This document shows, one piece after another, positions 1 to 64,000 of a DNA stretch of 64,000 nt. Every line of letters begins with the position of its first letter. The first letter of the stretch is position 1. The stretch comes from Celeribacter persicus (GTDB lineage Bacteria; Pseudomonadota; Alphaproteobacteria; Rhodobacterales; Rhodobacteraceae). The stretch covers positions 1 through 64,000 of the forward strand of contig NZ_QAOH01000013.1 of the NCBI RefSeq assembly GCF_003050785.1, given 5' to 3'. The position numbers and the translations under genes were made by a program. Under the pieces are notes generated by a model, which did not search any database, was not told the DNA's origin, and saw nothing but the letters and a program-made list of their open reading frames with translations.

Positions 1-155
1 TGCGTGTAGGGCTCCATCCAGTCGAGCACCTTGCCCTGCTCAGCCCAGAAACTCACCGGATCTTCAACCGAGCGACGGTAAAGATCTTCGTAATCTGCCG
101 TGGAGATCAAGGCGTCGGACGCGAAGGTTTCAGAGGGCGGGTAAATGTCGGTCAT
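1..155 (-). CDS. acs: Acetyl-CoA synthetase, N-terminal part (cut by window edge)
   Basis: Only the first 51 codons are inside the window. They read MTDIYPPSETFASDALIS and continue with LYRRSVEDPVSFWAEQG then LDWMEPYT, the characteristic N-terminal block of AMP-forming acetate-CoA ligase, which activates acetate to acetyl-CoA in the cytoplasm. The ATG at 153-155 follows a strong Shine-Dalgarno (GGGAGGAG) that lies in the 3' arm of a perfect 11-bp hairpin. The gene is last in the operon that encodes the upstream Liv-type transporter, 49 bases after livF. Identification rests on the N-terminus alone, but this motif set is distinctive. Confidence 0.85.
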   Translation of the reverse strand, partial: MTDIYPPSETFASDALISTADYEDLYRRSVEDPVSFWAEQGKVLDWMEPYT

Positions 156-162
156 AATGGCT

Positions 163-195
163 CCTCCCAAAGCTGACCCTCGCCGCTTTGGGAGG
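163..195 (-). promoter_or_regulatory. Hairpin covering the acs ribosome binding site
   Basis: An 11-bp perfect inverted repeat (CCTCCCAAAGC at 163-173 and GCTTTGGGAGG at 185-195, 11-base loop) lies between the livF stop and the acs start. Read on the minus strand, its 3' arm contains the GGGAGG part of the acs Shine-Dalgarno. No run of T follows, so it looks more like a translation-controlling or mRNA-stabilising hairpin than an intrinsic terminator. Confidence 0.6.
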
Positions 196-204
196 GGCAT
201 GTCA

Positions 205-954
205 TCAGATGGCGAGATATTCGGCCCTCAGCGCTTCATTCTCAAGCACTTCTTTTGCCGAGCCATCATAAACCACCCGTCCGGTGTCGAGGATCACGGC
301 CCGGTCGGCCAGATTGAGGGCACGCACGGCATTCTGTTCGACGAGCACGGTGGTGATGCCCTGTTCCTTGATGATGCGCAGAGTCTTTTCGATCTCGTCG
401 ACGATGACTGGCGCGAGACCCTCGTAAGGCTCATCGAGAAGCAGCACCTTGATGTCGCGGGCCAGTGCACGGGCGATGGCGAGCATCTGCTGTTCGCCAC
501 CCGAAAGCGTCACGCCCTCCTGTTTGCGGCGTTCACGCAGGCGGGGGAAGAGGTCGTAGAGCCGGTCCAAAGACCAACCCACCGGTTCGACGATCTGCGC
601 CAGTTGCAGGTTTTCCTCGACTGTGAGGCCGGGAATGATGCGGCGATCTTCTGGGACGAGCGCGATGCCTTTCACGGCGGCCTCATAGGAGGTCTTGGTG
701 TGCAGGCGTTCGTGATCGAGCCAAATCTCGCCATGAGTGACCTGCGGGCTGTCGAGGCGGGCGAGTGCGCGCAGCGTCGAGGTCTTGCCCGCACCATTGC
801 GGCCCAGAAGGGCGAGGATTTCGCCCTCGTGAATATTAAACGTCACGCCCTGCACGATGTAGCTTTCACCATAATAGGCATGCACGTCCCATGCGGAGAA
901 GAAGGCGGGAGCGTTCTGGGCATGGTTGGCGTTGGGATTGAACTGTTCTGTCAT
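205..954 (-). CDS. livF: Branched-chain amino acid-type ABC transporter ATPase (LivF)
   Basis: 249-residue ABC ATPase of the LivF class, the second of two cytoplasmic ATPases that drive a LivHM-type permease. Visible motifs are Walker A GRNGAGKTS, signature LSGGEQQMLAIA, Walker B VLLLDEP followed by the LivF-typical YEGLAP, and the switch histidine region replaced by VEQN (usual in LivF). It lies 3 bases after livG and 49 bases before acs on the minus strand, the last transporter gene of the operon. The substrate is unknown; the genetic link to acs and an ScfR regulator makes a short-chain carboxylate, amide or related compound as plausible as an amino acid. Confidence 0.9.
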   Translation of the reverse strand: MTEQFNPNANHAQNAPAFFSAWDVHAYYGESYIVQGVTFNIHEGEILALLGRNGAGKTSTLRALARLDSPQVTHGEIWLDHERLHTKTSYEAAVKGIALVPEDRRIIPGLTVEENLQLAQIVEPVGWSLDRLYDLFPRLRERRKQEGVTLSGGEQQMLAIARALARDIKVLLLDEPYEGLAPVIVDEIEKTLRIIKEQGITTVLVEQNAVRALNLADRAVILDTGRVVYDGSAKEVLENEALRAEYLAI

Positions 955-957
955 GTC

Positions 958-1719
958 TCACACCTGCTGGGTTTCGCCAAGATAGGCTTCTTTGACTTTC
1001 GGATTGCCCTTGATGTTGTCGGGCGTGTCCTCCACGAGGGGCGTGCCTTGGGCCAGAACGGTGATGCGGTCCGCAAGCGAGAAGACCACATGCATGTCGT
1101 GTTCGATGATGGCGATGGTGATGTCGCGCTTCTCCTTGATTTCCTTGAGCAATGCGATGGTGTTGTTGGTGTCGGCGCGGGCCATGCCGGCGGTGGGTTC
1201 GTCGAGCAGCAGGAGTTTCGGTTCCTGTACCAGACACATGGCGATCTCCAGCCGCCGCTTGTCGCCGCGCGACATCGAAGAGGCGATCATGTCGCGCTTG
1301 TCAAGCATGCCGACATCGTCGAGCATGGCTTCCGCCTTGGCGATCAGATCGGTTTCCGCCTCCATGCTCTCGATGGCGTGCATGCGAAACGCCCCGTCGC
1401 GTTTGGCGAAACACGGGATCATCATGTTTTCCATCACCGTGAGATCGCCGAAAATCTCCGGTGTCTGGAACACGCGGGAGATGCCCAATTGGTTGATCTC
1501 ATGCGGTTTCTTTCCCAGTACCGAGGTGCCTGCGAAGGTGACGGAGCCCTCATCGGGGATGAGCTTGCCGACGAGGCAGTTCAGGAGCGTGGATTTCCCG
1601 GCACCGTTCGGGCCGATGATGGCGTGGACGGTGTTTTCTTGCACCGAGAGATTGACGTTGCCGAGGGCTTGGAGGCCGCCGAAGCGTTTGCCGACGCCTT
1701 TGACTTCAAGAATGCCCAT
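958..1719 (-). CDS. livG: Branched-chain amino acid-type ABC transporter ATPase (LivG)
   Basis: 253-residue ABC ATPase of the LivG class. Walker A GPNGAGKST, signature MSRGDKRRLEIA (a variant of the usual SYGQQRRLEIA) and Walker B LLLLDEPTAGM are visible, then the H-loop IIEHDMHVVF. The start at 1719 (MGILEVKGVGKRFGG) was chosen because an AAGGAG Shine-Dalgarno lies 6 bases upstream and homology begins there; the reading frame stays open 31 codons further up but that extension looks non-coding. Unusually, 242 bases separate livG from livM, and this gap contains a long imperfect palindrome. Confidence 0.9.
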   Translation of the reverse strand: MGILEVKGVGKRFGGLQALGNVNLSVQENTVHAIIGPNGAGKSTLLNCLVGKLIPDEGSVTFAGTSVLGKKPHEINQLGISRVFQTPEIFGDLTVMENMMIPCFAKRDGAFRMHAIESMEAETDLIAKAEAMLDDVGMLDKRDMIASSMSRGDKRRLEIAMCLVQEPKLLLLDEPTAGMARADTNNTIALLKEIKEKRDITIAIIEHDMHVVFSLADRITVLAQGTPLVEDTPDNIKGNPKVKEAYLGETQQV

Positions 1720-1951
1720 GGGAGGTCTCCTTGGATTGGAATTCGGTTGAGCGGTGCCCGGTGCGTGGAGCAAAGGCCGCAGGCCGCCACGCACTCGCCA
1801 GCTCAGCCCCATGGGCTGGCGATCTTGTGAGCTTTGCGCGTCGTTTCGAGGTCACGCGGATTTGGCATTCATAAAGCGCTTCGTTCAGAGGGAGTATCGC
1901 CATCCCCTGAGCTGGCGAGCGCGCGGCTTGAGAGAATTCGAATGGTTTCAT
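1706..1951 (-). CDS. Possible small ORF between livM and livG (81 aa, doubtful)
   Basis: An 81-codon frame starts at 1951 directly behind an excellent Shine-Dalgarno (GGGAGGAAAG, ATG immediately after), 10 bases after the livM stop, and overlaps the livG start by 14 bases. The predicted product (MKPFEFSQAARSPAQGM...) resembles no family I recognise and part of it is encoded by the arms of a large palindrome. The initiation signal argues for translation, the composition against a conserved protein. It could simply serve translational coupling to livG. Confidence 0.2.
   Translation of the reverse strand: MKPFEFSQAARSPAQGMAILPLNEALYECQIRVTSKRRAKLTRSPAHGAELASAWRPAAFAPRTGHRSTEFQSKETSHGHS
1794..1919. 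repeat. Long imperfect palindrome in the livM-livG gap
   Basis: Outer arms CTCGCCAGCTCAG (1794-1806) and CTGAGCTGGCGAG (1907-1919) are exact 13-bp inverted repeats; nested inside are TGGCGAT (1817-1823) and ATCGCCA (1896-1902). The whole 126-bp element could fold into one long stem in the liv mRNA. I see no flanking target duplication, so a mobile origin is only a possibility. Confidence 0.6.
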
Positions 1952-1961
1952 CTTTCCTCCC

Positions 1962-3197
1962 TCACACCACATGCTTGCCGGGGTCGGGGCGGTGCTCCGG
2001 GTCCGGGTTGTCGTATTTGTCGCGCTTTTGCGAGCCGTTTCTGATCCGGGAGCCGAGACGTTTCAGCCCTTCGATCAGCCCTCCCGGCAGGAAGGTCACC
2101 ACCAGCATGAAGGTCACGCCAAGGGTGAGGTGCCAGCCCTCGCCGGTGAACCGCGCAAAGACCCAGATCACCACATCTTCCACCCCATCGGGCAGGAAGG
2201 AGAACCAGTCGTGCAGCACGCCTTCGTTGATCTTCGAGAAGATGTTTTCGAGATATTTGATCACGCCCGCACCAAGGACCGGCCCCATCAGCGTGCCCGC
2301 GCCGCCAAGGATGGTCATGATCACCACCTCGCCCGAGGCGGTCCAGAGCATCCGGTCGGCGCCCGCCAGCGGGTCCATTGCCGCCAGAAGCCCGCCCGCA
2401 AGCCCCGCGTACATACCGGAGATAACGAAGGCCGCCAGCGTGTAGGGTTTCGGATCGAGACCTGTGTAGGTCATGCGCTGCTGGTTCGATTTCACTGCGC
2501 GGAGCATCATGCCGAAGGGCGAGCGGAACAGGCGGATCGCGACGTAGAAGGCAAGAATCGCAATCACGGCACAGAAATAGAAGCCTACGTTGAAGGTGAA
2601 AACTCGCCCCAAAGCCTCTACTTTATATGAGGAATTCATCGCCAGACCGAAGATGTTGGTGACCGGCAGAGAGCTTCCTTCGCGCGCGCCGTCGAGGATA
2701 CGGGGATCGTTGAGGGTGAGCTGGAGACCCGTTTCGCCATTGGTCAGCGGCGTGAGCACGGAATAGGCCATCTTGTAGCACATCTGCGCAAACGCCAGCG
2801 TCAGGATGGAGAAATAGATGCCCGAGCGGCGCAGGCTCACATAACCGATGGCGGCGGCAAACAGCCCGGAGACCACCATGGCGAGGATAATGCCGGGGAT
2901 CACGTTCATGGTCAGCAGCTTGAACATCCAGACGGCGGCATAGGAACCGATGCCGAGGAAGGCGGCGTGGCCGAAGGACAGGTAACCGGTGAGGCCGAAG
3001 AGGATGTTGAAGCCCACGGCGAAGATGCCGAAGATGGCGATTTTCTGCATCAGGTCCGGGTAGCCGCCGTTGAACTGTGCGAGTTCAGAACCGGCCGCGA
3101 AGGGTTGCAGCAGGATCGGGGTGAACAGAGTCAGAAGCACGACGATCAGCAGGAATTTGGTGTCTTTCGGGTTCAGTCCGAGAAGGTTCTTTTTCAT
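1962..3197 (-). CDS. livM: Branched-chain amino acid-type ABC transporter permease (LivM)
   Basis: 411-residue integral inner-membrane permease, one half of the translocation pore with LivH. It has about ten hydrophobic segments and the LivM signatures [19 protein letters not shown] near residue 85 and [16 protein letters not shown] near residue 290. It is longer than many LivM proteins because of a charged hydrophilic C-terminal tail ([20 protein letters not shown]). It lies 4 bases downstream of livH on the minus strand, so the two permeases are almost certainly translated from the same mRNA. Confidence 0.9.
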
Positions 3198-3201
3198 GGT
3201 C

Positions 3202-4233
3202 TCACTCCTCCATCACGCCTTTGCGCCCCATCAGACCGCGCGGACGGGTCAGAAGGATGACGATTGCGACGACATAGATGATGATCTGGTCGATGCCGGG
3301 GATGATGGATTTGATGGCGTTCATGGACGCGAAGCTTTCGAGAATGCCCAGAAGGAAGCCCGCGGCGACCGCGCCCGGCAGGCTGCCCATGCCGCCGACG
3401 ACCACGACCACGAAGGACAGGACAAGAAAGTCCATACCCATGTGGTAGTTGGGCGACAGGATTGGCGCGTACATCACGCCCGCGACACCTGCCACGGCGG
3501 CGGCAAGGCCGAACATCAGGGTAAAGCGCCGGTCGATGTTGATGCCCAGAAGGCCCACGGTCTCGCGATCCGCCATGCCCGCACGCACCACCATGCCGAA
3601 AGTGGTGAATTGCAGGAAGGAGAACACAGCTCCGATCACCAGAGCGGCAAAACCGAAATAGATGAGACGCCAGTAGGGGTAGATGATGATGTTCGGATCA
3701 AAGCCGAGCATAGCCCCGAAATCGAAGCTGCCCTTGAAAGCATCGGGGGCGGGGGTGGAGATCGGGTTGGCGCCGTAGAAATACTTGATCACCTCTTGCA
3801 ACACGATGGCGAGGCCGAAGGTGACAAGGATCTGGTCGGCATGGGGGCGTTTGTAGAAATGCTTGATCAGCCCGCGCTCCATGATGAAGCCGACGGCGAT
3901 CATGATCGGAATGGAAAACAGGATCGCCAGAGGCACCGACCAGTCGATCAGCGCGTGACCGAAATCGGGGCCGAACCAGGCTTCGACATAGGGCGTCTTG
4001 ACCTTGAGCGGATTGCCGAGGAAATCGGTTTTCGTCGGGTCGACGGTCTCGAACGACAGGTTGAGAAGCTTTGAGAGCGTCACCGCGCAGAACGCGCCGA
4101 TCATGAACAGCGCGCCATGGGCGAAATTCACCACGCCCAAGGTGCCGAAAATCAGCGTCAGCCCGAGCGCGATCAGCGCATAGGCCGAGCCCTTGTCCAG
4201 CCCGTTGAGCAATTGCAAGAGGATGGTTTCCAT
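3202..4233 (-). CDS. livH: Branched-chain amino acid-type ABC transporter permease (LivH)
   Basis: 343-residue inner-membrane permease of the LivH class. The N-terminus [20 protein letters not shown] followed by [19 protein letters not shown] is the family hallmark, and [20 protein letters not shown] near the end is the EAA-like cytoplasmic loop that contacts the ATPases. The start at 4233 is chosen on this homology and an AAGGA about 10 bases upstream; an in-frame extension to 4302 is unlikely. A 187-base gap separates it from the upstream binding-protein gene, the usual place for processing that lowers permease expression. Confidence 0.9.
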
Positions 4234-4420
4234 GGACGTGTCGTCCTTCCCTGTGTCCTGTGTGGGTCCCCGAGGGCCAAAGCTCTCCCGGTCCCGCGAC
4301 ATGGCGGGGCAGGGAGGCGGAGGATCCGCTGCTTTGAGAGGGGTGGGGTGGGGGCTGCCGCTTTGCGGTTCAGCCCCCGTTCAGAGGCCTTTGAGGAGGG
4401 GTGTCTCCCCAAAGGGCCGC

Positions 4421-5761
4421 TTAGCCGGCGTTGCACTCACCGAGCGCACCACCCGCGAACATCGGGTGATCCGGCGGATATGTGACCTGGGCTGCGGGCG
4501 TGATTTCGACGATTTCCAGAAGGTCGAACTCGGAGGTCGGGTTTTCTTTGCCGCGCACCACGAGCACGTCCTTGAAGCACTGATGATCCTCGGCGCGGTA
4601 GAGCGTCGGGCCGTTGCCCAGACCGTCGAACTCGTAGCCTTCGAGCGCTTCGGCCACGGCACAGGGGTTGAAGGAGCCTGCACGCGCCACAGCATCGGCG
4701 TAGAGCAGTGTCTGCACATAGCAGGTGTGCGCGGCCTGCGACGGCGGGAAGCCGTATTTCGTGCCGAACGATTTCACAAAGGCCTTGGAGCCTTCATCCG
4801 TGAGAGACCAGTGCCAGTTGGTCGAGCCGAGAATGCCCTTGATGTTCTCGCCCGCGCCGCGCGCCATCAGGCGGGAGAACAGAGGTACGACGATCTCGAA
4901 CTGCTTGCCGTTCACCATCTTGTCGCGCAGGCCGAACTGCACTGCGTTGGTGAGCGAGTTCACCATGTCGCCGCCGTAGTGGTTCAGGATCAGCACATCG
5001 GCGTCGGTTTGCAGCACCGGCGTGATGTAGGACGAAAAATCCCCCGCGCCGAGTGGTGTGCGTACCTTGTTCACGGTCTGCCAGCCAAGCGCCTCGGTGG
5101 CCGCCGCGATGCTCTCTTCCTGCGTCCAGCCCCAGGTGTAATCGGCGGTCAGGTGATAGGCCTTGCGATCCGTGCCGTAACGCGCGGCGAGCACCGGAGC
5201 GAGCGCCGCGCCGGACATATAGGCGTTGAAGAAGTGGCGGAAACCGTTGGCTTTCTTGTCCTTGCCGGTGGTGTCGTTGGAATGCGTCAGACCGGCCATG
5301 AAGATTACGCCCGCCTCCTGACAGAGGCCCTGAACGGCCACGGCCACACCCGAGGACGATCCCCCGGTGATCATGATCGCACCGTCTTTCTCGATCATGG
5401 ATTTGGCGGAGGCGCGGGCAGCGTCGGATTTGGTCTGGGTGTCGCCGGTGACATATTCGACCTTCTTGCCGAGGATGCCGTTGCCTTCGAGCGCCTTGGA
5501 ACTGAAGGTGTTTAGCATACCACCATCGCCCTCGCCATTCAGGTGCTCGACCGCAAGCTGGTAGGCGCGCAGCTCATCGGCGCCCTCATCCGCATAGGGA
5601 CCGGATTGCGGCACGTTGAAGCCCAGCGTCACGGTGCCGCCCATCGGTTCGTTGGTAAAGGCGTAAGCGCCGGAGGTGAAAATCGTCGGCAGCGCGAGAC
5701 CTGCGCCCGCGACGGCACCGGATTTCAACACGCGGCGGCGCGTCAGATCGGTTTTGGTCAT
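4421..5761 (-). CDS. ABC transporter substrate-binding protein, Liv/Urt family
   Basis: 446-residue periplasmic binding protein (type I fold, ligand-binding receptor family). The N-terminus MTKTDLTRRRVLKSGAVAGA is a twin-arginine-like signal ending near SGAYA. The mature part begins GGTVTLGFNVPQSGPYADEG, then ITGGSSSGVAVAV and GKKVEYVTGDTQTKSDAA, typical of LivJ/AmiC/UrtA relatives. It is first gene of the livHMGF-acs operon and so sets substrate specificity. The ligand cannot be read from the sequence: branched-chain amino acids, urea/short amides or a short-chain carboxylate are all open, with the acs linkage favouring the last two. Confidence 0.85.
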   Translation of the reverse strand: MTKTDLTRRRVLKSGAVAGAGLALPTIFTSGAYAFTNEPMGGTVTLGFNVPQSGPYADEGADELRAYQLAVEHLNGEGDGGMLNTFSSKALEGNGILGKKVEYVTGDTQTKSDAARASAKSMIEKDGAIMITGGSSSGVAVAVQGLCQEAGVIFMAGLTHSNDTTGKDKKANGFRHFFNAYMSGAALAPVLAARYGTDRKAYHLTADYTWGWTQEESIAAATEALGWQTVNKVRTPLGAGDFSSYITPVLQTDADVLILNHYGGDMVNSLTNAVQFGLRDKMVNGKQFEIVVPLFSRLMARGAGENIKGILGSTNWHWSLTDEGSKAFVKSFGTKYGFPPSQAAHTCYVQTLLYADAVARAGSFNPCAVAEALEGYEFDGLGNGPTLYRAEDHQCFKDVLVVRGKENPTSEFDLLEIVEITPAAQVTYPPDHPMFAGGALGECNAG

Positions 5762-6205
5762 TGGAAACTCCTCCCTGAGTTCTCATTTGGCCTGAGTTTT
5801 TCGTTTGGCCTGCGTAGAGGCCCGGTTGTATGGCCTGATTTTTGACGGCCTTATCTTGCAATTGGCGCATCGCCCGGAGGTCCTCCCCGATCCCCGGGCG
5901 ATGCGCGAAACCCGTTTCCCGCCCCGTGATCCACGGTGGTGGCCACTGTTGCGGCTGTAAACGAGATGGGGGTATTATTGAAGGTGTATCGAAAATCGGG
6001 CAACAAGTGGCTTGGAAACAATGATTTTTTTGTTAAGGATTACACAATGCATTCGCATACAATGTAAATGCATTTTCCCGCAGTCGCAGAAGGATTCTCT
6101 TTGCGCGCGCGGAAAGGACCTGAAATCGCGACGAGAATTCATGTCGCAGGTGAAAAGGCCGGGGCCGCAGGAGGACAAGGGGCGGCCCGGGCTCTGGGAG
6201 GGATC
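5762..6205. promoter_or_regulatory. Divergent control region, liv-acs operon / scfR
   Basis: 444 bases between two divergent units with no convincing gene. The clearest elements are two short palindromes just upstream of scfR (listed separately) in an AT-rich stretch beginning near 5990. The liv-side half contains a repeated GGCCTGA/TTTTC pattern (5790-5850) with no recognisable regulator site. Confidence 0.5.
6046..6075. promoter_or_regulatory. Candidate ScfR operator: two AATGCATT palindromes
   Basis: AATGCATT (6046-6053) and AAATGCATTT (6066-6075) are perfect palindromes whose centres are 21 bp apart, two helical turns, so they face the same side of the DNA. They lie about 130 bp before the scfR start, between the divergent units. 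XRE-type ScfR/RamB regulators bind short AT-rich palindromes near acyl-metabolism genes; assignment to this regulator is inference from position. Confidence 0.5.
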
Positions 6206-7549
6206 ATGCCACGTTCGGCACTGACAGGCACGCGCATTCGCGAAAGACGCACGCTCGAAGGGCTCAAGCAGGCCGATCTGGCGCGCACGGTGGGGATTTC
6301 GCCTGCCTATCTCAACCTGATCGAACACAATCGGCGCAGAATCGGCGGCAAGCTTCTCGTCGATCTGGCCCGCGCGCTGGGTGTCGAGCTCTCGGTGCTG
6401 ACCGAAGGGGCGGATGTGCCGCTGATGGAAGGTTTGCAGGATGCGGCGAGTAATGCGGTTGCGCGGACCCGTCCCGCCGGACGCAAGGCGGCGGTCGAGC
6501 CGGAGGCGGAACGGGCGGAGGAATTCGCCGGGCGGTTTCCGGGCTGGGCCGAACTGGTGGTGGCGCAACGCGACCGGATCACGGTGCTTGAACGGCGGAT
6601 CGAGGCGCTGAACGACCGGTTGGCGCATGACCCGTTTCTTTCGGACAGTCTGCACGAGGTGCTCTCCACGGTGACAGCAATTCGCTCCACGGCGGGCATT
6701 CTGAACGGCATGGGTGAGATCGACCGCGAGTGGCAGGCGCGCTTTCACCGCAACCTCTACGAAGACAGTCAGCGCCTTGCGCAGGGCTCGCAGGCGCTGG
6801 TGAGTTATCTCGACTCGGTCGGTCAGTCGGAGGACACGCTCAGTTCCCCGCTCGAAGAGGTAGAAGCCTGGCTTGCGGCGCGGGATTTCGCGCTGCCGGA
6901 GCTGGAGCGCGGCGCGATGCCGGATCTGACGGGCGAGGGGGGGCTGCGTTCGGCCCCTGCGCGGCAGCTTGCGCGCAAGTGGGTGTTGCGTGCGCGGGCC
7001 GAAGCCGAGAAAATGCCGCTCTCCATGGTCGAGGAACTGATCTCGGAACATGGGCCGGACCCGGCAGCGCTGGCGCAGGCCGCAGGCGTCGATCTTGCGG
7101 CGGCGATGCGGCGTCTGGCGAGCCTTCCGGCGTTTGAGAACCGACTACCGACGGGGTTGGCGATCTGCGACGGTTCGGGTGCGTTGACTTATCGCAAGCC
7201 TCTGGACGGGTTTGCACCGCCGCGCTTCGGGGCGGCCTGTCCGCTCTGGCCGCTCTATCAGGCGCTTTTGCGTCCGATGGTGCCGATCCGCCGGGTGGTT
7301 GAGCAACAGGGCCAGCCCCCGCGCCGCTTTCTTGCCTATGCCATCGCCCAACCCCAGCGCCCCGAAAGCTTCGAGGCGCCGGAGGTGGTGGAGGCAACCA
7401 TGCTGTTCATCCCGCTGGAGCGGCTTGAAATCTCCCCGCGCGAGGCGGAGGTGCAGGGCATCGGGACAAGCTGCCGGGTTTGCGCCCGGATGAACTGTCT
7501 GGCGCGGCGCGAGCCCTCGATGGTGCTCGAAGAGCCGGAGGAAGGATGA
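6206..7549 (+). CDS. Short-chain acyl-CoA-responsive XRE regulator (ScfR/RamB type)
   Basis: 447-residue transcription factor. Residues about 8-62 form an XRE helix-turn-helix (LKQADLARTVGISPAYLNLIEH). The C-terminal third matches the ScfR/DUF2083 domain, including the cysteine cluster GTSCRVCARMNCLARREPS. Relatives sense short-chain acyl-CoA and control acetate, propionate or glyoxylate-cycle genes. The start at 6206 (MPRSALTGTRIRERR) follows GGGAGG; the open frame upstream to 6068 is discarded because it runs through the operator region. Divergent orientation to the liv-acs operon makes that operon the obvious target, probably along with its own promoter. Confidence 0.85.
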   Translation: MPRSALTGTRIRERRTLEGLKQADLARTVGISPAYLNLIEHNRRRIGGKLLVDLARALGVELSVLTEGADVPLMEGLQDAASNAVARTRPAGRKAAVEPEAERAEEFAGRFPGWAELVVAQRDRITVLERRIEALNDRLAHDPFLSDSLHEVLSTVTAIRSTAGILNGMGEIDREWQARFHRNLYEDSQRLAQGSQALVSYLDSVGQSEDTLSSPLEEVEAWLAARDFALPELERGAMPDLTGEGGLRSAPARQLARKWVLRARAEAEKMPLSMVEELISEHGPDPAALAQAAGVDLAAAMRRLASLPAFENRLPTGLAICDGSGALTYRKPLDGFAPPRFGAACPLWPLYQALLRPMVPIRRVVEQQGQPPRRFLAYAIAQPQRPESFEAPEVVEATMLFIPLERLEISPREAEVQGIGTSCRVCARMNCLARREPSMVLEEPEEG

Positions 7550-7552
7550 GGC

Positions 7553-7927
7553 TCAATAGATATGTGTGCCGGAGACGATGAACACGCGCCCGGCTTTGGT
7601 TCTGAGCCAAAGAGTGCCGAAGCTGCGCAGCAGAGTCAGAACGGCGGGCAACTGGCTTTCGAAGGCAAAGAAGCGAATGCGCCCGTCGGGGAATTGATAG
7701 GCATCCGGCAGGGTGCTGTGCTTGTCGTCCTTGAGAAGGAAAAGCTCGTTGCGAAAAAAATTGCCGCCATCGTCCTGGCGGCTGTCATAGATATAGACGA
7801 CGATCTGCAACGGGTCGTTGGCGGGATCGGCAATGTCACCACAACCATAGACGACTTTGTACTGTCGGATTTCGCTTGTGGAGTCGATGGGCAGCGTACT
7901 GTTTTCGGGTGTGCGTAGCTGTGTCAT
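7553..7927 (-). CDS. Hypothetical protein, 124 aa
   Basis: A 124-residue soluble protein beginning MTQLRTPENSTLP; AAGGA lies 8 bases before the ATG. It contains VVYIYDSRQDDGGNFFRNELFLL and ends VFIVSGTHIY, looking like a compact beta-rich domain, without a signal peptide or membrane segment. I do not recognise the family. It ends 3 bases from the scfR stop in a convergent arrangement and is divergent from the receiver gene at 8132, with a 204-base shared upstream region. Confidence 0.7.
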   Translation of the reverse strand: MTQLRTPENSTLPIDSTSEIRQYKVVYGCGDIADPANDPLQIVVYIYDSRQDDGGNFFRNELFLLKDDKHSTLPDAYQFPDGRIRFFAFESQLPAVLTLLRSFGTLWLRTKAGRVFIVSGTHIY

Positions 7928-8131
7928 GAAGAAAGTCCTTTTCAAAATGTGTAGGCGCGGGCGCCGTCATCAACAGATCATGGCAGCGGGGCTGCGTGCA
8001 GGGGAATTTGCGCGACAGACGACATGGCAGGGATAAAATGCGCGCTCGGAGGCCCGTCTGGCACAAATTTTTGACAGAGACGCGACAAATCGCCATAAGG
8101 TGCGACACGCGAGGGGGAGAAGAGGGCAATC

Positions 8132-8518
8132 ATGGGCAAGCGCGTGCTCCTGATCGAGGACGAGCCGAACATCATCGAGGCGATCCGGTTTATCCTGTCG
8201 CGCGATGGCTGGGTGGTGGAGACCCATTCCGACGGTGCGACGGCGGTGGAGGCGGTGGGGCGCAAGCGTCCGGACATCGTGATCCTCGACGTGATGCTGC
8301 CCAACAAGTCCGGCTTCGATATTCTGCGCGAACTTCGTGCGGATGCCGAACATGAAAGCCGCCCGATCCTCATGCTCACGGCGCGCGGTCAGAAGAAGGA
8401 CCGCGACATGGCGGAGGCGGCGGGCGTGTCGCATTTCATGACCAAGCCGTTTTCCAATTCCGAAATGCTTGAGATGGTGCGCCGTCTGGCCAACGGAGCC
8501 GGTGAGGGCGATGGCTGA
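8132..8518 (+). CDS. Receiver-only response regulator
   Basis: 128-residue protein that is a single CheY-like receiver domain: acidic pocket LLIEDEP at residues 6-12, phospho-acceptor aspartate in VILDVMLPNKSG, switch threonine in LMLTARG and the conserved lysine in MTKPFS. There is no output domain, so it must act through protein partners or a phosphorelay. The ATG of the next gene lies inside its last codons (ATGGCTGA overlap) and that gene abuts the sensor kinase at 8832, so all three are probably translationally coupled and form one signalling unit. Confidence 0.9.
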   Translation: MGKRVLLIEDEPNIIEAIRFILSRDGWVVETHSDGATAVEAVGRKRPDIVILDVMLPNKSGFDILRELRADAEHESRPILMLTARGQKKDRDMAEAAGVSHFMTKPFSNSEMLEMVRRLANGAGEGDG

Positions 8519-8831
8519 GCGGCGCGGGCCGCTTTATCTGGCGCGCGCCTCGTACCGGCGGCGGCGGCTGATTGATGCTCTGCGATTGCTGCCGTTTCTG
8601 ATGTTCGGGCTCTGGCTTTTGCCGCTCTTGTGGGGCGGTGAGGGGACGGATCGCCCGGTCGGGGCGGGCGCGCGGGCGTTTTTGCATGTCTTCGTGGTCT
8701 GGGCGCTCGGGATTGCAGCGGCGGCGCTGCTCACGCGGCGTCTGGCACGGGCGGAGACCGCGCCGGAGCGTGCAGCACCGATGCAGGACGGGCAAGGCGA
8801 TGAGAGTCGGGATGAGGAGGCGGAGGGGTAA
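8511..8831 (+). CDS. Small two-segment membrane protein in the sensor operon
   Basis: 106 residues beginning MAERRGPLYLARASYRRRR. Two hydrophobic segments are visible: LLPFLMFGLWLLPLLWG (about residues 24-40) and FLHVFVVWALGIAAAALL (about 57-74), followed by an acidic tail. Its start overlaps the response-regulator stop by 8 bases and its TAA is directly followed by the kinase ATG. Similar small membrane proteins occur beside SSS-type sensor kinases; it may be an accessory subunit of the sensor's transporter half. I know no defined function. Confidence 0.7.
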   Translation: MAERRGPLYLARASYRRRRLIDALRLLPFLMFGLWLLPLLWGGEGTDRPVGAGARAFLHVFVVWALGIAAAALLTRRLARAETAPERAAPMQDGQGDESRDEEAEG

Positions 8832-11534
8832 ATGCTGCGCTTCAACATCCTTGTTCTCGCCTGTCTGAGCTATGCGACGCTCCTGTTCGTCGTCGCCTTC
8901 TGGGCCGAAAAACGCGCTGAGGCGGGGCGGCTCGGCTGGCTGCGCTCGCCGATGATCTACACCCTGTCGCTGTCGATCTATTGCACCGCCTGGACGTTTT
9001 ACGGCGCTGTCGGATATGCGGTGCGCTCCGGCCTTGAGTTCGTCACTATTTATCTGGGGCCTTCGCTGATGATGATCGGCTGGTGGTGGGTGCTGCGCAA
9101 GCTGGTGCGGATCGGGCGGGTGCAGCGGATCACCTCGGTTGCCGATCTGATTTCCTCGCGCTACGGCAAATCCACCACCCTAGGCGTGCTGGTGACGCTT
9201 TTGGCGGTGATCGGCACCACGCCCTATATCGCGCTGCAACTGCAATCCGTGGCGCTGTCCTTTGCGGTTTTCGGGGTCAATGATCCGTCGGGTGCAGTGC
9301 TGCCGGATCTCGACAAAACGGCGCTCTGGGTGGCGGTCGGACTTGCGGTCTTCACGGCGCTGTTCGGCACCCGAAATCTCGATGCCAACGAGCGTCATCA
9401 CGGGGTTGTCACCGCCATTGCGCTCGAAGCGGTGGTGAAGTTTCTGGCCCTCGTGGCGGTGGGGGTGTTTGTGGTCTGGGGGCTGGGCGACGGGATCGGC
9501 GATCTGATGGCGAAGATCGACGCCTCGCCCGTGGCGCAGCACCCGATCCAGGGCACGCGCTGGATCGCGCTCACCATGTTGTCTGCGGCGGCATTGCTGA
9601 CCTTGCCGCGGATGTTTCAGGTGCTGGTGGTGGAGAACTCGGATGAAAGCCACCTGTTCACCGCAGGCTGGGCCTTTCCGCTCTATCTCTTCGGCATGTC
9701 GCTTTTCGTGATCCCGATCGCGGTGGTGGGGCTTGAGGTTCTGCCGCAAGGGTCGAACCCCGATATGTTCGTCCTCACCCTGCCGCTGCATTCCGATCAG
9801 CGGGTGTTGGCGACGCTTTCGTTCCTCGGGGGGTTTTCGTCGGCCACCTCCATGGTGATCGTCGCGGCGATTGCGCTTTCGACCATGGTGTCGAACCACA
9901 TCGTCATGCCGATCTGGCTTTCCGTTCAGGACAAAGGTGGCGTGACTGTCTCCGGCGACGTGCGCCGCGTCGTGCTTTATGCCCGCCGACTGTCGATCTT
10001 TGGCGTCTTGGTGCTGGGCTATCTCTATTTCCACTTCTCCGGTGGCTCTGAAGCGCTCGCCTCCATCGGCATGATTTCCTTCACCGGTGTGGCGCAGGTG
10101 CTGCCCGCCATGCTCGGCGGCATCTTCTGGCGCGGGGCGACGCGTCTGGGGGCGATCCTCGGCGTGGTCATGGGGTTTGTCGTCTGGGCCTATACGATGT
10201 TTTTGCCCTCTTTCGGTGTGGCTGCCGGGTTCACGCCGGAACTGCTCGAACACGGGCCGTTTGGCCTTGTGCTGCTGCGTCCGCAGGCACTTTTCGGTGT
10301 CACCGGCGTCGATCCGGTGGTGCATGCGGTGAGCTGGTCTCTGGCGCTCAACACCTTGGTGTTTCTACTTGGCTCGCTCTTCTCCTTCCCCCGGCCCGTC
10401 GAACGGCTTCAGGGTGCGCAATTCGTCAATGTTTTCGAACATTCCGGTTCGACGCGCGGTTGGTCGCATGGCTTTGCCGAGGCAGAAGACCTGTTGGTGA
10501 TGGCGCAGCGCATCCTTGGCCCGGTGGAGGCACAGGCGTTGTTTCAGTCAGAAGCGGCGGCACAGGGCAAGGAGGGCTACCTGCCCGACACCACGCCGGA
10601 TTTCATCGAGCGGCTGGAGCGGGAACTCGCGGGTTCCGTGGGCGCGGCCACGGCACATGCCATGCTGGGCCAGATCGCGGGGGGCGTCGTCGTCTCTGTC
10701 GAGGACCTGATGGCGGTGGCCGACGAGACCGCGCAGATCATGGAATATTCCAGCCAGCTCGAACTCAAATCCGAAGAACTCAGCCGCACCGCGCGCAAGC
10801 TCCGCGAAGCCAACGAGAAACTCACCGCGCTCTCGATCCAGAAGGACGCCTTCCTGAGCCAGATCAGCCACGAGCTGCGCACGCCGATGACCTCGATCCG
10901 GGCGTTTTCCGAAATTCTGCGCGACAGTGGGGCTGCGGGCGATCTCGATGCGGCGAGCCTTGAGCGGTTTTCCTCAATCATCCATGACGAGGCGCAGCGT
11001 CTGACCCGTCTGCTCGACGATCTTCTGGACCTTTCCGTGCTGGAGAACGGGCAGGTGAGCCTGAACTGGGCGCGTGACAACCTGCATGACGTGATCGCCC
11101 GGGCGGTGAACGCCAGTACCGAAGGGCGCGAAGGGCGGGCGCTTACAATCCGGCGCAACGAGATCGCCGAGCATATCGCCATCGAAACCGATCCGGACCG
11201 TCTGGCGCAGGTGTTCATCAATCTGATCGCCAATGTGCGCAAATATTGCGATGCGCCCGCGCCGGAGCTTCGGATCGAAACCCGGCGACTGGGCGGGGAT
11301 CGCATTCAGATCGACTTCATCGACAACGGGTCCGGCATTCCCAAGGAAAAGCAGACGGTGATTTTCGAGAAATTCTCCCGCCTGACGGATCACGCCAAGG
11401 CGGGCGGTGCGGGGCTTGGGCTGGCGATCTGCCGGGAGATTGTGACCAATCTTGGCGGCAGTATCGCATATTTGCCGGGGCAGGGCGGCGCGGCTTTCCG
11501 CATCGAACTGCCACGGGTGCGTCAGCGCACGTGA
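8832..11534 (+). CDS. Sodium/solute symporter-histidine kinase fusion (CrbS/CbrA-like)
   Basis: 900-residue hybrid sensor. Roughly residues 1-520 form a polytopic sodium:solute symporter (SSS) domain, starting LNILV-like then ISSRYGKSTTLGVLVTLLAV; a linker and coiled coil (SSQLELKSEELSRTARK) lead to a HisKA domain with phospho-accepting His680 in FLSQISHELRTPMTSIR, then an HATPase domain (NLIANVRKYC, DNGSGIPKEKQ, GAGLGLAIC). Relatives (CrbS in Vibrio/Pseudomonas for acetate, CbrA for histidine) couple substrate transport to signalling, and CrbS controls acs. With acs, ScfR and a receiver protein nearby, an acetate-sensing role is a reasonable inference. Confidence 0.9.
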   Translation: MLRFNILVLACLSYATLLFVVAFWAEKRAEAGRLGWLRSPMIYTLSLSIYCTAWTFYGAVGYAVRSGLEFVTIYLGPSLMMIGWWWVLRKLVRIGRVQRITSVADLISSRYGKSTTLGVLVTLLAVIGTTPYIALQLQSVALSFAVFGVNDPSGAVLPDLDKTALWVAVGLAVFTALFGTRNLDANERHHGVVTAIALEAVVKFLALVAVGVFVVWGLGDGIGDLMAKIDASPVAQHPIQGTRWIALTMLSAAALLTLPRMFQVLVVENSDESHLFTAGWAFPLYLFGMSLFVIPIAVVGLEVLPQGSNPDMFVLTLPLHSDQRVLATLSFLGGFSSATSMVIVAAIALSTMVSNHIVMPIWLSVQDKGGVTVSGDVRRVVLYARRLSIFGVLVLGYLYFHFSGGSEALASIGMISFTGVAQVLPAMLGGIFWRGATRLGAILGVVMGFVVWAYTMFLPSFGVAAGFTPELLEHGPFGLVLLRPQALFGVTGVDPVVHAVSWSLALNTLVFLLGSLFSFPRPVERLQGAQFVNVFEHSGSTRGWSHGFAEAEDLLVMAQRILGPVEAQALFQSEAAAQGKEGYLPDTTPDFIERLERELAGSVGAATAHAMLGQIAGGVVVSVEDLMAVADETAQIMEYSSQLELKSEELSRTARKLREANEKLTALSIQKDAFLSQISHELRTPMTSIRAFSEILRDSGAAGDLDAASLERFSSIIHDEAQRLTRLLDDLLDLSVLENGQVSLNWARDNLHDVIARAVNASTEGREGRALTIRRNEIAEHIAIETDPDRLAQVFINLIANVRKYCDAPAPELRIETRRLGGDRIQIDFIDNGSGIPKEKQTVIFEKFSRLTDHAKAGGAGLGLAICREIVTNLGGSIAYLPGQGGAAFRIELPRVRQRT

Positions 11535-11646
11535 ACAGGTGGTTTTCGGAGCAGAAATCCGTCGTGCTTCAATGATTTGTTTACTTTGAGCGGAGACAAA
11601 GGGCGGGAGAGTGCGTGCCAGAAACTGTGTGAGATTGCCGTCCGTC

Positions 11647-12747
11647 ATGTCCGATGCCGACATCATTTCCGCGATGCGCCGCAAGGCAGGCGTTGGCCGT
11701 CCGCCGCCGGACGTCCAGCCCTTGACACCGGCCAAGGCGCTGCGCATCGCGGCGGCCAAGGCGGCGGAGGACACGATCGGTCTGGTGCTTCAGGTTACGG
11801 AGGTCCGCGAGGAGAAAAGCGCGATTTCCCGTCTGCCGGGGGAGGTGCCAGACCATGCGCTTCTCTCTTTGCTTGAAGGGCCGGCCAATGCCTATGGCCT
11901 GATGGTGTTCGACCGCAACACCGTGGCCGCCATCGTCGAACAGCAAACGGCGGGCCGGGTCCTGTCGCTCGCCCCGGAAGCACGCCCGCCGACCGCCACC
12001 GATTCCGTCATGTGTACGCCGCTTTGCGAGCGGATGCTGCGGCTTTTCGAGGCGCAGCTTGCCGAGTTGGCCGATCCGCCGGAGGTCGCGGGCTATCATG
12101 TCGCGGCCCAACTGCGCGAAGCGCGCTCCATCGCCATCGCCTTTGAGGACATGCCTTACCGGCTCTACCGGCTAAAGGTGATGCTGGGCTGTGAGGGGCG
12201 TGAGGGGGAGATCCTGTTGATCTTTCCGCATGTGCCGGTTGCCAGTGGTCCTGTGCATGGGACCGGGCGCGATTTCGGTGCGGCCCTCCAGGATACGGTG
12301 ATGAAGACGGAGGCGCGGCTCGACACTGTGCTGCACCGCCTGTCCCTGCCGCTGTCCGATGTGACCGGTCTTGCGGAAGGCATGATGCTGCCGATCCCGC
12401 GCGAGGCGCTGTCGCGGGTCGAACTGCGCGCGGGGGGGCGGGTGATCAGCCGGGCGCGGCTCGGGCAGATCAACGGCAAACGTGCGCTCCGGGTGATGCT
12501 GCCCTGTGAGGACGAAGACGCTCTTGGGGGAGATTTGTCCTCTGGCGGCGATTTCGGCATAGCGCCGCTGGCTGCGGAGGACTATCCGGCGCTTTCCAAT
12601 GGCGGACTGTCCAGAGATATGGCGGGCGATCTGCCGCCGCTCGGTGATTTTCCGGCCATGACGGACCTTCCTCCTCTGGGAGATTTGCCTCCGCTTGGGG
12701 AGGGCGAAAGTTTCCCGGAGACGGGCGAGCTTCCGGCACTGGAATAG
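11647..12747 (+). CDS. FliM/FliN-like SpoA-domain protein, orphan
   Basis: 366 residues from MSDADIISAMRRKAG. Residues about 245-300 (VTGLAEGMMLPIPREALSRV then GRVISRARLGQINGKRALRV) form a SpoA/FliN C-terminal fold, as in flagellar motor switch proteins FliM/FliN and type III secretion C-ring proteins. The N-terminal region is only weakly FliM-like. The C-terminus carries a short proline repeat (LPPLGDFP, LPPLGDLPPLGEGE). No other flagellar gene lies in the window, so whether it serves the motor is open. Start is uncertain: ATG 11647 has no good Shine-Dalgarno and GTG 11611 is an alternative. Confidence 0.7.
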   Translation: MSDADIISAMRRKAGVGRPPPDVQPLTPAKALRIAAAKAAEDTIGLVLQVTEVREEKSAISRLPGEVPDHALLSLLEGPANAYGLMVFDRNTVAAIVEQQTAGRVLSLAPEARPPTATDSVMCTPLCERMLRLFEAQLAELADPPEVAGYHVAAQLREARSIAIAFEDMPYRLYRLKVMLGCEGREGEILLIFPHVPVASGPVHGTGRDFGAALQDTVMKTEARLDTVLHRLSLPLSDVTGLAEGMMLPIPREALSRVELRAGGRVISRARLGQINGKRALRVMLPCEDEDALGGDLSSGGDFGIAPLAAEDYPALSNGGLSRDMAGDLPPLGDFPAMTDLPPLGDLPPLGEGESFPETGELPALE

Positions 12748-12868
12748 GCTGTGCCCCTGTCGGCGAGAACCGGCCTCGCCGCAGTGGCGAAACCGTCATT
12801 TCTGTTGATGTGAATCAAGGCTTGGGCGACGGTTTGGGAGGATGCTCATGGTCCAAGGAGGAGCCGCT

Positions 12869-13204
12869 ATGATCGACCTTGCAAAAAGAAAGGCGCAATT
12901 GCTGGAGCGCAGAGCCGAGTTGACCCGGCGTCTCGAAGAAATCGACGCCGAGTTGGATGCGCACCAGTCGAAAGACTGGGCGGAACTGGCCACAGAACGC
13001 GAAGGCGATGAGGTGCTTGAGGGCATGGGAGCCGCTGGCAAGACGGAGATCGTGATGATCAATGCCGCTCTGGAGCGGATCGAGGATGGTGAATACGGCT
13101 ATTGCGCCGTGTGCGGCGAAGAAATCAGCGAACAGCGTCTGGATGTGCTACCCTATACCCCGATGTGCCGCGATTGCGCCGCGCGTGCCGCTGCGGGCCA
13201 TTGA
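12869..13204 (+). CDS. DksA/TraR family zinc-finger protein
   Basis: 111-residue protein starting MIDLAKRKAQLLERR after a strong AAGGAGG. An N-terminal coiled coil (about residues 5-40) is followed by a four-cysteine zinc finger, CAVCGEE and CRDCAAR, near the end. DksA/TraR proteins enter the secondary channel of RNA polymerase and tune promoter response to ppGpp; short forms like this one (E. coli DksA has 151 residues) are common in Rhodobacterales and often of unknown role. The tip residues that DksA uses are not clearly preserved, so a true DksA function is not certain. Confidence 0.8.
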   Translation: MIDLAKRKAQLLERRAELTRRLEEIDAELDAHQSKDWAELATEREGDEVLEGMGAAGKTEIVMINAALERIEDGEYGYCAVCGEEISEQRLDVLPYTPMCRDCAARAAAGH

Positions 13205-13257
13205 AACGCTGACGAGACCGTGAGGCCGGGCAGGTCGAAGGTATCAAGGAGGTTGAG

Positions 13258-13446
13258 ATGACCAGAGTGACGAAAACGGAGGCGGAGATCGACAAGATTG
13301 TCGACGATCTCGTGAAAGACGAGAAAACCGCCAATGCCTTGAAGGAAAAACTGCATGACTCGCTTGAGGGGGAGGAGGCGGAGTATATCCGACCGGTGCC
13401 CGACGACGACGATGCGGATGATATGTGGGACAACATGCCGGTCTGA
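13258..13446 (+). CDS. Small acidic hypothetical protein, 62 aa
   Basis: 62 residues with AAGGAGG 5 bases before the ATG. The sequence is lysine/glutamate-rich helical in the first 40 residues and ends in an acidic tail PDDDDADDMWDNMPV. No family recognised. It sits between the DksA-like gene and a 68-residue gene, all on the plus strand with short gaps, so they may be one transcript. Confidence 0.6.
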   Translation: MTRVTKTEAEIDKIVDDLVKDEKTANALKEKLHDSLEGEEAEYIRPVPDDDDADDMWDNMPV

Positions 13447-13480
13447 TCCGGCTCCCCTGACAGGATGAAAGGACGGCGCC

Positions 13481-13687
13481 ATGGCATTCGAAGCGCTGAA
13501 AGCTCAGGTTTACATGATCCTGGACGAGATCGCGGCGCGTCCGGAGGACCGCCATATCCTGCAGGAAAGCCTGCGCGAGAAACTGGCCGAACTGTCGGCG
13601 CTGGGCCTGCCTTTGCCGCAGGATCTGGTGCGGCTGGAGGCCGAGTTGGAAGATCGCTCCGCCGACGATCTCTATCCTCACCGCTAA
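13481..13687 (+). CDS. Small hypothetical protein, 68 aa
   Basis: 68 residues beginning MAFEALKAQVYMILDEIAA, predicted almost wholly helical, with a repeated leucine/glutamate pattern (LREKLAELSALGLPLPQDL). GGATGAAAGGA precedes the start. No recognised domain. Likely co-transcribed with the upstream 62-residue gene (34-base gap). Confidence 0.6.
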   Translation: MAFEALKAQVYMILDEIAARPEDRHILQESLREKLAELSALGLPLPQDLVRLEAELEDRSADDLYPHR

Positions 13688-13838
13688 TGCGTTCAACGGC
13701 GCAGGCCTTTTGCATGTAGTCCGTGCCTCGGATCAATTGTAAAAAGCTTTAGGTCTGCGGCCTGTGACGGGTGTTTCAGCCTGAAAAGCCTTGGGAAGGG
13801 CGCTGCCGTCTTGCCAAGCGGCGGGTGTCTTCGCATTA

Positions 13839-13858
13839 TGTGGAAAACCTGTGGATAA
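13839..13858. promoter_or_regulatory. Tandem DnaA-box-like pair
   Basis: TGTGGAAAA (13839-13847) and TGTGGATAA (13850-13858) lie 11 bp apart in the same orientation. The second is the exact complement of the DnaA box TTATCCACA; the first differs at one base. They sit 73 bp before the hydratase/dehydrogenase gene. A regulatory role for DnaA is possible; nothing else here resembles a replication origin. Confidence 0.45.
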
Positions 13859-13930
13859 CTTTCATGCGAGCCGCTGTCAGGGTGGAGGGTGCGTGGAGCA
13901 GGGGACGGTAAGTGTTGTGCGGGGGCGCGG

Positions 13931-16030
13931 ATGAGTGAGGCGGTGGAACTGACCAGAAAGATGGAGCAAAGTGACCGGGTGGACGGAATGCCGACGCCCC
14001 TCGTCCGGAGTGGCCGACAGGGTAACGTCGCGGTCCTGTGCCTGTCATCCCCGCCCGTGAACACATTGACCCCGGGACTGCGTCAGTCTCTGCTTGAGGC
14101 GGTCGAGGCGGCGGAGCGGGACCCAGAGGTGGGGGCCATCGTTCTGATGGCGGAAGGTGCCTCGTTCTGCACGGGTTTTGCCGCGGACAAGCTGACGGCA
14201 CAGGAGCCTGCGCCCAGTCTCAACACATTATGCGACCGGATCGAAGCCTGCCCGAAACCGGTGATTGCCGCACTGCATGGCAGCACGCTGGAAGCGGGGC
14301 TGGCTCTCGCCTTGGCGGCACATTACCGGGTGATCGGGCGCAGCGCGCGGCTCGGTGCGCCGGAGATCACCCTCGGTCTCGTGCCGACGGGTGGGGTGAC
14401 CCAGCGTCTGCCACGGCTGGTAGGACCGGGTGCGGCGTTTGAAATCCTGCTGTCCGGTCGCCCGGTTCCGGCGTCGCAGGCGCTCGAACTGGGACTGGTT
14501 GACGAAATGACCCCACAGAACCCCGGTGAGGCGGCCATAGCCCTGGCCGAACGGGTTCTGACCGAGGGGCGCGGGCCGCGTCCGACGCGCGGGATCACAC
14601 GGGGGCTTGCCGACGGCGTAACATATATGAAAGAGGTTGCGGTCCGACGTGCCCGGATCAAGGGCGCGCGGATCGGTGCGCCGGGGCGGATCGTCGACTG
14701 TGTCGAGGCGGCGCTCATACTGCCCTTCGAGGCCGGCGTGGCACGCGAGACCGTGGCGCGCGCCGACTGTTTCGCCAGCGAGGACACAGAGGCGCTGCGC
14801 CATGCCCATTTCGCCGAACGCCGCGCGGCACGGCTTGAGGACGTCGAAGGGCTGCACCCCGCAGAGGTGAAGGAGCTCGGGTTGGTCGGCACCGGCTCTC
14901 TGGCGCTCGGTATCGCCATCACGGCGCTCGATCACGGGATCAAGGTGCGGCTTGTGGGCGCTTCTGCCGATCAGTTGGTGGTGGCGGAACAGCGGATCGC
15001 CGCAGTCTATACGCGCGCCGAGCAACAGGGGCAGATCACGGCGGAACTGCGTCAGGAGAGGCTTGCGGGCCTTACGGCGACGACCCGGACGGACAGCTTG
15101 TCGCAAGCCGATCTGGTGCTTGAGGCCAGTGCCGCCTCGACGGAGGCCCGGGCGCGGCTTCTGGCGCGTCTCGAAGAATTCCTGCCGGAGGAAACGGTGC
15201 TTGCCACCGTGGCGGATCGCGGTTTTGCGCAACTGGCACGTGACCTCGCCCATCCGGAGCGCTTTCTCGGCCTGCATTTCTTCGCGCCCTCACAGGTGAT
15301 CCGTGTGGTCGAACTGGCGCTGCGCGATGGCGTGTCGAAACAGGCACTGGTGACGGTGCATGGGTTTGTGAAACGTCTCGGCAAGGTGCCGGTGACACTG
15401 CACGCACGCGACGGGCTGATCGCCAATGTGGTGCAGGAGGCGGTCTGGGCGGCGGTGGACGTTCTGTTGCTGATGGGGGTACGCCCCGCGCGGATCGACC
15501 GGGTGATGCGCGATTACGGCTTTCCGGCGGGGCCTTGCGAAACCATGGATGCGCTGGGGCTCGATCACATGAGCGGGGCGGTGGCGCAGTTCCTCGCGGG
15601 GGAGGGGCGCACAGGCAAAGAGGCGGGGCAGGGGTTCTACGATTACCCCAAAGGGCTGGCGCCGAGCGATATCACGACGGAGGCGATTCTCGCCGATCTG
15701 CGCGCGCAGGGCGGTGTGCCGGAATTGTCCCTGAGCGATCGCGACATCTCCGAGCGGCTTTTGCTGGCGGCAGCCAATGCAGGCGCGCGGCTGTTGCAAT
15801 CGGGCGTGGTGATGCGCCCGGTGGACATCGACGTGGTGATGATGTTGGCCAAGGGGTATCCGCGCTATCACGGCGGTCCGATGAAGGCGGCGGATCTCAT
15901 GGGGATTTTTCAGGCGGAAAAACGTCTGAAAAGCTTTTCCTCCGCCGCACCGGACATTTGGGAACCTGCGGCACTTTGGAGGGAATTGGCGAAAAATGGC
16001 GACAATTTCGAGAATCTGAACCTTCTCTGA
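13931..16030 (+). CDS. Enoyl-CoA hydratase / 3-hydroxyacyl-CoA dehydrogenase fusion
   Basis: About 699 residues, the FadB/FadJ-type beta-oxidation multifunctional enzyme. The N-terminal crotonase domain has ALHGSTLEAGLALALAAHYR and GAPEITLGLVPTGG; the dehydrogenase begins LGLVGTGSLALGIA (NAD loop), has catalytic-His region LGLHFFAPSQVIR and ends YPRYHGGPMKAADLMG. Against canonical enzymes, the first catalytic glutamate (GGGxE block) is alanine, and the GFIGNR motif reads GLIANV. Activity may therefore be partly lost or shifted. Start is uncertain (13931, 13961 or 13988; none has a strong Shine-Dalgarno). Confidence 0.85.
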   Translation: MSEAVELTRKMEQSDRVDGMPTPLVRSGRQGNVAVLCLSSPPVNTLTPGLRQSLLEAVEAAERDPEVGAIVLMAEGASFCTGFAADKLTAQEPAPSLNTLCDRIEACPKPVIAALHGSTLEAGLALALAAHYRVIGRSARLGAPEITLGLVPTGGVTQRLPRLVGPGAAFEILLSGRPVPASQALELGLVDEMTPQNPGEAAIALAERVLTEGRGPRPTRGITRGLADGVTYMKEVAVRRARIKGARIGAPGRIVDCVEAALILPFEAGVARETVARADCFASEDTEALRHAHFAERRAARLEDVEGLHPAEVKELGLVGTGSLALGIAITALDHGIKVRLVGASADQLVVAEQRIAAVYTRAEQQGQITAELRQERLAGLTATTRTDSLSQADLVLEASAASTEARARLLARLEEFLPEETVLATVADRGFAQLARDLAHPERFLGLHFFAPSQVIRVVELALRDGVSKQALVTVHGFVKRLGKVPVTLHARDGLIANVVQEAVWAAVDVLLLMGVRPARIDRVMRDYGFPAGPCETMDALGLDHMSGAVAQFLAGEGRTGKEAGQGFYDYPKGLAPSDITTEAILADLRAQGGVPELSLSDRDISERLLLAAANAGARLLQSGVVMRPVDIDVVMMLAKGYPRYHGGPMKAADLMGIFQAEKRLKSFSSAAPDIWEPAALWRELAKNGDNFENLNLL

Positions 16031-16177
16031 TCTTTGTTTCCGTCTTTTTTCAATTTTTTCAGGGGAATTAGACGATTTTTTGTCTGGGGATTTTTCCGTG
16101 TTTTTTGCGTTTTTCCCAAGAAAACGAGTTTTTTCGCTGCAAGTGCATCGGGGTCAATATCAGACTGAAACCCATGG

Positions 16178-16191
16178 TTGATCGAGATCAA
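16178..16191. promoter_or_regulatory. Perfect FNR/FnrL box
   Basis: TTGATCGAGATCAA matches the FNR-family consensus TTGATnnnnATCAA at every fixed position and is a perfect dyad. A class II promoter (box centred at -41.5) would start at about 16226 and put the -10 at 16214-16219, where TATTCA is found. No protein gene follows within 600 bases. Confidence 0.7.
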
Positions 16192-16225
16192 TGTTCCGAG
16201 TCGCCCGCTCCCTTATTCAGAGTCT

Positions 16226-16387
16226 CGAGCGCAGTGACCTGTTCGTCAGCAGTCAGACATCCGGGTCCTGCATTCCTCCCGCGGACTCTCCTTCCGATCG
16301 TCCGCGCCGTATCCTGCCTTTTGTGCGTGGGCAGAATACTATACTGGCGTCGCAGGGTTTGCGTTTCTCCTGCGACGCCTCTTTTTT
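16226..16387 (+). ncRNA. Candidate FnrL-activated small RNA
   Basis: Inferred transcript of about 162 nt between the start predicted from the FNR box and a strong intrinsic terminator. It contains no credible ORF and has pyrimidine-rich, possibly unpaired segments, including CCTCCC at 16275-16280, like anti-Shine-Dalgarno loops in several alphaproteobacterial small RNAs. The 5' end is a prediction from box spacing only. Confidence 0.45.
16346..16387 (+). terminator. Strong intrinsic terminator
   Basis: Perfect 11-bp stem GGCGTCGCAGG (16346-16356) / CCTGCGACGCC (16369-16379), 12-base loop, followed by TCTTTTTT. No plus-strand protein gene ends near it. Confidence 0.85.
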
Positions 16388-16844
16388 GCGCGTTTTCCGG
16401 TTTTGCATTCTGCGGTTGACGGACGGTTCCCCTTGGCATGGCATTAAAACGTTTCTGATTAAACCTGTATCAAGGTTTGGGCAGAAACGCTGTGCAACGC
16501 TCAAATGGAGCGGGCATTTCGAGTTTATGTGATAAATCAGGTTAAACTGGAACCGCTTTGAGGGTGGGATTTGATCCGGTTCAAGCCAGGGCGGACTGGT
16601 GTTCCGAACGTCTGGCTTTTGGCGTGGGCACTTCCGATAACGATTTGACCGATCTCGGGGTCGGTGGGCTGCTTTCCGCACCGGATGCAGGTCAAGAACC
16701 AGATTTCTCTTGCATGACCGTTATGCATTTGCAGAAAGTTGAGACATATCAGGTACAGACAAGGACGCGCGACATAGGATCGCAATGGGGAGGTTCTAAT
16801 TAGCGCTGAAGTTCTCCTGAAATTCTCCCAAAGAAAGCAAGCCT

Positions 16845-18533
16845 ATGGCCCTCTCTCTTCCACTTTCAGACATTGCCATCACGACCCTCGCCCTGACGCT
16901 GGCAGGTGCCTTCGGGCTGTTGTTCGGAAAATTGCAGATCCGCAAGATCGGCCTCGGCATCGGTGGCGTACTGTTTTCCGGCATCCTTGTCGGCCATCTC
17001 GCTTCCCGTGCGGGGATCGAATTCGATGGCGAGGTGATGCATTTTGTGCGTGAACTGGGGCTGATCCTGTTTGTCTACACAATCGGGATTCAGGTGGGTC
17101 CGAGCTTCTTTTCCTCCTTCGCCAAGTCCGGTCTCAGGTTCAATCTCGCGGCCATCGCCATCGTGCTGGGCGGGGTTGCGGTGACGCTGGCGATCTGGGC
17201 GATCACCGATCTGCCGCTGCCGGTGCTCGTCGGCGTGATGTCGGGGGCGGTGACCAACACGCCGGGGCTGGGGGCTGCGCAGCAGGTGCTGGGTGATGCC
17301 GGGTTTCCGGGCTCCGAGGTGGCGAATTCCGGCATGGGCTACGCCATGGCCTATCCTTTTGGCATCCTCGGCATCCTGACAGCGATGTTCGTGATCCGCT
17401 TTTTGTTCCGCATCGTTCTGGCCGATGAGGAAGCCGCGTATAAGGCCGAAACCCGGAGTGGCGAGGAAGCGCTTCCTTCGATGAATGTCGAGGTCATAAA
17501 CGCCAATCTCGACGGTCTCCGTCTGGGCGATGTGCCGGATCTGTTCGATCATGGCGTGGTGGCCTCCCGGATGAAAAAGGCCGGTGAATTGGTGGTGCCG
17601 ACGCGGGACGTGATCGTGCATGTGGGAGACTGTCTGCACCTCGTGGGTCCCAAGGACAAGTTGCAGGCGATGAAGCTCATTCTGGGCCGAGAGATCGACG
17701 CACCGATGACCACCAAGGGAACAAAACTCACTTGGACGCGTCTTGTGGTGACCAAGGAGCGGGTACTGGGCAAGTCGCTGCGTGAGCTTGCCTTTCTCGA
17801 AGGCAACGGGGTGACCGTGTCACGGATCAACCGCGCGGGCGTCGAGCTTCCGGCGCAGGCCTCCTCGACGCTTGCCTTCGGGGATATCGTCACCGTTGTG
17901 GGCGCGCAGGCGGATATCGACGCCGTGGCAAGCCAGCTCGGCAACGAGAACGCCCGGCTTCAGGAGGTGCAATTCCCCGCGCTGTTCTTCGGCATCGCGC
18001 TCGGGGTGCTTCTTGGGTCCATTCCGCTCGCCGTGCCGGGGCTTCCGGCGCCTCTGAAACTCGGGCTTGCAGGCGGGCCCTTGATGGCGGCGATCCTTCT
18101 GGGCCGTCTCGGCCATTGGGGGCCGTTCACCTGGTACATGCCCCCCGCCGCCAACCATGCGCTGCGCGAGTTCGGCATCGTCCTGTTCCTCGCCGTTGTC
18201 GGCATCATTGCGGGAGATCGGTTTTTCGAGACGCTGTTGCATGGCGACGGTTTGCTCTGGATGGGCTATGGCATCCTGATCACGATCCTGCCGCTTCTGG
18301 TCGTGGGTATCCTTGCGCGCATCTTCGGCAAGTTCAACTACCTGAGCCTGTGCGGCGTGCTTGCGGGGTCGATGACCGATCCGCCGGCGCTCGCCTTCGC
18401 CGTGTCGATGAGTTCGACGGGGGCGGCGTCTGTCGCTTATGTCTCGGTCTATCCGCTGGTGATGTTCCTGCGCATCCTGGCGCCGCAGATTCTCGTGCTT
18501 GTGCTCGCGGGGATCGGGGCGGGGGCGTTCTGA
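16845..18533 (+). CDS. AspT/YidE-type transporter with RCK_C domains
   Basis: 562-residue inner-membrane protein of the aspartate:alanine exchanger (AAE) family. Two membrane blocks (about residues 8-190 and 370-560) flank a cytoplasmic part with two RCK_C/TrkA_C-like domains (near 215-285 and 300-370). The repeat signature GAVTNTPGLGAAQQ and its second copy GSMTDPPALAFAV are clearly visible. AspT exchanges aspartate and alanine; YidE/YbjL substrates are unknown. Monocistronic, facing infC, with a long upstream gap. Substrate cannot be assigned. Confidence 0.85.
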   Translation: MALSLPLSDIAITTLALTLAGAFGLLFGKLQIRKIGLGIGGVLFSGILVGHLASRAGIEFDGEVMHFVRELGLILFVYTIGIQVGPSFFSSFAKSGLRFNLAAIAIVLGGVAVTLAIWAITDLPLPVLVGVMSGAVTNTPGLGAAQQVLGDAGFPGSEVANSGMGYAMAYPFGILGILTAMFVIRFLFRIVLADEEAAYKAETRSGEEALPSMNVEVINANLDGLRLGDVPDLFDHGVVASRMKKAGELVVPTRDVIVHVGDCLHLVGPKDKLQAMKLILGREIDAPMTTKGTKLTWTRLVVTKERVLGKSLRELAFLEGNGVTVSRINRAGVELPAQASSTLAFGDIVTVVGAQADIDAVASQLGNENARLQEVQFPALFFGIALGVLLGSIPLAVPGLPAPLKLGLAGGPLMAAILLGRLGHWGPFTWYMPPAANHALREFGIVLFLAVVGIIAGDRFFETLLHGDGLLWMGYGILITILPLLVVGILARIFGKFNYLSLCGVLAGSMTDPPALAFAVSMSSTGAASVAYVSVYPLVMFLRILAPQILVLVLAGIGAGAF

Positions 18534-18562
18534 GCCGCGCGCCATCGAAACCGCAAAGAAAA

Positions 18563-18584
18563 ACCCCCGGTCGAGGCCGGGGGT
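18563..18584 (-). terminator. infC terminator
   Basis: ACCCCCGG / CCGGGGGT stem with a 6-base loop between the convergent transporter and infC genes. On the minus strand it is followed by TTTTTCTTT, so it terminates infC; on the plus strand the T run is weak. Confidence 0.7.
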
Positions 18585-18612
18585 CGTTTCGGATTACAGC
18601 ATGTAGGCCGGA

Positions 18613-19164
18613 TCAGCTTTTCGAAGGAAGCGGACCGATCATCATGATCATCTGACGGCCTTCCATCTTCGGCATGTTCTCGATCTTGCCGATCTCCTTG
18701 ACATCCTCGGCAACACGCTCAAGAAGCTGACGCCCCAAATCCTGGTGCGCCATTTCGCGGCCACGGAAGCGCAGGGTGACCTTCACCTTGTCGCCATTCT
18801 CAAGGAACTTGATGACATTGCGCATTTTCACTTCGTAATCGTGCACGTCGGTGCCGGGGCGGAATTTGACTTCCTTGATCTCGATGATCTTCTGCTTCTT
18901 GCGGGCTTCGGATTCCCGCTTCTGCTGTTCGTATTTGAATTTGCCGAAGTCCATGATCTTGCAGACCGGCGGCGTGGCGTTCGGGGAAATTTCCACGAGG
19001 TCCAGCCCGGCTTCGATCGCCAGATCGAGGGCCTTGGCGGGCGTGATGACACCAATATTCTCGCCCTCTGCACCGATCAGTCGGATTTCCGGCGCTCGGA
19101 TGCGTTCGTTGATACGCGGTCCGGTGTCGCGGGTCGGCGGGGCGTTATGCGGTCTGCGGGCTAT
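18613..19164 (-). CDS. infC: Translation initiation factor IF-3
   Basis: 183-residue IF-3: N-domain from [19 protein letters not shown], the linker rich in lysine and arginine, C-domain [16 protein letters not shown] to [10 protein letters not shown]. It binds the 30S subunit and proofreads start codons. The frame has no ATG/GTG/TTG near the homology start; AGGAG (19171-19175) lies exactly 6 bases before an ATA codon at 19162-19164 (product begins with fMet, then ARRPHNAPP). Rare infC start codons (AUU in E. coli) underlie IF-3 autoregulation, so AUA is the best call. Extension to 19266 is not supported. Confidence 0.9.
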
Positions 19165-19372
19165 GGTCGGCTCCTGTTTGTCGTTGCGTTTGTGTTGCGG
19201 GAAAATAAGGCGTATCGCCGCCGCTTTCAACCCGCATTCGGCGGCTTCCCGCACAGGGTGCGCCACGGGGGAAAATCCTGTCGACAGGCCCCTTTTATTT
19301 CGTCATGCCTCATGCCATATCCGCGGTGTTCGGGGGGGAAATACCCCGCAAGTATTTGTGAGGAAGACTGAC

Positions 19373-20104
19373 ATGACCAAACGTATTCTGACCGGCGCTC
19401 TCGTGACCAGCCTCGCGCTGACGCTCGCGGCCTGTAAAGAGGAAGAGAAAGCTGCGGAGACCACGACGGAAACCACCTCCGTGATGGAACAGGCTTCCGA
19501 AGCGGCCTCCGACGCGGCTGATGCCGTATCCGAGACTGCCGAAGAGGTGGCTGCCGAAGCGACCGAAACCGCAACTGAAGCTGCCGAAGCCGCTTCCGAG
19601 GCAGCAAGCGATGCTGTCGAGGCTGCGACCGATGCCGTGACCGCCGCCGGTGAAGGTGCTGTCGAGGAAGCCTCTGACGCCGCCGAATCCGCTGTCGAAG
19701 CTGCGACCGACGCCGCCGATGCCGCAACCGAGGCGACGGAAGCCGCCGCCGAGGCTGCAACCGAAACCGCCTCTGATGCTGCCGAAGTGGCTGCGGACAC
19801 CGCCGAATCCGCGACCGATGTTGCCGCCGATGCCGCTGCCGATGCGATGGAAGCCGCCTCCGATGCCGCCGACGCCGCCGCGGATGCAGTGGTCGAAAGC
19901 GCGCCGTCTTTCGACCTCGCCACCGCTGCCGAAGTGCTGACCGTCGACGGTTTCGATCTCGATAAAGCGACCGAAGTGGTGAATGCCTCCTCGCTGTCGG
20001 ACGAGGCGAAAGCCACCGTCATCACCAGCATGGAACAGGCCGCCGAAAACCCGGCGATCCTTGGTCCGATCCTGGAAAAAGCCCGTACCCTTCTGGGGAT
20101 GTAA
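19373..20104 (+). CDS. Alanine-rich repeat lipoprotein
   Basis: 243 residues. The N-terminus MTKRILTGALVTSLALTLAAC is a lipoprotein signal with lipobox TLAAC, so the mature protein starts at Cys21 and is lipid-anchored. Residues about 30-180 consist of imperfect short repeats of EAASEAASDAV / EAATDAADAA type, strongly alanine/glutamate/aspartate/threonine-biased and likely one long helix or coiled coil. The C-terminal 60 residues (FDLATAAEVLTVDGFDLDKA to ILEKARTLLGM) form a distinct non-repetitive domain. GAGGAAG precedes the ATG and a strong terminator follows. Function unknown; perhaps an envelope spacer like Lpp. Confidence 0.75.
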   Translation: MTKRILTGALVTSLALTLAACKEEEKAAETTTETTSVMEQASEAASDAADAVSETAEEVAAEATETATEAAEAASEAASDAVEAATDAVTAAGEGAVEEASDAAESAVEAATDAADAATEATEAAAEAATETASDAAEVAADTAESATDVAADAAADAMEAASDAADAAADAVVESAPSFDLATAAEVLTVDGFDLDKATEVVNASSLSDEAKATVITSMEQAAENPAILGPILEKARTLLGM

Positions 20105-20140
20105 TCATCGCTGAGTCAGAGCGAGCAGTTCAAAACCAAG

Positions 20141-20173
20141 GGCCGCGTGGGGAAAACCTCACGCGGCCTTTTT
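20141..20173 (+). terminator. Terminator of the lipoprotein gene
   Basis: GGCCGCGTGGGG / CCTCACGCGGCC stem (12 bp with one G-T pair, AAAA loop) directly followed by TTTTTG. Confidence 0.85.
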
Positions 20174-20188
20174 GTTTTCCGATGGTGG

Positions 20189-20223
20189 AAATACTCAAAA
20201 GAAAACCCCGCCGGAGCGGGGTT
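20189..20223 (-). terminator. Terminator of fpr with GAGTATTT tail
   Basis: On the minus strand: AACCCCGC / GCGGGGTT stem with a 4-base loop (20204-20223), then TTTTCTTTT and GAGTATTT. The GAGTATTT tail recurs behind other minus-strand genes in the window. Confidence 0.7.
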
Positions 20224-20248
20224 CCCTGCACGCTTGCCCGGGGGTGGA

Positions 20249-21085
20249 TCAGTCCACGAAAGCCTTCTCGACCACATATTCCTTCGGTTCGGAATTGGCT
20301 CCCTCGCGCAGGCCGAAACCGTCGAGAATGGCCATGATGTCCTTGTTGAATGCGAGGTTGCCACAGACCATGCCGCGGTCGGTTTCCGGGTTGATCGGCG
20401 CGATGCCGAGGTCTTCGAACACCTTGCCAGAGGACAGGTTGTCGGTGACGCGGCCCATATGATGGAACTCTTCGCGGGTCGTCGTCGGGTAATAGCGTAG
20501 CTTGCCGTCTTCGATCTCGCTGAGAATCTCGTCCGACTTGATATGTTCGACCAGTTGACGCCCGTATTCCAGTTCCGAGACCTCGCGACAGGTGTGCATC
20601 AGGATCACCTCGTCGAATTTCTCATAAACCTCCGGCTCGCGCATCAGGGACGCAAAAGGCGCAATCCCGGTGCCGGTGGCGAAGAACCAGAGCCGTTTGC
20701 CGGGCAAAAGCGCATCGACCACCAGCGTGCCGACCGGTTTCGGGCGCAGGATGATCTGATCGCCGGGCTGGATGTGCTGCAAACGCGAGGTCAGCGGGCC
20801 GTCCTGCACCTTGATCGAATAGAATTCGAGATGCTCTTCCCAACTGGGCGAGGCAATGGAATAGGCGCGCAAAAGCGGCTTTTGCTTGCCGGTTTTCGGG
20901 TCCGGGTCGTTCATCAGCCCGATCATCACGAATTCGCCGGAGCGGAACCGCAGGGTCTGGGGCCGTTCCACCTTGAAGGAAAACAGCCGGTCGTTCCAGT
21001 GTTGCACCTCAAGAACTGTGGCGGCATCGGGCAGGGTGGGCACGGGTTTGGTTTTTACGTCGGTCACTTGGGTCAGCTCGGTCAT
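20249..21085 (-). CDS. fpr: Ferredoxin-NADP+ reductase
   Basis: 278-residue FAD flavoprotein very close to Rhodobacter capsulatus Fpr. The FAD motif LLRAYSIASPSWEE, the LRFRSGEFVMIGL strand, NADP motif LWFFATGTGIAPFASLM and the C-terminal GANSEPKEYVVEKAFVD are visible. It moves electrons between NADPH and ferredoxin/flavodoxin in the cytoplasm, in oxidative-stress defence and in supplying reductant. Start chosen at 21085 (MTELTQVTDV) by comparison with that enzyme; the frame is open to 21124. It lies next to the sulfite reductase cluster, which needs reduced ferredoxin or NADPH. Confidence 0.93.
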   Translation of the reverse strand: MTELTQVTDVKTKPVPTLPDAATVLEVQHWNDRLFSFKVERPQTLRFRSGEFVMIGLMNDPDPKTGKQKPLLRAYSIASPSWEEHLEFYSIKVQDGPLTSRLQHIQPGDQIILRPKPVGTLVVDALLPGKRLWFFATGTGIAPFASLMREPEVYEKFDEVILMHTCREVSELEYGRQLVEHIKSDEILSEIEDGKLRYYPTTTREEFHHMGRVTDNLSSGKVFEDLGIAPINPETDRGMVCGNLAFNKDIMAILDGFGLREGANSEPKEYVVEKAFVD

Positions 21086-21232
21086 TTGGGTCTCGCGCCG
21101 TTTAATGGGGAGTTGCGGATACATCTTTGATCCACATCAGGCAGAGGTCGCCCCGGCGCGCGGTCCCGTCCCTTTTGGACTGTTCTGACCGTGCGTGCAA
21201 GCGTGACCGGGGCTCAGGTTTGTCTGCGGGGC

Positions 21233-21607
21233 CTATCCGCGCGCCCGTAAGCGCATTTGGTAATCATGTGCTCGCCAATTGGACCGGGCAAGCCATTGGT
21301 CCTCGGGTTGGCGCGCCGCGAGGGTCTCGGGAATTTCCACCTCGTCGAAGCCCGCGCGCCGGGCCATGGCATATTGATCGGCGATCACATGGCCATGGGC
21401 ACGCAGCCGCCCTTGAAAGCCCGACAACCGCAGAAGGCGGGCCAGCGTGAAACTACGCCCGTCGCTGAATGCGGGAAACTCAATGCGGATCGCAGGCGCA
21501 TTGCCGTGTTGCGCCAGAGTTTCGGGATCGGTGTCGGAGGGCAGGTCGACCCACTCACCTGTGTAATCCTCGGGGATGAAGCCGTCGTCTCTCACAATCA
21601 CGCTCAT
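21233..21607 (-). CDS. DUF934 protein of the sulfate assimilation cluster
   Basis: 124 residues beginning MSVIVRDDGFIPEDYTGEW. It contains IRIEFPAFSDGRSFTLARLLR and HVIADQYAMARRAGFDEVEI, the DUF934 core. DUF934 proteins are nearly always adjacent to assimilatory sulfite/nitrite reductase and are thought to help electron delivery or assembly, without proof. Its ATG overlaps the cysH stop (ATGA), so translation is coupled. Longer frames upstream in this phase are out of register with cysH and rejected. Confidence 0.85.
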   Translation of the reverse strand: MSVIVRDDGFIPEDYTGEWVDLPSDTDPETLAQHGNAPAIRIEFPAFSDGRSFTLARLLRLSGFQGRLRAHGHVIADQYAMARRAGFDEVEIPETLAARQPEDQWLARSNWRAHDYQMRLRARG

Positions 21608-22392
21608 GCTGCGTCTCCTTTGATGGGACCGCCGATGGGACCGCGCACGATCTTGCCATCGACGAAGTGAATCCCGCACTCGGTCTTGTCCTCGCCCCGC
21701 CAGCGCCCTGCGCGCGGGTCCTCGCCCTCTTTCACCGGGCTCGTGCAGGGCGCGCAGCCGATCGAGGGGTAGCCTTTCGCCACCAGGGGATGACGCGGCA
21801 GGCGGTTGTTGATCATGTAATCCTTCAGGTCCTCGGGCGCCCAATAAGCCAGAGGATTGATCTTGATCCGGGTATCGGCCTCGTTCTCGAAGAAATCGAG
21901 TTGAGCGCGGGTCGATCCCTGGAACCGTTTGCGTCCGGTGATCCAGGCATCGAAATTGCCCAAGGCCTGTTGCAGAGGCACGGTTTTGCGCAGATCGCAG
22001 CAGGCGTCCTTGTTCGACAGGTGCAAAAGCCCCTCCGGATCATGAGCGTCGAGGCGTGCGGGGGCCGGTTTGATCCGCCGCACGTCACGCAGATCGAGCC
22101 GGTCGATCAGGTCGAGTTGATACTGAATCGTCTCTTCGAACAGCATTTCCGTGTCGATGAAGATCACCGGCGTGTCGGGTTTCATCACCGAAATCATGTG
22201 CAGGAGCACGACGCTTTCCGCCCCGAAAGAGGAAACAAGCGCGATCCGTCCCAGTTCCCGGTCCCGCAAGGCGAGTTCGAGAACGGAGGTGGCCGAGTGG
22301 TGGGCATAGCGCGCATTCAGCCGGTCGACACGGGCCTGGACCGTGCCAAATTCGTCGCGCAGAGAAAGGGCTTGCGCCAGATTATGCTGCAT
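21604..22392 (-). CDS. cysH: Assimilatory phosphoadenylyl/adenylyl-sulfate reductase
   Basis: 262 residues, PAPS/APS reductase family: reduces activated sulfate to sulfite using thioredoxin or glutathione. The PP-loop-like fold begins IALVSSFGAESVVLLHM. Cysteine pairs DACCDLRK and GCAPCTSP ligate a [4Fe-4S] cluster, which marks the APS-reducing branch, and ECGIHF carries the catalytic cysteine. GAGGAG precedes the ATG at 22392, which lies inside the end of the sulfite reductase gene. The open frame upstream to 22446 is discarded. Confidence 0.92.
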   Translation of the reverse strand: MQHNLAQALSLRDEFGTVQARVDRLNARYAHHSATSVLELALRDRELGRIALVSSFGAESVVLLHMISVMKPDTPVIFIDTEMLFEETIQYQLDLIDRLDLRDVRRIKPAPARLDAHDPEGLLHLSNKDACCDLRKTVPLQQALGNFDAWITGRKRFQGSTRAQLDFFENEADTRIKINPLAYWAPEDLKDYMINNRLPRHPLVAKGYPSIGCAPCTSPVKEGEDPRAGRWRGEDKTECGIHFVDGKIVRGPIGGPIKGDAA

Positions 22393-24052
22393 GTGCTTTC
22401 TCCTCTTTCGGAGGATAGAGCGCGGTCTTGAATGGATCCATGCCAAGCCGACGATAAGCTTCGAGGAAGGTTTCCTGGGGCGCTTCGCGCAGATCGAGAT
22501 AGGTCATCAGGATACGCTCGATTGCGGGCACGATCTCGTCATAGGCAAAGCCCGGGCCCGTGCGCTCGCCGATCACCATGTCCTCGGTGCCGTCGCCGCC
22601 CAATGTGATCTGGTAATTCTCCACACCCGCCCGATCGAGGCCGAGAATGCCGATGTGACCGACATGGTGGTGCCCGCAGGCGTTGATGCAGCCGGAGATC
22701 TTGATCTTCAGCGGGCCGATGTCCTGTTCGAGTTTCAACTCCTCGAAGCGGGTGGCAATACCTTGCGCCACGGGGATCGAACGGGCGGTGGCCAGAGCGC
22801 AGTAATCCATGCCGGGGCAGGCGATGATGTCGCTCACCAGCCCGATGTTGGCCGTGGCGAGCCCTGCGTCCTTCAGCGCCGCATGGATGGCGGGCAGGTC
22901 GGATTTATGGACATGCGGCAGGATGACGTTCTGCTCATGAGAAATGCGCAACTCGTCATGGCCATAGTCACGCGCGATCTGCGCCAGCACGCGCATCTGA
23001 TAGGCGGAGGCATCGCCCGGTGTCTGGCCGGGTGTCTTGAGCGAGACGGTCGCGATGGCATAGCCCGACGCCTTGTGGGCGCTCAGGTTGGTGTCCGTCC
23101 AAGCGCGGAACACCGGGTCGTTGTTATAGGCACGATCAAAGGCGTCGGTTGGTGCGTTGCGAAATGCCGGGGGCGCAAAGGCCGTTTCGATCTCCCGCAG
23201 CATGGCCATGTCGATGCCGCCGAAGGCCGGTTTGATCTGTGCAAACCGGGCTTCGACACGGGCGCGGATATCCTCGATCCCGTGTTCATGCACGGTGATC
23301 TTGATCCGGGCCTTGTATTTGTTGTCCCGCCGTCCAAGCAGGTTCCAGACCGACACGGTGGCCTCCAGATAGGGCAGCAGGTCTTCGAGGGACACGAAAT
23401 CCTTGAGCACTTTGCCGACCATTGGCGTGCGGCCAAGCCCGCCGCCGACAATGAGCTGGGCGCCGATCTCGCCGCCTTGTTCGCGCAAGTAAAGGCCCAC
23501 GTCATGCGCTTTGATGACGGCACGGTCGGCCTTGGCGCCCGACACCGCAACCTTGAACTTGCGCGGCAGGAACTGGAATTCCGGGTGATCGGTGGACCAT
23601 TGACGAATGAGCTCGGCTACGGGGCGCGGATCGGCAATCTCATCGGCGCTCGCGCCCGCGAAATGATCGGCGGTCACGTTGCGGATCGTGTTGCCGGAGG
23701 TCTGGATCGCATGCATTTCCACATCCGCCAAATCCGACAGGATCGCGGGCACGTCCGGCAGTTTCGGCCAGTTGTACTGGATGTTTTGCCGCGTGGTGAA
23801 ATGACCATAGCCGCGATCGTAGGTCTCGGCGATATGGGCAAGCTGATCCATCTGGCGCGAGGACAGCGTGCCATAAGGGATCGCCACCCGCAGCATATAG
23901 GCGTGCAGTTGCAGATACAGCCCGTTCATCAGACGCAGCGGACGGAATTCTTCCTCGGTCAGCGAACCGTCGATGCGGCGGGCGACCTGAGCGGAGAATT
24001 GCGCCACACGTTCCCGGACGAAAGCCTCGTCGAAGTCGTTGTACTTATACAT
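22382..24052 (-). CDS. cysI: Assimilatory sulfite (nitrite/sulfite) reductase hemoprotein
   Basis: 556 residues, siroheme/[4Fe-4S] reductase that converts sulfite to sulfide. Two ferredoxin-like repeats (NGLYLQLHAYMLRVAIPYG; NKYKARIKITVHEHG) alternate with catalytic domains; the cluster ligands are visible as CPGMDYC and CINACGHHHVG. The start MYKYNDFDEAF at 24052 overlaps the stop of the upstream DUF2849 gene by 8 bases. Electron donor is likely ferredoxin or an NADPH flavoprotein; no cysJ is nearby. The nitrite-reductase annotation of the family is less likely given cysH downstream. Confidence 0.9.
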   Translation of the reverse strand: MYKYNDFDEAFVRERVAQFSAQVARRIDGSLTEEEFRPLRLMNGLYLQLHAYMLRVAIPYGTLSSRQMDQLAHIAETYDRGYGHFTTRQNIQYNWPKLPDVPAILSDLADVEMHAIQTSGNTIRNVTADHFAGASADEIADPRPVAELIRQWSTDHPEFQFLPRKFKVAVSGAKADRAVIKAHDVGLYLREQGGEIGAQLIVGGGLGRTPMVGKVLKDFVSLEDLLPYLEATVSVWNLLGRRDNKYKARIKITVHEHGIEDIRARVEARFAQIKPAFGGIDMAMLREIETAFAPPAFRNAPTDAFDRAYNNDPVFRAWTDTNLSAHKASGYAIATVSLKTPGQTPGDASAYQMRVLAQIARDYGHDELRISHEQNVILPHVHKSDLPAIHAALKDAGLATANIGLVSDIIACPGMDYCALATARSIPVAQGIATRFEELKLEQDIGPLKIKISGCINACGHHHVGHIGILGLDRAGVENYQITLGGDGTEDMVIGERTGPGFAYDEIVPAIERILMTYLDLREAPQETFLEAYRRLGMDPFKTALYPPKEEKAHAA

Positions 24053-24350
24053 GGGCTTCGGCCTCTTGTTTTCCGTGAAAATAGTTGGACGGGCCGGTGC
24101 GGCGGAACTCTTCGCGGAAATGCGCAGGCTCCGGGCCATACTCGCCGAGCTTCACGTCGGTCAGATACGCGCCGACCACCATGCCGTCTTTCGCGGCCTC
24201 CGAGAGAGCGGCCTCGGCGGCCTCTGCCTCTGTAAAGGCCTGCGCCATGCGCAGATCGCGGACCCACTGGCCGGACTGGTCGAGATAGATCACATCGCCC
24301 TCCAGAAGGGCGTTGGCGGTGACGGCTTTGGGCGTGAACGGGCGCGGCAT
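24045..24350 (-). CDS. DUF2849 protein, first gene of the sulfite reductase operon
   Basis: 101 residues starting MPRPFTPKAVTANALLEGDV. The small DUF2849 domain (VIYLDQSGQWVRDLRMAQAF, then GMVVGAYLTDVKLGEYGP) is found next to sulfite reductase in Alphaproteobacteria; its role is unknown. The stop overlaps the reductase start. Upstream in-frame ATGs at 24362 and 24380 are possible alternative starts. In many relatives a siroheme synthase gene (cysG) precedes it; here it is directly divergent from an Lrp regulator. Confidence 0.8.
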   Translation of the reverse strand: MPRPFTPKAVTANALLEGDVIYLDQSGQWVRDLRMAQAFTEAEAAEAALSEAAKDGMVVGAYLTDVKLGEYGPEPAHFREEFRRTGPSNYFHGKQEAEAHV

Positions 24351-24492
24351 GGCTCTTTCCATCTTGCGAATTCTTGCCATTAATTTAGAACATTCTCCCA
24401 ATATCAGGCCATATGCCCGCGCGAATAAGGATGTTTGTTCCTTTCCCTTGCGGCAGAAAGGCCGGAATTCCGATATGGAAAGGAAAATCGAA

Positions 24493-24954
24493 ATGGTGGA
24501 CCAGATCGACGCGATGGACCGGAAAATTCTGGGTGAGCTGCAACGCGATGCGAGTCAGTCTCTGGACGAAATTGCCCGCAAAGTCGGCTCTTCGAAGACG
24601 CCTGTTTGGAATCGCATCCGCAAAATGAAAGAGGGTGGCGTGATCGGTCAGCAGACAGTGATCCTCGACCCCGAAAGCCTTGGGCTTGAGGCCTGTTTCT
24701 TCGTGCTGGTGCGCACCAATGCCCATGAGGCGGGTTGGCAGGAGAAATTCCTGAAAGTGCTGCAAAAGCGACCAGAGGTTCTGGAGGCGCACCGTCTTGC
24801 GGGGGAGATCGACTATATCCTCAAGGTGCGGGTGAAGAACGCACGCGCTTACGATGAGTTCTATCAGGCGCTGATCAAGGAGGTGACGATCTACAACGTT
24901 ACGGCGCTGCTTTCGATGGAAGAGATCAAATCGACGACCGAACTGCCGCTTTAG
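24493..24954 (+). CDS. Lrp/AsnC family transcriptional regulator
   Basis: 153 residues: N-terminal helix-turn-helix (MDRKILGELQRDASQSLDEIARKVG) and C-terminal RAM/AsnC ligand-binding domain (VLEAHRLAGEIDYILKVRV). Start chosen at 24493, behind GGAAAGGAAAA; ATG 24475 is also in frame. It is divergent from the sulfate-assimilation genes, the classical arrangement for a local regulator, so it probably responds to a sulfur amino acid; that is inference. A nested hairpin terminator follows. Confidence 0.88.
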   Translation: MVDQIDAMDRKILGELQRDASQSLDEIARKVGSSKTPVWNRIRKMKEGGVIGQQTVILDPESLGLEACFFVLVRTNAHEAGWQEKFLKVLQKRPEVLEAHRLAGEIDYILKVRVKNARAYDEFYQALIKEVTIYNVTALLSMEEIKSTTELPL

Positions 24955-24972
24955 GGCTTTTCTGATGGTTTA

Positions 24973-25022
24973 AATACTCAAACGGCGCGCGGGCGGTGGC
25001 CCGGCGCGCCGTGAGTATTTTT
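24973..25022. terminator. Convergent terminator between lrp and trpE
   Basis: A long stem AATACTCA...CGGCGCGC / GCGCGCCG...TGAGTATT with a two-base bulge, followed by TTTTT on the plus strand. An outer inverted repeat TCTGATGG (24961-24968) / CCATCAGA (25036-25043) encloses it. It can serve both converging genes. Confidence 0.75.
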
Positions 25023-25056
25023 GTGAGTATTGGAGCCATCAGAAAGCCGCAAGGGC

Positions 25057-26571
25057 TCAGCGATTTCCCGACCGTGTGAACAGTCCCGCATCCTCGGCGG
25101 CTTTTCTGAGGGCGTTGGATTTGTTGACGGTTTCCTGATATTCGCCTTCGGGCGAGCTGTCGTAGACGACGCCGCCGCCCGCCTGGATATAGAGCTTTTC
25201 GTCTTTCAGGACGGCAGTGCGCAATGCGATGCACATGTCCATGTCGCCGCCTGCGGAGAAGTATCCCACACCGCCACCATAAACGCCGCGTTTTTCGGGC
25301 TCCAACTCGTCGATGATCTCCATTGCTCGCACTTTCGGCGCGCCTGAGACGGTGCCGGCGGGCAGGCCCGCAAGCAGGGCGGAGAGCGCATCCTCATCCT
25401 CGCGCAGTTCGCCGACCACGTTGGAGACGATGTGCATGACATGGGAATAGCGCTCGATGATGAATTCTTCGGTCGGATGGACCGTGCCGATTTTTGCGAC
25501 GCGGCCCACATCGTTACGGCCCAGATCGAGAAGCATCAGGTGCTCGGCCAGTTCCTTTTCGTCGGACAGAAGATCCTCTTCGAGAGCCTTGTCCTCCGCC
25601 GGTGTCGCCCCGCGTTTGCGGGTGCCGGCGATGGGGCGGATGGTGACTTCGTTGTCGAACACGCGCACGAGAATCTCGGGCGAGGCGCCGATGATCTGAA
25701 AGCCGCCGAAGTTGAAGAAGAACATGAAGGGCGAGGGGTTGGTGCGCCGCAGGCTCCGGTAGAGCGAGAAGGGCGGCAGCGGGAAGTCCTGCGTCCAGCG
25801 CTGTGCGGGCACGACTTGGAAGATGTCGCCTGCGGTGATGTATTCCTTGGCCTTCTCGACGGCGGCCTTGTAGCCTTCGTGGGTGAAGTTCGAGGTGGCG
25901 GGGGGCGCGATATAAGCCTCGCCCATCTCATGCGTTGCTTCGGAGGGCGCGCGTTCGAGATCACGGAGCGCATCCATCACGCGCTCGGCGGCCTGCGCAT
26001 AGGCGGCTTTGGCGGAGAGGCCGCTTTCGACCCAAGCGGGGGAGACGAGGATCACGTCGCCTTTCACCCCGTCGAGGATCGCAATCACGGAAGGGCGCAT
26101 CAGCACCGCATCGGGCAGGCCGATCGGGTCGGGGTTCACATTCGGCAGATGTTCGACGAGACGGATCATGTCATAGCCGAGATAGCCGAAGAGACCGGCG
26201 GCAGCACCCGGAAGCTCGTCGGGGATATCTACCCGGCTTTCTGCGATCAGGGCGCGGATCGAGGCGAGGGGATCGCGCTCATCTCGGACATAGCTTTCCG
26301 CGTCGAAACGGGCATTGCGGTTCACGAAAGCCTCCGTGCCCTCGCATTTCCAGATCAGGTCGGGCTTCATGCCGATGATCGAATAGCGCCCGCGCACCTC
26401 GCCGCCGGTGACGGATTCGAGGATGAAACTGTCGGTGCGTGCCCCCGCGAGTTTCAGCATGATTGAAACGGGCGTGTCGAGATCAGCGGCCACCTTGGCG
26501 TAGACGAGCTGGTTTTGGCCCGCGTTGAAGCCGGTTTCAAACTCGGCGAAGGACGGAATGAGCGTGGCCAT
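25057..26571 (-). CDS. trpE: Anthranilate synthase component I
   Basis: 504-residue chorismate-utilising enzyme that makes anthranilate, the first step of tryptophan synthesis, with ammonia from a TrpG subunit. Visible motifs: N-terminal feedback site region VSIMLKLAG and ESVTGGEVRGRYSIIGMKP, catalytic blocks GDIFQVVPAQRW, TRKRGATPAEDKALEEDLL, ELAEHLMLLDLGRNDVGRV and AGTVSGAPKVRAMEIIDELE. It is the second gene after ppiD (20-base gap), so it has no trp leader of its own here; trpG and trpD are not in the window. Confidence 0.95.
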   Translation of the reverse strand: MATLIPSFAEFETGFNAGQNQLVYAKVAADLDTPVSIMLKLAGARTDSFILESVTGGEVRGRYSIIGMKPDLIWKCEGTEAFVNRNARFDAESYVRDERDPLASIRALIAESRVDIPDELPGAAAGLFGYLGYDMIRLVEHLPNVNPDPIGLPDAVLMRPSVIAILDGVKGDVILVSPAWVESGLSAKAAYAQAAERVMDALRDLERAPSEATHEMGEAYIAPPATSNFTHEGYKAAVEKAKEYITAGDIFQVVPAQRWTQDFPLPPFSLYRSLRRTNPSPFMFFFNFGGFQIIGASPEILVRVFDNEVTIRPIAGTRKRGATPAEDKALEEDLLSDEKELAEHLMLLDLGRNDVGRVAKIGTVHPTEEFIIERYSHVMHIVSNVVGELREDEDALSALLAGLPAGTVSGAPKVRAMEIIDELEPEKRGVYGGGVGYFSAGGDMDMCIALRTAVLKDEKLYIQAGGGVVYDSSPEGEYQETVNKSNALRKAAEDAGLFTRSGNR

Positions 26572-26591
26572 GTCGGGCGTCTTTCTGGTCT

Positions 26592-28445
26592 TTATTGCAG
26601 TTGGCTATGCACCGCGTTGAGCGCGGTCTGGTTCACCGTCACGCCCTCGCGGGTACGCAGTGCGCGGGAGAAGGCGTCGATCACATCGGTGGCGACACCT
26701 TGGGCGGCGGTTTCGATGTAATTTTCCGCGATGGCGGCGTTCTCGTCCGAGGGTTCCGGCGCTTCGACGGTTTCGACCTTGGCGATGACCACGCGGCCCT
26801 CGCCGGGGATCAGCGTGGTGCCTCCTGCCTTGAGACCCGGCGCGAAGACCGCATCCATGAAGCCTGCGGGCATGGTGGAGATGAAATCCTGACGGGTGAT
26901 CTTGGTGAATTGTTCGACCGGCAGGCCGAGATCGGCCATGGCGGTGCCAGAGGCGACGCCGGTTTCAAGCGCCTCGGCGCGGGCGGTGAGTTTCTGGGCC
27001 AGCGCATCGGCTTCCCAGTCGGCGGCGACCTGATCGCGCACCTGATCGAGCGGTTTCACGCTTGCGGGCACGATCTCGTCGAGACGTAGGGCGAAAACCC
27101 CGCCATCGGACAGCTCGACGATCTCCGGATAGTCGTCCAGCGTCACGGAGGCGGCGGCCTGCTGGAAATCGGTGTAGGCGGCGATCCCGCCTTCGCTCTC
27201 CGGTGTCCAGTCGATCTGCCCAAGTTCCATGTCGGTCTCATTTGCCAGATCCTCAAGCGTGTAGCCTTCGGCGAGGTCGTTATCGAAAGCTTCGATCTGA
27301 TCGGCGATCAGGCGGGCGGCGGCATCCGCGGCCATCTCGGTCGCAAGTTCGTCACGGGCCTCTTCGAAAGGAATTTCGGAGCCCGCAAGTGTGCCGTTGA
27401 CACGATAAAGCGCCGGACCCAGATCGGACATCAGAGGACCGACGACGCCCGTGCCTTCAAGCGCGAAGACGGCGGGCCCGGCCTCGGACGACAGATCACC
27501 CTCGGAGACATCGCCCATGTCGGTGTCGATCAGCGCAAGGCCTCGGGCGGTGACTTCATCCTCGAATGTGCTTTCGCCGGATGCGATCCGGTCGGCGGCG
27601 GCCTGCGCTTCCTCCTCGCTGCCATAGACCAGACGTTCGACCAGACGGCGCTCCGGCTGGACATAGCTGTCGATGTTGTCCTCATAGAGCCGGCGCAGCG
27701 CGGCCTCGTCGAGATCGACCTTGTCGGTCAGCATGGCGGGGGTCAGCCAGGCATAGGTGATGCGCCGCGCCTCGGGAGCGGTGTAAGCGTCCGGATGGGC
27801 ATCGTACCAGCTCTGGATGTCGGTATCTGAGGCGGCGGGCACGCCGGTTTCGAGATCGGTGGCGGAGAGCACGGCAACGGAAATCGTGCGGCGTTCGCCA
27901 AGCCAGTCGACCACGGCCTGACCGTAGGACGGGGGCATGGTGATGCCGGAAGCCAGCGCACCGGAAAGGATCGAACGGGCGGCCTCATCACGCAGATCGG
28001 CTTCGAAATCGCCTTCGTTCATATTGTTGCGCGCCAGAAGCTCCTTGTAGGACTGGGTGTCGAATTTGCCGTCAATGCCCTTGAACGCGTCATAGGTCAG
28101 CAGTTCGCGGCGCACCGCGTCGTCACCGACGGAGAGGCCGAGGCGCGCGGTCTCGTTGTCGAGCGCGGCCTGTGACAGGAGCTGGTCAAGCACCTGTTGC
28201 GAGAGGCCGAATTCCTGTGCCTGAGTGACGGAGAAAGGCTGGCTGGTTTGGGCCTCGATCGCGCGCATCTGGGTGCGAAGCGCATTGGCGTAATCGTTGA
28301 CGGAAATGTCCTCGTCGCCCACAGAGGCCACACGGGTCACGCCACCGCCGAAATTCGCCGTGCCAAACCCGCCGAGGCCGATGATGAGGAGGCCGAGAAT
28401 CCCCCAGACCACCATTTTCGCGCCAGAACCCTTGCCGCTCGCCAT
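26592..28445 (-). CDS. ppiD: PpiD-type periplasmic peptidyl-prolyl isomerase/chaperone
   Basis: 617 residues. An N-terminal anchor (MVVWGILGLLIIGLGGFGTAN, about residues 11-31) is followed by a SurA/PpiD chaperone domain (SVNDYANALRTQMRAI, QVLDQLLSQAALDNE) and a degenerate parvulin rotamase region around residues 240-360. It assists folding of exported proteins at the outer face of the inner membrane. It is the promoter-proximal gene of a ppiD-trpE pair, a common but functionally unexplained pairing in Rhodobacterales. Confidence 0.85.
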   Translation of the reverse strand: MASGKGSGAKMVVWGILGLLIIGLGGFGTANFGGGVTRVASVGDEDISVNDYANALRTQMRAIEAQTSQPFSVTQAQEFGLSQQVLDQLLSQAALDNETARLGLSVGDDAVRRELLTYDAFKGIDGKFDTQSYKELLARNNMNEGDFEADLRDEAARSILSGALASGITMPPSYGQAVVDWLGERRTISVAVLSATDLETGVPAASDTDIQSWYDAHPDAYTAPEARRITYAWLTPAMLTDKVDLDEAALRRLYEDNIDSYVQPERRLVERLVYGSEEEAQAAADRIASGESTFEDEVTARGLALIDTDMGDVSEGDLSSEAGPAVFALEGTGVVGPLMSDLGPALYRVNGTLAGSEIPFEEARDELATEMAADAAARLIADQIEAFDNDLAEGYTLEDLANETDMELGQIDWTPESEGGIAAYTDFQQAAASVTLDDYPEIVELSDGGVFALRLDEIVPASVKPLDQVRDQVAADWEADALAQKLTARAEALETGVASGTAMADLGLPVEQFTKITRQDFISTMPAGFMDAVFAPGLKAGGTTLIPGEGRVVIAKVETVEAPEPSDENAAIAENYIETAAQGVATDVIDAFSRALRTREGVTVNQTALNAVHSQLQ

Positions 28446-28510
28446 GTTTTTCTTCTCCCATCAAGGTTGGGCAATTGTGTAGGGGCAAGCGACAGGGAGG
28501 GCAAGGCGGA

Positions 28511-29689
28511 TCAGGGCTTGATTTGTGCCAATCTCGTGAAAAGCGTTTCGATCTCCGGCACGCCGATATTGGCAAAGGCGATGCGCAACTGCCGCTCTGC
28601 ACGCGGGTCGTTTTGCGGCATGAAGGCGGTGCCGGGCAAAAGCAGCACTCCCGCTTCGCGCAGGAGCCAGGGGGCAAACTCGGAAGAGGGCATGTCGAAC
28701 GGGTGCTCGGCATAGGCGAAGAATGCGCCGCAACCGAGGAGTTTCCAGCCCTGGAGGGCCTTGAAACCTTCGATCATCGCCGCGCGCCGGGCGAGGATTT
28801 CGGTGCGCTCGCCTGCGACCCACTGACTGAGATTGCGCAGCCCCCAAAGTGCCGCGCGCTGACCGATTTGATTGGGGCAGATGGTGACTGTGTCGAGATA
28901 TTTCTCCACCTCGACCATCCGGTCGGTGCCGGTGATCAGCGCGCCGACGCGGTGACCGGTGAGGCGGAAGGCCTTCGAGAAGGAATAGAGATGCACGAGC
29001 GTGTCACGCCAGTCGGGTTGCCGGAACAGGTGATGCGGCACCTCGGAACGGCTGTCGAAATCGCGATAGGTCTCATCAAGCACCAGCATGATGCGATGTT
29101 CGCGGGCCAGTGCGTAGAATTTCGTCAAAAGCTCGGGCGGGTATTCGACGCCGCCCGGATTGTTCGGGGTGATCAGCACGATGGCGCGGGTGCGCGGTGT
29201 GATCAGCCGGGCGCAGGTCTCCAGATCGGGTAAAAGATCGTCGCCGGTGGGCAGCGGCACGGCATGGACGCCCGACATATCGCACCACATTTTATGGTTG
29301 AAATACCATGGTGTTGCGAGGATTACCTCGTCACCCGGCCCGGCGATGGTGGTCATCACGGCGGTGAAGGCCTCGTTGCAGCCGGAGGTGATCGCAACCT
29401 CCGGCGGGGAGATTCCGGCGTGATAGGCGGTGGACCATTGGTGAGCGAGTTCCTCCCGCAACTCCGGCAGGCCCAGCACCGGGCCGTAAAGATGTGCGGA
29501 AGTGTCTTCCAGCACAATGCGGGCGATCTCTTCGCGCAGCGGCAGGGGCGGAGCCTCCATGGGCGCGGCCTGACTGACATTGATCAGCGGGCGCTCGGGC
29601 GGGAAGGTCATGCCGTCCATCCAGCTTTTCGACGCGACGATGGGCGAGGCGGCGGTATGGGCCATGGCTGGATTGAGCGGGTTCGGCAT
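28511..29689 (-). CDS. PLP-dependent aminotransferase, class I/II
   Basis: 392-residue fold-type I aminotransferase. Start at 29689 (MPNPLNPAMAHTAASP) is behind AAAGGA; the frame open to 29809 lacks signals. Conserved blocks: LYGPVLGLPELREELA, TSGCNEAFTAVM, TPNNPGG, LVLDETYRDF and the PLP lysine in LYSFSKAFRLTGHRVGA. Specificity (aspartate, aromatic or other) cannot be deduced. It stands alone, with a 65-base gap to ppiD downstream and a 323-base gap upstream. Confidence 0.88.
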   Translation of the reverse strand: MPNPLNPAMAHTAASPIVASKSWMDGMTFPPERPLINVSQAAPMEAPPLPLREEIARIVLEDTSAHLYGPVLGLPELREELAHQWSTAYHAGISPPEVAITSGCNEAFTAVMTTIAGPGDEVILATPWYFNHKMWCDMSGVHAVPLPTGDDLLPDLETCARLITPRTRAIVLITPNNPGGVEYPPELLTKFYALAREHRIMLVLDETYRDFDSRSEVPHHLFRQPDWRDTLVHLYSFSKAFRLTGHRVGALITGTDRMVEVEKYLDTVTICPNQIGQRAALWGLRNLSQWVAGERTEILARRAAMIEGFKALQGWKLLGCGAFFAYAEHPFDMPSSEFAPWLLREAGVLLLPGTAFMPQNDPRAERQLRIAFANIGVPEIETLFTRLAQIKP

Positions 29690-30012
29690 GGGTGTATCCT
29701 TTCGTGATCGGGCCGAATTTAGGAGCGGCTCTCGCGGGATGCAATCGTTTCGCTGAGCTGTGATGTGTCCGTGACACGTCCGTAACAAGCGGTGTGCCAT
29801 TGCATGCAACGCGATGAAAACACTGGCAAGGCGCTGAAAAAACGACCTTTCATGCGGGGGTGAGCGGTTTTAGGGCAGCTATTCAGGATTTGTTTACCAT
29901 TTTTGCAAGAGCCTTGGATGACACTGGGGCAAAAGCGCCCCAATTGGAGAGCAGGCGTACCCGGATCAGAGCCGAAACGGATCTGGGCCAGATAAAACGA
30001 TAAGAGGTTGAT
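29690..30012. other. Divergent control region, aminotransferase / 97-aa gene
   Basis: No gene seen. The only repeat is GTCCGTGAC (29767-29775) and GTCCGTAAC (29778-29786), 11 bp apart in the same orientation, about 80 bp upstream of the aminotransferase start. Confidence 0.4.
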
Positions 30013-30306
30013 ATGGCAGTCATGAACACAGGCGGGATGGAGGGCGATCCCTATCTGATCGAAGACCTGCGGGCGGCACTCGATATGGCCCGGAGAGGCG
30101 ATGCGACGGGTGAAGCGGAGATGACGGAGCGCATCCGCGATCTGTCTTACGATATGGAATTGCGTCAGGCAGGCTATCTCGTGCGCTCGGCCTGCGGGGC
30201 TATCGACGCAGTGCTACGCGGCTCGGATCGCGGGGCCGGTCTGGCCTTTGCCGAGCATGAGATCGACAAGGTGCAGGATATGCTGCTGCGCGCCTCAGCG
30301 GCGTAA
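30013..30306 (+). CDS. Hypothetical protein, 97 aa
   Basis: 97 residues starting MAVMNTGGMEGDPYLIEDLR behind AAGAGGT. Predicted mostly helical; contains YDMELRQAGYLVRSACGAIDA. No recognised domain, signal or membrane segment. It converges with the TetR gene 17 bases downstream. Confidence 0.6.
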   Translation: MAVMNTGGMEGDPYLIEDLRAALDMARRGDATGEAEMTERIRDLSYDMELRQAGYLVRSACGAIDAVLRGSDRGAGLAFAEHEIDKVQDMLLRASAA

Positions 30307-30323
30307 ACCGGGGGCCTAGACGA

Positions 30324-30917
30324 TCAACTCTGCGGCAGCAACCATGCGGTGAGATACCCGGCCAGCCGCACCTCCAGCGCCTGTTGCCCATGCAAGGCGC
30401 AAAAGGTCAGGGCGATGGCCTGAATGAGAAAGGCGCTGATGCCTTCCCCCAGAAGCTCCGGGTCTGTGTCCTTGCGAAACGGACCCGAGGCGGCCCAACG
30501 GCTATAAAGCGCGATCTGGGCATCGAACTGCTCGGCGATGGGGCCAATTTCCGCACTCGCCGCAGCGCCCGAATGGCGGACCATTACATCGAACACCGTG
30601 CGTTCCGAGGTCGAAAAGGCAATCAGCGGGCGCATCCGGGCGATCATTTCCGCAATGTTTTCAGGAACGGGGGATTGGGCCATGGCTTCATTGAACCCGG
30701 CAAGCCGTGCGCCGATGATCTGTTCCAAAAGCGCGTCCTTGTCCTTGAAATGCGCAAAGAACGTACCCTTTGCGACGCCAGCGGCACCGACCACATCCTC
30801 GACCCGGAGATGTTCAAAACTGTCCTGCTCGATCAAGGCCTTGGCGGCTGCGAGCAGCTTTTCCCGGGTGGCGATGGCGCGTTTCTGGATCGGCTTGGTC
30901 ATGGTGTCAGTTTGCAT
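30324..30917 (-). CDS. TetR family repressor
   Basis: 197 residues. The N-terminal DNA-binding domain has TREKLLAAAKALIEQDSFEHL, then the helix-turn-helix VEDVVGAAGVAKGTFFAHFK; the rest is a variable ligand-binding domain. It is divergent from a flavodoxin-fold oxidoreductase, and two near-identical palindromes lie in the 67-base intergenic region, so it very likely represses both genes and is released by a quinone-like or electrophilic ligand. The start at 30917 lacks a Shine-Dalgarno; ATG 30902 is an alternative. Confidence 0.88.
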   Translation of the reverse strand: MQTDTMTKPIQKRAIATREKLLAAAKALIEQDSFEHLRVEDVVGAAGVAKGTFFAHFKDKDALLEQIIGARLAGFNEAMAQSPVPENIAEMIARMRPLIAFSTSERTVFDVMVRHSGAAASAEIGPIAEQFDAQIALYSRWAASGPFRKDTDPELLGEGISAFLIQAIALTFCALHGQQALEVRLAGYLTAWLLPQS

Positions 30918-30922
30918 GTTTC

Positions 30923-30964
30923 TTGACCACGGTCAATTTCGCGAATAAAATTGACCGCGGTCAT
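30923..30964 (+). promoter_or_regulatory. TetR operators overlapping a sigma-70-like promoter
   Basis: TTGACCACGGTCAA (30923-30936) and TTGACCGCGGTCAT (30951-30964), centres 28 bp apart, are copies of one palindrome. The first supplies a -35 (TTGACC, 30923-30928); a -10 TAAAAT sits at 30946-30951 with a 17-bp spacer; the second operator covers the expected start point near 30958. Binding at either site would block the oxidoreductase promoter. Confidence 0.75.
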
Positions 30965-30984
30965 TTTTTTGTTGGGGGGAGACC

Positions 30985-31578
30985 ATGTCCCAGAAACGTA
31001 TCTATATCCTGAACGGTCATCCTGCGGCCAATTCTCTGTCGCGGACATTGGCGGAAAGTTATGCGCGGGCCGCCGAAGCGGCAGGGTACGACTTGCGGAT
31101 ACACCACCTGAGCGATCTGCACTTCGACATGGATTTCGAGCGGGCGGGGTATAAGGACATCAAGCCGCTGGAACCTGATCTCGAAGAGGTTCTGGCGCAT
31201 ATCGACTGGGCGGAGCATGTGGTGCTGTTCACGCCGATGTGGTGGGGAAGCCTGCCAGCGAAGCTCAAAGGGCTGATCGACCGGGCCTTTTTGCCGGGGC
31301 GGGCCTTCGATACGCGCCACCCGAACCGTTTCGGCATGCCGCGCCCGATGCTGACGGGACGCAGCGGCCGGGTGGTGATCACCTCCGACACGCCGACATG
31401 GTTTCTCTGGCTCGCCTATCGCAATCCGGTCGCCGCGACGCTCAAGGGACATATCCTCGGTTTTGTCGGCATCAAACCGGTGAAACTCACGCAGCTTGCG
31501 GGGGCTTCGGAGGCAACGCCCGGAAAAGTGGTGCGCTGGCGGAAAAAAGTTGAGGCTCTGGGCGCGAGGGGCGCATGA
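30985..31578 (+). CDS. NAD(P)H-dependent quinone/FMN oxidoreductase
   Basis: 197-residue flavodoxin-fold protein of the KefF/MdaB/YwrO group: MSQKRIYILNGHPAANSLSR binds FMN phosphate, and FTPMWWGSLPAKLKGLIDR with the following AFLPGRAF is the family signature. Such enzymes make two-electron reductions of quinones or electrophiles with NAD(P)H. GGGGGAG precedes the ATG. It is under the adjacent TetR operators, which suggests substrate-induced detoxification. Exact substrate unknown. Confidence 0.85.
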   Translation: MSQKRIYILNGHPAANSLSRTLAESYARAAEAAGYDLRIHHLSDLHFDMDFERAGYKDIKPLEPDLEEVLAHIDWAEHVVLFTPMWWGSLPAKLKGLIDRAFLPGRAFDTRHPNRFGMPRPMLTGRSGRVVITSDTPTWFLWLAYRNPVAATLKGHILGFVGIKPVKLTQLAGASEATPGKVVRWRKKVEALGARGA

Positions 31579-31599
31579 AAAAGGGGCCGATTGGCCCCT
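31578..31599. terminator. Bidirectional hairpin between oxidoreductase and gpt
   Basis: AAAGGGGCC / GGCCCCTTT stem with GATT loop between convergent genes; the minus-strand copy continues into TTTTTC, the plus strand has only TTT. Confidence 0.65.
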
Positions 31600-31616
31600 T
31601 TGAGTTCGATCCGAGA

Positions 31617-32120
31617 TCAGTCCCGCCCGCGATACGGCTTGACGTATTGCATCGCCATATCCCACGGAAAGAAAATCCATGTGTCCTGAGACACTTCGGT
31701 GATATAGCTGTCCACCTGCGCGCGGCCTTTCGGTTTGGCGTAGACCGTGGCGAAATGGGCGTTCGGATAGAGCTGACGGCAAAGCTCAAGCGTGCGTCCG
31801 CTGTCCACCAGATCGTCGATCACCAGAATGCCGGTGCCATCGCCCATCAGATCGGCATCGGGAGCGTTCAGCACCTTCGGCTCGGTTTGGGTCTGGTGAT
31901 CGTAGGATTTCACCGAGATCGTGTCGACGGTGCGAATATCCAGTTCACGCGCGATTATCATCGCGGGGGCCATACCGCCGCGGGTGATCGCCACGATGGC
32001 ACGCCATGCACCGTCATCGGGACCCTTGCCGTCAAGCCGCCAGGCCAGCGCGCGGCTGTCCCGGTGGATCTGGTCCCAACTGACATGAAACCCTTTTTCA
32101 TGGGGCAGGCGGTCGGACAT
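31617..32120 (-). CDS. gpt: Xanthine(-guanine) phosphoribosyltransferase
   Basis: 167 residues from [20 protein letters not shown]. The PRPP-binding motif [18 protein letters not shown], the [20 protein letters not shown] block and [13 protein letters not shown] match Gpt, which salvages xanthine and guanine to nucleotides, typically at the membrane face. C-terminal [11 protein letters not shown] also matches. ATG 32129 four codons upstream is an alternative start; both have GA-rich leaders. Confidence 0.92.
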
Positions 32121-32165
32121 CTCTTTCATCCTTTCATCATGGTGGCGAAGCCGGAGCGGTTCTTC

Positions 32166-32780
32166 TCAACTGGTGGCGATCCGCAGACCGAAAACGGCGA
32201 TAAGGCCGCCTAGGACGCGGTCGGTCCAGAGTTTGGCCCGGCCATAGGCTTGTCGTGCTTTTTGCCGCGAAAAAAGCCGCGCGACAATCACATACCACAG
32301 GGTTTCGTCAAAAAAGACGAAAAACAACAAGACCGCCTTAACGACCACGGAGGTTTCCGGCGGGACCAGACCGGCGAACACGGCTCCGAAGAACACGGCG
32401 GGTTTCGGGTTCGAAAGCTGCGTCATCAACCCGAGACGAAAGGCATTGGCCAGAGAGCGCGGGCTGGTCATCGCCGAGGCCTCGGGCAGGGGATCGGCGG
32501 CATGGCGGAAGGTCTTGTATCCGATCCAGATCAGGAACAGCCCGCCCGCGAGTTTGAAGGCGAGATAGGCGCGGGGGAAAATGTCGAACAGGATCGAGAG
32601 GCCGGAAAGCGCGGCAAGTGCCCAGATCACCGCGCCCAGCCCGAACGCCACGGCAAGGCCGAAGGCGGGGCGGAAGCCTTCTGAGGCGGCGGTGCGTACC
32701 GAGACCACGAAAGAGGGGCCGGGGCTCATCGCCGCGATCAGATGGATGCTCAGGATCGACAGGAATACGGTGAGTGTCAT
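32166..32780 (-). CDS. LysE/RhtB family amino acid exporter
   Basis: 204 residues with six predicted membrane segments. The N-terminal SIHLIAAMSPGPSFVVSVRT is the LysE/RhtB signature and QLSNPKPAVFFGAVFAGLVP is the second conserved block. Such carriers export amino acids or derivatives; the substrate cannot be predicted. GGAGGAG precedes the start. It lies in the same direction as gpt and fabI but with separating gaps of 45 and 81 bases. Confidence 0.88.
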   Translation of the reverse strand: MTLTVFLSILSIHLIAAMSPGPSFVVSVRTAASEGFRPAFGLAVAFGLGAVIWALAALSGLSILFDIFPRAYLAFKLAGGLFLIWIGYKTFRHAADPLPEASAMTSPRSLANAFRLGLMTQLSNPKPAVFFGAVFAGLVPPETSVVVKAVLLFFVFFDETLWYVIVARLFSRQKARQAYGRAKLWTDRVLGGLIAVFGLRIATS

Positions 32781-32861
32781 GTTGTGTCTCCTCCCAAAAG
32801 CACAGGCTGACGAAAAAAGGGAGCCGAAGCCCCCGTTTCGAAACAGTCATCCAAGGCCGGA

Positions 32862-33665
32862 TCAGTTCTTGGAAATATCCGGCGCATCCACGGCTTTCAT
32901 GCCGACGACGTGATACCCCGCATCCACATGGTGGGTTTCGCCGGTCACGCCTGCGCCCAGATCGGACAGGAGATAGAGCGCCGAATTGCCCACGTCGTCG
33001 ATGGTCACGTTGCGGCGCAGGGGCGAATTGTATTCGTTCCACTTCATGATGTAACGGAAATCGCCGATACCGGAGGCGGCCAGCGTCTTGATCGGGCCTG
33101 CGGAGATCGAGTTGACGCGGATACCGTCCTTGCCGAGGTCCTCGGCGAGGTAGCGCACGGAGGCCTCAAGCGCGGCCTTGGCGACACCCATCACGTTGTA
33201 ATGCGGCATCACGCGCTCGGCACCGTAATAGGTCATGGTGAGCATGGAGCCACCCTCGGGCATCAGCTTCGCCGCACGCTGTGCGACCGCGGTGAAGGAG
33301 AAGACGGAGATGTCCATCGTCAGGTTGAAATTCGCGCGCGAGGTGTCGACATAACGGCCACGCAGCTCGTTCTTGTCGGAAAAGCCGATGGCGTGAACGA
33401 TGAAGTCGATCTTGCCCCATTTTTCCTTGATCGCCGCGAAAAGCGCATCAATCGAGGCCTCGTCGGCCACATCGCATTCCACGACGAAATCGGAGCCGAG
33501 GCGTTCGGCCAGCGGATCGACGCGCTTCTTAAGTTGTTCGCCCTGATAGGAAAAGCACAGCTCGGCGCCATGATCTGAGAGCGCTTTCGCGATGCCCCAG
33601 GCGATTGATTTGTCGTTGGCAAGGCCCATGATCAGCCCGCGCTTGCCGTCCATCAGTTTCGTCAT
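32862..33665 (-). CDS. fabI: Enoyl-[acyl-carrier-protein] reductase (NADH)
   Basis: 267-residue short-chain dehydrogenase that reduces enoyl-ACP in fatty-acid elongation. The NADH fold starts LIMGLANDKSIAWGIAKAL; catalytic Tyr and Lys lie in YNVMGVAKAALEAS with the FabI-typical Y-x6-K spacing, and the upstream TMTYYGAERVMPHY carries the second tyrosine. C-terminal DDVGNSALYLLSDLGAGVTG is conserved. The start at 33665 (MTKLMDGKRGLIMG) has GAGGAAG. Divergent from pdxH, as in many Rhodobacterales. Confidence 0.94.
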   Translation of the reverse strand: MTKLMDGKRGLIMGLANDKSIAWGIAKALSDHGAELCFSYQGEQLKKRVDPLAERLGSDFVVECDVADEASIDALFAAIKEKWGKIDFIVHAIGFSDKNELRGRYVDTSRANFNLTMDISVFSFTAVAQRAAKLMPEGGSMLTMTYYGAERVMPHYNVMGVAKAALEASVRYLAEDLGKDGIRVNSISAGPIKTLAASGIGDFRYIMKWNEYNSPLRRNVTIDDVGNSALYLLSDLGAGVTGETHHVDAGYHVVGMKAVDAPDISKN

Positions 33666-33897
33666 GGTCTTCCTCGACCCCATTATTTTTCGTGTTATGA
33701 CGTGCTTTAGGGGTTTTCAGATAGGCGATCAAGCCTGCGTGGGGGCAAATTCGTGACGTGGCGTCACAACTCGGTGCAAATCTCCTTTGCGGCGCGGGGG
33801 TGCACAGGCCCTTCATGACCCCGCGCCTGCCTGCGATGACGCTTGCCGCTTCCGGATGTAGGGGGTATCCGGGGAAGGATAAAAAGAGGAGGGCGTC

Positions 33898-34515
33898 ATG
33901 GCTCCACGCACAGTTCCGCGAAAAGGCATTTTCGCAGGCAACGATCCGTTCGAGATCGCGCGCAAATGGCTGAAAGAGGCCGAAGCAAAGGAAATCAACG
34001 ATCCCAATGCCATTGCCATCGCCACCGTGGACCCCGAGGGGCTTCCGAACGTGCGTATGGTGCTTCTGAAGGAGATCGCTGACGATGCTTTCGTGTTTTA
34101 CACCAATTACGAGAGCGCCAAGGGGCAGGAAATCGAAAGCGCGGGGAAGGCGGCTTTCGTGATGCATTGGAAGAGCTTGCGTCGTCAGGTGCGTGTGCGC
34201 GGACTTGTGACGCGCGAAAGCGAGGAGCATTCGGATGCCTATTATCGCTCACGCGCGCTCGGGAGCCGGATCGGTGCCTGGGCCAGCCGTCAGTCGCGTC
34301 CGCTGGAGTCGAAGGCGGCGCTGATGGAGGCGGTGGCGAAAGAGGGGCTCAGGCACGGGCCGAATCCGAAACGTCCTCCGTTCTGGGGCGGTTATCGGAT
34401 CACGCCTTTGGAAATCGAATTCTGGGCCGATGGCGAATTCCGCCTGCATGACCGGTTCCGCTGGCGCAGGAGCGCACCGGATCAGCTCTGGGATATTCAA
34501 CGGCTTAATCCATAA
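33898..34515 (+). CDS. pdxH: Pyridoxamine 5'-phosphate oxidase
   Basis: 205-residue FMN enzyme that oxidises PNP/PMP to PLP. FMN-binding [20 protein letters not shown] and [17 protein letters not shown], and the C-terminal signature [15 protein letters not shown] with HDRFRWRR are all present. AAGAGGAGG precedes the ATG. Length and motifs are normal. It lies 232 bases from fabI in the opposite direction. Confidence 0.95.
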
Positions 34516-34619
34516 GTTTTGCCTGACTTTGAGGCAAGAGGTGCAGGATGACGCCGGGGAACCCGACCTCTTGGTCAAAAAGACAGGGGGGAGGGGGCTT
34601 GAACCTTCGGCCCGAATGG

Positions 34620-34691
34620 CACAGGGTCTGGCAGGGATGAGGGGCTCACGCCCCATGGTTCGGGCTCTGCCGTTTGGTATGGGCCCCTGTG
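34620..34691 (+). promoter_or_regulatory. Structured 5' leader of the cold-shock gene
   Basis: Three nested helices just upstream of the cold-shock ORF: CACAGGG (34620-34626) / CCCTGTG (34685-34691), GGCAG (34630-34634) / CTGCC (34667-34671), and GGGGC / GCCCC at 34641-34654 with a TCAC loop. A leader that refolds with temperature is known for cspA in enteric bacteria; here it is inference. Confidence 0.45.
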
Positions 34692-34706
34692 AGTATATAG
34701 AAGAGA

Positions 34707-35255
34707 ATGAACGAAACTGACTTGAGCCAAGTCGTGTCGGGCCATGTGAAATGGTTCGATCCGGCACGAGGATTTGGATTTGTGGTCGCCGATGACGGCG
34801 GGCCGGATATTTTGCTGCACGCAAATGTGCTGCGCAATTTCGGACAAAGCTCCGTTGCCGATGCGGCGGGCATCCGCCTTGTGGTGCAACGCACCGATCG
34901 TGGTGTGCAGGCGGTCGAGGTGCTCGAAATCCTGCCACCGGCGCCGGGCACGGGGGCCGTGCTCGAAGATCTGGAAGACATCGACGAAAGCAGTTTGACC
35001 CTGCCGTTGGAACCCGCACGGGTGAAATGGTTTGACAAGGGCAAGGGCTTTGGTTTCGCCAATGTGTTTGGCCGCCCCGAGGATGTGTTCATCCATATCG
35101 AGGTGCTGCGGCGCTCCGGTCTTGCCGATCTGATGCCGGGTGAGGCCGTTGGCCTGCGCGTCATCGAGGGCCGTCGGGGCCGGATGGCCGCGCATGTGAC
35201 CGCCTGGGATGCGGCACTGCGGGAGCCGGAGGCACAGGATCTGGATCATGGCTGA
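34707..35255 (+). CDS. Two-domain cold-shock protein
   Basis: 182 residues with two cold-shock domains in tandem: HVKWFDPARGFGFVVADDGG (about residues 12-75) and ARVKWFDKGKGFGFANVFGR (about 106-175). Each has the RNP1-like GFGFV/GFGFA strand; RNP2-like ILLHANVLR and VFIHIEVLR follow. The domains are joined by an acidic linker. Single-domain Csp proteins have about 70 residues, so this is a duplicated form usual in Alphaproteobacteria. It probably binds single-stranded RNA. The stop overlaps the start of the DUF192 gene. Confidence 0.88.
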   Translation: MNETDLSQVVSGHVKWFDPARGFGFVVADDGGPDILLHANVLRNFGQSSVADAAGIRLVVQRTDRGVQAVEVLEILPPAPGTGAVLEDLEDIDESSLTLPLEPARVKWFDKGKGFGFANVFGRPEDVFIHIEVLRRSGLADLMPGEAVGLRVIEGRRGRMAAHVTAWDAALREPEAQDLDHG

Positions 35256-35748
35256 ACGGCGGGCGGTCCTGACGCCTCTCGGGGCGATGACCGGGGCCGT
35301 GATGCTCGCGTCTGTGGCAGGAGCTTCGGCGCAGACGACATGTGACAGGAACGAGGTGATCGTGACGGGGGAGGGCACGGATGCGCGCTTTTCCGTCGAG
35401 ATTGCCGATGATGCGGGCGAACGCGCACTCGGGCTGATGAACCGCTCCGAGATGGCGCGCTCCCATGGCATGCTCTTCGTTTATGAGAAACCTCAGCCAG
35501 TGGCCTTCTGGATGGCCAATACGCTGATTCCTCTGGACATGATCTTCACCGACCGGCGCGGCGTTGTGACCCGTGTGCATGAAAATGCTGTGCCGCTTGA
35601 TCGCACGCCCATTCCGGGCGGGGATGCAGTGTTCGCGGTGTTGGAGATCAATGCCGGGCTGGCCAAGGGGTTGGGGATTGCGCCGGGGGACGTGCTGCGC
35701 CACCCGGCTTTCGGGCCGGAGGCGGCCGATCCCTGCGTGGTGCAATAA
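35248..35748 (+). CDS. DUF192 exported protein
   Basis: 166 residues with an N-terminal signal peptide (AVMLASVAGASAQ, cleavage near residue 31). The DUF192 core ERALGLMNRSEMARSHGMLFV then FWMANTLIPLDMIFTDRRGVV and the GLGIAPGDVLRH end is intact. It is a small beta-rich periplasmic domain of unknown function. ATGGCTGA overlap with the cold-shock gene suggests coupled translation. Followed by tRNA-Pro 59 bases downstream. Confidence 0.85.
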   Translation: MAERRAVLTPLGAMTGAVMLASVAGASAQTTCDRNEVIVTGEGTDARFSVEIADDAGERALGLMNRSEMARSHGMLFVYEKPQPVAFWMANTLIPLDMIFTDRRGVVTRVHENAVPLDRTPIPGGDAVFAVLEINAGLAKGLGIAPGDVLRHPAFGPEAADPCVVQ

Positions 35749-35807
35749 GACCTTTGCAATAAAGCTCTTTTCAACCGCGTTCTGGCACGGTAGGAGAGGC
35801 GCACGGT

Positions 35808-35884
35808 CGGGGCGTGGCGCAGTCTGGTAGCGCACCTGTTTTGGGTACAGGGGGTCGTGAGTTCGAATCTCGCCGCCCCGACCA
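35808..35884 (+). tRNA. tRNA-Pro (UGG)
   Basis: 77 nt cloverleaf including an encoded CCA. Acceptor CGGGGCG (35808-35814) pairs with CGCCCCG (35874-35880), followed by discriminator A and CCA (35882-35884). The anticodon arm CCTGT / ACAGG holds the loop TTTGGGT, so the anticodon is TGG. The T arm contains GTTCGAATC. It reads CCA and wobble proline codons. Confidence 0.95.
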
Positions 35885-36087
35885 CTTTCTGAACAGTCGA
35901 TAGTCAGGGCATTTGCCCTTTCGGGGCACGAAATGCCCTTTGGCTGCCGCTGCGCCCTGGCTCGGTTTGCACGCCGCTTCATGAAAACCTAAAGGTCGGC
36001 ATTGAGCCCTAAGTTACATTGTGTGCATGGGGGAGCCGCTTTATTCTGACGCAATTGGCCGAACGTAAAACAAGGAGAGCCAAAATT

Positions 36088-36444
36088 ATGGCTTATGAAA
36101 TCCATATCGAACGAAACAATGGTCGGCCAATCAGCCTAAATGAATGGATGAACGCCGTAGGCAGTGTTGAAAGCGTTAGGCTGGCAGATACGGCCACTAC
36201 GATAGTGACGAACCCCGTTACTGGCGAAAAGATATCGAATCCTACAGCGCATGGAACAGCTGAACTGTTTGACCCTAATAGTCAAACTTGGATCGCAATG
36301 TTCAGATGGTTCAATGGACGGATTTCAACCCCTCCTTCCCCTGACTTTGAGACATCCAATAGTCATCAAAGATCAGTAATGCGGGCTTTATCTGCGCAGC
36401 TAGGTGCCCAGATCGTGGGCGACGAAGGAGAAATTTACGAATAG
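36088..36444 (+). CDS. Hypothetical protein, 118 aa, lower GC
   Basis: 118 residues beginning MAYEIHIERNNGRPISLNEW behind AAGGAGA. It has no signal or membrane segment and contains EKISNPTAHGTAELFDPNSQ and WIAMFRWFNGRISTPPSPDF. I do not recognise the family, though the N-terminus resembles small phage- or island-borne proteins. By eye its GC is clearly below its neighbours, and it sits 204 bases behind tRNA-Pro, a preferred integration site; an island remnant is a fair inference but no integrase or duplicate tRNA end was found. Confidence 0.6.
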   Translation: MAYEIHIERNNGRPISLNEWMNAVGSVESVRLADTATTIVTNPVTGEKISNPTAHGTAELFDPNSQTWIAMFRWFNGRISTPPSPDFETSNSHQRSVMRALSAQLGAQIVGDEGEIYE

Positions 36445-36652
36445 GCGGACAGTGGATTGCGCCATTCACGTGAATGACCACTGAGTCCACATAGTTGCCC
36501 CTCGGGCCGCGCTCACCTTCGGCAAATCCCCTGACGAAAAAGGGCACTTTCGTCACTGATCCAAAATCGGCCCGCATGTTTCCAAGGGGCTGCCGAAGTC
36601 CGAAAGGACAAATCCGGTGTGTTTCTCGACACGAACATCGGATAAATGAAAA

Positions 36653-36674
36653 GGGCACGCGACTTCGCATGCCC
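36653..36674 (-). terminator. Terminator of the opp operon
   Basis: GGGCA-C-GCGA / TCGC-A-TGCCC stem with one mismatch, 8 bases after the oppF stop; on the minus strand it is followed by TTTTC. Confidence 0.7.
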
Positions 36675-36681
36675 TCTCTGT

Positions 36682-37674
36682 TTACGCCTCGACACCCTGA
36701 TCCGCAAGGTGACAGGCGGTGTGGTGATCGCCGCGCAGACGATCCTCCGGCACGGTTTCACAGACCGCCTGCGTCTTCGGGCAGCGGGTGCGGAACACAC
36801 AGCCTTTTGGCGGCGCCATGGGAGAGGGCAGGTCGCCTTCGAGCGGGATCACCTGTTTCGTCTTCTCGATCTTCGGATCGGGGATCGGGACTGCCGACAG
36901 CAAAGCCTGCGTGTAGGGATGGCGCGGATCGGCAAACAACTCGTCCGAGCAGGCCTTTTCCATCATCCGTCCGAGATAGAGCACCATGACCTCGTCGGAG
37001 AGGTGTTTCACCACCGACAGATCATGGGCGATGAAGATGATCGTCAGGCCGAGATCGCGGCGCAACTCTTCGAGCAATCCGATCACCTGCGCCTGAATCG
37101 AGACGTCGAGGGCGGAGACAGGCTCGTCGCAGATCAGGAGTTTCGGCTCCACCACCAGTGCGCGGGCGATGCCGATACGCTGACATTGGCCGCCGGAGAA
37201 CTCATGCGGGTAGCGGTTGATCTGGTTCGGCAACAGCCCCACGCGCTCCATGACGGACCGGACCTTTTCCTTGCGCTCTTTCGAACTCATGCCGGGGCGG
37301 TGGGTACGCAATGGTTCGGCGATGATGTCGCCCACGGTCATGCGCGGATTGAGCGAGGCCAGAGGGTCCTGAAAGATCATCTGAATTTGCGAGCGGTACT
37401 TGAGCATCTGACGCGGGCTAAGCGTCAGAAGGTCGGTGCCGTCCTCCCAGATCACCTGTCCGCTGGCGGGCAACATGCGGATGAGCGCGCGCGCCAGCGT
37501 GGACTTGCCACAGCCGGATTCTCCCACGATGCCCAGCGTCTGACCCGGTTCCAGCGAGAAGCTTACGCCATTGACCGCGTGCAATTGTGCGGGCGGCGTC
37601 CACGGAAGGTCGGAGGGGCGGCGAATGTCGAAGGTGACCCGCACATCGCGGGCTTCGATCAGCGGACGGCTCAT
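36682..37674 (-). CDS. oppF: Oligopeptide ABC transporter ATPase (OppF)
   Basis: 330-residue ABC ATPase with Walker A GESGCGKST, Q-loop FQDPLASLNPRMTV, signature FSGGQCQRIGIARAL, Walker B LLICDEPVSALDVSIQAQ and the OppF/DppF C-terminal cysteine cluster (GCVFRTRCPKTQAVC) for a [4Fe-4S]-like or structural role. It energises peptide import with OppD. The ATG overlaps the oppD stop by 4 bases. Last gene of the operon. Confidence 0.93.
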   Translation of the reverse strand: MSRPLIEARDVRVTFDIRRPSDLPWTPPAQLHAVNGVSFSLEPGQTLGIVGESGCGKSTLARALIRMLPASGQVIWEDGTDLLTLSPRQMLKYRSQIQMIFQDPLASLNPRMTVGDIIAEPLRTHRPGMSSKERKEKVRSVMERVGLLPNQINRYPHEFSGGQCQRIGIARALVVEPKLLICDEPVSALDVSIQAQVIGLLEELRRDLGLTIIFIAHDLSVVKHLSDEVMVLYLGRMMEKACSDELFADPRHPYTQALLSAVPIPDPKIEKTKQVIPLEGDLPSPMAPPKGCVFRTRCPKTQAVCETVPEDRLRGDHHTACHLADQGVEA

Positions 37675-38642
37675 GCGGCGACCTCCTCGATGGGGCGGAA
37701 ACAGGCACGGGCGCGATCTTCGCCGAATGTCAGAAGTTCCGGCGTCTCGATCCGGCACCGCTCATCCGCAAAGCCGCAGCGCGGCGCAAACGGACAGCCC
37801 TTGGGCGCGCCGGTCATGTTCGGTGGGTTGCCCGGAATGGCGCGGAGCGCCTCCTGTTCCTCGTCGACCCGAGGAATCGCGTCCAGAAGCCCGCGCGTAT
37901 AGGGATGCGTCGGGGTTTCGAACAGCGGATCGACCGGGGCCTCCTCCATGATCCGCCCGCCATACATCACGATGGCGCGTTCGCAAAACCCGGCCACGAC
38001 GCCGAGATCATGGGTGATCAGGATCGTCGCCATGCCGAATTCACGTTGCAGTTCAGAGAGAAGCTCCATGATCTGGGCCTGCACCGTCACATCGAGCGCG
38101 GTGGTCGGCTCGTCGGCGATGAGGATTTCCGGGTGACACAAAAGCGACATGGCGATCATCACCCGTTGCCGCATCCCGCCGGAAAACTCATGCGGATAAA
38201 GCCGGACGCGATTCTTTGCGTCGGGGATTTTCACCGCGTCGAGCATGGCGACACTTTCCGCAATGGCCGCGCGTTTGCTGAGTCCCTTGTGCAGCATGAT
38301 CACCTCCGCCATCTGGTCGGAAATGCGCATATAGGGGTTGAGCGAGGTCATCGGGTCCTGAAACACCATCGCAATGCGGTTGGCGCGGATCTTGTTCAAC
38401 TCCCGCTCAGAGATCGACAGCAGGTTTTTGCCATCGAACATGGCCTGTCCGGTGGTGCGGCCGTTGCGCGCAAGAAGCCCCAGAAGCGCGAAGTTGAGCT
38501 GGCTCTTGCCGGAACCGGACTCGCCCACAATGCCAAGGGTTTCGCCCTTCTCAAGGCTGAAGCTCACGCCATTGACGGCATGAATTTCGCCCTCGGGCGT
38601 ATCGAAACGAACGGAGAGGTCTTTGACGTCCAGAAGTGCCAT
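37671..38642 (-). CDS. oppD: Oligopeptide ABC transporter ATPase (OppD)
   Basis: 323-residue ABC ATPase: Walker [10 protein letters not shown] (the usual final serine/threonine is Q here, as G-E-S-G-S-G-K-S-Q), Q-loop [15 protein letters not shown], signature [15 protein letters not shown], Walker [19 protein letters not shown], and the cysteine-bearing C-terminal [15 protein letters not shown]. Partner of OppF. Start at 38642 ([13 protein letters not shown]) lies 1 base after the oppC stop. Confidence 0.93.
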
Positions 38643-38643
38643 G

Positions 38644-39570
38644 TCAGCGATCCTTCGGGTCCAGAGCGTCGCGCAACCCGTCGCCGACAAAGAAAAAGCC
38701 GAAGAGGGTGAGGACGAAGAAAAGAAGCGGGAAGGCCAGTTGCCAGAGCGTCCCGTAAGAAATGGTGCCGGAACCTTCGGAGATCAGCGCACCCAGAGAG
38801 GTCATCGGTTCCTGCACGCCGAGGCCGAGGAAGGAAATGAAGCTCTCGGTCAGGATCATGTTCGGCACCAGAAGGGTCGCGAACACCGTCACCACGCCGA
38901 TCAGGTTCGGCAGGATATGACGGCGGATGATCACGGGGGCCGGGACGCCAATGGCGCGCGCCGCTTCGATATATTCGCGGCCCTTGAGCGTGAGCGTCTG
39001 CCCGCGCACGATCCGGCTCATCTCAAGCCATGAGATCAGGCCGACGCCGACGAACAGCATGGTGATCGAGCGGCCATACATCACCAAAAGAAGGATCAGC
39101 ACGAACATATAAGGGATCGCCAAGAGGATATCGACGGCGCGCATCATGAAATTGTCGAGCCGCCCGCCGAAATAGCCGGCGGTCGCGCCATAGATCGTGC
39201 CGACGACGACGGCGATGGCCGATCCGATGATGCCCACGGCGAGTGAGATTTGCGTGCCCTGCACGGTGCGGGCGAAAAGATCGCGGCCCAGATCGTCGGT
39301 GCCGAAATAATGCCCGTTGGCAATCGACGGCCCGCCCTGTTCGGCGACCATGCCCATGACGGAAAAGTCGATTTCCTCGTTCGACCATTGCGCGATGTAA
39401 TTGCCGAAGAGGGCGAAGAGCGTGACAAAGACGAGCAGCACGAGCCCGAACATCGCCGCCTTATTGCTGAAAAACCTGCGCCTCGCATCAGCCCAGAGGG
39501 AGCGGCCCGCTACATCCTCGCGGGAAGTGGCTTCGGCCAGGGACTTCATTTTCTGACTGTCGATGACCAT
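38644..39570 (-). CDS. oppC: Oligopeptide ABC transporter permease (OppC)
   Basis: 308-residue inner-membrane protein. The N-terminal DUF/OppC_N segment (RRRFFSNKAAMFGLVLLVFV) and the binding-protein-dependent transport domain with EAA motif EYIEAARAIGVPAPVIIRRH are visible; GTDDLGRDLFARTVQG is the OppC hallmark. Forms the pore with OppB. Gap of 3 bases to oppB. Confidence 0.93.
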   Translation of the reverse strand: MVIDSQKMKSLAEATSREDVAGRSLWADARRRFFSNKAAMFGLVLLVFVTLFALFGNYIAQWSNEEIDFSVMGMVAEQGGPSIANGHYFGTDDLGRDLFARTVQGTQISLAVGIIGSAIAVVVGTIYGATAGYFGGRLDNFMMRAVDILLAIPYMFVLILLLVMYGRSITMLFVGVGLISWLEMSRIVRGQTLTLKGREYIEAARAIGVPAPVIIRRHILPNLIGVVTVFATLLVPNMILTESFISFLGLGVQEPMTSLGALISEGSGTISYGTLWQLAFPLLFFVLTLFGFFFVGDGLRDALDPKDR

Positions 39571-39573
39571 GGC

Positions 39574-40497
39574 TCAGTACCGGATTTTCGGGTCGATCCA
39601 TCCGTAGATGATATCGACGACAAGGTTGAACAGGATGGTGAGCGCGCCGACGAGGATCGTGACCCCCATCATCACCGCGTAGTCGCGGTTCAGCGCACTG
39701 TCGACAAAGGCCTTGCCGATGCCGCCCGTCGAGAAATAGATGTCCACGATCACAGAGCCTGTGATCATCGCCACAAAGGCCGGGCCGAGGTAGGAGATCA
39801 CCGGCAAAAGCGCGGGTTTGAGCGCATGACGCCAGATGACGCGATGACCGGGCAGCCCCTTGGCGCGCGCCGTGCGGATGTGGTTGGAGTTCAGCACCTC
39901 AAGCATGGACGAGCGCATGATCCGCGCGATTGAGGCCATGTAGGAGGTCGACAGCGCGATCACCGGCATGATCCAATAAGAGGGATCGGAAAACCGCCAA
40001 CCGCCCCCCGGCAACCAGCCGAGAATGAGCGTGAAGACGATCACGAGGATCGGTGCCATGACGAAGTTCGGTAGCACCTGCGCGCCAATCGACACGCCGA
40101 CTGCGAAATAGTCGATGATCGTGTTGTGTTTGACGGCGGCGACCGCACCGAGCGTCACGCCCGCGACCACGGCGACCACGAAAGAGACGCCGCCATAGGT
40201 CAGTGTGACCGGAAAACCCTGCGCGATGATCTCGTTCACGGTGCGGTCCTTGTAGACAAAGGACGGGCCGAAATCGAAATGCGCGACGATGCCCCAGATG
40301 TAACTGGCGATCTGTTTCCACAGAGGCTGGTCGAGACCGTATTTGGCGTTGAGATTGGCGAGCACCTGTGCGGGCAGCTCGCGTTCCTGCGTGAAGGGGC
40401 CTCCGGGGGCCGCGTGCATCAGCAGGAAGGAGAAGATGATGAGCAAAAGCAGCGTCGGGATGGCAATCGCCAGACGCTTGAGAATGTAGACAATCAT
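39574..40497 (-). CDS. oppB: Oligopeptide ABC transporter permease (OppB)
   Basis: 307-residue inner-membrane protein. N-terminal ILKRLAIAIPTLLLLIIFSF and AAPGGPFTQERELPAQVLAN are the OppB/DppB signature; the EAA loop reads HIRTARAKGLPGHRVIWRHA. Six membrane segments. It follows oppA after 66 bases that contain a stable hairpin. Confidence 0.93.
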   Translation of the reverse strand: MIVYILKRLAIAIPTLLLLIIFSFLLMHAAPGGPFTQERELPAQVLANLNAKYGLDQPLWKQIASYIWGIVAHFDFGPSFVYKDRTVNEIIAQGFPVTLTYGGVSFVVAVVAGVTLGAVAAVKHNTIIDYFAVGVSIGAQVLPNFVMAPILVIVFTLILGWLPGGGWRFSDPSYWIMPVIALSTSYMASIARIMRSSMLEVLNSNHIRTARAKGLPGHRVIWRHALKPALLPVISYLGPAFVAMITGSVIVDIYFSTGGIGKAFVDSALNRDYAVMMGVTILVGALTILFNLVVDIIYGWIDPKIRY

Positions 40498-40517
40498 GGA
40501 TGTCTCTCCGGGTGGGA

Positions 40518-40541
40518 ACGCGGCACACTAAAGTGCCGCGT
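40518..40541 (-). terminator. oppA-oppB intergenic hairpin (attenuating)
   Basis: CGCGGCAC / GTGCCGCG stem with a 6-base loop in the gap between oppA and oppB. No T run follows, so it is more likely an mRNA-protecting or partially terminating element that favours oppA expression over the permeases. Confidence 0.5.
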
Positions 40542-40563
40542 CCTGCCTGTTTTCAAAGTGAGA

Positions 40564-42174
40564 TCACTCGGCGATGCGGTACAGGTCTTTGCCGTACCAG
40601 GTCTGCATCACGTTCTCGGTCGGAAGGCCCTTGATGTCCGACGAAATCATGTCGACCTGTGCATAGTGATAGATCGGGATTATCGGCATCTCGGAGGCGA
40701 GAATCTGTTCCGCCTGCGTATAGAGCGGCTGCGGATCTTCGGCGGTTTTGCTTTCCTTCATCAGTGCATCGTATTCGTCATTGAAGAAATGGCCGTTGTT
40801 GTGGCCCGAATAGGAGGTGAAGAGATCGAGATAGGTCGAGGCCTCGTTGTAATCGCCACACCATGCATAACGCGCCAGATCGAAGTCCTGGTTCTGCATC
40901 TTGTCGGTGTGCACCTTCCATTCCATGTTGTTGAGCGTCAGGTTCACGCCGAAGGGCTTGAAGAACTGCTGCGCTGCGATGGCGATCTTCTTGTGATCCT
41001 CAGACGTGTTGTAGTTCAGTGTCAGGTCGAGCGGATTTTCCGGGCCATAACCGGCCTCGGCCAGAAGTTCGCGCGCCTTCTCGTTGCGCTCTTCCTGCGT
41101 CCAGCCCGCATAGTCGATCTCGGGCATCTCAAAGCCTGCGGTCGCCCAGTGTGTCCAGTTGTAGGACGGGTGCTGACCGCCCTGAAGGATGTTGTCCACC
41201 ACGATGTCACGGTTCATCGCATAGGACAGCGCCTTGCGCACGCGCACGTCCTTAAGCGCTTCCGGACCCTTTTCGGACATGTTCATCATATAGATGTAGG
41301 AACAGGAATAAGGCAGCGAGGTCGCCTCGTCCGGGTATTCTTTTTTCAGGCGTGGGTACTGACCGGCGGGGATGTCCACGCGATCCAGCTCGCCCGCGAG
41401 GTAACGGGTTAAACCCTGATTCACGTCATTGATCGTGAGCGCCGTGAGATGTGTCATTACCGTCTTGTCGGCATCCCAATAGGTATCGGATTTGTCCATC
41501 TCGACGCGTTCGCCGAGGATGTGCTCGGTCAGCGTATAGGCGCCGTTGCCGATCATGTTCTCCGGCTTGGTCCAGTCCGCGCCGAATTTCTCGATCACGT
41601 CCTGACGCACCGGGAAGGTCGAACCATGCACAAGCATCTGCGGGAAGTACGGCAGCGGGGTCTCGATGGTCACTTCGAGCGTGTGATCGTCGATGGCTTT
41701 GACACCCAGATCGGAGGGCGGCAATTCGCCTGCGGTGATTTTCGACGCATTCACCACCTGCATCAGTTCCATGTACCAGGCGTATTCCGACGCTGTCGCC
41801 GGGTCCGCCAGACGCTGCCAGGCGTAGACGAAATCACCGGCGGTCACGGGCTTGCCATCGGACCATACGGCCTCGGGGCGCAGGTGGAAAGTGTAGGTCA
41901 TGCCATCTTCGGACAGATCGTGGCTCAGCGCCACGCCGGGGACGATGTCTCCTTTGGCGTCTTCATTGTAGAGGCCTTCGAAAAGGTTGCGCAGAATGTC
42001 TGAGCCTTCGACGTCCGTGTTGATCTGCGGGTCCATCGACTTGATCGCGTCGAGGAGCCAGAACGTATAGGTCTGGTTCTCCGAGAGCACCGTGCCTTCG
42101 GGCACATCGGCGGCAAAGGCCGTCGGAGCGGCCACAAGCAGGGCCAGCGCGGACAGGGCGGTGGTGAGTTTCAT
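40564..42174 (-). CDS. oppA: Oligopeptide ABC transporter substrate-binding protein (OppA)
   Basis: 536-residue periplasmic protein of the SBP_bac_5 class. Signal peptide MKLTTALSALALLVAAPTAF with cleavage after FAA; mature part has SMDPQINTDVEGSDILRNLF, LRPEAVWSDGKPVTAGDFVY and DVRVRKALSYAMNRD. It captures oligopeptides and delivers them to OppBC. AGGAGG precedes the ATG. First gene of the operon; the most similar known members are E. coli OppA/MppA-type proteins. Confidence 0.93.
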   Translation of the reverse strand: MKLTTALSALALLVAAPTAFAADVPEGTVLSENQTYTFWLLDAIKSMDPQINTDVEGSDILRNLFEGLYNEDAKGDIVPGVALSHDLSEDGMTYTFHLRPEAVWSDGKPVTAGDFVYAWQRLADPATASEYAWYMELMQVVNASKITAGELPPSDLGVKAIDDHTLEVTIETPLPYFPQMLVHGSTFPVRQDVIEKFGADWTKPENMIGNGAYTLTEHILGERVEMDKSDTYWDADKTVMTHLTALTINDVNQGLTRYLAGELDRVDIPAGQYPRLKKEYPDEATSLPYSCSYIYMMNMSEKGPEALKDVRVRKALSYAMNRDIVVDNILQGGQHPSYNWTHWATAGFEMPEIDYAGWTQEERNEKARELLAEAGYGPENPLDLTLNYNTSEDHKKIAIAAQQFFKPFGVNLTLNNMEWKVHTDKMQNQDFDLARYAWCGDYNEASTYLDLFTSYSGHNNGHFFNDEYDALMKESKTAEDPQPLYTQAEQILASEMPIIPIYHYAQVDMISSDIKGLPTENVMQTWYGKDLYRIAE

Positions 42175-42603
42175 GAAGACCTCCTGGGTACTGTTTATTT
42201 GTCGGTTATCTCAAAAGCGCCATATCCGGGCCACACAGGAGGCGATCCGGGGCGGCGCGTGAATGTAAGAAGGGAAATGTATTCGGCCGGAGAAGGCAAG
42301 GCTTCGTCGGAAAAGTGATCGTAACGTCAACCTGTCCCGCCGTCTGCTACCGGGATTGCCTTGTCTTGTGGCAAATGTGGTGAATTTTCCGGAGATTATG
42401 CGCGGAGCGGCGGGTGTTTCGTTCGGGCGGTGACTGCGCGGGACATATGTTGCGACTCGCAAAAGGGCGCTTTCGGCGAAGATCCGCCCAAAATTTCATA
42501 CAGGCGATCTGGTGGAGCCGATGGTGGCTCGGTGGCCGCCTGCGTCCTTTTGTCGGACGGTTCCGCGCCGGTTTCTTCCTACATCAGGGAAAAGGAGACA
42601 CGC
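42175..42603. other. Divergent gap oppA / trmO
   Basis: 429 bases that must hold both promoters. I see no gene, repeat or recognisable regulator site; short frames here are not convincing. Confidence 0.4.
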
Positions 42604-43005
42604 ATGACCGACATGATCCTCACCCCCATCGGACGCATTCGCACCCCTTACAAGACGCTCGCAGACTGCCCGAAAGGGCCGGGGCGCGAAGGGCAGGAGG
42701 CGCGCATCGAGCTGGACCCGACTTTCGCCCCCGGTCTCAAGGGGCTTACGGCCACCGAGGTCGATGTGCTTTATTGGTTCGACCGCGCGCCGCGTGATGT
42801 GTTGCAATCGGTACGCCCCCATGACGGGGTGCATTGCGGCGTTTTCGCCATGCGCTCGCCGCATCGTCCGAACCCCATCGCCCTGTCGCGGGTCCGGGTG
42901 CGGGCGGTGGAAGAGGCCGCGCTTGTGGTCGATGGACTCGATTGTCTCGACGGCACTGTTCTGGTCGATCTCAAGCCTGTTCCCTCCGCGATGTCACAAA
43001 AATGA
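42604..43005 (+). CDS. trmO: tRNA (t6A37) N6-methyltransferase, TrmO/UPF0066 type
   Basis: 133 residues behind AAAGGAGA. The UPF0066/TrmO domain is clear: ILTPIGRIRTPYKTL, the SAM-binding GVFAMRSPHRPNPIALSRV, and LDGTVLVDLKPVPSAM. TrmO methylates threonylcarbamoyladenosine at position 37 of tRNA-Thr. The C-terminus stops soon after DLKP, where E. coli TrmO (235 residues) has an extra domain; short forms are common elsewhere. Related archaeal and bacterial proteins have other annotations, so the substrate is inferred. Confidence 0.8.
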   Translation: MTDMILTPIGRIRTPYKTLADCPKGPGREGQEARIELDPTFAPGLKGLTATEVDVLYWFDRAPRDVLQSVRPHDGVHCGVFAMRSPHRPNPIALSRVRVRAVEEAALVVDGLDCLDGTVLVDLKPVPSAMSQK

Positions 43006-43209
43006 TTCGTTGAACCGCGAAGCGCTATGCCGGTGGGAAGGTCCGTTGAGGATTTGGCCTGAAATACATCCTGTGATTGTATTTTCTCGCAGGTTTCCGT
43101 GCAAAACCGGGCGCTTGCTGCGGCTGCGAGGCCAAGTTTATGCTACCAGATGTAGTATGCTGATGGATTAGGCACAGATTGCTGCGCCGCCCGATTTCGA
43201 TGCTCCACA

Positions 43210-43218
43210 GGGCGGGCC
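43210..43218 (+). promoter_or_regulatory. DnaA box upstream of nrdJ
   Basis: Exact TTATCCACA in the sequence GACTTATCCACAAAC. DnaA controls nrdAB in E. coli and ribonucleotide reductase genes in other bacteria, so a cell-cycle input is plausible here. A single box gives only weak evidence. Confidence 0.45.
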
Positions 43219-43326
43219 GACTTATCCACAAACACTCGCTTAAATTCTTAACGTTTTGCGTGAAACCCATGGGAAACAAAGGAAAATTAGTTAACGTGCA
43301 GGGAGGCGAATCGAGCGTCCCTGTGG

Positions 43327-43373
43327 GCAAAATTCGTCAACGAAATTTTGCTCTCGAAAAGGGTAAATTTTGC
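43327..43373. repeat. AAATTTTGC repeat cluster
   Basis: GCAAAATT (43327-43334) is inverted relative to AAATTTTGC (43343-43351), forming a hairpin or dyad, and a second direct copy AAATTTTGC lies at 43365-43373, exactly 22 bp from the first. The regular spacing suggests an operator for a multimeric regulator. Confidence 0.45.
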
Positions 43374-43392
43374 GTTGACCAGTGGGCCGTAA

Positions 43393-43440
43393 CCGCTGCA
43401 CATTGTGTGAGCCGGATGGGTGACACACTACATTTAGTCG
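43393..43440. promoter_or_regulatory. Candidate tandem NrdR boxes
   Basis: CCGCTGCACATTGTGT (43393-43408) and ACACTACATTTAGTCG (43425-43440) match the NrdR consensus acaCwATATATwGtgt at about 10 and 12 of 16 positions and are offset by 32 bp, the spacing typical of paired NrdR boxes. They lie about 400 bp before nrdJ. Confidence 0.5.
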
Positions 43441-43843
43441 ATCCTGACTGGCGAGGGACAAGGGTCCCGGGGAACATATCCGACAAAGGGCCGTGTGGGA
43501 TCGGGGCGAATATGCCTTGTTTTCGCGGAAACGGACGGGGTGAAACACGGATATGACCACGGTGACCGAGGCGACGCACTGAGGCGAATCTCTATAGAAC
43601 CGGACCTGCGCTGCGGGACCGGATAAGGTTGGGTTTGTCCGTTGCACAAGGCTGTCTTTCGCCGGATCAGAGCACAATATGTAGCTTTAAGCTCTGAGGG
43701 CACAGGTGTGCGGCGGACACGCTCGGGCCTGTGGGTCGAGAGACCGGGGATCGGAGCCGTCAGGGGCGGGTCACCGGATGCAGTCAAGGGCGGGGCGTGG
43801 ACGACACGCCGGGAACGCCGAAACAGATTTGGTCGGGGCAGAC

Positions 43844-46800
43844 ATGAAGATCGAACGCAAATTTACGACGGCAGGCAAGGACGCATATTCGGAGCTTGAG
43901 TTCACCACGACGAGTTCGGAGATTCGTAATCCGGACGGGACGATCGTTTTCAAACTGGACGATTGCGAGGTTCCCTCGAAATGGTCGCAAGTCGCCTCCG
44001 ACGTCATCGCGCAGAAATATTTCCGCAAGGCGGGCGTGCCCGCGGCGTTGAAAAAGGTTCGCGAAAAAGGCGTGCCCTCCTTCCTCTGGCGTTCGGTCCC
44101 CGATGAAGACAAGCTCGCGAAACTCCCCGAAGAGGAGCGTTTCGGCGGTGAATCCTCCGCCAAACAAGTGTTCGACCGTCTGGCTGGCGCTTGGGCCTAT
44201 TGGGGCTGGAAGGGGGGGTATTTCTCCTCCGAGGAGGACGCGAAAGCCTATTACGACGAAATGCGCTTCATGCTGGCTGCCCAGATGGGCGCGCCGAACA
44301 GCCCGCAATGGTTCAACACCGGTCTGCATTGGGCCTATGGCATCGACGGTCCGGGGCAGGGGCATTACTACGTGGACTATCAGTCCGGCGAACTGACCCG
44401 CTCGCAATCTTCCTATGAGCATCCGCAGCCGCATGCCTGTTTTATCCAGTCCGTCGCTGACGATCTGGTGCAGGAAGGTGGCATCATGGACCTCTGGGTC
44501 CGCGAAGCACGCCTGTTCAAATACGGTTCCGGGACGGGCACCAACTTCTCCTCGCTGCGCGCCGCCAATGAAAGCCTTTCGGGCGGCGGTAAATCCTCCG
44601 GCCTCATGGGTTTCCTGAAAATCGGCGACCGTGCGGCGGGCGCGATCAAATCCGGCGGCACCACACGCCGTGCGGCCAAGATGGTGATCTGCGACATGGA
44701 TCACCCGGACATCGAGGAATTCATCAACTGGAAGGTGATCGAAGAGCAGAAAGTGGCGTCCATCGTCGCGGGCTCGAAGATGCACGAACGCCAGCTCAAC
44801 GAGATTTTTGCCGCGATCCGCGCATGGGACGGTTCCGAAGAGGGCGCGTTCGACCCGAGTCAGAACACTGCGCTCAAGGCCGCGATCCGTGGCGCGAAAC
44901 AGGTGGCAATCCCCGAAACCTACGTCAAACGCGTGCTCGATTACGCGAAACAGGGCTTTTCCTCGATCGAATTCCCGACCTATGACACCGATTGGGATTC
45001 CGAGGCCTATGCGTCGGTCTCCGGTCAGAATTCCAACAACTCCGTGCGCGTCACTGACGCTTTCCTCAAGGCGGTGAAAGACGATGCCGAGTGGGAGTTG
45101 CTGCGCCGTACCGATGGCAAGGTCTCGAAAGTGGTCAAGGCCCGCGAGCTCTGGGAGCAGGTCGGTCATGCCGCATGGGCTTGCGCCGATCCGGGCATCC
45201 AGTTCCACGACACGATCAATGCTTGGCACACCTGCCCGGAAGACGGTCAGATCCGCGGTTCCAACCCGTGTTCCGAGTATATGTTCCTCGATGACACGGC
45301 CTGTAACCTCGCCTCGATGAACCTGCTGACCTTCCTGCGTGACGGTGAATTTGACGCGGAAAGCTACATGCATGCGACCCGCATCTGGACGCTGACGCTG
45401 GAGATTTCCGTGATGATGGCGCAGTTTCCGTCCAAAGAAATCGCGCAATTGTCCTACGATTTCCGGACCTTGGGTCTTGGCTATGCCAATATCGGCGGGC
45501 TGTTGATGAACATGGGTCTGGGCTATGACTCTGACGAGGGCCGCGCTTTGGCGGGTGCCCTGACCGCGATCATGACCGGCGTGTCCTACGCGACCTCCGC
45601 TGAGATCGCGGGAGAGCTGGGCACCTTCTCCGGTTACCAACGCAACGCCGAGCACATGCTCCGCGTCATCCGCAATCACCGCACCGCTGCCTATGGCAAG
45701 ACCACGGGCTATGAGGGGCTTTCGGTCAAGCCGGTCGCGCTCGATCACGCCAACTGCCCGGATGCACATCTTGTCGAGCTGGCGAAATCCGCATGGGATG
45801 AGGCCCTGAGCCTTGGCGAGAAAAACGGCTACCGCAACGCGCAGGTGTCGGTCATTGCCCCCACCGGCACTATCGGTCTGGTGATGGATTGCGACACCAC
45901 GGGGATCGAGCCGGACTTCGCGCTGGTGAAATTCAAGAAACTCGCGGGGGGCGGCTATTTCAAGATCATCAACCGCTCCGTGCCCGCAGCGCTCGAAAAG
46001 CTGGGCTATTCGTCGAGCCAGATCGAGGAAATCGTCTCCTATGCGGTCGGTCATGGCACCATCGGCAACGCGCCGGGGATCAACCACACCGCGCTGATCG
46101 GTCATGGCTTCGGTCAGGCTCAGATCGACAAGATCGAAGCAGCACTTCCCTCCGCCTTCGACATCCGCTTCGTGTTCAACCAGTGGACGCTGGGTGAGGA
46201 GTTCTGCACCGGTACGCTCGGCATTCCGCAAGAGAAGCTGAACGATCCGTCCTTCGACCTGCTGCGCTCCTTGGGTTTCACGAAAAAGGACATCGACGCC
46301 GCCAATGACCACGTTTGCGGCACGATGACGCTCGAAGGCGCGCCTTTCCTCAAGGAAGAGCATTACCACGTCTTCGATTGCGCCAATGCTTGTGGCAAGA
46401 AGGGCAAACGCTATCTCTCCGTCGAAAGCCACATCACCATGATGGCGGCGGCACAGAGCTTCATCTCCGGCGCGATCTCCAAGACGATCAACATGCCGAA
46501 CGATGCGACCATCGAGGATTGCCTCGCGGCCTATGAGCTGTCCTGGTCTCTGGGCACCAAGGCCAACGCGCTCTACCGTGACGGCTCGAAACTGTCGCAG
46601 CCGCTCGCCACCGCTCTCATTGAGGACGACGAGGAGGCCGAGGAAATCCTCGCCACCGGTTCTGCGCAGGAAAAAGCTGCCGTTCTGGCCGAAAAGATCA
46701 TCGAAAAAGTGGTGATCAAGGAAGTGGCGCGCGGCCGTGAGAAACTGCCGACCCGTCGCAAGGGCTATACCCAGAAATCCATCGTCGGTGGGCATAAGGT

Positions 46801-47539
46801 CTACCTGCGCACCGGCGAATACGAAGACGGCTCCCTGGGCGAGATCTTCATCGACATGCACAAAGAGGGCGCGGGCTTTCGGGCGATGATGAACAACTTC
46901 GCCATCGCGGTCTCCGTCGGTCTCCAGTACGGCGTGCCGCTTGAAGAGTTCGTCGATGCTTTCACCTTCACCAAGTTCGAACCGGCGGGCATGGTGCAGG
47001 GCAACGACTCGATCAAGAACGCCACCTCGATCCTCGATTATATCTTCCGCGAACTGGCGGTGAGCTATCTCGACCGCACGGACCTCGCCCATGTCAAACC
47101 GCAAGGTGCGACATTCGACGATCTGGGTCGCGGCGAGGAAGAGGGCGTATCGAACGTCAAGGAACTGTCGGAAAACGCTGCCTCGAAGTCTTTGGAAGTG
47201 CTCAAGCATATTTCCTCCACCGGCTATCTGCGCAAACGCGTACCGCAGGAGCTGATGGTGCTTCAGGGCGGAATTCAGTCCGGTGCGACCGCATTTACCG
47301 GCTCCATCGACCCGGAAGTGGCGCTTCAGACGCTGGTGCCGGAAACCAAGGCTGCCGCGAAAGCCGCCACCTCCGAGACGGCCCTGTCCTCGGGCGCGAT
47401 CTCCATGGATGCGCGCACTAAGGCAAAGATGCAGGGCTATGAGGGCGAGGCCTGTGGCGAATGCGGCAACTACACGCTGGTGCGCAACGGCACCTGCATG
47501 AAATGCAACACCTGTGGCGCCACGTCGGGCTGTTCGTAA
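43844..47539 (+). CDS. nrdJ: Vitamin B12-dependent ribonucleotide reductase (class II)
   Basis: 1231-residue NrdJ that makes deoxyribonucleotides using adenosylcobalamin, active with or without oxygen. N-terminal domain with [19 protein letters not shown] (first active-site Cys), the finger loop with radical Cys476 and Glu478 in [12 protein letters not shown], radical-barrel blocks [20 protein letters not shown] and [11 protein letters not shown], and a C-terminal zinc-ribbon-like tail [18 protein letters not shown] used to re-reduce the active site. Start at 43844 ([17 protein letters not shown]); the frame extends upstream to 43706 without signals. A long antisense frame covering the gene is only a shadow. 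Confidence 0.96.
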
Positions 47540-47548
47540 GGAGAGACG

Positions 47549-47809
47549 ATGAACCTCGTTTTCGACATCGCCGGCCAACTTTGCGCGGCAGATCGCGTGA
47601 CCATGCGGGGCAATACGCTTGAGGCCGAGTTCGACCGCAACGTGATGGGCGCGCTGGCCGATGCCTATCAGGGCGCGCGGGCGGTTTCCGTGCTGGGCGT
47701 GCCGTCTCTGAGCGTGACCTATTCGGTGCAGGACTACCGTGACACGGGCGAAGCGGGCTGCAAGGCCGTGTTCTCCGTCAACAGCTCGGCGGGCCGGGTG
47801 CTGCACTAA
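47549..47809 (+). CDS. Small nrdJ-linked hypothetical protein, 86 aa
   Basis: 86 residues behind AAGGAGA, 9 bases after nrdJ. Starts MNLVFDIAGQLCAADRVTMR, contains SVLGVPSLSVTYSVQDYRD and CKAVFSVNSSAG. No recognised domain; the position suggests a role with the reductase or B12. Its stop codon is the beginning of a repeat unit. Confidence 0.65.
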   Translation: MNLVFDIAGQLCAADRVTMRGNTLEAEFDRNVMGALADAYQGARAVSVLGVPSLSVTYSVQDYRDTGEAGCKAVFSVNSSAGRVLH

Positions 47810-47931
47810 AGGAATACGTTTTGCCCGACCCGCGGGCGAAGCCGTCGCAAGGGCGCGAAAAGTGGGAACCAGTTTTCGCCGTTCGCCCTGAGGCGAATAA
47901 AAGAATACGTTTTGCCCGATCCTCGGGCGAA
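47807..47931. repeat. Direct repeats and palindromes behind nrdJ
   Basis: A 34-bp unit (TAAAGGAATACG...CGGGCGAA) occurs at 47807-47840 and 47898-47931, 91 bp apart, with 3-4 differences; each copy contains a GCCCG/CGGGC dyad. Between them is GCGAAAAGTGGGAACCAG... with arms GCGAAAA / TTTTCGC (47855-47879), a type of intergenic palindrome common in Alphaproteobacteria. The region is non-coding although frames run through it. Confidence 0.65.
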
Positions 47932-48087
47932 ACGGGGTGGGGGCTTTCCATTCGACCCGGAAAGCCCTGAGTGAGGAGTTCTTGGAATTCCTTTTCTGGA
48001 GCGGATGCGTTCGCTCCCGACGCGGATCGGGCCGCAGGCATAAAATCTACCGGGCGGTATCAATATGAGCCCGATCAGCGAAACTAC

Positions 48088-48114
48088 AGGGAGGTCTCAG
48101 GACCTCCCTTTTTT
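48088..48114 (+). terminator. Terminator of the nrdJ transcript
   Basis: AGGGAGGTC / GACCTCCCT perfect 9-bp stem with TCAG loop, followed by TTTTT. About 280 bases of repeat-rich, structured sequence (another stem at 47941-47967) lie between the last gene and this terminator. Confidence 0.85.
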
Positions 48115-48152
48115 CTTGCCGTGATTTGGATCGCAGAGAGTGAAAGAGCACT

Positions 48153-48419
48153 TCAGGCGGCGGAAGCTTCTGCGGCGAGGGCGCGCAAAGCCTCTGCGAG
48201 TTCCGGAGCGGCAAAGCGTTGAATGGGATGCAATTGCGTGCAGATACGGACACCGTTTTCCATGTGCGTTTCGCAATACACCATGGTTCCGGCTTCGGGC
48301 ATGTCGAATGCGCCGATGAGCGTTTCAGGACCGGTGGCATAGGCGAGAGGGCCGTGGTCGCTGCACCAAATCACCGCTTTATGGGCCTGCGGATCGGCCC
48401 AAAGAACTATCCCATCCAT
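48153..48419 (-). CDS. Hypothetical protein, 88 aa
   Basis: 88 residues starting MDGIVLWADPQAHKAVIWCS. It has a compact beta-strand pattern and DHGPLAYATGPETLIGAF, then a helical C-terminus PELAEALRALAAEASA. No family recognised, but codon use matches the neighbours and the length suggests a real gene. No good Shine-Dalgarno. It is divergent from the regulator at 48680 with a 260-base gap. Confidence 0.6.
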   Translation of the reverse strand: MDGIVLWADPQAHKAVIWCSDHGPLAYATGPETLIGAFDMPEAGTMVYCETHMENGVRICTQLHPIQRFAAPELAEALRALAAEASAA

Positions 48420-48520
48420 TTCAATGACTCTGAGTAAATGCTATTTGCCTGAACATTCATTTTTATCATGAGTATAAGTCTCATCATATTTCGATTTATG
48501 TATCATTCTGGGATCATATA

Positions 48521-48546
48521 GACGCTCATAAGCGTCAGATTTTTTT
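48521..48546 (+). terminator. Orphan intrinsic terminator
   Basis: GACGCT / AGCGTC stem with CATA loop, AGA spacer, then TTTTTTT. On the plus strand no protein gene ends within 700 bases, so it either ends a small RNA begun in the 48420-48520 AT-rich stretch or attenuates the leader of the regulator at 48680. Confidence 0.65.
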
Positions 48547-48560
48547 GACCCCCCGTAAAT

Positions 48561-48613
48561 TGACGCAAAACAGTATCAATATGCACCAGAATGACGCATA
48601 ATTTTGCATATTG
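48561..48613. promoter_or_regulatory. Candidate operator of the XRE regulator
   Basis: CAATATGCA (48577-48585) and TGCATATTG (48605-48613) form an exact 9-bp inverted repeat with centres 28 bp apart; TGACGCA occurs at 48561-48567 and 48592-48598, 31 bp apart. The element ends 67 bp before the regulator's likely start and suggests autoregulation. Confidence 0.4.
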
Positions 48614-48679
48614 GGGGGATGTCTCTCGGTCTCAGATGTTGGGACCATGCAAGTGGACGTGTTTGGACAGGAGAGGGCA

Positions 48680-49467
48680 GTGCGGGAAAAAGAATTGTCT
48701 CCCGTGCAGTTGCGCCATGTGTTCGGGGCGAATTTGCGCGCATTGTCTTCCGGAGCGCGGTCGATCTCGTCCCTGTGCCGCGCGCTTGAGATCAACCGCA
48801 CACAATACAACCGCTATCTGAATGGCGAAGCCTTTCCCCGCCCGGACGTGCTTAACCGGATTTGCAAGCATTTCGACGTCGATGCCCGGATTCTGCTCGA
48901 ACCTCTGGAGACGATCACGCGCCAATCCTGCGCAGACGCGCTCGGCGAAATCTCAAGCCTGCTCTCCGATCTCGACATGCTCGACATCCCGGCCAAAACC
49001 CTGCCGGAAGGGGCCTATCTATATTACCGCGTGTCCTATTTCGTGCCCTCGGACATCAGTTGCTCCCTCATCGGGTTTCGGCGGGACGCCCATGGGGTGA
49101 TGCGCATCCGGGGGTATATGCCCTATGCTTCGAGCGACCGCATCGGACTGCCGCGGGCGGCCTCTACACGAAGGTTGCGCGGGGTAGTGTTTCGTCAGTT
49201 GATGGGGTTTCCTTCATCATGTCGATGGAGCGCACTCCGCTCATGGTGCTGGGTGGTTTTGAACCGGGCTATCTTGGACTGGAAAACTTCTATTTCGGAA
49301 GTGCGGTTTCAATGCAGGATGTGCTTTCGACAACGCCCATCCTGCTGCAACGGCTGGAACCGTCTCTGGCCGCGATGATCTCCGCCCGTGACAGGATCGG
49401 CATCCATCCGAGGACGCATTCCCCGCCGTTGATCCGCGGCTATTTCGACAAGCACAAACCCGTGTAG
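48680..49467 (+). pseudogene. XRE family regulator with a single frameshift
   Basis: Helix-turn-helix regulator in two frames. Frame 1 starts most likely at GTG 48680 behind GGAGAGG and has an XRE domain (SISSLCRALEINRTQYNRYL, then DVLNRICKHFDVDARILLEP) and a C-terminal domain up to ASSDRIGLPR near 49155. The natural continuation, GGLYTKVARGSVSSVDGVSF to YFDKHKPV at 49467, lies in another frame. Restoring one G in the GGG run at 49155-49157 joins both (about 262 residues, the usual length). Either a real inactivating mutation or a sequencing error in a GC run. Frame 1 alone would yield a DNA-binding protein with an unrelated tail. Confidence 0.7.
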
Positions 49468-49496
49468 TCTGTCGCCGATACGAAAGCCGATACGAA

Positions 49497-49518
49497 AAAG
49501 GGCCCTGTGGGGCCCTTT
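49497..49518. terminator. Bidirectional terminator between regulator and ilvN
   Basis: AAAGGGCC / GGCCCTTT stem with a 6-base loop; on the minus strand it continues with TTTTTC after ilvN, so it ends the ilvBN transcript. Confidence 0.75.
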
Positions 49519-49540
49519 GGTGTTTCTAGAGGAGCCGGGC

Positions 49541-50107
49541 TCAGGCCTTGCTGCCACGCGCGAGCGCTGCAACGCCGGTGCGGGCGGTTTCCACCAATCC
49601 CAGCGGGCGCATCAACTCGGCGAAAGCGTCGATCTTTTCCGAGGTGCCGGTCATCTCGAAGACAAAGCTTTCCAGTGTGCTGTCCACAACATTGGCGCGG
49701 AAAATCTCCGCCAGACGCAGCGCCTCGATGCGGTTGTTGCCGGTGCCTTCGACCTTGAACAGTGCCAGTTCGCGTTCGATCGACGGGCCCTCGACAGTCA
49801 GGTCATGGACCTCATGCACGGGCACGATGCGCCCCACCTGCGCCTTGATCTGTTCGATCACATCGCGCGTGCCAGTCGTGACCACGGTGATGCGCGAACG
49901 ATGGCCCTCATGATCGACTTCGGCCACGGTCAGGCTTTCGATGTTGTAGCCCCGGCCCGAAAACAGACCGATGACGCGGGCCAGAACCCCCGCCTCGTTG
50001 TCGACCAGAACGGCGAGGGTGTGTTTTTCGATGACTTCCGCGTGGTAGTCACGAAGGTCATAGGCGGAATGGCTCGACGAGCCTTGTTGGATACGTAGGG
50101 CGGACAT
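49541..50107 (-). CDS. ilvN: Acetolactate synthase small (regulatory) subunit
   Basis: 188 residues: an N-terminal ACT domain (HTLAVLVDNEAGVLARVIGL, GYNIESLTVAEVDHEG) and the C-terminal domain with ELALFKVEG and FVFEMTGTSEKIDAFAEL. It binds valine and activates the catalytic subunit. Start at 50107 (MSALRIQQGSSSHS) behind GGGAGA. It follows ilvB after 126 bases in the same operon. Confidence 0.94.
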   Translation of the reverse strand: MSALRIQQGSSSHSAYDLRDYHAEVIEKHTLAVLVDNEAGVLARVIGLFSGRGYNIESLTVAEVDHEGHRSRITVVTTGTRDVIEQIKAQVGRIVPVHEVHDLTVEGPSIERELALFKVEGTGNNRIEALRLAEIFRANVVDSTLESFVFEMTGTSEKIDAFAELMRPLGLVETARTGVAALARGSKA

Positions 50108-50233
50108 GCTTTTCTCCCTTAATCCACGCGCTGCGTGGCGAATATCTCTGTAAATCCCGGGCTCACCCCGCAAGCCCCCAGGTCGCGACCAGCGCGGCGA
50201 GGGCAGTGCGGAGCCATTTCCCGAAGCGTTTCA

Positions 50234-51982
50234 TCAGACCAGAACCGCGCCGTCGGATTTGATCGCGCCTTCGACGTAGGCTTCGCCCAACAACATTTCG
50301 TTGTGCGGCTTGCCCGACGGGATCATCGGGAAGCAGTTTTCATGCTTCTCGACGAGGCAGTCGAAGATCACCGGACCGTCGTAGTTGATCATCTCCATGA
50401 TCGCGTCGTCCAGATCTTTCGGGTCGGAACACTGGATGCCCTTCGCGCCAAAAGCTTCGGCGAGCTTCACGAAATCGGGCAGGGCTTCGGACCAGCTCGA
50501 CGAATAGCGCTCGCCATGCAGCAATTGCTGCCACTGGCGCACCATGCCGAGGCGTTCGTTGTTCAGGATGAACTGTTTCACCGGCAGGCGGTATTGGATC
50601 GCCGTGCCCATTTCCTGCATGTTCATCAGCCACGAGGCCTCGCCCGCAACGTTGACCACGAGGCTTTCGGGATGCGCCATCTGCACCCCGATCGAGGCCG
50701 GGAAGCCGTAGCCCATGGTGCCGAGGCCACCGGAGGTCATCCAGCGGTTCGGGTCTTCAAAGCCCAGAAACTGTGCCGCCCACATCTGGTGCTGGCCGAC
50801 CTCGGTGGTGATATAACGATCCATGCCCTTGGTCAGTTCTTCGAGCCGTTGCAGCGCATATTGCGGTTTGATCACCGTGTCGGAATTCTTGTAGGTCAGG
50901 CAGCGGACCTCGCGCCATTCCTCGATCTGTTTCCACCAGGCCGAAATGTCAGCTTTTTTGCGACCGCGCGATTTCCACACTTTCAGGACGTCTTCCAACA
51001 CATGGCCGACATCGCCGATCACCGGCAGATCGACATGGATGATCTTGTTGATCGAGCTGGGGTCGATATCGACATGGATCTTCTTGGAATTCGGCGAGAA
51101 ATCCTGAATCCGTCCGGTGATCCGGTCATCGAACCGCGCGCCGATGTTGATCATCAGGTCGCAGCCGTGCATCGCCATATTGGCCTCGTAAAGACCGTGC
51201 ATGCCCAGCATCCCGAGCCAGCCTTTGCCAGACGCCGGGTAGGCGCCCAGACCCATCAGCGTGGAGGTGATCGGAAAGCCCGTCGCATCCACCAGCTCGC
51301 GCAAAAGCATCGAGGCCGCAGGGCCGGAGTTGATCACGCCACCGCCGGTGTAGAACACCGGGCGTTCGGCTTTCTCGATGAGCGCAACGATGTCGTTGAT
51401 CTCCTCGATGGAGGCTTTCACCCGCGGTTTGTAGTGACCCATCTTGACCTTCGTCGGAGGTGTGTACTCGCCATCGGCGAACTGCACGTCTTTCGGCAGA
51501 TCAATGAGGACCGGGCCGGGGCGACCGGAGGTGGCAACGTGGAACGCCTGATGGATGGTCTCGGCGAGCTTGTCCGTGTCTTTCACCAGCCAGTTGTGTT
51601 TCGTGCAGGGGCGGGTGATGCCGATGGTGTCGGCCTCCTGAAACCCGTCGGTGCCGATCATGAAGGTCGGAACCTGCCCGGAGAAGACCACGAGCGGAAT
51701 GCTGTCCAGAAGCGCGTCGGTCAGGCCGGTGACGGCATTGGTCGCGCCGGGGCCGGAGGTCACGAGGGCGACACCGGGCTTGCCGGTCGAGCGCGCATAG
51801 CCCTCGGCGGCGTGGAGCGCGGCCTGTTCATGGCGCACCAGAACGTGCCTGATGTCGTTCTGCTGGAAAATCTCGTCGTAGATCGGAAGGACAGCGCCCC
51901 CCGGATACCCGAATACCGTGTCCACGCCCTGATCCTTGAGGGCCTGAACCACCATTTTCGCTCCGGTCATCTGACGTGTCAT
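50234..51982 (-). CDS. ilvB: Acetolactate synthase large (catalytic) subunit
   Basis: 582-residue ThDP enzyme for the first common step of valine/leucine (and isoleucine) synthesis. The catalytic glutamate is in VRHEQAALHAAEGYARSTG; FAD-interacting and substrate blocks (GPGATNAVTGLTDALLDSIP; MGLGAYPASGKGWLGMLGMH) and the ThDP motif GEASWLMNMQEMGTAIQY are visible. The last motif has GEA where GDG is usual; I recall the same in other Roseobacter-group proteins. The start MTRQMTGAKMVVQ has GGAGA. Controlled by a leader-peptide attenuator upstream. Confidence 0.95.
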   Translation of the reverse strand: MTRQMTGAKMVVQALKDQGVDTVFGYPGGAVLPIYDEIFQQNDIRHVLVRHEQAALHAAEGYARSTGKPGVALVTSGPGATNAVTGLTDALLDSIPLVVFSGQVPTFMIGTDGFQEADTIGITRPCTKHNWLVKDTDKLAETIHQAFHVATSGRPGPVLIDLPKDVQFADGEYTPPTKVKMGHYKPRVKASIEEINDIVALIEKAERPVFYTGGGVINSGPAASMLLRELVDATGFPITSTLMGLGAYPASGKGWLGMLGMHGLYEANMAMHGCDLMINIGARFDDRITGRIQDFSPNSKKIHVDIDPSSINKIIHVDLPVIGDVGHVLEDVLKVWKSRGRKKADISAWWKQIEEWREVRCLTYKNSDTVIKPQYALQRLEELTKGMDRYITTEVGQHQMWAAQFLGFEDPNRWMTSGGLGTMGYGFPASIGVQMAHPESLVVNVAGEASWLMNMQEMGTAIQYRLPVKQFILNNERLGMVRQWQQLLHGERYSSSWSEALPDFVKLAEAFGAKGIQCSDPKDLDDAIMEMINYDGPVIFDCLVEKHENCFPMIPSGKPHNEMLLGEAYVEGAIKSDGAVLV

Positions 51983-52020
51983 GTTGTTCTCCGTCTGCAC
52001 ATCGTCACTTTGTTTTCTGC

Positions 52021-52052
52021 AATAAAAAAGCCCCCGCTGTTCAGTCGGGGGC
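52021..52052 (-). terminator. ilv attenuator terminator
   Basis: On the minus strand GCCCCCG / CGGGGGC stem (52052-52046 with 52036-52030), 9-base loop, followed by CTTTTTTATT. It lies between the leader peptide and ilvB, 38 bases before the ilvB start. Confidence 0.88.
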
Positions 52053-52093
52053 GCATGGGTTCCATTATGGTCAACCGTCACCGGCCCATGCGC
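52051..52093 (-). promoter_or_regulatory. ilv antiterminator stem
   Basis: GCGCATGGG (minus strand, 52093-52085, within the leader-peptide codons) pairs perfectly with CCCATGCGC (52059-52051), whose end overlaps the first bases of the terminator stem. Ribosome stalling at the Ile/Leu/Val codons would leave it free to form and block termination. Confidence 0.75.
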
Positions 52094-52125
52094 GTGTTCC
52101 CTACGAGTACAAGAATGCCAGACAT
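52078..52125 (-). CDS. ilvL: ilv operon leader peptide (15 aa)
   Basis: ATG at 52125 with AAAGGA 6 bases upstream; reads MSGILVLVGNTRMGR then stop. Five consecutive codons for Ile, Leu, Val, Leu, Val at 52116-52102 make it sensitive to charging of all three branched-chain tRNAs. Followed by mutually exclusive antiterminator and terminator hairpins before ilvB, the classical attenuation layout. Confidence 0.88.
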   Translation of the reverse strand: MSGILVLVGNTRMGR

Positions 52126-52178
52126 GGCGTTTCCTTTTGGGGCTCTGACCCTTACGGGCCCTTCATTGCGTGGGCGGG

Positions 52179-52207
52179 ACATTAGGACCCGGCTGATCAT
52201 GCGTCAA
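52179..52207 (-). promoter_or_regulatory. ilv operon promoter
   Basis: Minus-strand -35 TTGACG (52207-52202), 17-base spacer, -10 TAATGT (52184-52179); expected start about 45 bases before the leader peptide ATG. Fits the attenuator layout. Confidence 0.6.
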
Positions 52208-52778
52208 CCGCAAAACATCCGCTTGATTGAATAAAATGTCGCAGCGCGGCATGTGTGTGAAATAATGTTAAAAGGGCTGACCTATTTTATGCCATCTCCG
52301 GATTTGTGTGTGAGCCCGGGGCATGTTTGGGGGGAGCGAATTTGTAAGGTTTGCGGTAAGGGGCGCGTGATCAAGTGTCTCTGTCAGCGCCTTCTATATT
52401 CTGAAAAAGGCATCCGACCGAATTGCGGACTGGGTATCCGTTTCTCCGATGAGCCTGTAGCCAAACAAGGCGCGATACATTCGAGTGCAAGATAGAACAT
52501 GGCACCACCCGCGGCCATCACGGGAGGAAGGGCGGGGTCAGGTATGACCCTGCCAAACCTTATGCCGTGGGACTGACAGAGTGCACTGAATGCGCGCACA
52601 GCGGCGATCTGGAGAGACTACACCAAGGGTGTTCCGATCAGAGAGACATGGACAGACCGCGTGTCGTATTTCCCGAGATACCACGCGACAGCCCTCCGGT
52701 ATCACGCGATGAATTGGCGGGCTTTCTTCATTACACCAGTTCGCTGCCTTTGGTTTGATGGAGCGAGCCCCGCTCCCT
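52208..52778. other. 571-base gap without recognised features
   Basis: Several short frames cross it (for example a Cys-containing 80-codon frame at 52253-52495) but none has a start signal or resembles a protein. I see no repeat or hairpin of note. Confidence 0.4.
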
Positions 52779-53255
52779 TCACTCAAAATGCTCTTCCGCC
52801 TGCTCCAAAATCACCCGCCACCAGTCGAACGTGTCATCGAGCGCCTCGCGGGTGATGCCGCCCTTGAAGGCGAAAGAATAGTTGATCTCCAGATCGCCGT
52901 CGCCATCGACCGAGGCTTTGCCGAAGCGGTAGCTGTTGTTGTACTCGTTGATCACATCCGGGTCGGTGGAATAGTCCTGCCCGTCGAAATAGGCCACGAA
53001 GGTGCCGTTGTTGCAGTCCTTGTGGTCTTCGCAGCCGTAGAAATAGAGCGAATAGCGGGTGCCGCCGATCCGGCCGCGAAACATCGGGTCATCCTCGCCG
53101 TCGATATCGCGCTCGACCGAGCCGAACCCTCTCAGAAGCTCTTCAAACGTGTCCAGATTGTCGAAGGTCAAGACCTCGGTCTCGGCCAGGGCGGGCAGGG
53201 CGGTGAGGGTCATCAGGGCGCTGAGGGCGGCAGAGAATGCTGTGGGGCGAAGCAT
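52779..53255 (-). CDS. Exported YbjN-like protein
   Basis: 158 residues. Signal peptide MLRPTAFSAALSALMTLTAL ending at ALA. The YbjN/T3SS-chaperone-like fold appears in LDTFEELLRGFGSVERDID, RIGGTRYSLYFYGCEDHKDC and SYRFGKASVDGDGDLEINYS with a C-terminal amphipathic helix WWRVILEQAEEHFE. Exported versions are common in Alphaproteobacteria, role unknown. AAAGGA before the start at 53255; the frame open to 53423 is discarded. Confidence 0.8.
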   Translation of the reverse strand: MLRPTAFSAALSALMTLTALPALAETEVLTFDNLDTFEELLRGFGSVERDIDGEDDPMFRGRIGGTRYSLYFYGCEDHKDCNNGTFVAYFDGQDYSTDPDVINEYNNSYRFGKASVDGDGDLEINYSFAFKGGITREALDDTFDWWRVILEQAEEHFE

Positions 53256-53607
53256 CGGTCGGTATCCTTTCGTTTCGGGGGAGCTCGCTCCCCGACGCGG
53301 GCAGTCTGGCCGGTGGGGCCCGTGAAAGGAAGGGGAAAATGCCGGGGGCGTCCTCCCCGCTCCGAGTGTGCGAGAAAGCAAAGGATGCCGTGGCTGGGCC
53401 GGATGGGTCTTCGGCTGCTGCACAGGCTCGGATCACATCTCCCGGTCAATCTGTCGCGGTCAGGCGATTTCGGGCCGGTTTCATCCCGTTGTTACAATTT
53501 CGTCACCTCGCTGTTGCGCGCGATTGGCACCTGATGCGCCAGAAGACGCGCCTGTGCCCAGGTGCGGCGTCATCGATTCTCAAGCAACGCACTCAATGGA
53601 GCGAGAT
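53256..53607. promoter_or_regulatory. Divergent gap ybjN-like / phoX
   Basis: 352 bases without a gene. The phoX-side half contains a Pho-box-like triple repeat (listed separately). Frames such as 53237-53611 have no start signal. Confidence 0.45.
53489..53517 (+). promoter_or_regulatory. Pho-box-like triple repeat upstream of phoX
   Basis: TTGTTAC (53489-53495), TCGTCAC (53500-53506) and CTGTTGC (53511-53517) are spaced exactly 11 bp apart, each resembling the PhoB half-site CTGTCAT/C. The array ends 91 bp before phoX. Individual matches are partial (4-5 of 7). Confidence 0.55.
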
Positions 53608-55491
53608 ATGAAAGATCAGGACATCGTCGACCTGTCATGGGACGATTTTGACGAGATGCGCGACCCGCGCCCGGACAACAACGGTTTCGACGCGGTCGTG
53701 GAGCGCGCCATTTCCCGTCGCGGTTTCCTTGGCGGTGCGCTGGCCTTCGGGTCCGGTGCTCTTGCCATGGGGTCTGCTGGCCTCCTGTCCTCCACCACCG
53801 CGGCGCGCGCGGAAGGGGCGGCCTTCACCTTCAAGCCGATCCCGATTGCCACCGATTTCGACATCCATGTGCCGGAAGGCTACCAGTGGAAAGTGCTCGT
53901 GCGCTGGGGCGATGCGCTGTTCTCCGAGGCGAAGGACGCCTATTCCCCGGAAACCGGCGTTTCCGTCGAGATGTCCGACAAGGTCTTCGGCGAGAACACC
54001 GACGGGATGGAGACCTTCACCGATGGCGACAAGACGATCCTCGCGATCAACTCCGAATATGTGAACCCGAAGATCAACCTGCCTGCCGACTCCGAAGGCA
54101 TGCCGAAAAACGCCGATGAAGTGACGCTTCTGAAGAACATGCAGGGCGTGACCGTCATGGAAGTCGCCGACATGGGCAACGGGTTCGAGGTTGTCGTTGA
54201 CAGCCCCTACAACCGTCGTATCACCCATGAGACCCAGATGACCATGGACGGCCCGGCCGCCGGGTCCGATCTGGTGAAAACCAATGCGGACCCCGAAGGC
54301 ATGAGCCCGAAAGGCACCATGAACAACTGTGGCTCCGGCAAGACCCTCTGGGGCACCTACCTGACCTGTGAAGAGAACTTCAACGGCTACTTCGGCGCGA
54401 CCGGCGAGTATGAGGTGACCGAGGGTCTCAAGCGTTATGGCATCGGGGGCGAAGGCCGCTACGCCTACGAGAAATTCGACACCCGTTACGATCTCTCGAA
54501 AGAGCCGAACGAGCCGAACCGTCACGGCTGGGTCACCGAGATCAATCCGCTCGACCCGTCCTCGACCCCGGTGAAACATACTGCTCTGGGCCGCTTCAAA
54601 CACGAGAACGCCGAGATGGTGCAGGCTGCCGACGGTCGCGTCGTGGTCTACATGGGCGACGATGAGCGCGGCGAATTCATGTATAAATTCGTCTCCAACG
54701 GCACCTACACCGAAGGTGGCTCGACCGAAGGCCTGCTGTCCGATGGCACGCTCTATGTCGCCAAGTTCAACGACGACATGACCGGAGAATGGCTGGCCCT
54801 GACGCCGGAAACCACCGGCATGTCGATCGAAGAGATCCTCGTGTTCTCCCGTGAAGCAGGTTCCAAAGTCGGCGCGACCACCATGGACCGCCCGGAATGG
54901 ATCGCCGCCAACCCGCTCAAGTGCGAAGCCTATTGCGCGCTCACCAACAACAAGAACCGCGGTGTGAAAACCAACGCGGGCGGTGATGAGCAACCGGCGA
55001 TGGGTCCGAACCCGCGCGAGACCAACAACTACGGCCAGATCGTACGCTGGCGCCCGGAAGGCGAAGATCACGGTTCCGACAAATTCGGCTGGGATCTCTA
55101 CGTCATGGCCGGCAATCCGACCGTTTACGACAACGCCTATGCGGGCTCCGAGAACGTCAACGAAGGCAACATGTTCAACTCCCCGGACGGCATGGCGTTC
55201 TCTTCCGACGGTTACCTCTGGATCCAGACCGATGGCGACGACAGCAATGAAGGCGAGTTCGCCGGTCAGGGCAACAACCAGATGCTCATCGGCAACACGG
55301 AAACCGGCGAAATCGGCCGCTTCCTCACCGCGCCGAACGGCGCCGAGGTCACCGGTCTCACCTGGTCCCCGGACAAGAAAGTGGCTTTTGTGGGCATCCA
55401 GCACCCGGGCGGCTCCTGGCCGGACGGCGCGGGCAAACCGCGCTCGTCGGTGATCGCCGTGTGGCGTGAGGATGGCGCGCTGATCGGGTAA
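53608..55491 (+). CDS. phoX: PhoX-family alkaline phosphatase (Tat-exported)
   Basis: 627-residue DUF839/PhoX protein. A twin-arginine signal (AISRRGFLGGALAFGSG, residues about 34-50) directs it to the periplasm. The beta-propeller has NNCGSGKTLWGTYLTCEENF with Cys and Glu residues that in Pseudomonas PhoX bind the iron/calcium cluster, then RHGWVTEINPLDPSSTPVKH and LGRFKHENAEMVQ. Releases phosphate from organic phosphates. GGAG before ATG 53608. A Pho-like box upstream and a good terminator downstream. Metal ligands were not individually verified. Confidence 0.88.
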   Translation: MKDQDIVDLSWDDFDEMRDPRPDNNGFDAVVERAISRRGFLGGALAFGSGALAMGSAGLLSSTTAARAEGAAFTFKPIPIATDFDIHVPEGYQWKVLVRWGDALFSEAKDAYSPETGVSVEMSDKVFGENTDGMETFTDGDKTILAINSEYVNPKINLPADSEGMPKNADEVTLLKNMQGVTVMEVADMGNGFEVVVDSPYNRRITHETQMTMDGPAAGSDLVKTNADPEGMSPKGTMNNCGSGKTLWGTYLTCEENFNGYFGATGEYEVTEGLKRYGIGGEGRYAYEKFDTRYDLSKEPNEPNRHGWVTEINPLDPSSTPVKHTALGRFKHENAEMVQAADGRVVVYMGDDERGEFMYKFVSNGTYTEGGSTEGLLSDGTLYVAKFNDDMTGEWLALTPETTGMSIEEILVFSREAGSKVGATTMDRPEWIAANPLKCEAYCALTNNKNRGVKTNAGGDEQPAMGPNPRETNNYGQIVRWRPEGEDHGSDKFGWDLYVMAGNPTVYDNAYAGSENVNEGNMFNSPDGMAFSSDGYLWIQTDGDDSNEGEFAGQGNNQMLIGNTETGEIGRFLTAPNGAEVTGLTWSPDKKVAFVGIQHPGGSWPDGAGKPRSSVIAVWREDGALIG

Positions 55492-55521
55492 GCCGATCCC
55501 GTCTTAGGATTTTATCAGGCG

Positions 55522-55553
55522 AGGGGTGCGGTGAAAGCCGCGCCCCTTATTTT
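55522..55553 (+). terminator. Terminator of phoX
   Basis: AGGGGTGCGG / CCGCGCCCCT stem (10 bp, one T-G pair) with a 6-base loop, followed by TATTTTG. Confidence 0.8.
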
Positions 55554-55632
55554 GTAGCGTGACTTGAAGATCCTTTAACGAGACTAGTGATGGACTATAT
55601 GTACTTTCTTAAGTGATTTTACGGGTGAGTTG

Positions 55633-56307
55633 ATGAATTACAGGTATATATGTACTGCAGCTAAAATCTCATATCTTGGTCTACGTACTGCGCACAATGC
55701 TGCAGGCAGATTGGGGCACGGAGAAGAAGAGCCTAATATGGAGCGTGCGGTCGAACTATACTGTTTAAGGCTACTTTATTTTCGTCACATAATGTTGGAA
55801 ATTGCAAATATCGCAGATGTGGCCTCGACCGCCCGTGCTTTGTATAAAGATCACCCTGAACTTGGAGAATTACACGGGGAGCTTTCACAAGCTTTTGAGT
55901 TCTTTAAGTATATTCGTAATAAATACGTTGGTCATCTCGTGCCGGAGTTGGTGGATAAAACTTTCGAGTGGCTACCTCAGTCATTCTCTACTCTTGGAGA
56001 TGTGGATGAAAGTAACGCCCTCATTTTATCGTGGTTTGTTCTGGAAACAGTTATAAATACTTACACTGATCCGAGTACAGGCCATAGAGTATTCGATACA
56101 GAAACTGACCTCAATTATCCTCCTGATCAAATTCGATTTTTTGATTATCTTGGAGAAACTGCCGAAAAAGCGATGGTATATGCTGAACTTCTTTCGAAGG
56201 TTGCTGCAACATATGTAGAAGTCCCTGACATGAAAGAAGAGTGGTTTAAATTAGCAATGCAAGCCGGAGCGACTGAGTTTTCGTACCTTGCAAAGAAAGG
56301 GCGATAA
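55633..56307 (+). CDS. Low-GC orphan protein with a HEPN-like RxxxxxH motif
   Basis: 224 residues starting MNYRYICTAAKISYLGLRTA. Helical, soluble. Contains FEFFKYIRNKYVGHLVPEL; Arg-Asn followed five residues later by His is the HEPN-domain RNase signature (Rx4-6H). GC is near 40% by eye against about 62% around it, and codons such as ATA, TTA and AGA are frequent, so recent acquisition is likely. No MNT/nucleotidyltransferase partner, toxin partner or mobility gene lies beside it. Start: ATG 55633, just after TTG 55630. Function could be an antiphage or toxin RNase, but only the motif supports that. Confidence 0.6.
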   Translation: MNYRYICTAAKISYLGLRTAHNAAGRLGHGEEEPNMERAVELYCLRLLYFRHIMLEIANIADVASTARALYKDHPELGELHGELSQAFEFFKYIRNKYVGHLVPELVDKTFEWLPQSFSTLGDVDESNALILSWFVLETVINTYTDPSTGHRVFDTETDLNYPPDQIRFFDYLGETAEKAMVYAELLSKVAATYVEVPDMKEEWFKLAMQAGATEFSYLAKKGR

Positions 56308-56520
56308 TTGGCGTTGGAGCGAACAATCATTTGAACTTGGAGGAGTTTTTATTCAGCTCAATGCCCCCCCTCCGCAATAAACCATCCCCCCTTCTGCATC
56401 TCTGCGCAACATTCGCGCGAAATGTCGCGTCTTCCCCTCTTCAATCTTCCGCAGCCCCTCTCTATGGTGCGCGCGATTTGGCGCGGGGCTTTCCCTCGCG
56501 CGCCTTTTGGAGGACACAAC

Positions 56521-57615
56521 ATGGATCGCCGCTCTTTTCTGAAAACTTCCGCGCTGGGTGGCTCTGCCGCCGCTGCCTCGACGCTGGCCGCACCGGTCTA
56601 TGCCCAGGGCAATCGCACCCTGACCATGGTCTGTTCCTGGCCGCGCGGTCTGGCGGGGGTGTGGGACGCGGTGGAGCGTTTTGTCGATGCCGTGCAAACC
56701 ATGTCCGACGGTCAGCTCACCATCGAGGCGCGGGCTGCGGGCGAACTCGTCGGCGGGCTTGAGGTCTTCGACGCCGTGACCTCGGGGCAGGCCGACATCT
56801 ACCACTCCGCCGATTATTACTTCACCGGTCAGCACCCGGCTCTGGCGTTCTTCACCACCTCGCCGTTTGGCATGACCGCGCCGGAGATGATGGTGTGGTA
56901 TTATGGCATCGGCGGTCAGCAGTTGCACCGCAACCTCGGTGAGATTTTCGGCCTGCACACCAACATCGGCGGCCAGACCGGCGCGCAGGGCGGTGGCTGG
57001 TACCGCAAGGAAATCACCTCGGTTGCCGATTTTCAGGGGCTGAAACTGCGTATGCCGGGTCTCGGCGGCGAAGTGGTCGGCAAGCTCGGCGCTTCCGTGC
57101 AGGTGATGCCGGCGGGCGACATTTATCAGGCGCTGTCCTCCGGCGCGCTTGACGGCACCGAATGGGTCGGCCCGTGGTCCGACGAACGTCTCGGTCTGCA
57201 AGAGGTCTGTGACTATTTCTACCCCGCTGGTTTCCACGAACCGGGTTCGGCGCTCTCCGTCAATACCAACCTTGAGGTGTTCCAGTCGCTCACGCCCGCG
57301 CAGCAGCGGATCATCGACAACGCCGCCGCCGAGTGCAACCAGTTCGACTACGCACTGTTTCTCGCCAACAACGGCCCGGCGCTGCAACGCCTGATCGCGG
57401 GTGGCACCCAGATCAAGCAATTCCCGGACGATGTTTGGGAGGCTTTCGGGCGTGCGTCGAAAGAGGTTCTGGATCAGTACATGGATGACGATCTCTTCGT
57501 TGAAATCCGCACTTCCGTGGAAGAGGCGATGAAAGCCACCTCCGGCTGGATGGGGCAGTCCGACAGCTTCTACACCGCTCAGCGCAATCGCGTTCTGGCG
57601 ATGCTCGAAGAGTGA
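56521..57615 (+). CDS. TRAP transporter substrate-binding protein (copy 1)
   Basis: 364-residue periplasmic protein of the DctP/TakP class. Signal peptide of Tat type (MDRRSFLKTSALGGSAAAAS, ending APVYA). Conserved AAGELVGGLEVFDAVTSGQAD and WYRKEITSVADFQGLKLRMP with the TakP-type arginine in LRMPG. It captures a carboxylate or related anion. No permease follows; a strong terminator ends it. It closely resembles the copy at 60190. Confidence 0.88.
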   Translation: MDRRSFLKTSALGGSAAAASTLAAPVYAQGNRTLTMVCSWPRGLAGVWDAVERFVDAVQTMSDGQLTIEARAAGELVGGLEVFDAVTSGQADIYHSADYYFTGQHPALAFFTTSPFGMTAPEMMVWYYGIGGQQLHRNLGEIFGLHTNIGGQTGAQGGGWYRKEITSVADFQGLKLRMPGLGGEVVGKLGASVQVMPAGDIYQALSSGALDGTEWVGPWSDERLGLQEVCDYFYPAGFHEPGSALSVNTNLEVFQSLTPAQQRIIDNAAAECNQFDYALFLANNGPALQRLIAGGTQIKQFPDDVWEAFGRASKEVLDQYMDDDLFVEIRTSVEEAMKATSGWMGQSDSFYTAQRNRVLAMLEE

Positions 57616-57645
57616 TCGGCTCGAAAGCTTGAGAAATTTTGATAC

Positions 57646-57672
57646 GCGCGGGAGACACCTCCCGCGCTTTTT
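57646..57672 (+). terminator. Terminator of TRAP binding protein copy 1
   Basis: GCGCGGGAG / CTCCCGCGC perfect 9-bp stem with ACAC loop, followed by TTTTT. Confidence 0.87.
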
Positions 57673-57792
57673 GCATTTGGACAGCGTGTTGGTGGCCTTG
57701 AGGCGAGCTCTGGTCATGGTGGATCGCAGTCGGCTTGAGGTCTTTCCGTGGGGCAAATACTCCCGCCGGAGGCAAGCGCCCGTGGGGGCGTT

Positions 57793-58440
57793 TTAAAACC
57801 GTCCCGTTCCCTGTAACACCCCGTGCTCCATGGCATATCGCGTAAGCCCTGCGGTCGAGGAAATCCCCAGTTTGCGCTTGATGTTCTTGCGGTGGGTTTC
57901 CACCGTGCGCACGGAAATATCCAGTGCACAGGCCACTTCCTTGTTGGATTTACCCTGCGCCAGTTCCAAAAGGATCGTCGTTTCCCGGTCGGTCAGGGGC
58001 TCTCGCCCGTCGCGGATTTTTGTGGGTTTGATCGCGGCTTGCGCACCGTCGCAGAGATATTGTTCGTTCCGCATCACCGCGTCGATGGCGTCCTTGACAT
58101 CGTCTGTCGGCACGTCCTTGAGCACATAGCCCTTCGCGCCATGGCTCAATGCGGCGCCGATATATTCCGGGCTGTCATGCATCGACAGGATGAGAATGCG
58201 GGTTTCGGGGCGGCGCTCCAGCAGAAGTTCCGTCGCCGTCAGCCCGCCCATCTGCGGCATGTTGAGATCGAGAAGCACCACATCCGGAGCCAGCGCCCCG
58301 ACCTGATCCACCGCTTCCCGCCCGTTCGAGAGCGTGCCGACCACTTCGATATCCTCGAAGGTTTCCAGAAGCGCACGAATGCCCTCCGCCACCATCGGGT
58401 GGTCGTCGACGATCAGGACGCGGGTCGGTGTGATACTCAT
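57793..58440 (-). CDS. NarL/FixJ-type response regulator
   Basis: 215 residues: receiver domain (VLIVDDHPMVAEGIRALLET, phospho-Asp in DVVLLDLNMPQMGG, Lys in GYVLKDV) and LuxR-type helix-turn-helix (LTDRETTILLELAQGKSNKE, then VRTVETHRKNIKRKLG). It activates or represses transcription when phosphorylated. ATGA overlap with the kinase gene. The GAGTATTT terminator motif follows at about 57755. Likely targets are the flanking TRAP genes. Confidence 0.93.
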   Translation of the reverse strand: MSITPTRVLIVDDHPMVAEGIRALLETFEDIEVVGTLSNGREAVDQVGALAPDVVLLDLNMPQMGGLTATELLLERRPETRILILSMHDSPEYIGAALSHGAKGYVLKDVPTDDVKDAIDAVMRNEQYLCDGAQAAIKPTKIRDGREPLTDRETTILLELAQGKSNKEVACALDISVRTVETHRKNIKRKLGISSTAGLTRYAMEHGVLQGTGRF

Positions 58441-59906
58441 CGGGCACTTCCAATCGGGGCGGGCGGGCGACCGGAGGTCGCGGGCGGAAGGATATGCTTC
58501 AAGGGGACGGTTGCGTCAATGGAGGTGCCGGGGTGACGGGGGGTGATCGTCAGGCTGCCGTCGAGCTGTTCCATGCGTTCCGCCATATTGCGAAGGCCAA
58601 GCCCCCGCCCGCGTTTGCCCACATCCGCCGGATCGAATCCACGCCCGTTGTCGCAAATGAGCAGCGTCGCGCCTTTGCGATGTCCCGCGAGTTTCATGGT
58701 CACTTCCGTCGCGCCCGCATGACGCTCGATATTGGTCAGAGCCTCCTGCGCGATACGAAAGAGCGCGATCCGGGCTTCCTCGTCGAGCCGGTTGCGAAAG
58801 ACCACGGTCTCCAGCTCGGTCCTGATCCCGGTGCGAGTTTCGAATTCCTCGGTGAGGGATTTCAGCGCGGGTCCAAGCCCCAGATCGTCGAGAATGCCGG
58901 GGCGCAGGTCGCGGGAAATCCGGCGCACCTCGCCGATTGCGCCCCCCAGCATCTCGACGCTGCGGTCGAGGCTTGCGGGGGCTTTCGGATCGCCCGATTT
59001 CAACTGTCGCCGCGCAAGTTCCAGGGCGTAGCGCACACCTACCAGAATCTGACTGATCCCGTCATGCAACTCGCGCGCCACACGTCCGCGCTCCTCTTCC
59101 TGGGTGTCGAAAATGCGCTGGGTGAGCTTCTTAAGCTTGCCGTCCGCCAGACGCCGCTCGCGGATGGTGATCGTCAGTCCGGACAGGAACACCAAAAGCA
59201 CGGCGGCCATGGTAATTGTGCCGATATAGCCGAAGGTGCGTGTCACGCGGTCTTCCACCTCGGCGCGTGCGGCGGCCACCGAGCGCAGCACATCGTCGAT
59301 GAACACCCCCGTGCCGATCGCCCATTGCCAGTCCTGAAGCCCGATCACATAGCTCATCATCTGTGCTTCTTCGCCGGTCGAGGGCTTTGGCCAGAGGTAG
59401 CTGTGATACCCTCCGCCCTGTCGGGCGAGCCGTATCAGTTCATCCACGATGGGCGTCCCCGCGCTGTCGGTGAGACCCGCCCAGTTTCGGGTGATCAGCC
59501 TTGTGTCGCGCGGCGCCACGAGGTTGGTGCCGTCGTAGGTATAGACAAAGAAATACCCGTCCTGCCCATAGGTCATGGCGGCAAGGATTTGCGTCACCCG
59601 CAGCTTGGCTTCTTCGTCATCGGGGGGCGCGGGGCTGTATTCCGTGGTGATCGAATTGCGTGCGAGTTGCAGGTAGTTCTGCAACTCCTGCCGTTTGGCG
59701 CTCAGAATCTGCTCCTCCAGTTCGGCGATCTCGCGTTCGGCCATGGTGCGCGACTGATGCGCGACCACGAGCGCAATCGCCGCCACGGACAGGATCAGCG
59801 GCAGCGTGGCGAGCAGGAAGAGCTTGCGCGCATAGGTCAGTTCGGGGAAGGGGACGGCGATCTTGCGGGTCCTTTGGTGATGTGGTGAATCGCAGGATAA
59901 CGGCAC
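58437..59906 (-). CDS. Cache-domain sensor histidine kinase (NarX/DegS type)
   Basis: About 489 residues. First membrane segment FLLATLPLILSVAAIALVV, periplasmic Cache domain (MTYGQDGYFFVYTYDGTNLV, DWQWAIGTGVFIDDV), second segment near GTITMAAVLLVFLSGLTI, a HisKA_3 dimerisation domain with the phospho-His in RVARELHDGISQILVGVRYA, and an HATPase domain (NIERHAGATEVTM, DNGRGFDPADVGKRGRGLGL). Cache domains of this type sense small organic acids. Start unclear: GTG 59906 is called; AAAGGA is also 8 bases before an ATC codon at 59861, and no ATG exists in the expected region. Confidence 0.85.
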   Translation of the reverse strand: MPLSCDSPHHQRTRKIAVPFPELTYARKLFLLATLPLILSVAAIALVVAHQSRTMAEREIAELEEQILSAKRQELQNYLQLARNSITTEYSPAPPDDEEAKLRVTQILAAMTYGQDGYFFVYTYDGTNLVAPRDTRLITRNWAGLTDSAGTPIVDELIRLARQGGGYHSYLWPKPSTGEEAQMMSYVIGLQDWQWAIGTGVFIDDVLRSVAAARAEVEDRVTRTFGYIGTITMAAVLLVFLSGLTITIRERRLADGKLKKLTQRIFDTQEEERGRVARELHDGISQILVGVRYALELARRQLKSGDPKAPASLDRSVEMLGGAIGEVRRISRDLRPGILDDLGLGPALKSLTEEFETRTGIRTELETVVFRNRLDEEARIALFRIAQEALTNIERHAGATEVTMKLAGHRKGATLLICDNGRGFDPADVGKRGRGLGLRNMAERMEQLDGSLTITPRHPGTSIDATVPLKHILPPATSGRPPAPIGSAR

Positions 59907-60189
59907 AGGGCGATGCGTCAATTGTGCGGTTTTTCGGGTCAAGTTGAATGAAAGTTGCGAAATTTCGCAAGAGGCAGTCACAAAAAATCGCGGCCTGCGT
60001 AGTGTTGGGTATTTCAAGACCTCATCGGCGTCGATAACGTTAACATCACGATTTGTTCGGTTTGTCCGTGAAGGACCCGCCATGTCCGGTCGCGAGGAGC
60101 TGCTGAGTTCTTTGACGGGGGGAAACATGCGCAGGGAAGGGGCCGGGCAGACTGCCATAGCCATAGACAATCTTGGGAGGACAAACTCT

Positions 60190-61287
60190 ATGGATCGCCG
60201 TTCTTTTCTGAAAACCTCTGCTCTGGGGGGCGCCTCCGCTGCGGCCGCATCGACGCTGGCCGCGCCGGTTTACGCGCAGGGCAAACGCACGCTGACCATG
60301 GTTACAACCTGGCCGCGCGGTCTGGCGGGCGTGTGGGATTCCGTCGAACGTTTCGCCGCCAATGTCGATGCGCTGACCGACGGTCAGCTTACCATCGACG
60401 CGAAAGCCGCAGGCGAGCTTGTTGGCGGCCTTGAGGTCTTCGACGCCGTGACCGCGGGTCAGGCCGATATGTACCACGGCTGCGAATATTACTTCACCGG
60501 GCAGCACCCGGCGCTGGCCTATTTCACCACCGTGCCTTTCGGGATGACCGCGCCGGAGATGATGGTGTGGTATTATTCAATGGGCGGCATGGAACTGCAC
60601 CACAAGCTCGGCGAGATTTTCGGCCTCAAGGGCTTCATCGCGGGTCAGACAGGCGGTCAGGGCGGCGGCTGGTTCCGCAAGGAGATCAAATCGCCCTCCG
60701 ATTTCCAGGGCCTCAAGTTCCGTATGCCGGGGCTCGGCGGCGAAACCGTGTCGAAACTCGGCGCGTCCGTGCAGGTGCTTCCGGGCGGCGAGATTTACCA
60801 GGCATTGTCCTCCGGCGCGCTCGACGGCACCGAGTGGATCGGCCCGTGGTCGGATGAGAAGCTCGGCCTGCAAGAGGTCTGCGACTTCTACTACCCGGCG
60901 GGTTTCCACGAGCCGGGGGCGGCGCTCTGCGTGACCTCGAACCTCGAAGTGTTCGAGAGCTTGACACCTTCGCAACAGAAAGCCATCGAGATCGCGACGG
61001 GGGAGTGTCATCAGCACAACTACGCGCTGTTCGTGGCCAACAACGGCCCGGCGCTTCAGCGTCTCATTCAGGGCGGCACCCAGCTCAAGGAATTCTCCGA
61101 CGATGTCTGGACCGCCTTCGGGACGGCGGCGAAAGAGGTGCTCGACGGCTATATGGGCGACGAGATCTTTGCCGAGATCCGCACCCATTACGAGGCGTCC
61201 ATGGCGGCGACTTCGGCCTGGATCGGGCGTTCCGACGGCAATTACACCCCGCAGCGCGACCGCGTGATGGCGACTGTCGCGGAGTAA
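60190..61287 (+). CDS. TRAP transporter substrate-binding protein (copy 2)
   Basis: 365 residues, DctP/TakP class, with Tat-type signal MDRRSFLKTSALGGASAAAA. Very similar to the protein at 56521 (LTMVTTWPRGLAGVWDSVER, AAGELVGGLEVFDAVTAGQAD, FRMPGLGGETVSKLGASVQV). GGGAGG precedes the ATG. It is first gene of the TRAP permease operon and divergent from the Cache kinase. A hairpin terminator after it probably lowers permease expression. Confidence 0.92.
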   Translation: MDRRSFLKTSALGGASAAAASTLAAPVYAQGKRTLTMVTTWPRGLAGVWDSVERFAANVDALTDGQLTIDAKAAGELVGGLEVFDAVTAGQADMYHGCEYYFTGQHPALAYFTTVPFGMTAPEMMVWYYSMGGMELHHKLGEIFGLKGFIAGQTGGQGGGWFRKEIKSPSDFQGLKFRMPGLGGETVSKLGASVQVLPGGEIYQALSSGALDGTEWIGPWSDEKLGLQEVCDFYYPAGFHEPGAALCVTSNLEVFESLTPSQQKAIEIATGECHQHNYALFVANNGPALQRLIQGGTQLKEFSDDVWTAFGTAAKEVLDGYMGDEIFAEIRTHYEASMAATSAWIGRSDGNYTPQRDRVMATVAE

Positions 61288-61313
61288 ACCGTGAAAACGT
61301 CATAAAAAACGGG

Positions 61314-61342
61314 AAATGCGCGCGGTTTTCGCGCGCATTTTT
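61314..61342 (+). terminator. Hairpin between TRAP binding protein and permease genes
   Basis: AAATGCGCGC / GCGCGCATTT stem (10 bp) with 7-base loop, ending in TTTTT. It probably lets through only part of transcription to dctQM. The following 242 bases contain no gene I can support. Confidence 0.8.
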
Positions 61343-61584
61343 AGCTCCGGGCGTTGCTCATCGCGGCGCAGAGGCGTAAAGCGGCCCGACAGAATAACAA
61401 CAGCCAAAGCGTTTCGCGAAAAAGCCTCGATCACAGATTTTCGGGAAACGTGGTGCGGGCGTATTTATGTGGCGGGCCTTTCGCAATCAGCTTGTATCTC
61501 AAGTTTATCGCGAAAGGCTTCATTCACTGGGAATTCACTGGGAACGGGGCGCGGGACAGGCGGTCCGGGAAGGGGACAAGAGAG

Positions 61585-62514
61585 ATGGAAGAACAGAGCG
61601 GCGCGTCGTTTCTCGGTGCCGTGGTGGACGGGCTTGTGAGCCTTGTTGTCAACCTCGGGCTCGGGTTCTGGCACATCATCTATGCGATCAGCCATCCGGG
61701 CCTGTGGCTTGATTGGTCGAACAAGGAAAGCCTTTTGCGCTTTGTCTATTACGGCGGCTCCAAAGAGCTGTTGTTCGTGTTTTTCGATGTGGTGATCGTG
61801 ATCACCCTCATAGGCTTTCTCTACCGTCCCTTCCTCTGGGCGCTGGTGCGCGGGTTGGAAAAGATCGCCAACACGGCGGGGCGCGTGGCCGCCTGGGCCG
61901 GTCTTCTGATGGTCTTGCAACAGATCATGGTCGTTTTCCTCCAGTCGGTGTTCCGGCAGGGTGAGATCACCCTGTCGCCCTTCGGCGGCGGTTTCACCCA
62001 ATCGGTCGGCTGGTTTTCCGAAAGCCTCAAGTTCGAGAATGCGCTCGTCGTGGCGCTCTGCGTGTCCTACGCCTTTGTGCAGGGGGCGCATGTGCGGGTG
62101 GACCTTGTCTATGCGGGTGTCAAACACCGCACCAAACGGGCCATCGACATGTTCGGATCGCTCTTCTTCATGCTTCCGGTCGCGTTGCTGACCTGGATGT
62201 ACGCCTGGTTCTTCCTCTGGCGGCATCTGATCACGCCGAAGGTCTCGGCCTCCGATGCGCTCGACCGGATGCTGATGAAAGCTCGGATCGTGAAATGGAA
62301 CGTCGAAACGATCTCCTTTTCCGCCAACGGGTTCAACGGCTATTTCCTGTTCAAGATCCTGATGCTGTGCTTCATCGCTCTGGTGATCCTGCAGGCGCTG
62401 GCTTTCTTCTACCGCTCCTATCTCGAATTCATCGAGGGGGAGGAGAGCGCCGGGAAATATCTCGACAAGGACACGCTCGGCGAGGGCGAAGAAGCCTACG
62501 AAGGCACACATTAA
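61585..62514 (+). CDS. dctQ: TRAP transporter small permease (DctQ)
   Basis: 309-residue integral membrane protein, the small (4-TM core) TRAP subunit. The core GRVAAWAGLLMVLQQIMVVF then FENALVVALCVSYAFVQGAH and VRVDLVYAGVKHRTKRAIDM is the DctQ signature. It is longer than usual (160-200 residues) because of an N-terminal stretch of two extra hydrophobic segments (FVYYGGSKELLFVFFDVVIV) and a charged C-terminal tail. Start at 61585, weak Shine-Dalgarno. 15 bases before dctM. Confidence 0.85.
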   Translation: MEEQSGASFLGAVVDGLVSLVVNLGLGFWHIIYAISHPGLWLDWSNKESLLRFVYYGGSKELLFVFFDVVIVITLIGFLYRPFLWALVRGLEKIANTAGRVAAWAGLLMVLQQIMVVFLQSVFRQGEITLSPFGGGFTQSVGWFSESLKFENALVVALCVSYAFVQGAHVRVDLVYAGVKHRTKRAIDMFGSLFFMLPVALLTWMYAWFFLWRHLITPKVSASDALDRMLMKARIVKWNVETISFSANGFNGYFLFKILMLCFIALVILQALAFFYRSYLEFIEGEESAGKYLDKDTLGEGEEAYEGTH

Positions 62515-62529
62515 AGGCAGGGACAGACT

Positions 62530-64000
62530 ATGTTTTTCGGACTTGATGGCGTAGAGATCGGCCTCATCATCGTATTCCTCTGCCTTTTCGGCGGTATTCT
62601 CACAGGGTTCCCGGTGGCCTTCGCCATTGGCGGCGCGGGGCTGATGTCCTTCGGGATCATCGCCGCTTTGGACAGTGCGGGCATCCTTGTGCATGAGGCG
62701 CTCGACACCGGGTCGCAGGCGTACCGCGATCTTGTGAACTCGGGGGTGAACCCCAACATGATCTCGCATTTCCGATACCCGGATTTGCCAACGGTCTCGG
62801 AGTCCCTGTTCCCCGGCGGTTGGGAGCAGGCGGTCGACCGCAACCTGTCCTTCATCGTCAACCGGATGAACGAGCGCGTTTTCGCGGGGGCCTCCATCGA
62901 GACTCTGCTTGCCGTGCTGATGTTCGTCATGATGGGGATCGTGCTGGAGCGCTCCAAAATTGCCAACGATCTGCTGACCACCATGGCGCGCGTCTTCGGT
63001 CCGCTGCCGGGCGGTCTGGCGGTCTCCGTGGTGATCGTGGGCGCGTTCCTTGCGGCCTCTACCGGCATCGTCGGGGCGACCGTGGTGACCATGGGTCTCT
63101 TGTCGCTCCCGACCATGCTGCGCCATGGTTATTCGCCACAGCTTGCCACCGGGGTCATCGCCGCCTCCGGCACGCTCGGGCAGATCATTCCGCCCTCCAT
63201 CGTCATCGTGCTTTTGGGCACGCTGGCAGGTGACATCTATTCCGCTGCTCAGGAAGCGCGGGCGCAGACCGCCGGCTGTACCGATGCGCTGACCTATCTT
63301 GGCGAGCCTGCCGTGGTGTCCGTCGGAACGCTGTTTCAGGCGGCGATGCTGCCGGGCGTGTTCCTTGCCGGTCTCTATGCGCTCTATGCCTTCGGCTTTG
63401 CCATGTTCAACCCGCACAAGGCGCCACCGGTGCATCTTGAACACACCCACCACGAGACCATGACCCGCCGTGACGGGCTACTCTGGATGGTCGCGGTGCC
63501 GGTGTTGCTGATCGGGGGGGCGGTGTTCTCCGGGCAGTTCGGGATTTCCGGTTCGCAGGATATCCATGTTTCCGAATTTACCGAAGCCGGGGCGACCGCA
63601 TCCCTGCGCACCAATGTGTCGCAGCAATGTCAGACCGCGATGATCGAACTGCACGGCCAGTCCGCCTGGGACAAGGCCGTGGCCGAACAGGCTGCGATTG
63701 AGGCGTCCGGCGGAGCGCAGCAATCGGTGCAGCGCACAGCGGAAGAGATCGAAACCTTGACCGCCGATGCCATCGCCAATGCGCCGAAGCTCGGTTCGGG
63801 CCTTCTGACGGTCATGGTCATGCTGGCGATCACGCTGGCCTTCGGGCGCGGTGTCGCCCCCTTTGCGAACCCTGTGCCGCTTCTGATCGGGGCAGGTGGG
63901 ATCGTTGCCGTTCTGGCGCTCGATGCGCTTTTTGTCGGACCGCAAACCTCATCTGGCACGGCTTTCGTGATCTACCTCATCCCCTTCATCGCTCTGGCCT
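62530..64000 (+). CDS. dctM: TRAP transporter large permease (DctM), cut by window edge
   Basis: 490 codons are visible before the sequence ends. Multi-spanning: starts MFFGLDGVEIGLIIVFLCL, has ETLLAVLMFVMMGIVLERSK, then GAFLAASTGIVGATVVTMGL and ASGTLGQIIPPSIVIVLLGT, the DctM pore signature. Two non-membrane inserts are larger than in standard DctM (about 430 residues): after the second segment (residues about 50-110) and near 345-410. Likely continues a further few segments past the window. Confidence 0.9.
   Translation, partial: MFFGLDGVEIGLIIVFLCLFGGILTGFPVAFAIGGAGLMSFGIIAALDSAGILVHEALDTGSQAYRDLVNSGVNPNMISHFRYPDLPTVSESLFPGGWEQAVDRNLSFIVNRMNERVFAGASIETLLAVLMFVMMGIVLERSKIANDLLTTMARVFGPLPGGLAVSVVIVGAFLAASTGIVGATVVTMGLLSLPTMLRHGYSPQLATGVIAASGTLGQIIPPSIVIVLLGTLAGDIYSAAQEARAQTAGCTDALTYLGEPAVVSVGTLFQAAMLPGVFLAGLYALYAFGFAMFNPHKAPPVHLEHTHHETMTRRDGLLWMVAVPVLLIGGAVFSGQFGISGSQDIHVSEFTEAGATASLRTNVSQQCQTAMIELHGQSAWDKAVAEQAAIEASGGAQQSVQRTAEEIETLTADAIANAPKLGSGLLTVMVMLAITLAFGRGVAPFANPVPLLIGAGGIVAVLALDALFVGPQTSSGTAFVIYLIPFIALA

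Follow-up and report, generated by a model that had tools for sequence, protein, structure and literature searches.

The ilvBN genes of Celeribacter persicus are very probably controlled by a ribosome-mediated transcription attenuator, which would read the charging of Ile-, Leu-, and Val-tRNA. An attenuator for these three branched-chain amino acids (BCAAs) had been proposed in a first-pass annotation of the DNA, and both the anatomy of the leader and its conservation fit this proposal. The leader, its codons, the stems, the bases that they share, the spacing, the promoter, and the gene context were established from the sequence and its comparison with related loci. The element is located on the minus strand of the window, which is the 64,000-nucleotide stretch of DNA analyzed in this study.

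Anatomy of the ilvBN leader region

The ilvB gene (acetolactate synthase large subunit, 50234..51982, minus strand, start at 51982) was assigned with NCBIfam NF006581 / TIGR00118 (1129.5 bits against NF006581, cut-off 974), and the ilvN gene (small subunit, 49541..50107, minus strand, start codon inferred) with NF008864 / TIGR00119 (221.2 bits against NF008864, cut-off 119). Among the matches listed, the named ilvB nearest to that of the window is from Celeribacter sp. PS-C1 (93%). A 699-codon open frame on the plus strand (50135-52234), antisense to ilvB and the leader, is probably a by-product of the G+C-rich codon structure.

Upstream of ilvB, the minus strand carries a candidate promoter consisting of the -35 hexamer TTGACG (52202..52207) and, 17 nt past it, the -10 hexamer TAATGT (52179..52184), both read from the sequence and already pointed out in the first-pass annotation. 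The -10 hexamer has three of the six consensus letters and is weak by the E. coli consensus. The motif TTGAC was found 20-110 nt 5' of the leader start at 74/74 related loci, compared with 10/74 in a control stretch. The distance from TTGAC to the leader start is mostly 52-65 nt in relatives, so that the 82 nt of the window is an outlier, and a CATAATGT-like block stands at the -10 offset in 44 of the 81 TTGAC occurrences in relatives. The set of 74 rows used here and below was obtained by removing L073, L031, L081, and the spurious ORFs of L078 and L079.

The leader ORF (MSGILVLVGNTRMGR, 15 codons plus TGA, 52078..52125, minus strand), which was recognized from the sequence and its relatives, follows a Shine-Dalgarno-like AAAGGAA (52131..52137, minus strand). 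A putative ribosome-binding site of this kind, in the form of a Shine-Dalgarno-like 4-mer, also precedes the leader in 70/74 relatives, versus 9/74 in the control. Codons 4-8 of the ORF are ATT CTT GTA CTC GTA (Ile-Leu-Val-Leu-Val, 52102..52116, minus strand), and were taken as the regulatory codons from the sequence and the codon bias described below. The 15-codon ORF with its Ile-Leu-Val-Leu-Val run and its own Shine-Dalgarno sequence is thus present as the first-pass annotation had reported it.

Three hairpins follow on the minus strand. The 5' arm of the stem P1, GCGCATGGG (52085..52093), lies within the leader codons Thr11-Gly14 and forms nine exact pairs with the 3' arm CCCATGCGC (52051..52059), as supported by a pair check and by relatives. 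Inside P1, the mini-hairpin P2 (CCG-GTGA-CGG, 52075..52084) has a GNRA-type loop that contains the leader stop codon. The terminator hairpin (52030..52052) is formed by GCCCCCG (52052-52046) and CGGGGGC (52036-52030) around a 9-nt loop, and is followed by the U-tract TTTTTT (52024..52029). The boundary dinucleotide GC (52051..52052) is common to P1 and the terminator, which share exactly these two bases. These observations bear out the earlier description of an exact 9-bp stem and a terminator with six T that have bases in common.

A generic scanner of the window listed neither the terminator nor the promoter; its loop limit was 8 nt. The whole 186-nt leader folded no better than its shuffles (z -0.75, 41 of 200 shuffles folding as well), and the 88-nt part from P1 to the terminator folded slightly better than its shuffles (z -1.75, 7 of 200 as good). 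Therefore, the case for the element rests on the conservation of the leader, the stems, and the spacing.

Conservation and codon choice in the Rhodobacterales

Among the best 80 of more than 588 ilvB matches, 76 loci had a BCAA-rich leader with a terminator; of the other four, L022 ends at a contig edge and L072, L078, and L079 had no leader. A covariance model built from 77 sequences (R1) gave one match in the C. persicus genome at 86.6 bits, the runner-up among 24 scoring 23.7 bits. It matched 272 of the 292 genomes sampled from the order (259 at E<1e-6), the listed ones being all from one family. The first-pass annotation had called multi-amino-acid attenuation rarer in annotated Roseobacter genomes; the model matches indicate that the element is not rare in the Rhodobacterales and that the gap is one of annotation.

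Fourteen genomes with weak or missing R1 matches were examined. A leader with a terminator was absent from the six g145 genomes checked and from one g236 genome. Another six carried a BCAA leader of a different kind together with a terminator (such as MKTQCQKLVVVM, MGRILVVLARRGRMG, and MRSCILVIAKRAPRRM), and at L240 a leader with a terminator was discernible by eye only. Judging by these sequences, the element seems to have been lost in genus g145 and its stems to have been rebuilt elsewhere. In the g145 loci (L227, L228, L231, L232, L236, and L238), a plain TTGACC promoter stands before ilvB in 6/6 checked. The divergent leaders at L229, L230, L234, L235, L237, and L239 have wholly different stem sequences, and several of them again place the stop codon in the hairpin loop before the terminator. 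Outside the family, a simple filter found no BCAA-rich ORF with a terminator at any of 28 ilvB loci (L142-L169; L147 with 83 nt upstream only). A match before ilvB at L153 (21.0 bits with R2, a model without the terminator) was rejected as noise, the sequence having neither a BCAA leader nor a terminator.

Both leader codons and stems are kept in relatives, which is the comparison that the first-pass annotation had itself proposed as a check. P1, P2, and the terminator were paired in 98.0% of cells, with changes on both sides at 8 of 17 pairs; this level of pairing and covariation was reached by 0/500 shuffles, and slid versions paired in 27.0-59.0% of cells. The covariation is largely due to a few divergent rows (L031, L073, L076, and L081). 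The terminator stem alone was paired in 99.8% of cells. The distance from the stop codon to the U-tract is 44-53 nt in 73/74 Rhodobacteraceae rows (median 47 nt), the remaining row at 35 nt being probably due to a T-run in a loop; nine relatives from other families have 46-50 nt, and three rebuilt leaders have 40-42 nt.

The position of the stop codon in a hairpin loop recurs at or below 0.05 in 8 of 18 lineages by a strict criterion against shuffles, and shuffles equaled or beat L073, L216, L229, and L240 in at least 39.8% of cases. A loose version of this test (18/21, versus 17.3 expected from shuffles) was discarded as worthless since its criterion admitted any large loop.

Of the 79 leader ORFs, a set that still includes two spurious ORFs and the misassigned L073, 66 have 15 codons, and in 56 exactly three codons lead from the last Ile, Leu, or Val codon to the P1 codon CGC, which is the spacing that a ribosome covering about 12 nt would require. 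Relatives strongly conserve RMGR at the end of the leader, and its codons differ where the stem differs (L031, L073, and L081, and also L234, L235, and L239).

The Ile, Leu, and Val codons of 76 leaders were compared with those of the ilvB genes of the same loci. In the leaders, CTA (36 observed versus 1.3 expected), GTA (109 versus 8.6), CTT (54 versus 12.9), and ATT (42 versus 11.3) were in excess, whereas CTG (9 versus 76.5), GTG (17 versus 100.5), and GTT (7 versus 28.6) were depleted. Since GTT is depleted while GTA is enriched, the bias does not reflect A+T content alone. Reasons why such a bias may sharpen sensing are discussed in the accessible part of PMC1183508.

The codon just before CGC (codon -5) ends in G in 74/74 rows, and in 39/39 where a synonym exists, compared with 90/669 among the remaining leader codons. 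As the rows share ancestry, neither these counts nor those of the leader codons above are independent. The terminal G of this codon forms the P1 pair with the shared C, and the pattern in the sequences indicates that selection holds this pair. The exception, AAA at L073, is outside the 74-row set. The overlap between P1 and the terminator is GC in the window and GCC where codon -5 ends in GG (36/75 rows).

The proposed switch and its alternatives

From this arrangement we infer that the leader is translated, that ribosomes stall on it, that the two stems compete for GC(C), and that ilvBN is thereby regulated. When Ile-, Leu-, and Val-tRNAs are plentiful, the leading ribosome would get to the leader stop codon and mask P2 as well as the P1 5' arm. 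The terminator could then form fully up to the U-tract, and transcription would end near 52024. In a shortage of any of these tRNAs, the ribosome would stall on codons 4-8, many of which are the rare GTA, CTA, CTT, and ATT in the family. The stalled ribosome would leave the 5' arm of P1 bare, so that P1 and P2 might fold, the base of P1 capturing the boundary GC(C). The terminator stem would then lack two to three pairs and lie at a distance from the U-tract, and RNA polymerase would continue into ilvBN.

The least secure step is the capture of the boundary bases by P1. Given an attenuator, competition for the boundary GC(C) is the somewhat favored form of the switch, and it is considered the most likely mode by analogy with ilvBNC of Corynebacterium glutamicum (PMC11857589). 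The final codons of the leader supply the 5' arm of P1, and the partner of this arm overlaps the terminator by only 2-3 nt. We folded 77 sequences, including L073 with its misassigned ORF, using ViennaRNA. The two pairs at the terminator base had a median probability of 0.98 (above 0.5 in 75/77) when the last BCAA codon was placed in the ribosomal A-site, 0.997 (77/77) when the ribosome was at the stop codon, and 0.81 (58/77) when the first BCAA codon was in the A-site. The biggest drop was obtained for RNA without a ribosome (median 0.20, above 0.5 in 28/77), which would predict readthrough when the leader is not translated. The fully formed P1 and the fully formed terminator differed by a median of +1.5 kcal/mol (P1-full minus terminator-full, range -1.7 to 3.4, 72 sequences). 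In these modeled equilibrium folds P1 and the terminator coexist, so that sharing bases does not by itself make the stems mutually exclusive, and a switch would have to depend on the shared GC(C). The antiterminator and terminator stems of the first-pass annotation do share bases, and ViennaRNA keeps both with the ribosome on the last BCAA codon.

This coexistence also agrees with the main rival to GC(C) competition, in which the element is an attenuator and P1 acts without competing for pairs, either because P1, lying against the terminator base, would crowd the hairpin and impede its closing within the RNA exit channel or because the spacing of ribosome and polymerase matters. We consider this possible, if clearly less probable. 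The kept distance from stop codon to U-tract (Rhodobacteraceae median 47 nt) would suit it, as would the rhizobial relatives described below, in which P1 ends 7 nt before the terminator with no common base while the leader, P1, and a stop-to-U-tract distance of 49 nt are kept. However, the G of codon -5, partner of the shared C, is kept in 74/74 rows, and up to four bases (GCGC) are common to P1 and the terminator at L125, L126, L127, and L129, both of which argue against this rival.

An additional action in trans, by the leader peptide or by the terminated leader RNA of about 150 nt, as for rnTrpL / peTrpL of Sinorhizobium, is rather unlikely. Such a role has a precedent in peTrpL, according to the accessible text of PMC7298713 and PMC10117765, and would be in line with the classification of the rhizobial form as an sRNA in Rfam (RF02502 Atu_C8, 121 bits for the S. 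meliloti leader) and with the conserved leader end RMGR. Nevertheless, RMGR is explained by P1, as its codons shift where the stem shifts, and a role in trans would be compatible with attenuation. Constant partial termination by an unregulated leader and terminator is very improbable, since a fixed terminator would have no use for selection on BCAA codons and rare synonyms, even though genus g145 could lose the whole element and retain a plain promoter (6/6 checked).

The proposed attenuation of ilvBN has counterparts among known systems. The enteric ilv attenuators (ilvGMEDA and ilvBN) likewise combine an Ile/Leu/Val-rich leader, alternative stems, and a terminator, and have a larger stem overlap and longer leaders. 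In the "fast" attenuator of Corynebacterium ilvBNC, a BCAA leader also precedes ilvB, and the bases of adjacent hairpins overlap at GCC, as at GC in the window; the accessible part of PMC11857589 describes competition of the hairpins for this boundary GCC, a rise in ilvBN expression upon mutation of the terminator base, and a proposed antiantiterminator H1. Corynebacterium belongs to another phylum, and this likeness is likely convergent. The ilvB-II motif is also from Corynebacterium, and attenuation of ilvB by uORFs is argued to be common in the accessible text of PMC10272879. Within the same order, uORFC-8-2, the cysS leader of the Rhodobacterales, is described in PMC8632094 (accessible part) as a ribosome-mediated attenuator; it shares the leader peptide with the window element, whereas it has cysteine codons and precedes another gene. 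Searches of the window against Rfam at gathering scores, and of the leader region at E<=10, gave no ilvB motif (ilvB-OMG, ilvB-II, and others, as far as modeled).

Probable relatives of the module before transporter genes, and Rfam Atu_C8

Among 285 genomes outside the family, R1 matched 63 at E<=0.001, and only six at E<=2.9e-8 (L125-L130, matches from position 1501); the next match, in genome G138 (9.0e-7), was to a terminator only. None of the six stands before ilvB. Each precedes a gene for a Bcr/CflA-type MFS transporter in other alphaproteobacterial families; three of these MFS genes were tested against TIGR00710 and passed its cut-off, and each of the remaining genes shares 62-68% identity with one of the three. 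The leaders of the transporter-linked modules (MNPKSVVVVVSRRCMVR, MTVTTVVVGAWRLDR, MHILIVVVGERRLDR, and MKLQVDVVVEGCLGR) have Val-rich runs in 4/6. The other two fit a BCAA signal poorly, as the L129 leader (MYLSNTAGVGARRPGR) has no BCAA run and the L130 leader (MSIRIVSQYVWRAVL) has scattered BCAA codons only. With R2, for which the noise maximum in this set was 21.0 bits, L125-L127 scored 43.3-45.3 bits, L129 25.7, L216 24.5, and L128 17.1, and L130 gave no match. These scores make common descent firm for L125-L127 and probable for the rest.

In total, 45 MFS loci were examined: the module was found in six, all outside the family, and the P1 pattern was absent in 33/33 loci of the family. The MFS homolog of the C. 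persicus genome itself (L183, 41%) had neither a leader nor a terminator. Before an MFS gene of the Rhodobacteraceae (L204), we observed a terminator (CCCCCG..CGGGGG, TTTTTT) and a candidate leader MPHLTTVFVCTGCVDR without the P1 pattern. In Burkholderia cenocepacia (Betaproteobacteria), a module with a leader ending in CFIVVVHRRRVR precedes an MFS gene (L216:1272-1339, R1 51.6 bits), for which a transfer between classes is possible. An MFS homolog on the Agrobacterium plasmid pAt2 (56% identical) lies behind a TPP riboswitch (L215:1315-1431, RF00059, 74.6 bits) and not behind a BCAA leader.

The Rfam family RF02502 (Atu_C8) scored 17.5 bits against the window and 21.3-31.6 bits against six of seven relatives, L031 giving no match; all these scores are below the gathering cut-off of 50. 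In contrast, five rhizobial loci scored 96.9-121.1 bits. Atu_C8-type BCAA leaders with a terminator were located at L082:1501-1620, L217:1579-1699, L218:1579-1699, and L219:1582-1702, and precede ilvB/ilvI (Sinorhizobium and Shinella) or an MFS gene (Rhizobium and genome G107). A search of a plasmid collection with one Atu_C8 locus gave 16 matches, and the context of 14 was determined: by coordinates, 11 were just upstream of MFS matches, and three preceded ilvB/ilvI, as shown by the acetolactate synthase annotation in S. meliloti Ak57 and by tblastn in Shinella and Sinorhizobium K101. Among relatives of G107, 6/6 further Atu_C8 matches above the cut-off precede MFS genes. Since the first full match (L082) was not before ilvB, Atu_C8 was at one point regarded as a chance terminator match, a reading that the later ilvB/ilvI and MFS loci overturned.

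Like the window element, Atu_C8 has a leader with a BCAA run, an (R)RMG end, the P1 arms GCGCATGGG/CCCATGCGC, a stop codon in a hairpin loop, and a terminator, whereas the sequences of P2 and the terminator differ. P1 is identical in the rhizobial module and is separated from the terminator by 7 nt, and so no base is common to the two. R2 scored 23.3-27.0 bits against the rhizobial loci, a small margin over the noise maximum of 21.0 bits that gives modest support for homology. By these resemblances, Atu_C8 looks like the rhizobial form of the ilvB module. The broader proposal, that one homologous module, rhizobial form and function included, serves in two contexts, AHAS genes (ilvB/ilvI) and Bcr/CflA MFS genes, and has been passed between unrelated genes, appears to us evenly balanced on the sequences compared. 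The AHAS context was found in the Rhodobacteraceae, Sinorhizobium, and Shinella, and the transporter context in Rhizobium, Phyllobacterium, several other alphaproteobacterial families, and a Burkholderia. If the proposal is true, slowing of ribosomes at valine (or Ile or Leu) codons would trigger production of the transporter. This would suggest that the transporter exports a compound that depletes BCAAs or delays the reading of those codons, and the Atu_C8 sRNA would be the terminated leader of the switch.

A leader peptide before an alphaproteobacterial ilvB has been reported earlier. In the accessible text of PMC1273637, an ilvB leader peptide encountered in a screen of alphaproteobacteria is credited to an earlier description (Vitreschak 2004), and in that of PMC2573895 an "ilvIH cis regulatory" element of S. 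meliloti is listed with a citation of Vitreschak et al. 2004; the attenuator as cited in both likewise has a leader peptide before AHAS genes. The MFS context and the link to Atu_C8 look new, as the open-access literature (subscription journals being outside the scope) contained nothing on a leader before Bcr/CflA genes or on Atu_C8 as an ilv leader.

The window element is ordinary in kind, a probable textbook-type switch that is nearly universal in its family (272/292) and without an Rfam match at the cut-off. These genomes would offer hundreds of natural variants of an attenuator whose hairpins would compete for two or three bases; so far, only one genus has provided a test of this design. 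Additionally, the strongly skewed synonymous codons may allow selective tRNA charging, the theory of which is given in PMC1183508 (accessible part), to be tested directly on natural sequences. If the transporter link holds, it would provide the first clue to when Bcr/CflA pumps are made in rhizobia and their relatives, and the Rfam sRNA Atu_C8 would be re-filed as a cis-regulatory leader.
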